NCBI GenBank assembly: GCA_903866915.1
Contig: CAIPPO010000059.1
Coordinates: forward strand, 1-32,980
Reading direction: 5' to 3'
DNA: 32,980 nt
Origin: an uncultured Mucilaginibacter sp.
GTDB lineage: Bacteria > Bacteroidota > Bacteroidia > Sphingobacteriales > Sphingobacteriaceae
The position numbers were made by a program, and so were the translations under genes. Below the pieces are notes generated by a model. It was not told the DNA's origin. It did no database searches and saw only the letters and a program-made list of their open reading frames with translations. This document shows, piece after piece, positions 1 to 32,980 of the stretch. Within the stretch, counting starts at the first letter, position 1; each line of letters starts with the position of its first letter.

Positions 1-713
1 AAAACTGAGGATGAGGAAAAATCGCCGTACACTTTACAACTTCTGCCGCATTGCGCGCAAAAGAAACAAGCTTCGCGACTGTTATTGATCTTTTTAGTGA
101 GGATAGATAAACGTGAAGGAATGACCGGGATATTGATCTTTGCATTCGAACGCTGGAGCATTATTTCATGCAGGCGGGGTTTCGGAGGAGGCAGGAAGTA
201 ACCATCCGGATCATTATATAGCCCTTCATTGGTACCAAATACCCCGATAAGCTGATCTATCTTATCATAGTAAGGCTTGATATCATCATAGCCGATAGGC
301 CAGTCGTCGCCTAAACCATCAATACTCTTCCGTTTAAAATCATTCGGACCAAAACGAAGTGAGATACGGCCCCAGTGATTGGTTCTGCCGCCTACCATCC
401 GGGCGCGCCACCATTCCCAGTTACTACCGGGTGCCTGAGTGTAGGGTTCGCCATCGATCTCCCATCCCCAATAACAGCCATCGAAATCGCCGAATGGCCG
501 GTATTTTGTGCTTGCTCCTCTTCGTGGTGAATCCCATGGATTTTTTAATTGCGATGAATTTTCGCGCGGATCGAAGTTCGCTCCTGCTTCCAGCAAGCAA
601 ACCTTTAAACCTGCATTGGCCAAAACGTAGGCTGCCATACCGCCGCCTGCACCTGACCCTACAATAATAGCATCATATTTCTTTGACTGCTTCTTGATCT
701 GGATATCGTCCAT
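1..713 (-). CDS. GMC-family FAD-dependent oxidoreductase, N-terminal part (runs off left edge)
   Basis: The frame is open from an ATG at 713 to the window edge, giving about 237 residues. The N-terminus carries a classic FAD-binding Rossmann motif, IIVGSGAGGGMAAYVLA, at about residues 16-32, followed by the LLEAG strand end. Near residue 110 is MVGGRTNHWG, the substrate/FAD-contact signature seen in GMC oxidoreductases of the gluconate 2-dehydrogenase alpha-subunit type. A cysteine cluster (CFFCAQCGRSC) lies near residue 220, where that subfamily also has cysteines. The family oxidises sugars or alcohols with FAD, often passing electrons to a membrane cytochrome. No partner subunit is visible in the window. 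A TAnnTTTG promoter element lies 55 bp upstream of the ATG. The family call is safe; the substrate cannot be read from this fragment. Confidence 0.85.
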   Translation of the reverse strand, partial: MDDIQIKKQSKKYDAIIVGSGAGGGMAAYVLANAGLKVCLLEAGANFDPRENSSQLKNPWDSPRRGASTKYRPFGDFDGCYWGWEIDGEPYTQAPGSNWEWWRARMVGGRTNHWGRISLRFGPNDFKRKSIDGLGDDWPIGYDDIKPYYDKIDQLIGVFGTNEGLYNDPDGYFLPPPKPRLHEIMLQRSNAKINIPVIPSRLSILTKKINNSREACFFCAQCGRSCKVYGDFSSSSV

Positions 714-767
714 GTAATTTGATAATAAGCGTTAAATTTTAAAAAAAGAATTTAAATGGGATTAACA

Positions 768-775
768 CAAATCTA
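768..775 (-). promoter_or_regulatory. Bacteroidota -7 element upstream of the GMC oxidoreductase
   Basis: The minus strand reads TAGATTTG, an exact match to the Bacteroidota -7 consensus TAnnTTTG. It lies in the 130-bp gap between the DUF58 gene and the oxidoreductase start at 713. The -33 region is only T-rich (TTTTT), so the match rests on the -7 element. It suggests the oxidoreductase has its own promoter. Confidence 0.5.
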
Positions 776-843
776 CATTTTGATTCGTGTTTTAAAAATT
801 CAAGGTAGTCTCTTTTTGTATTTAATTTGTTACCCGGTTTGCA

Positions 844-1764
844 TTAAATCATGCTATTGCGTTTTACTAGGTACGATTTAAGCAAATGGTTGTATCCTTC
901 ATCAATATTTGCGTCAACCAGATCAATATGGTATTGAGCACATTTCAGTTCGAGCTGGTGACGATAATTACCCAGGCCAGACTGGTATACCTCGCGGATT
1001 TTGCCCGGATGAACTTTTATTTCTTCTCCACTTTCGATATCAATAAAATGATGGGGGCGGTTATCGAAATCAAAATTTACTTCCTTACCCCTTTCATTAA
1101 CATTGAAGATGATCACTTCGTGCTTGTTATATTTTAGGTGCTGTATAGCCGCAAATAATGCTTGTAATTTTTCTTCGCTGGCATTATTCTCCAGCATATC
1201 GCTGAAAATAATGATCATCGAACGCTTGTGAATCTCTTCAGCCACATGATGCAAAACCTCTGCAATATTGGTTTTGGTAGTTTGACGTGGCTGGCTGTAA
1301 GATCGCTCCAACTCGGTATACAAATGAAAAAGGTGGCTGGCGGTCGACTTAGCCTGGCTGATCCAGTCTATCTTTTCCGAAAAAAGACATAAGCCAAATG
1401 CATCCCTTTGCGATTTAAAAAGATACATCAGCGACGCTGCTGCATAAATTGAGAATTGCAACTTATTGACACCCTTATCCGGAAAATTCATCGAAGAGGA
1501 AGTATCCAGCAATAAATAACAGCGCAGGTTGGTCTCTTCTTCAAATTGCTTTACAAATAATTTATCGGTTCGGGCGTACAGTTTCCAGTCGATATTCTTT
1601 ACCGATTCGCCGTTATTATATAGCCGATGCTGAGCAAATTCCACCGAAAAACCATGGAAGGGACTTTGATGCAACCCCGTAATAAAACCTTCTACTACCT
1701 GGCGGGCAAGGAGTTCGAGGTTATCTAATTGGCGTATCTGTTGTTCTTCGCGCAGTGAAGGCAT
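844..1764 (-). CDS. DUF58 domain-containing protein (vWA-like fold)
   Basis: This 306-residue protein has the DUF58 signature around residues 50-75 (NNGESVKNIDWKLYART) followed by a vWA-like strand and metal-site motif, LLLDTSSSMNF (DxSxS), near residues 85-95. It has no signal peptide or membrane span and matches the usual length of the family. DUF58 proteins usually sit beside a MoxR AAA+ ATPase and vWA membrane proteins and are thought to act in envelope or complex maturation. No MoxR gene is adjacent here: the upstream side is a 338-bp repeat-bearing gap and the downstream neighbour is the oxidoreductase. The start MPSLREEQQ at 1764 gives a normal family N-terminus. The exact role is unknown. 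Confidence 0.9.
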   Translation of the reverse strand: MPSLREEQQIRQLDNLELLARQVVEGFITGLHQSPFHGFSVEFAQHRLYNNGESVKNIDWKLYARTDKLFVKQFEEETNLRCYLLLDTSSSMNFPDKGVNKLQFSIYAAASLMYLFKSQRDAFGLCLFSEKIDWISQAKSTASHLFHLYTELERSYSQPRQTTKTNIAEVLHHVAEEIHKRSMIIIFSDMLENNASEEKLQALFAAIQHLKYNKHEVIIFNVNERGKEVNFDFDNRPHHFIDIESGEEIKVHPGKIREVYQSGLGNYRHQLELKCAQYHIDLVDANIDEGYNHLLKSYLVKRNSMI

Positions 1765-1939
1765 TTTACGAATGTAGCGTGTGCGGATTTAGTATGCAAG
1801 TAAAGCGAGGAAAAGAAATGGGGAGTGGGGAATGCGGATCGCGGAATGCTAAATGCCGAGTGTGTCTGAACTGCTGATTCATTTGATTAAATTGAATGCG
1901 CTGATGTTAAAGTAGACAATTAACTGATAGACAATTGAC

Positions 1940-2045
1940 TAAAGGACAAAAGACAAAGGACAAAGGACAGCGAAGCGAAATGACCAATGACAGCGCAGTG
2001 AAATGACGCGTAGCAAATGACCAATGCCAGCGCAGCGAAATGACC
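1940..2045. repeat. Short imperfect direct repeats
   Basis: Two repeat types are adjacent. From about 1941 to 1970 a heptamer, (G/A)GACAAA, recurs three to four times. From 1968 to 2045 a roughly 18-23 bp unit, CAGCG(A/C)AG(C/T)GAAATGACC, starts at 1968, 1991 and 2028. The second copy is interrupted by a GCGTAGCAAATGACC segment that is itself a partial copy. The unit has no long inverted repeat and no open frame. It could be a decaying intergenic repeat family, a slippage product, or both. Confidence 0.7.
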
Positions 2046-2080
2046 AAAAAAAAACCGGACCTGGAAAACCAGAGCCGGTC
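2046..2080 (-). terminator. Rho-independent terminator of trxA
   Basis: On the minus strand CCGGCTCTGG, a TTTT loop and CCAGGTCCGG form a 10-position stem (2055-2078) with one mismatch and one G-T pair, followed by nine Ts (2046-2054). It begins 24 bp past the trxA stop, a textbook intrinsic terminator position. Confidence 0.85.
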
Positions 2081-2102
2081 GCACTTATGCTGATTGATTG
2101 AG

Positions 2103-2423
2103 TTATGCTAATTGTTTGTCCAATTTGCCTGCAAGAACAGATTTTGGCACAGCGCCAATCTGCTTGTCAACAATCTCGCCTTTATTGAAGTACAATAAAG
2201 CCGGAATATTGCGGATACCAAACTTCATCGATATGCCTGGGTTATGGTCGACGTTTACTTTGCCAACTACAGCTTTACCGCTGTATTCTTTAGCAATTTC
2301 TTCTACAACCGGACCAACCATACGGCAGGGGCCGCACCATTCTGCCCAAAAGTCTACCAATACAGGTTTATCTGATTTAAGGACCAATTCCTCGAAGTTT
2401 GCATCTGTTATTTCTAAAGCCAT
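2103..2423 (-). CDS. trxA: Thioredoxin
   Basis: This 106-residue protein is a full-length single-domain thioredoxin. The redox centre WAEWCGPCR places the CGPC active site at residues 30-33, and the cis-proline loop is at residues 73-74 (NIPALLYF, with Ala where Thr is commoner). There is no signal peptide, so it is cytoplasmic and reduces protein disulfides using thioredoxin reductase, which is not in the window. The gene is a self-contained unit: a TATATTTG promoter lies just upstream and a strong terminator just downstream. The start at 2423 gives the standard thioredoxin N-terminus (MALEITDANFEE). Confidence 0.96.
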   Translation of the reverse strand: MALEITDANFEELVLKSDKPVLVDFWAEWCGPCRMVGPVVEEIAKEYSGKAVVGKVNVDHNPGISMKFGIRNIPALLYFNKGEIVDKQIGAVPKSVLAGKLDKQLA

Positions 2424-2449
2424 GATCTTTTAATTTTAAATATTTCCTC

Positions 2450-2482
2450 CAAATATACTGTATTCAAATAGCTTGCCACAAG
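2450..2482 (-). promoter_or_regulatory. Bacteroidota-type promoter of trxA
   Basis: On the minus strand the -7 element is TATATTTG (2450-2457), an exact TAnnTTTG match. A TTGT sits about 20 bp upstream at 2478-2481 in the -33 position. The transcript would start about 20 bp before the trxA ATG at 2423. Confidence 0.65.
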
Positions 2483-2513
2483 TGCCGGTATGCCAATGTG
2501 ACAATGTGATTAT

Positions 2514-2532
2514 GTTAGCCTAAAAGGCTAAC
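2514..2532. repeat. Perfect 7-bp inverted repeat (stem-loop) between trxA and the next gene
   Basis: GTTAGCC, a TAAAA loop and GGCTAAC form a perfect stem. On neither strand is it followed by a convincing T tract, so it is a weak terminator candidate at best. It lies about 105 bp past the stop of the minus-strand gene that ends at 2638. It could be an RNA-stabilising hairpin or a weak terminator. Confidence 0.4.
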
Positions 2533-2637
2533 TTTCTGGTGACGATAAAAGTATGGTTTAAACCAATTAAACACCAATTTAATTATTAACACGTTGCCCC
2601 AGTATATCAGTTTATTAACACCCGGGCTAGCAATTTG

Positions 2638-3351
2638 TCAGTTCGCTTTTCTAAATTCTGTTGCTTTCGACTTGATATACAATAATATATCATAGTCGCT
2701 CGCCTTTTTTACCCAATCGAGCGTTGGGTAATATTTATCCATATAGGTTTGCAGCGAGTCGCCTTTCAGTCCGGTTACCCTGCTTACCAAACCGCGGTTA
2801 AATCGCGTTGCTATATAATCTCCCTGCTCATCGCGCAGCAATACTTTTTGCAGTTTATATTTCGGATCGCTATTCCGGGTTAGTGCACTTATTACCCGCA
2901 ACAAGTCTATGCTCACAAAAGTGAAAGGCACATTGGACGGCGGCGCAACAAAGGCGTCTTTTAATTTGGCTGGCTGGTAATTAAACACCTTACTGTATTC
3001 GGCTCGGTGATCGATGGAGTCTTTTTGATGATTACGTTCAGCTTTGATGGTTACTTCTTTTAAGTTGACCGAAGCCGTTTCAAGGCGGATTACGATATAT
3101 TTTTGTACTGGCAACTTTACTGGAAATATCAAGGTCTTATACCCAATAGCAAATACTTTAATGGTATCTCCAACACCCTTAACTTGAATATTGAAATTTC
3201 CGGCGGCATTAGTAGCTGTTTGGTAACCCGAATGTGTAAAGAGCCTTGCGGCAACCGGCGTGTTGGTTGAATCGGATACGATCTTTCCGCTGATCACTTG
3301 TGCTTTGACCGTCGCACAGCAAAAAACTAAAAGGATAAATAACCAGCGCAT
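2638..3351 (-). CDS. Secreted protein with carboxypeptidase-like regulatory (CarboxypepD_reg-like) domain
   Basis: This 237-residue protein starts with a short signal peptide (hydrophobic core LFILLVFCCATV, likely cleaved after VKAQ at residue 18). Residues of about 19-95 read as the beta-sandwich regulatory domain common in Bacteroidota outer-membrane and secreted proteins: ISGKIVSDSTNTPVAAR, GNFNIQV, IGYKTL and the closing LKEVTIKAE. In TonB-dependent transporters this domain precedes a plug and barrel, but here the protein ends after about 140 more residues with no barrel. That C-terminal part has no recognisable motif. Its site is probably the periplasm or cell surface. A TATTTTTG element ends only 3 bp before the ATG, which would make a nearly leaderless transcript if real. 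Precise function unknown. Confidence 0.75.
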   Translation of the reverse strand: MRWLFILLVFCCATVKAQVISGKIVSDSTNTPVAARLFTHSGYQTATNAAGNFNIQVKGVGDTIKVFAIGYKTLIFPVKLPVQKYIVIRLETASVNLKEVTIKAERNHQKDSIDHRAEYSKVFNYQPAKLKDAFVAPPSNVPFTFVSIDLLRVISALTRNSDPKYKLQKVLLRDEQGDYIATRFNRGLVSRVTGLKGDSLQTYMDKYYPTLDWVKKASDYDILLYIKSKATEFRKAN

Positions 3352-3417
3352 TTACAAAAATAGCTCTTGGAGTGATTGGAGGGTAGGGGTTTAACAGTAT
3401 TTAACGGACTGTTATGA

Positions 3418-3672
3418 TTACCAAAGTATATTGTTATTATTTAATAACTTTCTGGCTTTTGCTTTGACCTGTTCCCAAAGAATCCCAGGTTCTTTACCGC
3501 TTTCAAAAGAATCAATTCTGATTTGAAGTTCATTTAGAAAGGCATCGCATTCCGACAAATTTACTGCGTTAATACCCTCAATCCCGAACGAATATAGCGC
3601 CGACCCCGGGTACTTGTTATCATCAGCGGAAATTTGGTTTTTAAAGTTTATCCGTGTTGCTACTTTTTTCAT
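3418..3672 (-). CDS. Small protein of unknown function (weak addiction-module-component resemblance)
   Basis: This 84-residue ORF lies 38 bp downstream of dnaE on the same strand and may be co-transcribed with it. It has no signal peptide or membrane span. The C-terminal half (residues of about 46-80) has the pattern ELQIRIDSFESGKEPG followed by WEQVKAKARK. This resembles the short putative addiction-module component (PF09720-like) proteins, which end in a helix, a G-x-x-W-E-E-V-K turn and a basic tail. The N-terminal half does not look like that family, and no RelE/ParE-like toxin gene is adjacent, so the resemblance may be chance. The frame is plausible as a gene because it starts with MKK and fills most of the gap. 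Confidence 0.55.
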   Translation of the reverse strand: MKKVATRINFKNQISADDNKYPGSALYSFGIEGINAVNLSECDAFLNELQIRIDSFESGKEPGILWEQVKAKARKLLNNNNILW

Positions 3673-3710
3673 TTACTAAAATAAAGAAACAAATAAAACG
3701 AAATTACAAC

Positions 3711-6700
3711 CTAATTCAACATCGGCTGCACATGTGTCAATTGATGGATCTCGTCCAATAACTCATCATTCGGGTTCACTTTATAGGTTTTTGAAGGGAG
3801 CTCGATCAGTATCGATTCTTCAACATCCTTCACCAAAAAACGGAGCGTACAATTTTTTACCGGGTACTTTTTGTTATTTGTCTCCAATATCTGCTGCAGG
3901 CTATCCACCAGGCTATCATTCAGAGAATTAAGTTCGAGGCAGACGGTAATTGATTTTGCCAGTTTATCCCGCACTTCTGTTAACAAACCGATGGAGCTGA
4001 TGCGCAGGTCCCAATTATCTTTTTGTTTGAATTTTTCGTCGATACTGCCTTTGATCTGCAAAAAATAACCTTCCACCATCAGGTTACGGTATTTGATATA
4101 ATCGTCGCCGAATAGTGCAAATTCATACGAATCAAAATAATCCTCCAGCATAAAGGTGCCGAAAGGCTTGCCGGTCTTGGTCATTTTATGCTGTACATTG
4201 GAAGCCAGGCCACCAACACTGATCTCGCCACGTTTTCGCAATTCGGCAAAGGCAACCTTGATATCATCTCCCCCCTCACCCGAACGCGCCTTTTGCATAA
4301 TCTTCAGGTCGGATACCGTCGTATTACAGTAGCGGTTAAGCTCCAGTTTGTAATTATCCAGCGGATGCCCGGTCAGGTAAATACCGATCACATCTTTTTC
4401 GTATTTCAATTTTTCGATCAGCGGAAATTCTTCCGATTCTGGTAGCGGCGGCTCGGGGATATAGGAAGCGACGGCACCACCGAACAATGACACCTGCGAG
4501 CTGCTTTGTGTATTCTGGTAATCATTGGCGTATTTGATCATACGCTCGATGCCATTCAAAAGACCGTTTTCTGTTTTTGCAAAGAACTGGGCACGATTGT
4601 ACTTAAACTCATCAAATGCCCCGCTATACACCAGGTTTTCGTAAGATTTTTTATTCACCGAGCGTACGTTGGAGCGGCGTGCAAAATCATAGATACTCTG
4701 GTACGGACCGTTAGCTACCCGTTCATCAATAATGCTTTCAATGGCTTTGTCACCAACACCCTTAACGCCGGTTAACCCAAACCTTACCTGCCCTTTGTCG
4801 TTCACTGCAAAGGCCATATCCGATTCATTGATATCCGGACCCAGTACCGGCACGCCCATACGCCGGCATTCTTCCATAAAGAAAGATATCTTTTCAATGC
4901 TGTTCTGGTTATTCAAAACCGCAGCCATGTATTCGGCAGGATAATGGGCTTTCAGGTAAGCCGTCTGGTAAGCTACAAAAGCATAGCAGGTAGAGTGCGA
5001 TTTGTTGAATGCATATTGCGCAAAGGCCTTCCAGTCGTTCCAAATTTTCGTCAGTTTATCCTGGGCATGGCCTTTAGCAGTAGCGCCCGACATAAACTGA
5101 GCCTCCATTTTATTCAACACCTCGATTTGCTTTTTACCCATTGCCTTACGCAAAACGTCGGCATCGCCTTTGCTGAATCCGGCAAGTTTTTGCGACAAAA
5201 GCATCACCTGTTCCTGGTACACCGTAATACCATAGGTTTCCCCCAGGTATTCTTCCATATCGTCCAGATCAAAGGTGATCGGCTCCAGTCCGTGTTTACG
5301 CTTGATGAAGTTTGGTATGTATTCGATTGGACCCGGCCGGTAAAGGGCATTCATAGCGATCAGGTCCTCAAACTTATCCGGCCTAAGTTCGCGCAGGTAC
5401 ATCTGCATACCATCACTTTCAAACTGGAAAGTGCCGTTGGTATCGCCCCGCTGGTATAATTCAAAGGTTTGCTGATCTTCTAAGGATATATAGTCGATAT
5501 CAATTTCAACATTATGGTTTTGTTTAATCAGCCTAAGCGCATCTTTGATAATGGTGAGCGTTTTAAGGCCCAGGAAGTCCATTTTGATTACTCCCGCATC
5601 CTCAATTACCCGACCATCGAACTGGGTTACCAGCAAGTCGGAGTCTTTTGCTGTGGCTACCGGAACGATATTGGTCAGGTCGTCAGGGGCAATGATGATA
5701 CCGGCAGCATGTACACCGGTATTTCGTACCGAGCCTTCCAGCTTTTCGGCTTCGCGGAGCACAATACCTTTCAAACCCGGGTCGTTGTATATCTCCTTTA
5801 ATTCAGGAACCTGGTCGATCGCAGCACGCAGGGTGATGCCCAACGTTTCAGGCACCAATTTCTTGAGGGCGTTAACTTCCGAAAGCGGCATATCCAATAC
5901 CCTGCCAACATCCTGTATGCTGGTACGGGCAGCCATAGAGCCGTAGGTAATGATCTGCGCTACCTGATTACGGCCGTATTTATCTACCACATAATCTATG
6001 ACCTTTTGGCGACCAGCGTCGTCAAAGTCGGTATCAATATCGGGCATCGACTTACGGTCGGGATTAAGGAATCTCTCGAAAAGGAGGTTATATTTGATCG
6101 GATCAATATTAGTGATACCGGTACAATAAGCCACTACCGAGCCTGCCGCAGACCCACGGCCCGGCCCAATAAATACCCCCATTTCTCTGCCCGATTTAAT
6201 AAAATCGGACACAATGAGGAAGTAGCCCGCGAAACCCATCGTACGTATCGTGAACAATTCAAAATCAATACGTTCCTGTACCTCGGGACTAATGTCTTTG
6301 TAGCGGTCTTTAGCGCCTGTATAAGTCAGATGCTTCAGGTACTCCCACTGGTTCATGTTCTCGGCTTCAGCTCCGCTATGGATCTTGAATTCGGGAGGGA
6401 TCGGGAAATTGGGCAACATAATATCCCTTTTCAGCTTCAGCACCTCCACCTTATCAACAATCTCGTTGGTGTTATCCAGGGCTTCGGGCAAGTCGTGAAA
6501 CAGCTTGCCCATTTCGTCCTGCGTTTTAAAATAGAACTGGTCGTTCGGGAAGCCGAAGCGATATCCTTTACCCCCTTCTTCGTCTGTCGCGATCGGGGTG
6601 CTTTGCATGTCGCCCGTATTTACACAAAGCAAAATATCATGTGCATTGCTGTCCTGCTGATCTACGTAGTGGGAGTCGTTCGAACAAATAACCTTTACCT

Positions 6701-7295
6701 GATGCTTTTTAGCGAATTTAAGCAAGGAGTTATTAACGATCTCCTGGTCAGGAATATTATGCCGTTGCAACTCTATGTAGTAGTCGTCTCCAAAAAGATC
6801 AAGCCACCATTTAAATTCCTTTTCGCCTTCATCCTCCCCATTCTTTAATATCGCCTGGGGCACCGAAGCACCGATACAACAGGTTGTTGCGATCAATCCT
6901 TTATGGTATTGCAGGATCAATTCTTTATCTATCCGAGGCCATTTACTGTAAAGACCCTCTATGTAGCCTAATGAACACAACTTTACCAGGTTGCGATAAC
7001 CTTCGGCGTTTTTCGCCAGCAAGAGCTGATGACAGCGAACATCCTTTTTCTCTTTGGTAAATTGCTTTTTATGCCGATCCGCAACAACGTAAAATTCGCA
7101 ACCTACAATTGGTTTTATATTGTGCTTACCTGCTTCGGCCACAAACTTAAACACGCCAAACATATTGCCGTGATCGGTGATAGCAAGTGCCTTCATACCA
7201 TCGGCAGCTGCTTTCTTGTAGAGCTTGGAAATATCTGCTGCCCCGTCTAATAACGAGAACTGCGTGTGTACGTGTAAGTGTGAAAAATCTGGCAT
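3711..7295 (-). CDS. dnaE: DNA polymerase III subunit alpha
   Basis: This 1194-residue protein is the replicative polymerase catalytic subunit, type DnaE1. It opens with a PHP domain (LHVHTQFSLLDG at about residues 7-18, then ITDHGNMFG). The C-family polymerase core follows, with the GPGRGSAAGSVVAY fingers/palm motif near residue 380 and the catalytic palm motif PDIDTDFDD near residue 418; the third carboxylate region is VIKMDFLGLKTL. The C-terminal third holds the tandem helix-hairpin-helix region (FGLTGVKGVGDKA) and an OB-fold region. The length is close to the E. coli subunit. The start at 7295 gives the canonical MPDFSHLHVH N-terminus. A TAGATTTG promoter and an unusually long Shine-Dalgarno-like stretch precede it, and a small unknown gene follows. 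Confidence 0.98.
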   Translation of the reverse strand: MPDFSHLHVHTQFSLLDGAADISKLYKKAAADGMKALAITDHGNMFGVFKFVAEAGKHNIKPIVGCEFYVVADRHKKQFTKEKKDVRCHQLLLAKNAEGYRNLVKLCSLGYIEGLYSKWPRIDKELILQYHKGLIATTCCIGASVPQAILKNGEDEGEKEFKWWLDLFGDDYYIELQRHNIPDQEIVNNSLLKFAKKHQVKVICSNDSHYVDQQDSNAHDILLCVNTGDMQSTPIATDEEGGKGYRFGFPNDQFYFKTQDEMGKLFHDLPEALDNTNEIVDKVEVLKLKRDIMLPNFPIPPEFKIHSGAEAENMNQWEYLKHLTYTGAKDRYKDISPEVQERIDFELFTIRTMGFAGYFLIVSDFIKSGREMGVFIGPGRGSAAGSVVAYCTGITNIDPIKYNLLFERFLNPDRKSMPDIDTDFDDAGRQKVIDYVVDKYGRNQVAQIITYGSMAARTSIQDVGRVLDMPLSEVNALKKLVPETLGITLRAAIDQVPELKEIYNDPGLKGIVLREAEKLEGSVRNTGVHAAGIIIAPDDLTNIVPVATAKDSDLLVTQFDGRVIEDAGVIKMDFLGLKTLTIIKDALRLIKQNHNVEIDIDYISLEDQQTFELYQRGDTNGTFQFESDGMQMYLRELRPDKFEDLIAMNALYRPGPIEYIPNFIKRKHGLEPITFDLDDMEEYLGETYGITVYQEQVMLLSQKLAGFSKGDADVLRKAMGKKQIEVLNKMEAQFMSGATAKGHAQDKLTKIWNDWKAFAQYAFNKSHSTCYAFVAYQTAYLKAHYPAEYMAAVLNNQNSIEKISFFMEECRRMGVPVLGPDINESDMAFAVNDKGQVRFGLTGVKGVGDKAIESIIDERVANGPYQSIYDFARRSNVRSVNKKSYENLVYSGAFDEFKYNRAQFFAKTENGLLNGIERMIKYANDYQNTQSSSQVSLFGGAVASYIPEPPLPESEEFPLIEKLKYEKDVIGIYLTGHPLDNYKLELNRYCNTTVSDLKIMQKARSGEGGDDIKVAFAELRKRGEISVGGLASNVQHKMTKTGKPFGTFMLEDYFDSYEFALFGDDYIKYRNLMVEGYFLQIKGSIDEKFKQKDNWDLRISSIGLLTEVRDKLAKSITVCLELNSLNDSLVDSLQQILETNNKKYPVKNCTLRFLVKDVEESILIELPSKTYKVNPNDELLDEIHQLTHVQPMLN

Positions 7296-7302
7296 AGCTA
7301 AT

Positions 7303-7315
7303 CTGGATCACCTCC
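7303..7315 (-). promoter_or_regulatory. Extended Shine-Dalgarno-like sequence of dnaE
   Basis: The minus strand reads GGAGGTGATCCAG, the complement of the common bacterial 16S rRNA 3' end (CTGGATCACCTCC), ending 7 bp before the dnaE ATG. The GGAGG core is about 15 bp from the start codon, farther than ideal. A GC-rich hairpin (CCCGG...TCGGG, about 7314-7329) lies directly upstream and abuts it. Bacteroidota generally make little use of Shine-Dalgarno pairing, so the length of this match stands out. Confidence 0.5.
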
Positions 7316-7341
7316 CGATAAATACCGGGACCCGGGGAATA

Positions 7342-7349
7342 CAAATCTA
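7342..7349 (-). promoter_or_regulatory. Bacteroidota -7 element of dnaE
   Basis: The minus strand reads TAGATTTG, an exact TAnnTTTG match, about 47 bp upstream of the dnaE ATG. I see no good -33 element. The implied leader of about 40 nt would contain the hairpin and the extended ribosome-binding sequence. Confidence 0.5.
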
Positions 7350-7460
7350 TCAAAACGGCTGAAATTTCCTCGGTACATTTATGCACACAATTGACCGATA
7401 TTAACATTTGTTTACGTACTAACAAGTAGATAAACTGAACTAAAATCTTATCATTGCGCC

Positions 7461-7886
7461 ATGCTTACAACCGTTCCACTGCAAATTATCGACTTACATG
7501 AAGATGGATTCCATCCGTTGATCGAGGTTTTTGTTTTTGGCAAACCATTTAAATTGGTACTTGATACCGGCGCCTCAAAAACCGCATTTGACTATGGAAC
7601 CATTCTGCTTGAAAATATTGAAATCAAATCCAGCGACCTGCTATCAACAGGCCTGTCTACCAATAGCATGGTTTCGCACACGGCTTTGATCAGCGACATG
7701 CACCTGGGCGAATTGCAGCTCGAACCATTTGAAGTTGCCGTGCTTGATCTATCGGGTATCAATATCGCTTACCGTCAATTAAATCGACCCGAAGTATTGG
7801 GCGTTTTGGGCGGCGATGTTTTGGTAAAATATAAAGCTGTGATCGACTATGGCGCTTCCAGGCTCAGTTTCTATTCCCAATCATAG
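7461..7886 (+). CDS. Retropepsin-like aspartic protease family protein
   Basis: This 141-residue protein is the size of a single retropepsin-like (clan AA) monomer. The catalytic motif LVLDTGASKTAFD puts the Asp at residue 35, and the family's second conserved element, the hydrophobic-hydrophobic-Gly near the C-terminus, appears as VLGVLGGDVLVKYKAVIDY (about 113-131). Such proteins act as homodimers, one Asp from each chain. There is no signal peptide, so it is probably cytoplasmic. It is divergent from dnaE, and its stop codon overlaps the end of the convergent T9SS gene by 6 bp. The substrate is unknown. The call is firm at family level only. Confidence 0.85.
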   Translation: MLTTVPLQIIDLHEDGFHPLIEVFVFGKPFKLVLDTGASKTAFDYGTILLENIEIKSSDLLSTGLSTNSMVSHTALISDMHLGELQLEPFEVAVLDLSGINIAYRQLNRPEVLGVLGGDVLVKYKAVIDYGASRLSFYSQS

Positions 7887-10800
7887 TTTAACAAACTTTG
7901 CTTGTCCAACCAAACTGTTGTCGGAAGAGTTAACAACTTGTATTAGGTAAGTTCCGGTCAGTAAATCGCTAACGTTTGCTCCCCAGTTGGGTTGGTTAAG
8001 CGTTGCATTACGTAATACTATTCCAAGGCTGTTACTTATTAAGACACGATAATTACCTGTACCTGATCTTGGCCCGTTGATGGTCAGGTTGATCACATTT
8101 CGGGTTGGGTTTGGGTACAATGATACTACATGATTACTTCTATCAATAATATTGATATCCACCGCATTTGAATAAGTTATATTTCCATCAATATCCTGTT
8201 GCATCAGCCGGTAAACATTTTGCCCGATGACCGGGTTTTTATCAATGAGGCCATAGTTCCCTGAATTATCCGATGAAAATAATCCGATATCAGAAAATGT
8301 ATTTCCTTTGTCGAAACTCCTTTGTACGGTAAAATGAGTATAATTCTGCTCGTTTATTGTAGCCCAGTTTAACTGTACCTGAGTACGCTGGTTAACGGGA
8401 GTACCCGTAAAATTTAAAAGTCTGTAAACATAAGCTGAATCTTCGCGAATGTTTAACCTAAAACGTGTTGACCCTAAGGAATTCGTATCCGCTCTGATGA
8501 TCGTAAAAGCATAGCCTCGGTTCTTCCGCAGGTTTATGGAATCCTTTTTATAATAGTCAACCAGCCAGACATCATATAACGCCGGCACCTGGTTTATTGC
8601 TGTAAGTTTCAATAAGTAATTCCCGTCGGCTGTTGCACCAATTTTCAGCGGTATCGACAGCACCTTTTTATTTTTAGGAAATGGCACCTGGCCAACAGCC
8701 AGCGGCACATTATCGCTTGATATACTTGAAATACTCACTGCGCCTGTGCCTGTTCGATACCTGGCATCATTTACCGGGTTGAATGCTGTAGTAGAACTGT
8801 TGTCAAAGCGAATTATACTTTCGTCGCTATTGATTGAATCTTTAGCGAATTGCAAGCGAATAAATTGATTACTGGCTGTAGCATCTACCGGCTTACCCAT
8901 AAAAAGGGTCGATCCTGCAATGGCCTGGGTATTAGTTTTGGCATTTTCATTAAAAATAAGTTGAGGCAACGAACCGGTTGCCTGCACAAAAAAGCCTACC
9001 CCACTGCCGATTATATTAGTGGCACCATTGGTTCCACCCAAGCCAGATGAACCTGCTGTATAAACGCCATAATTACCTGAACCCTGTGCGCCGGATGGTA
9101 TCAATTGATAAGAATACTTAGCAACATTAGGTGCGTAGATACCGGCGGAACTGATAGTTGCGCTATATTGATCCCAATCGATCGAACTCGCATAAGGGTT
9201 ACCTACCAGGTTTGAACCTTCGATAGCAACATTCCCGGAAAGGGCTGTATTACCGAGATTTGAAGATGCAGGGGTATACCAATCCCTAACCGTAATGACA
9301 CCTTGATTTAAGGTACCCGTAGCCATTAAGGTGTCATTTGTAGCTGGGGCACCTGCCTTGGTTAAGGTAGCCAAAGTACCTTGCTTACGGCTGCCGCGGT
9401 AATAAAACATAAAGCCATTTCCAACAGGAATGTTATAGGTGCCAGCATCGGCGTCCAACAGGTAATTGAGTGTATCGGTAATTCTGTTGATGCCCCGGAA
9501 GTTACTGGTAAGAAAAGACGAATAATTAGGTGCAAGATTTTCGCGGTAAAGATACATGGTTGGGTTACCCGACTTATCAAATCCGCCGCCAGTTCCGGTG
9601 GTACCCGTTGTATAAATTGCCCGACTAAGGTATTTGATGCTGTAAATATTGTATGAACCTACGGTTGAGCTGTAGACCGGTGAAGAAGCCAAACGATAAG
9701 CCCGGTGTTTAGTGACATAACGTTGCACATTTACATTCCCGGTAATGGAGCATCCGGCTGGAATAGCGGCAACTGTTGCTGAACCTGTGCTATCCGACAT
9801 CAATGTCAAAAAGCCATTTGCAACCAGTTTAGTATTACTGTTTATTTGCAGTATACCCTGGCTTTTGAGAAAAAAATTCTTGCCGGAAATAGTTTCGGTA
9901 CCACCTCCGGTAAAAATAACGTTGGGCAGGTAGCAGGCGTTGGTGGTTGCCATTTGCTTACCACCTGCCGAATTAAAAGTAACGCTGGCAGTTCCAAAGT
10001 TGGTGGTTCCGTAATTGTAGAAAGATCCACCTATAACCACATATCCCGTTCCGCATTTTAGCGTACTGCCTGTATTTGTGGTTAGGTCAGCTCCTGCCTG
10101 CAGGGCACAGTTGATTGCACTGAGGTCAACTATTTCGCTACCAGCATCAAGTGTAACAGCATGTCCAACGTGCAGCGAACCCGATGTTGCAGCTGCATCA
10201 ACTGTTTTGGTACCTGTACCACCAAATTCAATGTTTTCGTAAACTGATCCATCGCCCCGGCTTGCACCGTTATTGTCAATAATATTATCAACTGTGGAGC
10301 CAGACACATAATTATACACTTCCTGGTTGGTTGAACCGTTATAATTTACGGTAGCTACACCAACACCTCCGGCCTGCACAACATTATAAAAATCGAATTT
10401 ATTGCCAACATTGCCGCTTTGCGAAGTCAGGGCATTGGCATTTTGCAGAATCAGGGTTGCACTATCTGCATTGTTATGCAAATCCATGCTAAACAATGCT
10501 TCAGGCTGAAATTGAGCATGCTTAAAGTTGTTTGCACTACCATCGGTAAGGTTAATATGTCCGCCAATGGTCAGTACTCCCTGCGATAATGAGAATTGTG
10601 CATCACTGTTGCTAACAACCAGTGTATTGGCCAGGTTATCCCGGCTTTGCGTATTCAGGGTAAGATCGCCGGAAATATTTATTTTTTATATGTGAACCGC
10701 CGGCAGCTGCACCAATAGTTACCTGAGTGATATTGATAACAGAATCTGCCACCGGTGTTGAACTATCACCAACTCCGAAACTGCCGCATATGATTGTACC

Positions 10801-12225
10801 CGCCCCCTGTATATTGGTTTTTATAGTATTTACCGGCGCGGTATTCCCAGAATTGAACACTCCGGCTGTGCTGTGCTTTTGAAGGATTTGTCCGCTAACA
10901 TTTAATGCAACCGGGGCATCTACCGTAAGTGTGTTGGTTGCAGTAGCTCCGCCACTAATCATCCTGTCGCCAATAGTGATCGACGCAATCGTTTTGGGTG
11001 GAGTAGCAGTTACTTCGGGACTATTAGTATAGTTAATATTGACTCCAATATTAACCAGGTCGGTAGATTGTACGTCACCGGGATAATCTGTCGCAGGATT
11101 GGTGGTGACACCCCCATTAGTTGATCTCCAGTTATTTGGATTGTTCCATACCGTGCTTACCCCGCCGAGCCAATCATAGGATGTTGCCAATTTGCAAACA
11201 AGCGGCGTCGTTGTCGTTGCGGGCAAATGATGCGTATCACCAGGCTGGGTTGCAGTGATATTTGTTGTGCCTATACCTACAACGTGTATCAGGCCGCCAG
11301 CAGTAATGGTAGCAACAGCGGTATTACTGCTGGTATAGGTTATTGGTAGTCCGGGATAATTTGAAACAGCACCTGGTGCATAATCGGTAGTGCCGATTGA
11401 GGTTGGGTTAAGCGTTAATGTTAGTGCTGGCTTATAGTTTACCAGGTCTTTATACAATTGGAAATTAAGAAAAGTATTAAAAACGATACGATGACCTTTG
11501 TCAGAATAATGAATTCCGTCACCAAATCCTAAAGCTGGATTAATGTCGAAATTTGTGGCGGAAATACTTAAAAGCGTTAGATAATTATTGACGATCGGTG
11601 TCGCGTACGTCGCGTTAGTTGGATATTGTGCTGTTAGCTTAGTGTTAAAAGTGGCCAGATCAGCTTGTTCAGCTGCTGTTAACCCTCCCGATGAAAGGCA
11701 AACACTGCTCCCATCAAAAGCTATGCTACAGCCAGCATCAGTTGCTAAATCTCTTGGCTGGGTCCCTGTAATAATATAGGGTACACCAGCAGTATTTAAG
11801 GCATTTGTTATTTTGGTATAATTAGCCAGTGATTCAGCATTAGTATAACCATCGGCAATATCGTTAGTCGGCAGGCAAATGATCACAAAAGTTGGATGGT
11901 AGCTTATTGCCGCTGTAACATTTTGGGAAGTGTTGGGAGCGGGCGCATATCCGGGGTGCGACGAACCGGTGGGCAAACATACATAAGTGGTATTTCCCGG
12001 GTAAGCAATGTTTATTATGGTATCACCACGATTATAAAAATGCAAATCGGCCTGCATTCTATTGACAAAAGCAGAATCAGGCACTGTTGACTTCCATCCA
12101 TAGGCACTGGACGAACCCATGATAACAATGGTTCGCTTGCTTGTATTGGTCAGTTGAGCAGAAGCCGTTTGAAGCAACAGTATAGCCGCAATAAAAAATG
12201 CTAAAGATACCTTTTTAATTGACAT
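7881..12225 (-). pseudogene. SGNH hydrolase with Ig-like domain and T9SS sorting tail, split by a one-base frameshift
   Basis: Two frames (12225-10636 and about 10690-7881) join into one protein of about 1447 residues if one A is removed from the A6 run at 10682-10687; the downstream frame is open right up to that point. Order: signal peptide (residues 1-24, ending TASAQ); SGNH/GDSL hydrolase (GSS at 37-39, PTND at 119-122, DGIH at 236-239); an Ig-like Big_2-type segment (about 295-365); a long beta-rich region with repeated G/N/T strands; a fibronectin-like segment (NWATINEQNYTHFTVQRS); and a C-terminal T9SS sorting domain (SLYPNPTRNVINLTI to QAKFVKL). It was presumably exported by T9SS to the surface as an esterase acting on polymers. 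Start 12225 was chosen over 12318 because only it begins at the signal peptide. A sequencing error, recent mutation or phase variation are all possible. As written, the hydrolase half is secreted without its sorting tail. Confidence 0.8.
10682..10687 (-). other. A6 homopolymer at the frameshift site
   Basis: On the coding strand the run is six As. With five As the reading becomes CAT ATA AAA ATA AAT ATT and continues in frame as HIKINISGDLTLNTQS. As present, the frame reads HIKNKYFRRS and stops at 10636. The site needs a net one-base loss, which is not the usual -1 programmed shift. Confidence 0.8.
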
Positions 12226-12352
12226 CACGAGTTTCCAAATCGGTAGGAAGCGGAATGAGATAAGCTTTTTCAGCAAAGTTGCGAATGGTTTTTGTGCAGC
12301 AAGAAATGCAAAAATCAAGCCAATTACTTCACTTATCCCGCTTAAAGATTTA

Positions 12353-12387
12353 CGAAAACAAACCCGGGGTAAAATTTACCCCCCGGG
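12353..12387 (-). terminator. Intrinsic terminator of gyrB
   Basis: Two bases past the gyrB stop, the minus strand folds CCCGGGG against CCCCGGG-type sequence (hairpin about 12363-12387, 7 GC pairs, a two-base bulge, then a short AT stem). It is followed by TTTGTTTT. It separates gyrB from the T9SS gene downstream. Confidence 0.65.
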
Positions 12388-12388
12388 A

Positions 12389-14383
<1,995 letters not shown>

Positions 14384-14391
14384 CTAATGAG

Positions 14392-14399
14392 CAAATTTA
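14392..14399 (-). promoter_or_regulatory. Bacteroidota -7 element of gyrB
   Basis: The minus strand reads TAAATTTG, an exact TAnnTTTG match, 45 bp before the gyrB start at 14347. The -33 position is not a good match. It is divergent from the promoter of the OmpH-like gene about 90 bp away. Confidence 0.45.
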
Positions 14400-14489
14400 C
14401 GCAAAATAGCCCGATTATGGACCATTGTTGATAAAAAAGGGCGATGTTTACAAGCTGATTAAAACATTAGGATACTTGTGCTGAAACAT

Positions 14490-14497
14490 TATCTTTG
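14490..14497 (+). promoter_or_regulatory. Bacteroidota -7 element of the OmpH-like gene
   Basis: TATCTTTG matches TAnnTTTG exactly. It places the transcript start near 14502-14504, about 16-18 nt before the ATG at 14520. This supports 14520 over the upstream in-frame ATG at 14478, which would lie before the promoter. Confidence 0.55.
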
Positions 14498-14519
14498 TCA
14501 AAATTTTTTAAACAGTAAA

Positions 14520-15110
14520 ATGAAAACCAGGGCCTCCCTTTTAACGAAATTAACCATTGGCATACTGATAGCAGGTAGCTTGGCAGCCTGCAACCAAAAC
14601 AAGTCGGCCTCTTCAACAAGCTCGGCTACCCCTCCGCCGGCTAACACGGCAATAGTATATGTGAACCAAGATTCATTAATGGTAAAGTATGACTACGCAA
14701 AAGATATGCGCAAACGCCTTGAAGACAAAGGCTCGGTTGCAAAAAACGATGTAGGCTCAAAACAACAAGCGTTACAGCGTGAAGTTGCCGACTATCAAAA
14801 AAATGCAAACGGCATGAGCGCCAACGAACGCTCAATGACCGAAACCAGACTGCAACGTGAGGGACAGGAGTTTCAGCAGTACCAGCAAAATGCCGGAGCT
14901 CAATTTCAAAACGAGCAGGCTGATGAAAGCAAAAAGTTGTACGAGAAAATCTATGCCTTTACCAAACAATATGCTAAAGACAATGGATATAAGGTTGTAC
15001 TTACCTTTCAAAACGGTAATATAAACCTGCTGTATGCTGACCCAAGTTTGGATGTAACCGGCGATTTCGTTAAAAAGATCAACGAAGCTTACGCAAAAGA
15101 CAAGAAATAA
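14520..15110 (+). CDS. OmpH/Skp-like periplasmic lipoprotein
   Basis: This 196-residue protein begins with a lipoprotein signal: positive start MKTR, hydrophobic core LTIGILIAG, lipobox SLAAC with the lipidated Cys at residue 24. A Ser/Thr/Pro-rich linker follows, then the OmpH fold: AIVYVNQDSLMVKYDYAKD, a long Gln/Glu/Lys-rich coiled coil (about 75-150) and the closing strand KVVLTFQNGNINLLYAD. Skp-type proteins are trimeric periplasmic chaperones for outer-membrane proteins; a lipidated version would be membrane-tethered. Start 14520 is chosen because it gives the lipoprotein signal and follows the TATCTTTG promoter. A clear terminator follows. Confidence 0.88.
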   Translation: MKTRASLLTKLTIGILIAGSLAACNQNKSASSTSSATPPPANTAIVYVNQDSLMVKYDYAKDMRKRLEDKGSVAKNDVGSKQQALQREVADYQKNANGMSANERSMTETRLQREGQEFQQYQQNAGAQFQNEQADESKKLYEKIYAFTKQYAKDNGYKVVLTFQNGNINLLYADPSLDVTGDFVKKINEAYAKDKK

Positions 15111-15139
15111 AAAAAGATCAAATTTTTCTTTTTAAAAGG

Positions 15140-15169
15140 CCCTGGTTTTAAACCGGGGTTTTTATTTTT
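15140..15169 (+). terminator. Intrinsic terminator after the OmpH-like gene
   Basis: CCCTGGTTT and AAACCGGGG form a 9-bp stem with one G-T pair (15140-15158), followed by TTTTTATTTTT. It is a strong terminator by appearance. Its T tract ends only 6 bp before the guaD ATG at 15176, so it may also limit guaD expression. Confidence 0.8.
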
Positions 15170-15175
15170 ATAGCT

Positions 15176-15655
15176 ATGAATACTGCCGAAGATGAAAAGT
15201 TTATGCGGATGACTTTCGAACTAGCGGAGTCGAATGTCAAACTACTGGCCGGGGGACCATTTGGCGCAATTATAGTTAAGGATGGCAAAATAATTGCTTC
15301 GAGTGCAAACCAGGTAGTAAAATCAAACGACCCAACGGCGCATGCCGAAATATCAGCAATCAGGCTGGCATGCAAAAATCTGGGAACTTATGACCTTCAG
15401 GGTTGCACTATTTATACCAGCTGCGAACCTTGCCCTATGTGTCTTGGCGCAATCTATTGGGCGCGTATTAATTCCGTCTATTTTGGCAACTCCAAAGCAG
15501 ACGCGGCTGCTACAGGCTTTGATGATCATCATATTTACCAGGAGTTGGCAAAACCCATGGCCGAAAGAAGCTTAAAAATGACGCAACTGCTTACAGATGA
15601 AGCTTCTACAGCATTTAAACTTTGGCGAGAGACTGACGCGAAATTCGATTATTGA
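15176..15655 (+). CDS. guaD: Guanine deaminase (cytidine-deaminase-fold)
   Basis: This 159-residue protein converts guanine to xanthine. It has the zinc-binding deaminase signature: PTAHAEISAIR (His56, Glu58) and TSCEPCPMCLGAIYWARI (Cys86, Cys89). The C-terminal stretch AATGFDDHHIYQELAKPMAER is the feature that separates GuaD from tRNA adenosine deaminase TadA: the Bacillus subtilis enzyme has a closely similar GFDDxxIYxEIDKPxEER segment and the same length. The start at 15176 lines up with that enzyme's N-terminus. The gene sits directly behind a terminator-like hairpin with only 6 bp between, and no clear separate promoter is seen (only TATTTTTA in the T tract). A hairpin after the stop is shared with the convergent dehydratase gene. 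Confidence 0.88.
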   Translation: MNTAEDEKFMRMTFELAESNVKLLAGGPFGAIIVKDGKIIASSANQVVKSNDPTAHAEISAIRLACKNLGTYDLQGCTIYTSCEPCPMCLGAIYWARINSVYFGNSKADAAATGFDDHHIYQELAKPMAERSLKMTQLLTDEASTAFKLWRETDAKFDY

Positions 15656-15664
15656 CGCTGTGGA

Positions 15665-15689
15665 GATGGGCGGCATAAACGCGCCCATC
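15665..15689. terminator. Hairpin between convergent guaD and pglF-like genes
   Basis: GATGGGCG and CGCCCATC form a perfect 8-bp stem with a 9-nt loop in the 42-bp gap between two convergent stops. There is no strong T tract on either side. Its position suggests a bidirectional terminator. Confidence 0.6.
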
Positions 15690-15697
15690 CGGAAAAT

Positions 15698-17647
15698 TTA
15701 TTTACCTACCATAAGTTCAACTTCTTCCTCATTTCCGTTGATGTCGTCAAGGAATTCGAAATGTGAATTTTTGCTGATAAATTCAGGTACAATATCTTTC
15801 ATTTTATTAACGACGGCAACATCGTCATATTTTTTATTCAATGCCAGCAAATGGTCAATATCGGCTACAACCTGTTTATACGGGTAGGAAATTACAGAGG
15901 CAATTTTAATTTTGGGATGATGGGTTGGAACGGTCAGCTCGCCAATGTTTAGTAACTCTTCGTAAAGCTTTTCACCTGGCCTTAAACCTGTATAAACAAT
16001 TCTGATATCCTTTTCAGGCTGAAGCCCGGCTAATTTTATCATTTTCAAGGCCAGATCGGTAATTCTCACAGGCTCGCCCATATCAAAAATAAAAATCTCT
16101 CCCCCTTTACCCATAGTGCCCGCCTCTAACACCAATTGGACGGCTTCGGGAATGGTCATAAAATAACGGGTAATATCAGGATGCGTAACAGTGACAGGCC
16201 CGCCTTTTTGTATCTGTGCTCTGAAACGTGGTATAACTGATCCGTTTGATCCAAGGACGTTGCCAAAACGGGTAGTAATAAAGCGTGTTACCGGGACCCC
16301 ATTTTTATAATTTGCCGGGCTGTCTTTTAACGACTGTATATAAATTTCTGCAATTCTCTTAGTTGTACCCATAATATTCGATGGGTTAACCGCTTTATCC
16401 GTAGAAATCATCACAAATTTTCTAACCCCAAACAATACTGAGAGATCAGCTACATTTTTAGTTCCCTGTACATTCGCGAGTACCGCCTCAGATGGGTTTT
16501 CCTCCATCATAGGAACATGTTTATAGGCAGCTGCATGAAATACAACCTCGGGCTTAAAATCTTCAAATAATTTGTATAAACGACGGTAATTGCGGATATC
16601 GGCAATAAAAATTTTAGCGCAGAGCTGAGGGAATTTTTCTTCCACTTCGAGTTGTAATTCATGCAAGGGTGATTCAGCCTGATCGCAAAGGATTACCATT
16701 GCAGGTTTGTATCCTAATACCTGCGTTACGATTTCGGAACCAATAGATCCCGCTGCACCGGTAATTAGCACACGCTTACCGAAAATATCTTCTGAGATTC
16801 GGGTGGTATCAATTTGTATAGGTTTGCGTTGCAAAAGATCTTCAATCTTAAGATCCTGCATTTGCTGTAAATTCAGTTTTCCGTAAATCCACTGGTCTGA
16901 AGGCGGAACGGTTACAATCTGAATTCCCAGAGCCAGACATTGTTCAAACGCGACCTTTTTAGTTTGCTCATCAAGGTGATGATTCATCACTATGAGTTTG
17001 TCAACCTGATACTTTTCCTTCAATTTTGCCAGTTTATCAAAGTGATAAACCCTTACTTGTTGTATCTCCTTATCAATTTTTTTGCCCCCTTCATCGATAA
17101 ACCCAACTACCGAAAAGTTAGTGTTTGCGCTTGCTTCAAGTGCCTGTTTTACCAAAACAGCGTTACTATCTGATCCATAAATTAAAACAACGGTTTTCTT
17201 TCCGGCACTATTAAAATTCAAATAGAAGTATGCGCTTTTTGCCATGGTGCGCAATAGGATTAGTAAAGTACTGGAAACCGAAAAATTGATCAATAAAACC
17301 AGGTTAATGGTAACCATATTTATTTTCATCAAATGTTCTAACCAAATATTTACAGTCAGAAGATAAATCAGACTACTGGCAAATGCTGCACCAAAAATAC
17401 GTAAAACATCACGGGTATTTGAGTAGCGGATCAAACCAATATGAACACGCATAACGTACATTACAATTGTTGAAATAACGCAATATAAGCCCGTGTAAAT
17501 GAAAAAGTATCCGCGTAAAATATTTACAAATTCAAATCGATGAACTATAAAAAAGGAAGTTGAAAAAGACCAGGCTACAATTACAAGGTCTACAAGCATA
17601 ATCATCCATCTCGGAACCACCCTGGTAAAAAGTAAGAATTTCTTCAT
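15698..17647 (-). CDS. UDP-N-acetylhexosamine 4,6-dehydratase, PglF/CapD/WbpM-like membrane protein
   Basis: This 649-residue protein has about four N-terminal membrane spans (residues of about 12-115), a first Rossmann-like domain (VLIYGSDSNAVLVKQ, near 150), and a C-terminal SDR dehydratase domain. That domain shows the NAD motif VLITGAAGSIGSEIV (near 293) and the catalytic region ISTDKAVNPSNIMGTTKR, where the usual Tyr of the YxxxK pair is Met, as in this subfamily. Such enzymes make the UDP-4-keto-6-deoxy-GlcNAc intermediate. With the PglE, PglD and PglC homologues nearby, the expected pathway is UDP-N,N'-diacetylbacillosamine. It is the last gene of the polysaccharide locus and is separated from the beta-helix gene by 340 bp holding a candidate promoter, so it is probably transcribed separately. 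The family is certain; the product sugar is inferred. Confidence 0.88.
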   Translation of the reverse strand: MKKFLLFTRVVPRWMIMLVDLVIVAWSFSTSFFIVHRFEFVNILRGYFFIYTGLYCVISTIVMYVMRVHIGLIRYSNTRDVLRIFGAAFASSLIYLLTVNIWLEHLMKINMVTINLVLLINFSVSSTLLILLRTMAKSAYFYLNFNSAGKKTVVLIYGSDSNAVLVKQALEASANTNFSVVGFIDEGGKKIDKEIQQVRVYHFDKLAKLKEKYQVDKLIVMNHHLDEQTKKVAFEQCLALGIQIVTVPPSDQWIYGKLNLQQMQDLKIEDLLQRKPIQIDTTRISEDIFGKRVLITGAAGSIGSEIVTQVLGYKPAMVILCDQAESPLHELQLEVEEKFPQLCAKIFIADIRNYRRLYKLFEDFKPEVVFHAAAYKHVPMMEENPSEAVLANVQGTKNVADLSVLFGVRKFVMISTDKAVNPSNIMGTTKRIAEIYIQSLKDSPANYKNGVPVTRFITTRFGNVLGSNGSVIPRFRAQIQKGGPVTVTHPDITRYFMTIPEAVQLVLEAGTMGKGGEIFIFDMGEPVRITDLALKMIKLAGLQPEKDIRIVYTGLRPGEKLYEELLNIGELTVPTHHPKIKIASVISYPYKQVVADIDHLLALNKKYDDVAVVNKMKDIVPEFISKNSHFEFLDDINGNEEEVELMVGK

Positions 17648-17987
17648 AAAGTAAAGTTTGTAGAAGGGCTTATAAAGTTAATATTATTTAGATAAAAAAA
17701 ATCAAATAAAACCGTCGGTTATCGCTCATTTGGTTCGTTTTGTAATCAATAGTTAATATTTTTTCGCTTTGGTTTTTGCGCCATTGAAAACTTTAATCTG
17801 TTAGCAGTGGCTATTTATCTTTAAACGCTTATGATTATAAAAAGTTCCTATTAAAAATTATTCTAACATGGTATTTTTACTGCTTTTAGTAAATTCAACG
17901 GCGCAAATATAACAATTCGCTTGGAATCAAGTTTTTAGAAGGTTTACATAAAACATTATTGACTGATTTACAGGCATTGGATCATCG
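17648..17987. other. Gene-free AT-rich stretch upstream of the pglF-like gene, with candidate promoter
   Basis: There is no credible reading frame in these 340 bp. On the minus strand TATATTTG (17904-17911) matches the -7 consensus exactly, with TTG about 16 bp upstream (spacing a little short). If used, it gives a 5' leader of about 250 nt before the pglF-like ATG at 17647. No convincing terminator for the beta-helix gene and no clear riboswitch-like structure were recognised. Confidence 0.45.
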
Positions 17988-19427
17988 CTATTTATTTGCC
18001 CCCCTAACAAGCGATTCGTGCAATGAATTACCATCACCGTCTTTCGTTTTTGATATTTTGTTAGCTTTCAAACCACCTTTTTTATCTTCGTAGAGGTATG
18101 GCGCATTTTTATCATTTCTGACAATCACATTATTTTTTATTGTATTGTTTTGGGTCTTAGACCCGGTTCCTATCTGGGCCACATAAATGCTGGCGGCATC
18201 CCGGCCCGGGTATGGCTCTCCGATAGTATTATTTATTATGGTATTATTTTCAGAATCTTTTGACGCCCATTTGTCACCTATCAATGGGTCACCATAATTA
18301 GGCCGGGAATATTTGGCCAAAGGCGGCCGCTTTTTAGTCCAATCACTTTCTATGGCAATTCCGGCCATGTAATATCCAGATATAGTATTTCCATCGGCAA
18401 CGTTATCCGTCACGTTTACAGCCATATATATACCATAATTAGTATATGTTTCTATGCTGTTTTTATAAATGTAGTTTGAATGAGCACCCGTGTAAATATT
18501 TATAGCTGCTTCGGCACCGGGTGGATTATAGCCCAAAATCTGTTTAAATGTATTATTAGCAATTGTATCATTAAAACATCCATAATCCAGAACTACCCCA
18601 GACGAACCAAATCCGATACAAGTGTTATTACTGATTACACATTTATTTGACGCATTTGCCAAATAAATAGACCTGTGATGCTGTTTAAAGCAATAATTAT
18701 CTTTAACTATACTGCCAATACAAGCAAGCATATCAACCGCATACCTGCCAAGCGATATGTTATTTTTCTCAACTATATTACCTATACATGGCTCGGTCGG
18801 AGGGACTATATTGCCATTGTTAAAAAAACCGGCATAAGGTTCAGAGGCACCAAATATTCCAATACCGACTCCCGGCTTTATCGGTCTTTCAAAACCGACC
18901 ATTTTATTATTTATTAATTTGTTGTAGTTTGAATTTTTTTCGAGGAGGATGCCAAATTTTTCGACATTGCTATTAGTGAATCCGAAGATATAATTTCCCT
19001 CAAAAGTACAGTTCGTGCAGCCGTAAGCGTGTATGCCAAAAATATCGCCGTTAGACAAATCAAGATTTACACGCACAAAGCAACCGTCAACAGGTGTGCC
19101 ATTCAAGTAAGCTCCGTCCAGAACTAGTATTCCGATAGGAGATTTCCCGGTTCCTTTTAGTATCCCATAACAAACAAAACTCTTCAGCCCATTTTTGATT
19201 TTCACCTGGCTAACCAAATAGGTACCACCCTGTGGCAGGTAAACACCGCTATGTGCGGCTGTTGCCTGGTCTATAGCTGTCTGGATACTTTTTGTATCGT
19301 CAGTTACGCCATCACCAACAGCGCCAAATGCTTTAACATTTAACCCGGAAGTATCCTGAGCCGATGATGATTGAACATAAATTAAGATCAGCGCAAAAAA
19401 AAGAAAAAGGGTCAAATTTTTTTTCAT
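17988..19427 (-). CDS. Secreted pectate-lyase-superfamily right-handed beta-helix protein
   Basis: This 479-residue protein starts with a signal peptide (MKKNLTLFLFFALILIYVQS, probably cleaved after SSAQ near residue 24). It is followed directly by the pectate lyase superfamily N-cap, VKAFGAVGDGVTDDTKSIQ, and GVYLPQGGTYLVS. The rest is a ladder of Asn/Gly/Ile-rich rungs (NYIFGFTNSNV, NNTCIGFGSSGV, NNTIGEPYPGRD) typical of parallel beta-helices that bind, cleave or epimerise polysaccharides. No catalytic triad can be assigned by eye. Start 19427 is chosen over 19547 because the extra 40 residues precede the signal peptide and a TATTTTTG promoter lies between the two starts. It sits between the PglE and PglF homologues, suggesting a role on the polymer of this locus (lyase, hydrolase or epimerase), or attachment; this is inference. 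Confidence 0.8.
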   Translation of the reverse strand: MKKNLTLFLFFALILIYVQSSSAQDTSGLNVKAFGAVGDGVTDDTKSIQTAIDQATAAHSGVYLPQGGTYLVSQVKIKNGLKSFVCYGILKGTGKSPIGILVLDGAYLNGTPVDGCFVRVNLDLSNGDIFGIHAYGCTNCTFEGNYIFGFTNSNVEKFGILLEKNSNYNKLINNKMVGFERPIKPGVGIGIFGASEPYAGFFNNGNIVPPTEPCIGNIVEKNNISLGRYAVDMLACIGSIVKDNYCFKQHHRSIYLANASNKCVISNNTCIGFGSSGVVLDYGCFNDTIANNTFKQILGYNPPGAEAAINIYTGAHSNYIYKNSIETYTNYGIYMAVNVTDNVADGNTISGYYMAGIAIESDWTKKRPPLAKYSRPNYGDPLIGDKWASKDSENNTIINNTIGEPYPGRDAASIYVAQIGTGSKTQNNTIKNNVIVRNDKNAPYLYEDKKGGLKANKISKTKDGDGNSLHESLVRGANK

Positions 19428-19477
19428 GTATTGAGGATATTTCAATGAGGTGCATTTTGTTTTTGAAGAACGTTTTT

Positions 19478-19507
19478 CAAAAATAAATGTTTTAGAATTT
19501 ATTACAA
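19478..19507 (-). promoter_or_regulatory. Bacteroidota-type promoter of the beta-helix gene
   Basis: The minus strand has TTG (19505-19507), 19 bp, then TATTTTTG (19478-19485), an exact TAnnTTTG match with the expected spacing. It lies in the 149-bp gap after the aminotransferase and about 50 bp before the ATG at 19427. This indicates the beta-helix gene can be transcribed independently of the upstream operon. Confidence 0.6.
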
Positions 19508-19576
19508 TTTGCAGAAAACTTCGTATCGAAAATTTGTTAAAAACCAAAGACGTTCAGGTGTTGTGCTTCGCGCCTT

Positions 19577-20713
19577 TTAAAAGCAAGCTTTGATATGATC
19601 AACTACTCTTTCCAGGTCAAATTCTGTAAGATTTGAACCCGAAGGCAAGCAAAGGCCATCATTAAATAATTTTTCACTAAGGCCATTAACGTAGGAAGGA
19701 TACGCTTCGAAAACCGGTTGAAGATGCATTGGTTTCCATAATGGGCGCGACTCGATATTTTCTTCTTCAAGAGAGAGCCTGATTGCTTCGCGGTCGACGC
19801 CACCAGTTTTTGTTTTGTCAACTGTGATCGTTGTAAGCCAGCGGTTACTGAAAAGCCTTTCAGGTTCGGGCAAAAATGTTATACCGGGCAGATGTGAAAT
19901 GTGTTTAACGTAATATGCATATACACCTCGCCTTTGTTTTACCCGCTGCGCAAGCACCTGCATTTGGCCACGACCGATACCAGCACAAACATTACTCATG
20001 CGGTAATTATATCCAATCTCTGAATGCTGGTAATGCGGCGCCGGATCGCGCGCCTGGGTTGATAAAAAACGCGCCTTCTCGATCAGTTTGCCGGAGTCAG
20101 ATATAAGAGCCCCGCCGCCGCTGGTGGTTATAATCTTATTACCATTAAAGGATAAAACACCCATAAGTCCGAATGTACCGGCTGCTTTTCCATTGCATGT
20201 TGAGCCTAATGCTTCGGCTGCATCTTCAATTACTGGAATATCGTATACCGCTGCAATTGCAATAATACGCTCTATCTGGCATGGCATACCATATAAGTGT
20301 ACCGGGATTATTGCTTTTGGTTTCTTGCCTTTCGCTATCCGATCTTTTATTGCCTGTTCCAATAACTCGGGACTCATATTCCAGGTATCGGGCTCACTAT
20401 CAATAAAAATTGGCACTGCACCCAGATAGACGATAGGATTGGCAGAAGCCGAAAAAGTGAAACTCTGGCAAATAATCTCGTCACCCGGTCCAACGCCCAG
20501 CATAATGAGTGCTAAATGCAATGCTGCAGTTCCGGAACTTAAAGCCGCCGCGTGCTTTGCGCCGGTAAATGATTGCAGATCCTGCTCAAAACCATTAACG
20601 TTGGGCCCAAGTGGGGCTATCCAATTGGTATCAAACGCCTCTTTAACATAATTAAATTCTTCACTACCCATGTGCGGGCTGGAAAGCCAAACTTTAGCAG
20701 CTATATTTTTCAT
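19577..20713 (-). CDS. DegT/DnrJ/EryC1-family sugar aminotransferase, PglE-like
   Basis: This 378-residue PLP enzyme has the family hallmarks: ALSSGTAALHLAL (about 57-69), QSFTFSASANPI (83-94), the PLP-pyridine Asp in IEDAAEALGS (Asp164) and the Schiff-base Lys193 in LSFNGNKIITTSGGG. The N-terminal WLSSPHMGSEEF matches the PglE-type UDP-4-amino-4,6-dideoxy-GlcNAc transaminases, which aminate the 4-keto product of PglF. It starts 11 bp after the PglD-like stop, so the two are co-transcribed. The sub-family assignment rests partly on the PglD/PglC neighbours. Confidence 0.88.
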   Translation of the reverse strand: MKNIAAKVWLSSPHMGSEEFNYVKEAFDTNWIAPLGPNVNGFEQDLQSFTGAKHAAALSSGTAALHLALIMLGVGPGDEIICQSFTFSASANPIVYLGAVPIFIDSEPDTWNMSPELLEQAIKDRIAKGKKPKAIIPVHLYGMPCQIERIIAIAAVYDIPVIEDAAEALGSTCNGKAAGTFGLMGVLSFNGNKIITTSGGGALISDSGKLIEKARFLSTQARDPAPHYQHSEIGYNYRMSNVCAGIGRGQMQVLAQRVKQRRGVYAYYVKHISHLPGITFLPEPERLFSNRWLTTITVDKTKTGGVDREAIRLSLEEENIESRPLWKPMHLQPVFEAYPSYVNGLSEKLFNDGLCLPSGSNLTEFDLERVVDHIKACF

Positions 20714-20724
20714 TTAGTTTTAAG

Positions 20725-21321
20725 TTATTTAATGATCCTGCCAGGGTTACCTACAACAACAGCAAAATCGGGTATATCTTTTATAATCACAGCGCCGGCA
20801 CCTATCGTGGCCCATTTACCTATTTTAATCCCCTGAATTACAGAAGCCCCAATCCCGATATGGGTGCCTTCACCAACTGAAACATTACCGGCAAGTGCGG
20901 CGTTGGGTGAAATATGGACGAAATTGCCAATTTGATTATCGTGATCAACCGAACAGTTGGTGTTTAATATACAATGCTGCCCAATTTTGCTTTCCGCATT
21001 GATGCTCACGCCCGCCATTACCGCCGTACCGATGCCAATAACCACCGAAGGTGATACATAAGCAAAAGGATGCACACCCAAAGCATAGCGCAAATGAGGG
21101 TATTTGCCAGCGATTTCTTTACGGTATTTATTATTGCCGATAGCTATAATCAGTTGATGATCAGCGGGCAAATTGGCCGGGTCGAACTTTCCTAATATGA
21201 GGTGACCCAAAAGTTTTCCTGTTTGTGCATCATCCCATATGCCGCCAATCGGTATTTGTTGCGCTTCAACAATTTCAAGCACAACTTTGGCATGGCCCCC
21301 TGCTCCGTACAGATAGATCAT
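20725..21321 (-). CDS. UDP-amino-sugar N-acetyltransferase, PglD-like
   Basis: This 198-residue protein has the two-part PglD build: an N-terminal nucleotide-binding Rossmann-like unit (IYLYGAGGHAKVVLEIVEA, residues 2-20) and a C-terminal left-handed beta-helix of hexapeptide repeats (about 90-198: AVMAGVSI, IGQHCI, IGNFVHI, and the cap ending VVVGNPGRII). The catalytic His region is NCSVDHDNQIG near residue 125. The family acetylates the 4-amino group made by PglE. Its ATG overlaps the stop of the PglC-like gene by 4 bp (ATGA type), showing translational coupling. Confidence 0.9.
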   Translation of the reverse strand: MIYLYGAGGHAKVVLEIVEAQQIPIGGIWDDAQTGKLLGHLILGKFDPANLPADHQLIIAIGNNKYRKEIAGKYPHLRYALGVHPFAYVSPSVVIGIGTAVMAGVSINAESKIGQHCILNTNCSVDHDNQIGNFVHISPNAALAGNVSVGEGTHIGIGASVIQGIKIGKWATIGAGAVIIKDIPDFAVVVGNPGRIIK

Positions 21322-21926
21322 TTGTATGTTCCTCCAAATTTTTCAATAGTAACATGCCCGTCCTGGTTTATCCCCTCTGATTTAAACACTTTGGCGAAAG
21401 TCATCCAAATGATTTTTAAGTCAAGTAAAAAACTGATGTGTTCGGCATACCAAACGTCATATTTAAACTTTTGTTCCCAGCTTAAAGTATTTCGTCCGTT
21501 CACCTGCGCCCATCCTGTTATTCCAGGTCTTACGTCGTGGCGATGGCTTTGCTCGTCGTTATATAAAGGAAGGTATTCAACCAGCAGCGGACGCGGCCCC
21601 ACAAGGCTCATATCGCCTTTTATAACGTTTAATAACTGAGGTATTTCATCGAGCGAGGTTTTTCTTATGAATGCTCCGACAGGGGTTAATCTATCAGCAT
21701 CGGGCAGTAAGTTACCCTTTGGGTCCTTATTGTCATTCATGGTTTTAAACTTTAACACCCTGAAAATACGGGCGTTTTTCCCTGGCCGGCTTTGTGTAAA
21801 AAATACGCTCCCCTTGTTTGCGATAAGCAAAGATATCACCACGATGATAAAGAAAGGGAGCAATACGATAAACCCCGATATACTTAATATCAGATCAATT
21901 AAACGCTTAAAAAAATTACGATACAA
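21318..21926 (-). CDS. Initiating phosphoglycosyl transferase, PglC-like (bacterial sugar transferase)
   Basis: This 202-residue monotopic transferase has a re-entrant N-terminal hydrophobic segment (about 10-38), then RPGKNARIFRVLKFKTM, the catalytic Asp-Glu pair in TSLDEIPQLLNV, and SLVGPRPLLVEYLPLY and RPGITGWAQVNGRN. It is the minimal short form (about 200 residues), as in Campylobacter PglC, not the long WbaP/WcaJ form with extra membrane helices. It transfers a sugar-1-phosphate from a UDP-sugar to undecaprenyl phosphate and so starts the repeat unit on the cytoplasmic face. It overlaps the upstream glycosyltransferase by 11 bp and the downstream PglD-like gene by 4 bp. Confidence 0.92.
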   Translation of the reverse strand: MYRNFFKRLIDLILSISGFIVLLPFFIIVVISLLIANKGSVFFTQSRPGKNARIFRVLKFKTMNDNKDPKGNLLPDADRLTPVGAFIRKTSLDEIPQLLNVIKGDMSLVGPRPLLVEYLPLYNDEQSHRHDVRPGITGWAQVNGRNTLSWEQKFKYDVWYAEHISFLLDLKIIWMTFAKVFKSEGINQDGHVTIEKFGGTYK

Positions 21927-23109
21927 GATTTTTTAATTTTAAGTGATTTTGATATTCCTCATATATCAGGTTCCAGATCACCTGCTGTTCGTACCTTTCA
22001 TTTATCATTTGACGAGCGTTTTTCTTTAAACCGGCATACCGCTCTTTATCCAACAAAGACAACATAGCCTCGGTTAACGCCTCAGTATCTTTCACCGGGA
22101 TAATTAAACCATTTTTATTGTTCTCAATTATTTCATTACAACCGTTGATGTTGGTCACAATAGCAGGCAGGTTAAAACATCCTGCCTGCATGGGCACATT
22201 TGGAAAGCCTTCCCGATAGGATGGGAATACCAGCGCATCACTCATAGCCAACCAGGGTTTTACTTCGGCCTGATAACCCAGGGCAATAATTCGCTGATTT
22301 TTCTCAATCTGATCAATACAATCTGCTGATAAAGGATCAAGTTCGGGTTCGGGGGGCCCAACCAATAGCAACCAGGTATCAGGTTGTGCCTTGTTGACAC
22401 GTTGAAAGGCGTTTACAAGTTCTTCAACCCCTTTATCTCTTACCAACCGCCCCACAAATACATAAACAAAATCATTCTCGGCAATATGATATTCGTTGCG
22501 TAGTTTTTTCGCCAGAGTCATCAAATCAGATGTTAGCTTAAAAAAACTGGTGTCGATGCCGTTGCTGCTCCCATTTCCAATAACCTTTAGTTTAGAGGCC
22601 TTTGCAAATTTTGAATCAACTATAAACGTTTTCAAATTATTTGAATTGGGATACACCTTTACCGCACAAAAATAAGTTATCCTTTCTACAGCTTCTAATA
22701 TTTTGCGCTTTAACCCGCTGGTTTCCATTAGCGGCAGGCCCGCTACCGTATGCAGCCTAATCGGCACCCCCGCAATCCAGCAAGCCACCATCCCTAATAA
22801 TCCCGCTTTAGGAGTATGGGTGTGTACAATTGCAGGCTTTAATTTGAAAAAAATAAATATTAGATTGATAAGCGACAGCATATCTTTGATTGGACTGATC
22901 GTCCGGGTCATGCTAACCGGAATAAAGGAAGACTTTTCTTTTTTTTCCAGCTCAGCGGCACCATCGAATGGCGAACTTATCATGTAGACGTCCAGGCCCT
23001 TTTCGCCCATAAACTTCATTTGCCCGCTAATCAGCTTTTCTAACGAAATTGGAACAGTTGTGACCCGAACCAGTTTAAAAGCTTTAATCTTTTCCGACGA
23101 CAACTTCAT
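21916..23109 (-). CDS. Glycosyltransferase family 4, CapM/PglA-like
   Basis: This 397-residue GT-B enzyme has the acceptor-side pattern of the CapM/PglA group: TVPISLEKLISGQMKFMGEK (about 19-38), VHTHTPKAGLLGM, and RLHTVAGLPLMETSGLKRK. The GT4 donor domain follows, with VFVGRLVRDKGVEELVNAF (near 215-233) and the EX7E-like FPSYREGFPNVPMQAGC (near 303-319). Retaining enzymes of this type add the second sugar, often a GalNAc or FucNAc type, to the lipid-linked sugar made by PglC or similar. The start overlaps the tail of the broken asparagine-synthase gene by 26 bp in another frame. Donor and linkage are not predictable by eye. Confidence 0.88.
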   Translation of the reverse strand: MKLSSEKIKAFKLVRVTTVPISLEKLISGQMKFMGEKGLDVYMISSPFDGAAELEKKEKSSFIPVSMTRTISPIKDMLSLINLIFIFFKLKPAIVHTHTPKAGLLGMVACWIAGVPIRLHTVAGLPLMETSGLKRKILEAVERITYFCAVKVYPNSNNLKTFIVDSKFAKASKLKVIGNGSSNGIDTSFFKLTSDLMTLAKKLRNEYHIAENDFVYVFVGRLVRDKGVEELVNAFQRVNKAQPDTWLLLVGPPEPELDPLSADCIDQIEKNQRIIALGYQAEVKPWLAMSDALVFPSYREGFPNVPMQAGCFNLPAIVTNINGCNEIIENNKNGLIIPVKDTEALTEAMLSLLDKERYAGLKKNARQMINERYEQQVIWNLIYEEYQNHLKLKNLVS

Positions 23110-25003
23110 TCGGGTCTATATTGTGTTTATACCATAATTGAAAGCAGTATAAAGACCATAATTTAAAGGTATGGTCACTTCTATCAGACAAATGCTCAGA
23201 CACGAGCTTTTTTACCATTTCGGGATTAAATATCTTTTGGCTTTGCAGAAAAACAGGATCTGTAAATTCCAATAGCGAATCTTTCAATTCGCGCTTTAAC
23301 CATGTTCCAACTGGCACGCCAAAACCTATTTTGGGCGCTTCGAAGTGGCCAGAAGGTAAATAATTTTAAAAAGCATCCTTTAAAATCTTCTTTTTGTTGT
23401 TGCCATCCAATAAAAATTTATCCGGAAAGGTATTTGTCAATTCAAAAATCCGATGATCCAGATATGGCGCCCGGCATTCTATCGACGTTAACATACTGGC
23501 CCGATCAACCTTTACACACATATCTCCATCCAGAGAAATTAGACGGTCAATATTGCGCATCATTTTTAATGACGAATAGTTTGCGAATTTATCTTTTAAA
23601 CTTGTTTCAATAAATTCTGGCCCCTGCAAATCGTCAAGCAATATCTCACTTAATTCCGATTCCTGGAAACCCATCGAGATTACCTTTAAAAAAGAGCGGT
23701 AAATATCTTTGTCGTGGCTTTTTATCAGCTTTAACATTCTGAACTTAAAGCCATTTCTGTTTTCTTCCCTTTCTGGCAACAAATTAACGATCTTCGCTGA
23801 TAGTTCTTTAGACAGGTAATTTAAAAAGAACAATTTTTTTCCATAAAGCTCAACCAGGTACCTGTTATATCCACCGAAGGCTTCGTCTCCGCCGTCGCCG
23901 GTTAAAGCAACTGTAACATGATCTGAAGTGATCTTGGATACCCAATAACTAGGTAATGCCGATGAATCGGCAAAGGGTTCATCATAGTTCAGCACAATCT
24001 TTTCTATGTCCTTGCGCATGTCGTCAAAATCAAGATCGAACTGATGGTGTTCTGAACCGATAAATTTTGCTACCCTTTGCGCCTGGGCAGTTTCATCAAA
24101 GGATTTGTAATGACTGAAACCGATTGAAAAAGTCTTTATTCTTTGGCCAGATTGAGAGGCCATGGAGTAGGCTATAATACTGGAATCAATACCTCCGCTC
24201 AGGAATACGCCTAAAGGCACATCCGACACCAACCGCATTTTTGTAGATTCATTTACAACCTGTAAAACCTGTTGCTTGGCCTCGTCATACGATTTTACAA
24301 GCCCTGTGTTCTGCACCGGTTTGGTGTCCCAATATTTATGCTTACTCAGGCTTAAGTCGTCAACATTAACAATAAGATAATGTGCTGGTTCGAGCTTGTA
24401 AATATTTTTATAAATAGTTAGAGGGCTTGGAATAAAAGTATAGCGCAAATAAGCTCTCAACGCTGGCTTATCGATTTCCAAAGGAAACTCCGGACGGATA
24501 CAGTTAACAATACTCTTAAGTTCAGATGCAAATACAAATTTATTACTGTCTTTGTAATAAATCAATGGTTTTTCGCCCAGTCGGTCCCTGGCTATAAATA
24601 GCTGTTTATTAACTTTATCTAAAATAGCAAAAGCAAACATACCGTTTAAATGATCGAGGCATTTAACGCCATAAGCTATGTAGGCTTTCAGGAGTACTTC
24701 GGTATCACTTTTTGTTTTGAAAGTATAGTTTTTCTTTTCAAGATCTGCCCGTATTTTTTGATAGTTATATATTTCGCCGTTAAAAACGATAACATAATTT
24801 CCAGTCTCATCAATAATGGGCTGTTTTCCTGAAACAAGGTCTATGATAGACAAACGCCGCATACCCAGGGCAACATTACCTTCCTGGTAATAACCGTCAT
24901 CCTCGGGCCCCCGATGAATGATCTGATCATTCATCCGGTTGATTATCTCTTTCGACTTATCGGGATTGAACTGCTTTGAAACAAAGCCATTAATTCCACA
25001 CAT
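23084..25003 (-). pseudogene. Asparagine synthase (glutamine-hydrolysing) family amidotransferase, interrupted by an in-frame TAA
   Basis: The frame would encode 639 residues, but codon 546 is TAA (23368-23366); reading resumes in the same frame (NYLPSGHFEAPKIGFGVPVG) for a further 93 residues to the natural stop at 23084. No frameshift is needed. The N-terminal class II glutaminase is intact (Cys2 in MCGINGFVS, then IHRGPEDDG, FNGEIYNYQ), and so is the ATP pyrophosphatase loop FLSGGIDSS (about 267-275). Length and context fit the WbpS-type subgroup in polysaccharide loci, which is linked to amidation of sugar carboxylates, as well as AsnB. A truncated 545-residue protein would lack the last helices of the synthetase domain and is probably inactive, though this is not certain. 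A suppressor, read-through or sequencing error are alternatives. Confidence 0.85.
23366..23368 (-). other. Premature TAA in the asparagine-synthase-like gene
   Basis: The codons read GAT GCT TTT TAA AAT TAT. Homologues usually have a Lys-type codon here, and a single A-to-T change (AAA to TAA) would explain the stop. Confidence 0.75.
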
Positions 25004-25186
25004 AATTTTTTTTAAAATTCAAATTAAAAATTCATCCAAAACTTAAATCTTCACGGACACCTAATTGAAAACCGCATGGGTTATACTTAAACTTTGGTTT
25101 TAAAACGATATTTAATAATTTTTACTTAAAACGGGATTTAGGTTATTTCTGATCGCCAATAATTTGAAGAGATAGTGTAAGGTTTA

Positions 25187-26323
25187 TTATTCACCAAAAA
25201 TAACTCTTTTTATGTAATCTGTATATGAAATTATAATTCTCACTACTTTATCCGATACGTTAGGCATGCTATAATCCGCTACAATTCTGAAATTTCTTTT
25301 TGCACCCCGGTTTTGCTGCTTCAGTTGGGTCAGTCCCTGCATGATTCGCTCCGGATTAAGACCAACCATCATTACCGATGCTTCTTCCATCGCCTCGGGC
25401 CGTTCATGCGCCTCTCTGATGTTCAAGGCGGGGAAATTCAGAATCGACGACTCTTCCGAAATCGTTCCGCTATCCGAAAGTACCGCATACGATTTTAGTT
25501 GAAGCGCATTATAATCGTTAAATCCAAGCGGCTTTAAAAATTGTATCGCCGGATGCACCTGCAAATTTTTCGTCTCCATCATTTTTCTTGTACGAGGATG
25601 CGTGGTGACAATGATAGGGAAGTTGTAGGTCGTCGCAATTAAATTCAAACTGTCTATTAATCCATTAAAGTTTTTTTCGTTGTTTATGTTTTCCTCCCGG
25701 TGCGAGGATACAACGAAATATTTGCCTTCCTCAAGGTTAAGCCTGGTCAAAACATCTGATTTTTCGATATCCGCCTTATAGTAGTGCAACACCTCGAACA
25801 TCGGCGAACCCGTTTTGATTACCCTATCGGCGGGCAGCCCTTCCCGCAAAAGGTATTCGCGCGCAATGTCACTGTAGGTTAGATTGATATCCGATATGTG
25901 ATCAACAATTTTTCTATTAATCTCCTCAGGTACGCGCTGATCAAAACAACGGTTACCAGCTTCCATATGAAATATAGGGATATGACGTTTTTTAGCAGGA
26001 ATAGTACACAGGCAACTATTTGTATCGCCTAAAACCAAAAAGGCATCCGGCTTTTCTTTTTCCAATAAGGGGTCTATTTTAATCAATATCTGTCCCACGG
26101 TTTCTACAGCGGTTGCTCCTGCAGCATTTAAAAAATAATCCGGTTTCCTGATCTTCATGTCCGAGAAGAATATTTCATTCAATTCGTAGTCGTAATTTTG
26201 GCCGGAATGAACCAAAATGTGTTCGATGGCATCAGATTCATCCAATGCTGCCATAACCCTTGATAGTCGAATAATTTCAGGACGCGTGCCTACCACGGTC
26301 ATAACTTTAAGTTTCAATTTCAT
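25187..26323 (-). CDS. capG: UDP-N-acetylglucosamine 2-epimerase family, CapG/FnlC/WbjD-like
   Basis: This 378-residue epimerase has the family start MTVVGTRPEIIRLSRVM, LVHSGQNYDYELNEIFF, LGDTNS, and HMEAGNRCFDQRVPEEINRK (about 140-159). The last of these is typical of the FnlC/CapG branch rather than WecB. That branch catalyses the final C2 epimerisation giving UDP-N-acetyl-L-fucosamine. Catalytic-site elements SHREEN and SDSGTISEES are present. It follows capF by 32 bp and capE lies just before that, the same order as in Staphylococcus capsule and E. coli O26-type loci. After it there is a 183-bp gap before the asparagine-synthase-like gene. I saw no exact promoter in that gap. Confidence 0.9.
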   Translation of the reverse strand: MKLKLKVMTVVGTRPEIIRLSRVMAALDESDAIEHILVHSGQNYDYELNEIFFSDMKIRKPDYFLNAAGATAVETVGQILIKIDPLLEKEKPDAFLVLGDTNSCLCTIPAKKRHIPIFHMEAGNRCFDQRVPEEINRKIVDHISDINLTYSDIAREYLLREGLPADRVIKTGSPMFEVLHYYKADIEKSDVLTRLNLEEGKYFVVSSHREENINNEKNFNGLIDSLNLIATTYNFPIIVTTHPRTRKMMETKNLQVHPAIQFLKPLGFNDYNALQLKSYAVLSDSGTISEESSILNFPALNIREAHERPEAMEEASVMMVGLNPERIMQGLTQLKQQNRGAKRNFRIVADYSMPNVSDKVVRIIISYTDYIKRVIFGE

Positions 26324-26355
26324 TTTTTATGTTTTGCCGCAGGCTTATCATTTAA

Positions 26356-27471
26356 TTAAACGTTCTCAAAATAGGTGTCAGGATCAGCCGGATCAAAAAA
26401 CTCATTAATCCAGAATATAGTGTACAACTCCTCTAAACCAATATTTTTAATATTATGGGTATACCACACGGGCATATCCACGTAAGCAGGTTCCTCACCC
26501 GAAAGATAAAAATCCACCACTTCATCGGTCCCGATTCTACGCAACTGAATAAGCGCTTCCCCCTTAATTACAGCAAATCGTTCAATTTTTCTGGTGTGAA
26601 AATGATTGCCTCTAGTTATTCCGGGCACCGTAGTAGAAAAAGAAACCTGCCCCCCAACATTTAACCTGATTACTTCTACAAATGCCCCACGTGGGTCGGT
26701 ATGCTTTGTGAATTTAACCGGGAAATGTTCTTTTATGTCAATATAACTTCTGAAAGTATTAAATAAATTCAGCTCAAATGCATTTCGTATCGATGGCACA
26801 ATACCCGCATCCTGGTATTGCTTTTTGTAAACTTCAAGCAGCGCCAATATATTGCTTACTTTTTCTTCATGGGTATGCTGGACAACCAACTTTTCGTTAC
26901 CGCAATTATCAATTTCGGAGATTATTATTTTTACCAGGTCACCTACATATATCAGTTTTACCTTGCTGTCAACCTCAATATGCGGTTGTTCTCCATGACT
27001 AAGCTTGTGGCAAAATGTAGCTATAAACGAATTGTAATAGGGATGCCCAAATGGACCGAATACATTCGGAATAACCAACCCGGTGAATCTGCTACCCGAG
27101 CGTTTTGCCCAATCTGCAAGAGCCTGCCTGCCGGCCATTTTACTTTTTCCATATTCATTTTCACGCTCCTCCTGCGAGGAAGACGAAAATAGTACATGGG
27201 CTTTGCTGTCGGTTTGCTCCAGCGCTGTTACCAGTTTACTAACCAAACCAATATTATTTTGATAGATGACTTCCGGATTATTATGCCTGTTCATGGCGGC
27301 CAGATGTACAATAACATCACATTGAGCTACAAAGTTTGACAGTTTTTCAAAATCGTCGAAAAAGCTACGGTGAAAGTGTACCCGCTCGAATTTCTCGGGC
27401 AAAAGACCGAGCGCATTATACAAATGGCTACCTATAAAGCCTGCGTTTCCTGTAACACCTATTTTAATCAT
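26356..27471 (-). CDS. capF: Bifunctional NAD(P)-dependent reductase with cupin domain, CapF/FnlB/WbjC-like
   Basis: This 371-residue protein, almost exactly the CapF length, has an N-terminal SDR domain with GVTGNAGFIGSHL (residues 5-17) and the YxxxK pair in ENEYGKSKMAG. A C-terminal cupin follows (about 250-371) with the metal-site stretch GNHFHTRKIERFAVIKGEA. In the L-FucNAc pathway the cupin epimerises C3 of the CapE product and the SDR domain reduces the 4-keto group. It lies 20 bp after capE and 32 bp before capG. Confidence 0.93.
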   Translation of the reverse strand: MIKIGVTGNAGFIGSHLYNALGLLPEKFERVHFHRSFFDDFEKLSNFVAQCDVIVHLAAMNRHNNPEVIYQNNIGLVSKLVTALEQTDSKAHVLFSSSSQEERENEYGKSKMAGRQALADWAKRSGSRFTGLVIPNVFGPFGHPYYNSFIATFCHKLSHGEQPHIEVDSKVKLIYVGDLVKIIISEIDNCGNEKLVVQHTHEEKVSNILALLEVYKKQYQDAGIVPSIRNAFELNLFNTFRSYIDIKEHFPVKFTKHTDPRGAFVEVIRLNVGGQVSFSTTVPGITRGNHFHTRKIERFAVIKGEALIQLRRIGTDEVVDFYLSGEEPAYVDMPVWYTHNIKNIGLEELYTIFWINEFFDPADPDTYFENV

Positions 27472-27491
27472 TACTGCTCAGTTGGCTTTAT

Positions 27492-28529
27492 TTACATCGG
27501 ATATTGGATGGCATCATTATCCCCAAATACTTCTTTTCTGATCAGGGGCAACTTTGATAAAAGGTCTTTCATTGCTCCCACACCTAATTGTTCAGTATTA
27601 TGTGAATGATAATCTTCTACTTTAGAAATATCTGTTTCGCCTTCAAAGAAATACCTGTTATAATTCAGATCGCGGTTATCTGCGGGTATGCGATAAAAAT
27701 CGCCCATATTCTCAGCTTTAACCATTTCTTCGCGGGTGCACAAGGTTTCGTATAGCTTTTCGCCGTGCCGTGTCCCTATTATTTTAATATCATTATTCGA
27801 ATTACTCAATTCTTTCAATGCCAGTGCCAGATCGCCTATGGTGCCGGCAGGAGCTTTATTTACGAACAGATCGCCCTGATTGCCGTGCTTAAAGGCAAAA
27901 AGAACCAGATCAACGGCATCTTCCAATGACATTAAAAAACGGGTCATCTTGGGATCGGTAACGGTTAAAGGTTTCCCTTCTTTTATTTGTTTCAGGAATA
28001 AGGGAATAACAGAGCCTCGCGATCCCATAACGTTACCGTAGCGGGTTAAACAAACCGTTGTCGTATTATCGATGATATTTCTGGAGGCAGCAATGGCAAC
28101 TTTCTCCATCAATGCTTTTGAAATACCCATGGCGTTTATTGGATAAGCAGCTTTATCAGTGCTTAAGCAAATCATCTTTTTTACTTTATTCTCAACGGCG
28201 GCATCAATCGCATTTTGTGTTCCGAAAACGTTTGTTTTGGTAGCCTCTATCGGGAAAAATTCGCAGGAAGGAACTTGCTTAAGCGCTGCAGCGTGAAATA
28301 CGAAGTCGACACCACGCATCGCTTTTTCAATGCTGTTATAATCTCGTACGTCTCCTATATAAAATTTAAGTTTCGCATTATTGAGCTGGTTCCGCATATC
28401 GTCCTGTTTTTTTTCATCGCGGGAAAAAATCCGGATCTCGTTAATATCCGTTTCCAAAAAACGGTGTAAAACTGCGTTTCCAAACGAGCCAGTACCGCCC
28501 GTAATTAATAATGTCTTGTCTTTAAACAT
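27492..28529 (-). CDS. capE: UDP-N-acetylglucosamine 4,6-dehydratase/5-epimerase, CapE/FnlA/WbjB-like
   Basis: This 345-residue SDR enzyme starts MFKDKTLLITGGTGSFGN, with the NAD motif at about residues 9-16, and has CLSTDKAAYPINAMGISKA, the Met-for-Tyr catalytic motif of this dehydratase family. It lacks the N-terminal membrane domain of PglF. The length and the adjacent capF and capG give the specific call: first step of UDP-L-FucNAc synthesis. The start at 28529 is preferred over 28568, which would overlap the upstream glycosyltransferase and add 13 residues before the normal N-terminus. Confidence 0.92.
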   Translation of the reverse strand: MFKDKTLLITGGTGSFGNAVLHRFLETDINEIRIFSRDEKKQDDMRNQLNNAKLKFYIGDVRDYNSIEKAMRGVDFVFHAAALKQVPSCEFFPIEATKTNVFGTQNAIDAAVENKVKKMICLSTDKAAYPINAMGISKALMEKVAIAASRNIIDNTTTVCLTRYGNVMGSRGSVIPLFLKQIKEGKPLTVTDPKMTRFLMSLEDAVDLVLFAFKHGNQGDLFVNKAPAGTIGDLALALKELSNSNNDIKIIGTRHGEKLYETLCTREEMVKAENMGDFYRIPADNRDLNYNRYFFEGETDISKVEDYHSHNTEQLGVGAMKDLLSKLPLIRKEVFGDNDAIQYPM

Positions 28530-28539
28530 CTTTATCAGG

Positions 28540-29745
28540 TTAAATAATTGTCGATTTTTCTTTAGCAATCAAACCGCCGATAAACTCACTGAATAAATGA
28601 ACATATTTTCGGTAGTCGAAAGAATTCTCTGCTTGTTTTCTGGCATTTACTCTCATCATTGCCCGTTCCTCTTTGCTCTTATTCATCGCTTTTTTCAATG
28701 CTGCTATCAGGGTATCCACATGGTAATCCTTACAAATTATACCCTCTATGTCGTCGTGGATATAATTCGCCAGGTCACTGGTTAGGTTACAAATTACCGG
28801 TGTACCAGCTGTTAAGCTTTCCACAACTTTGGTAGGAAAACCAGCGGTTGATACCCTGTTAATTTTTCTTAGTAACACACTGAAATCCGAAGTTCGTACC
28901 AGGTTGATTGCATTCGAATGATGAACATGACCGACATTTTCGATACAAGGCGGTATAGTAGTATAATTCCTCGTTCTTAAGGCTGGGTATTGCAACATTT
29001 GTTCGTTGGTAACCCCGGCCACCCGCAGATAAATTTTTTCGCCGAGCGGGTCTGTTCTGATGATGGCTTCAAGATAGTTGTCAAATAAATCCTTATAGCC
29101 TGGTGTACCGGTATAGGCAATAGATAGGCGCTTATTTAATGAAATATCAACATTTGGTTCAAAATCGTTTGTATCAATAGTTGGCGGAACAATGATTGAG
29201 TTGCAGTTTTTTGATTTGTAGTGACGATCGAGAAAAGTGCTTATCGAGATGATATTTTTACCCTTCACGCTTAATTTCCGCATAGCCCATTCATAGTTTA
29301 AATGAATCGGCGAAAGATATCCAAATACTTTATTTTTGGGTTGATACCATTCTACGGCGTCAAAAACCAAAGGAATATTATGCTTTTTGCACCAGGGCAG
29401 CAATTTCAAAAAATAAGGTGTGTAGCCTCCATAAAGTAAAACCACTGCAGGTTTTTCTTCCATTGCATCCAACCAGTGAATTGTTTTCCAGCCAATATTT
29501 AAATATTTAAAGTATTTTAACGCGGATCTTTTGTAATCGGGCCTTTCGTCTAAGGTATAAACTTCAAAACCTTCAAACTCCTGAAATTTGGGATTTTTGC
29601 TGTTTTCCGGCTGCCCTGTACCAATTATTACCTTGTACCCTGCATCCCGTAACGATTTCGCATTCCCTAAAACTCTCCTGGCAGCAGCCCCGCCATAAGG
29701 AAATGCAAACGACCCTACATAAACCACTGTTTTTTGTTCACTCAT
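28540..29745 (-). CDS. Glycosyltransferase family 4 (GT-B fold)
   Basis: This 401-residue enzyme starts with VVYVGSFAFPYGGAAARRVL (residues 6-25), the N-terminal loop common in GT4 enzymes. It has VFDAVEWYQPKNKVFG near the middle and a donor-site stretch GFPTKVVESLTAGTPVICN (about 320-338) with the conserved Glu. There is no signal peptide or membrane span. It ends 10 bp before capE, so it is co-transcribed with the L-FucNAc genes. In several known loci an L-FucNAc transferase (WbuB-type) sits next to fnlABC, which makes this a candidate; the donor sugar is inferred. Confidence 0.85.
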   Translation of the reverse strand: MSEQKTVVYVGSFAFPYGGAAARRVLGNAKSLRDAGYKVIIGTGQPENSKNPKFQEFEGFEVYTLDERPDYKRSALKYFKYLNIGWKTIHWLDAMEEKPAVVLLYGGYTPYFLKLLPWCKKHNIPLVFDAVEWYQPKNKVFGYLSPIHLNYEWAMRKLSVKGKNIISISTFLDRHYKSKNCNSIIVPPTIDTNDFEPNVDISLNKRLSIAYTGTPGYKDLFDNYLEAIIRTDPLGEKIYLRVAGVTNEQMLQYPALRTRNYTTIPPCIENVGHVHHSNAINLVRTSDFSVLLRKINRVSTAGFPTKVVESLTAGTPVICNLTSDLANYIHDDIEGIICKDYHVDTLIAALKKAMNKSKEERAMMRVNARKQAENSFDYRKYVHLFSEFIGGLIAKEKSTII

Positions 29746-30530
29746 GTATTCGTGCTTTCAAACACTATTTTTACCGTTAAAATTTACTAACTCAGGATGT
29801 AAAAAAAGTGATTATTTCATTATTTTCAAATGATTTGACGCCATTGATATAAATAAACTTCCCCAATTAAACATGTGTCGTTATACGAAACACTCCTAAA
29901 AAAGGCTATTTGTTATAGTTAAAATATTTTCTTTAGGCTTAATCTTTTTTATCGCCTTTCAGATGGCTCAAATGTAACGAAGACCCTTTGATTTTTTCTA
30001 ACAATTCATTAGCTGATTTAAGGTATTTTGCAGGCACACCGCCTACGACTGAATTATCCGGCACATCTTTTATAAATACCGACCCGTTGTAATAATTCAA
30101 TCGTTGCAAATTTGCACTCCAGACATAATAATGCTGCATTCAACTTTGTATACAATTTCTTTAATTTCAATCAATTTTGCTATTGCCCTGCCTGGAACGT
30201 AATGCTCATATAAAATCGAATTTTCAGCATGCATAAAAGATAAAAATATCCGGGTTGGTTGACCATCAATTCAATCGCCTATTGACCGGGGTTTTACTTC
30301 GAACATTGAACTGGGGTAAGCCTACGTATTTCGCTGGTTGCCTGCATCAACTCCCATGTCGCTGTTGCCGGCATTGGACTCAGACCTAAAGTGGCGTTTA
30401 AATCGATAAAAATTAGTTTCAGTAGCTCGACGACAAAATTTCTAGTGGTGAGTAACGCACACATGTTTTTGAAGAAGGCCATTTAATTGCAAGGAACGCT
30501 TTTGTTTTGAATGATTATTTTCAACACGAT
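29746..30530. other. 785-bp stretch with no intact gene, containing degenerate remnants
   Basis: This gap interrupts an otherwise tightly packed operon. From 29746 to 29938 is AT-rich DNA with no gene. 29939-30234 holds a decayed acyltransferase (listed separately). 30235-30530 has only short frames: a 62-codon frame at 30294-30482 has no recognisable motif and an odd composition, and parallel frames are closed by several stops. I saw no transposase or terminal repeat. It looks like a deletion or insertion scar. Confidence 0.6.
29939..30234 (-). pseudogene. Remnant of a hexapeptide-repeat acyltransferase
   Basis: The 3' end (29939 to about 30085) encodes a typical hexapeptide acyltransferase C-terminus, GSVFIKDVPDNSVVGGVPAKYLKSANE and on to GDKKD; the string up to PAKYLK is the hallmark cap. 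Just upstream the DNA still hints at GVNATI-type coil sequence (GGAGTG, then GCAACGATT), but this is spread over frames with apparent small indels and a TGA at 30097. A 45-codon frame at 30097-30234 precedes it with no family motif. No full beta-helix can be built, so the gene is broken. It was presumably a sugar O- or N-acetyltransferase of this locus. Confidence 0.6.
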
Positions 30531-32090
30531 TCAAAATCGTAAATAGTTACTCATGATGTTTTTCAATCGGGAACCAACTTCCTTTACTTCCTTGATGTCA
30601 AGTATTAACAGGACGCTAAAATATACTGCTATACTTACAAAGGAAGTTACAAAAAATCTGACTATGGCGTTCAAATTCGGCAAAATTGCTATCAATCCAA
30701 ACCGGCAGGCAGCCATCACAAGTGCGGCAAATATCAGCAGGCCAAAAAACTTATATTGTTTGCTCGAGTGACTCTGAAAATTCCATCTTTTTCTCAATTG
30801 ATACCGCAAAATGAACGATGAAACAATGCTGGAGATGGATGTTGCCAGTGCCAGGCCACCAACTTTAAGGTACCTGATAAAAATAAAACTAAGCCCCAGG
30901 TGCATAAGAACAACGAAAATGCCGATTTTGACCGGAGTCTTTGCATCTGAATGGACATAATAGACCCGCCGGTACATCTCTTCGTAGGCCATAAAAATAA
31001 GCCCGATGGAATATAGCATAAAAACCAGCGAGGTTTGCGCAAGCGCTTCTTCACCAAATTTGCCCCTGAAATAAACAATCTTAACCACGTAATAACTGTC
31101 CAGGATCATTATTACCGTGATAGGTATTAAAATTATTGATAATACCCTGATTCCTTTCATGGTCACGTTCTCAATCCCCACAAAATCTCTTTTAGCGGCA
31201 GCTAAAGAAAGTACCGGGTATAAAATGGTAACCATTGCTGTCGAAAATGTGCCGTTTATAGTAGCCTGCAGTTTTTGCCCGTAATTGAGAGCCGATATAC
31301 TTCCAAGCGATAAGTTGGAACTTAACACACTATCCACAAAAAGATTGAGCTGATCTACTGACGTCCCGATAAAAACCGGTAGAATTAATATGGCCATAGC
31401 CTTCAAATCCTGGTCCTTCGGGTTAAATATCCATTGGTAATTAAAAATATCCTTCACAAAAAACCGCTGCAAAAAGGCCTGGATGAATACTGCAAAAACT
31501 GACGCAAGGGCGACAGCGTAAATACCTATGGCGTTCGAGAAAAACACAATTCCAATAATTACGGTAGAACTGGAGATGATAGGAATCAACTGCGGTGGTA
31601 TATACCGTTGTCGTGCATTTGAAATAGCGGCCAAAAGAAGAGCGACAAAGGAAAACGGAAAAGATGAACACAAAATGCGGGTTAACCTAACCGTATGGTA
31701 ATAACGAACTCCGGAAAATCCCGGGGCAACAAGTGATACCAGCGGACCAGCAAAAATGATTCCGATTACCGAGATAACAATTGAGATGACAGTATAAACG
31801 TTAAGAACATTGGATGAAAATTTGTTGGCGGCCTCTTCGCCAAAGTTCACCAGCTTCTCGTTATAAAAAGGGATAAAAAATAAAATCGCGCTGGTGATAA
31901 TTGCAGTATAAAGTATACTTGGCACATTGTTAGCGGCAAAATAGGCATCCGAAAAAACTGTGGCACCGTATTTTGAGGATATTAAAATATCCCTGACAAA
32001 CGATAATAATTTCCCGGAAACAATTAGAAAGCCGACAATTACCCCGCTTCTTAAAAGGCTATTACTCTTTGACGCATTAATCGCACTCAA
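30531..32090 (-). CDS. MurJ/MviN-family lipid-linked oligosaccharide flippase
   Basis: This 519-residue integral membrane protein has about 13-14 hydrophobic spans, the usual MOP-superfamily topology. The N-terminus (GKLLSFVRDILISSKYGATV, then SDAYFAANNVPSILYT) and the central RRVYYVHSDAKTPVKIG region are MviN/MurJ-like rather than classic Wzx. In this locus it most likely flips the undecaprenyl-linked repeat unit; a true lipid II flippase role is not excluded. The start is TTG at 32090, one base after the polymerase stop. No in-frame ATG exists nearby and an in-frame TAA lies a few codons upstream, so the TTG start is well supported and suggests translational coupling. Confidence 0.85.
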   Translation of the reverse strand: MSAINASKSNSLLRSGVIVGFLIVSGKLLSFVRDILISSKYGATVFSDAYFAANNVPSILYTAIITSAILFFIPFYNEKLVNFGEEAANKFSSNVLNVYTVISIVISVIGIIFAGPLVSLVAPGFSGVRYYHTVRLTRILCSSFPFSFVALLLAAISNARQRYIPPQLIPIISSSTVIIGIVFFSNAIGIYAVALASVFAVFIQAFLQRFFVKDIFNYQWIFNPKDQDLKAMAILILPVFIGTSVDQLNLFVDSVLSSNLSLGSISALNYGQKLQATINGTFSTAMVTILYPVLSLAAAKRDFVGIENVTMKGIRVLSIILIPITVIMILDSYYVVKIVYFRGKFGEEALAQTSLVFMLYSIGLIFMAYEEMYRRVYYVHSDAKTPVKIGIFVVLMHLGLSFIFIRYLKVGGLALATSISSIVSSFILRYQLRKRWNFQSHSSKQYKFFGLLIFAALVMAACRFGLIAILPNLNAIVRFFVTSFVSIAVYFSVLLILDIKEVKEVGSRLKNIMSNYLRF

Positions 32091-32091
32091 C

Positions 32092-32980
32092 TTAAAGCAG
32101 GTTTTTTACTGGTATAACATTATATTTTTTATGCTGAAACTTCCATACAAAGAATATTATCGCTGTCGCAATAAATCCATCGACCGGGTGAAGTAACTGA
32201 TTGTTTGCCGGGATGAAAATAACACAAACAGTTAGCATAGCAAACATTAGCAGGGAAATAGGATTCCTGTACTTCACAACTTCCTTCCATGCCAGGCCAT
32301 AAATATATCCTACAGGAATAAATAAAAATAATGCACCAACAAAAGTGAAGTCGGATGCCAGCCATGGAAATATGGTATTCCAATCAGACAAGGCGCGCCA
32401 GCCGTAGACAGCTTCCATTCTGGCAAGATAAGTGTGATCAAATATCGCGTCTGCTCCTGCAAATTTCTCAAAAAACAAGGTTAGCGAATAGGAACTGCCT
32501 ACGCCATAAGTCCAAACAAATGGCAACTTCATGCAAAGCGATAGCCCATAATACCCGCCGGAAAGGTATCCAGTAATAAAATTTGCAAAACCGAGGCCCA
32601 ACTCTTTGCCAAAAATCTTGAAAAATGGATGGTCAAAATCATAAGCGGTTCTGGCATTCATTTTTTGATTAATATCCAGAGACGAAAACCCTAAAGCGCT
32701 GATTCTTTGTATTTGAACAAGGGAAATAAAAACCACAAATACCGCTATCGCTATAAACATCCGGTAATATATTTTTTTTCGCCTTTCTTCAGATAAATCA
32801 AACGCCTTTACTATGAAAGCAATAGAAGAATAAATAACAATATCTCCGAGCGATTTTTGATTACCTATCCCGATAGTATTTGTAACAAAAATCAGCACAA
32901 TTGCCAAAATCAAACTGATTTTATAAATTTTTTCAAGCTTATTGAAAAAGTAAACTCCTAAAACGAGCGAAACGATTTTA
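32092..32980 (-). CDS. Wzy-like oligosaccharide repeat-unit polymerase, C-terminal part (runs off right edge)
   Basis: The frame is open to the window edge (residues begin KIVSLVLGVYFFN), so the TTG at 32913 need not be the start. The visible roughly 295 residues contain about seven hydrophobic spans and one long extracytoplasmic loop (GKELGLGFANFITGYLSGG, VWTYGVGSSYSLTLFFEKF, YLARMEAVYGWRALSDWNTI). A span then reads PWLASDFTFVGALFLFIPVG. This build, and the place directly before a flippase, fit the O-antigen/oligosaccharide repeat-unit polymerase family. Sequence conservation in that family is low, so the assignment relies on topology and context. The promoter for this operon lies outside the window. 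Confidence 0.7.
   Translation of the reverse strand, partial: KIVSLVLGVYFFNKLEKIYKISLILAIVLIFVTNTIGIGNQKSLGDIVIYSSIAFIVKAFDLSEERRKKIYYRMFIAIAVFVVFISLVQIQRISALGFSSLDINQKMNARTAYDFDHPFFKIFGKELGLGFANFITGYLSGGYYGLSLCMKLPFVWTYGVGSSYSLTLFFEKFAGADAIFDHTYLARMEAVYGWRALSDWNTIFPWLASDFTFVGALFLFIPVGYIYGLAWKEVVKYRNPISLLMFAMLTVCVIFIPANNQLLHPVDGFIATAIIFFVWKFQHKKYNVIPVKNLL

Follow-up and report, generated by a model that had tools for sequence, protein, structure and literature searches.

Inside a surface-polymer locus of an uncultured Mucilaginibacter sp. (contig CAIPPO010000059.1), one gene encodes a predicted secreted beta-helix protein belonging to a tailspike family that is otherwise phage-only in the collections searched. 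What is unusual is the family, of which this is a secreted cellular member, and not the role we propose for it. Positions given below refer to the window, the whole stretch of 32,980 nucleotides that was analyzed. The explanation we favor, and consider fairly probable, is that the protein is an endo-depolymerase acting on the polymer of its own locus through a groove on its PB1 face, and that its gene is an insertion with a promoter of its own. In this scheme the protein would be exported by Sec and fold into a right-handed beta-helix; the PB1 face, on the same core as in PPpW-4-type tailspikes, would bind and cleave polysaccharide; and endo-cleavage of the polysaccharide made by the locus would trim, clear or release polymer in the periplasm or at the cell surface. 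The gene would be an addition to the locus, lodged between pglE and pglF. We infer its export and enzymatic activity, which residues are catalytic, what the substrate is, that the promoter is used, and which way the gene moved; the features of the gene itself are as follows.

17988..19427, minus strand: predicted secreted right-handed beta-helix protein, 479 aa, with a phage-tailspike-like core at residues ~28-474 (ORF, Pfam, homology, model)
19356..19427, minus strand: putative Sec-type signal peptide spanning residues 1-24, its cleavage site placed approximately (direct reading)
18672..18677, minus strand: codons of H251 and R252, which open a PB1 strand and are kept by all 10 aligned members (alignment and model)
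18342..18350, minus strand: codons of E360, S361 and D362, at the end of a PB1 strand; E360 in 9 and D362 in 10 of 10 aligned members (alignment and model)

The protein and its fold

A preliminary description of this DNA had placed a 479-residue gene at 17988-19427, giving no strand, and an open reading frame is found at exactly that place on the minus strand. Its N-terminus, MKKNLTLFLFFALILIYVQSSSAQ, reads clearly as a Sec signal peptide, by direct inspection of the translation, and would direct export by Sec; residues 1-23 have low confidence in the structure model. Matches above Pfam cut-offs are Beta_helix (47 bits), Pect-lyase_RHGA_epim (45.8) and NosD (45.3). GH28 (PF00295) is absent from the Pfam matches at E 0.1, and membership in that family was rejected. 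The GC content of the gene, 38.9%, is similar to that of the pglF and asnB genes; its GC3, 35.0%, is the lowest among 13 window genes by 1.5 points, from which no conclusion is drawn. PADLOC gave no match. AlphaFold2 run on the single sequence gave no usable fold (pLDDT 33), and run with a ten-sequence alignment that includes nine relatives it gave a right-handed beta-helix with pLDDT 84 and pTM 0.87. This model, together with the Pfam matches, bears out the beta-helix fold that had been proposed beforehand.

Full-length relatives found are phage tailspikes

A tblastn search of 50,697 phage records returned matches in 108, with the Pseudomonas phage PPpW-4 showing 31% identity over 429 residues, or 90% of the window protein (E 4e-52). 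Among the best 20 of the 108 records, two, both PPpW-4, cover more than 80% of the window protein; ten come from Ackermannviridae-type phages, with 29-30% identity over 72%; and the remaining eight, from Haloarcula and Vibrio phages, show 56-68% coverage at 23-26% identity. The PPpW-4 domain as query matches 12 phage records, from the same phages as before. In IMG/VR, spike L007 is 37% identical across residues 28-474. The IMG/VR relatives, L007 (on the same contig as L093) plus L087-L095, amount to nine loci, two of which are copies of named phages (L092 of PPpW-4, L095, judging by its length, of Salmonella phage P46FS4); the eight contigs found by an additional scan were every one already in this set. 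Most of the 80 loci from the first IMG/VR search match the N-terminal GDGxTDDT region alone and were left out. Model phrog_24578 matches residues 35-437 (E 3e-20), and among viral structure models the best are the PPpW-4 "probable tail spike" (E 3e-29) and an unnamed 861-residue protein (2.7e-28), with the third far behind at 1.8e-11. The PPpW-4 spike has annotated virion, holin, endopeptidase and terminase genes as neighbors, and L007, L087 and L088 lie in a phage setting by reading of their translations. In plasmids the window protein has six weak matches, all confined to residues 18-176, and the PPpW-4 domain has none. A scan with six short exact peptide patterns turned up a single weak match, N-terminal, in genome contigs and nothing in viral contigs. 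Among the papers listed, we found no measured activity for any member of this sequence family, the PPpW-4 spike being annotated only, and their titles and abstract openings showed no tailspike homolog within a polysaccharide locus.

The window protein contains the whole helix core, 29-41% identical to the domains of nine phage proteins. The core of the PPpW-4 spike (BAO20711.1, V5YUX4) aligns with residues 34-462 at 31% identity, and the two share motifs around HR, SGYYMAG, ESDW/ETDW, YSRPNY and YPGR. Ackermannviridae-type spikes, from Dickeya phage phiDP23.1 (the only one of the four with taxonomy given), Shigella phage Ag3 and Salmonella phages SKML-39 and P46FS4, align over residues 42-385 at 29-30% and keep HR and ESDW, but are more distant than PPpW-4. 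The architectures differ outside the core. About 235 residues precede it in PPpW-4 and about 460 in phiDP23.1; an N-terminal extension of at least 91 residues is found in eight of the nine phage members (L095 is cut at a contig end), and since L093 has just 15 residues there, the extension is not universal. The window protein instead has a signal peptide in that place. In all nine phage members the core is followed by a C-terminal module at least some 100 residues long (~100 in PPpW-4), mostly ending WFE..R.F or similar, and the window protein ends where this module starts. Its gene, moreover, lies in a polysaccharide locus and not among virion or lysis genes. In an unrooted tree of the ten sequences, the window protein groups with the long Ackermannviridae branch (0.917).

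Given that its full-length sequence relatives are phage spikes, the gene might be the decaying remnant of a prophage tailspike; the reading frame is intact, however, with a signal peptide and a promoter match in front, and neither reading of the window ORFs nor, for those scanned, profiles revealed further phage genes, which makes this origin very improbable.

The PB1 face and its conserved residues

Neighbors of the model among PDB structures include AlgE6/AlgE4 (Z ~36), the Sf6 tailspike (33.6), K5 lyase (33.2), NosD (32.5), phi29 gp12 (31.7), RbmB (31.4), PfbA (30) and the Dettilon and CBA120 tailspikes, and many of them are polysaccharide-active proteins. Because the fold is shared with the adhesin PfbA, NosD and phi29 gp12, it does not prove catalysis. 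Seventeen residues are invariant in all ten aligned sequences, including H251, R252, Y331 and D362, and E360 and W363 are kept in nine of ten. In pectate-lyase-fold enzymes the active site lies on PB1. Between positions 180 and 440 there are 14 charged or aromatic residues under strong conservation, and 12 of them lie no more than three residues from a PB1 strand (Fisher p 1.5e-4, with the PB1 strands chosen by hand from the model after conservation was known). For a glycoside hydrolase, E360 and D362 are candidate catalytic acids.

These residues bear on whether the protein cuts anything at all. A non-catalytic polysaccharide-binding or surface protein would hold or organize the polymer without cleaving it, and PfbA, a sequence match over the N-terminus as well as a structural one, offers a model for such a protein; nor is the catalytic set of a known family recognizable, and GH28 is missing from the Pfam matches. 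Against this, relatives that share 29-41% identity all keep H251, R252 and D362, and nearly all keep E360, beside PB1 strands; such conservation of charged residues on the PB1 face fits a cutting groove, though binding could also preserve it. We regard a purely binding role as rather unlikely.

The nature of a cleavage reaction is a further question, for the A-modules of the mannuronan C5-epimerases AlgE4 and AlgE6 are the top PDB match both by structure (rmsd 1.7-1.8, 22% identity) and by sequence, and one might propose a polysaccharide lyase or C5-epimerase, like RbmB or AlgE, with a uronic acid of the polymer as its target. The AlgE catalytic residues are Tyr149, Asp152, His154 and Asp178 (PMC7385640). 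Of these, just Asp178 of AlgE4 has an aligned counterpart in the sequence alignment, D232 (codon 18732-18734), a position occupied by Asn, Ser or Gln in the nine phage relatives, and the window protein has no His between residues 134 and 249. Because the Tyr/Asp/His set is not recognizable, membership in the AlgE-type epimerases fails on sequence and was rejected.

The surrounding locus

The neighboring genes used in the argument are listed here.

19577..20713, minus strand: pglE-like / LegC-family aminotransferase, upstream neighbor (profile matches)
15698..17647, minus strand: pglF/CapD-like membrane nucleotide-sugar dehydratase, downstream neighbor (profile matches)
20725..21321, minus strand: pglD/NeuD-type sugar acetyltransferase (profile matches)
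21318..21926, minus strand: pglC-type phosphoglycosyl transferase, first polymer sugar by family (profile matches)
25187..28568, minus strand: wecB, wbjC-like and fnlA-like genes, likely UDP-L-FucNAc route (wecB alone of the three above NCBIfam cut-off)
28540-29745: second glycosyltransferase (by reading)
19478..19507, minus strand: match to the Bacteroidota-type promoter TTG-N19-TATTTTTG, ending 50 nt before the ATG (motif match)

The same strand also carries, upstream, glycosyltransferases, an asnB-like gene and a MurJ/Wzx-type flippase, and the helix gene is encoded inside a surface-polymer gene cluster. The "pglE" gene scores best with a LegC-family aminotransferase model (393.9 bits against a cut-off of 420), and the "pglF" gene, a membrane CapD/PglF-type dehydratase, falls below all cut-offs shown; the pathway names are therefore approximate. 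Among the locus genes named, pglD, wecB and murJ alone pass an NCBIfam cut-off, and so the sugars are inferred. As a surface-polymer locus it probably draws on L-FucNAc and a bacillosamine-type 4-amino sugar.

For a lyase or epimerase a uronic acid would be needed, and here the genome offers one UDP-sugar dehydrogenase (PF03721), while the asnB-like amidotransferase of the locus may hint at an amidated uronic acid. That sole PF03721 match, however, lies on another contig. With the structural likeness to AlgE and the precedent of RbmB, encoded in the gene cluster of its own polymer (PMC11637428), on one side, and the missing AlgE residues on the other, we consider a lyase or epimerase unlikely but worth keeping in view, and a glycoside hydrolase somewhat more likely than a lyase.

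The asnB-like gene (23366-25003, minus strand) has an in-frame stop after ILKDAF, past which the same frame runs on for about 90 codons that read as the remainder of the protein, as if by a nonsense change or an assembly error.

A possible insertion with a putative promoter of its own

The helix gene stands apart from its neighbors. The gap from the pglE-like aminotransferase gene to it is 149 nt and from it to the pglF-like gene 340 nt, and further upstream pglD and pglC overlap by 4 bases and pglC and a glycosyltransferase gene by 11, with 11 nt between pglE and pglD. We take TTG-N19-TATTTTTG to be the Bacteroidota promoter consensus. With 2 matches in the whole window against 0.95 expected, about chance level, the motif by itself is weak; within the 149-nt gap it arises in 36 of 20,000 order-1 simulated sequences of like composition. 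The earlier suggestion of an own promoter thus holds up in that a motif match is present 50 nt 5' of the ATG and the upstream genes overlap or nearly touch, and we infer that the gene may be transcribed separately.

Its distribution suggests an insertion. Searched by sequence, 41 relatives, 201 family genomes and 395 class genomes yielded no other full-length match; neither a two-sequence profile run on 296 phylum genomes nor a ten-sequence profile run on 301 family and 395 class genomes turned up another full-length copy in a cell. These genome sets overlap, each containing the genome of the window; other phyla, such as Pseudomonadota, were covered by the scan with six peptide patterns alone, and metagenomes lay outside the search. 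Partial matches in 23 other genomes (E 1e-8) extend over profile positions 2-159 of 457 only and, covering just the N-terminal part, were rejected as orthologs. Pectate-lyase-fold matches elsewhere in the same genome are, among the matches listed, on three other contigs, and L002, the genome's other pectate-lyase-fold protein by sequence, matches residues 25-88 only. As a single cellular copy was found, the link between protein and locus is known from one instance.

At E 1e-130, 44 of 201 family genomes have the aminotransferase; with four same-genus genomes added, our survey comprises 47 loci besides that of the window. Left out were the non-family genomes with the aminotransferase, G028 (L142, in which no helix gene was noticed) and G038, and also L211-L214. 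Both pglE-like and pglF-like genes were recognized in 21 of the 47 loci, and lie within 1 kb on the same strand in 15 of these 21, counting G088, where pglC lies between them. Profiles flagged no helix gene between pglE and pglF in any of the 21. In G154 (gyrB 86% identical to that of the window, pgl genes 57-77%), 467 nt separate pglE from pglF. With pglE and pglF close together and no helix gene between them in relatives, the window gene appears to have been inserted between the two. Whether it stays with pglCDE/F in related genomes had been proposed as a check; in the genomes searched it does not.

The junction may be insertion-prone. In G021 it holds two opposite-strand genes (L137:6945-9571), presumably DUF1800- and DUF1501-like. 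As a separate observation, in G019 a GH125 alpha-mannosidase gene (L139:12869-14278), with an export-type N-terminus by reading, follows pglF.

Beta-helix proteins in other pglE-bearing loci

Beta-helix genes are commoner in pglE-bearing loci than chance would have it. In stretches of up to 20 kb around pglE, 10 of the 47 other loci encode a beta-helix protein above Pfam cut-offs. PF13229 occurs in nine loci against 1.24 expected in 848 kb (P 6e-6 if loci are independent) and PF12708 in five against 0.54 expected in the same 848 kb (P 2.4e-4 if loci are independent); these P values treat related genomes as independent, and the background was estimated by scanning genomes in six frames, while PF13229 was counted in the proteins of profile-picked ORFs. 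In 14 of the 47 loci the profiles picked out 18 ORFs, of which 14 were run against Pfam; a candidate in L194 was dropped at 18.6 bits, below cut-off. G165 is counted under PF12708 only, its PF13229 match being among the genome-scan matches listed and absent from the protein scan. Three further loci (G006, G116 and G190), outside the ten, were added by homology to the helix family of L138, L140 and L141, their proteins being below Pfam cut-offs or having no Pfam match; the family profile was built from those three surveyed loci, which match by construction. Contig ends cut some loci short (L138 6.3 kb, L184 4.5 kb, L201 8.1 kb). As 34 of the 47 loci have no beta-helix protein by profiles, such a protein is not required.

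By reading, these helix proteins mostly begin with signal or lipoprotein peptides; one is a fragment. They (L138:43-1290, L140:6857-8032, L135:9912-11285 and others) share the setting and the Pfam fold family of the window protein but are not orthologous to it, as one would predict were each adapted to a polymer of its own; where they align with it, they do so mainly over the N-terminal third.

This enrichment bears on the idea that the enzyme acts on a foreign polysaccharide, from food or a neighbor's coat, and sits in the locus by chance. Its phage homologs presumably attack the polymers of other bacteria, a promoter match precedes the gene, the relatives searched lack a copy, and the genome's other pectate-lyase-fold matches, among those listed, lie on three contigs, with L002 beside an enoyl-CoA-hydratase-like gene by reading. 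Set against these points are the excess of beta-helix genes in such loci and the surroundings, where no catabolic gene set was noticed beside the helix gene (ORFs by reading and profile scans). We judge action on a foreign substrate improbable, and return to cleavage of the locus's own polymer as the preferred reading. The original proposal of an enzyme that edits the polymer made here therefore stands in part: full-length tailspike homology and the helix proteins in 10 of 47 loci favor it, and a conserved linkage to pglCDE/F is not supported.

Two groups of helix proteins recur. One, from pglE loci, comprises L138:43-1290, L140:6857-8032, L141:2815-3993, L178:13534-18645, L188:13636-14751, L202:5411-6622 and L203:725-3104; several have a DGSxDYTxxLQxAIN-like start, and Pfam recognizes the family weakly or not at all. 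A second, with members of about 515-580 residues (L097-L104), is found in eight genomes of a single genus, next to a gene resembling a glycosyltransferase; in the two loci read in wider context, L133:9627-11183 and L134:8117-9664, it is inside a polysaccharide-type cluster.

Precedents and possible origin

The preliminary description took such an enzyme to be undescribed for this gene set, as far as its author knew, and here precedents speak against a novelty of kind. RbmB is a beta-helix lyase, encoded in the Vibrio cholerae biofilm (rbm) gene cluster, that cleaves VPS and disrupts biofilms, with rbmB deletion accompanied by excess VPS (PMC11637428), and AlgL is an alginate lyase within the alginate operon that clears periplasmic polymer (PMC8829089). 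RbmB resembles the window protein as a secreted beta-helix encoded in the cluster of its own polymer (Z 31.4, 303 residues aligned), but identity over the structural alignment is 18%, RbmB is absent from the PDB sequence matches, the polymer is another one, and of the two RbmB alone has a demonstrated activity.

Tentatively, and with less confidence than we attach to the proposed function, we suggest that the locus took over a phage tailspike domain, gaining a signal peptide and losing the C-terminal module, as a maintenance enzyme for its own coat, or else that the phage core came from such enzymes. If the phage core was recruited from bacterial enzymes, this gene would be the first cellular relative of the spike family in the collections searched. 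If transfer in either direction is true, the cellular and phage enzymes would cut related linkages, and the host locus would predict the substrate of the phage. A free-standing, secreted cellular member of the spike family beside the genes for its probable substrate could serve as a test case for the origin and target of the domain, as the sugars made by the locus can be compared with what the spikes degrade. More broadly, surface-polymer loci of this bacterial family carry mutually divergent beta-helix proteins above chance, each a candidate cleaving enzyme that comes with a hint of its substrate.

Elsewhere in the window, a protein of 871 residues bearing a tail for T9SS sorting adjoins a GDSL-lipase-like protein (7881-12318, minus strand), the two genes sitting between what read as dnaE- and gyrB-like genes.
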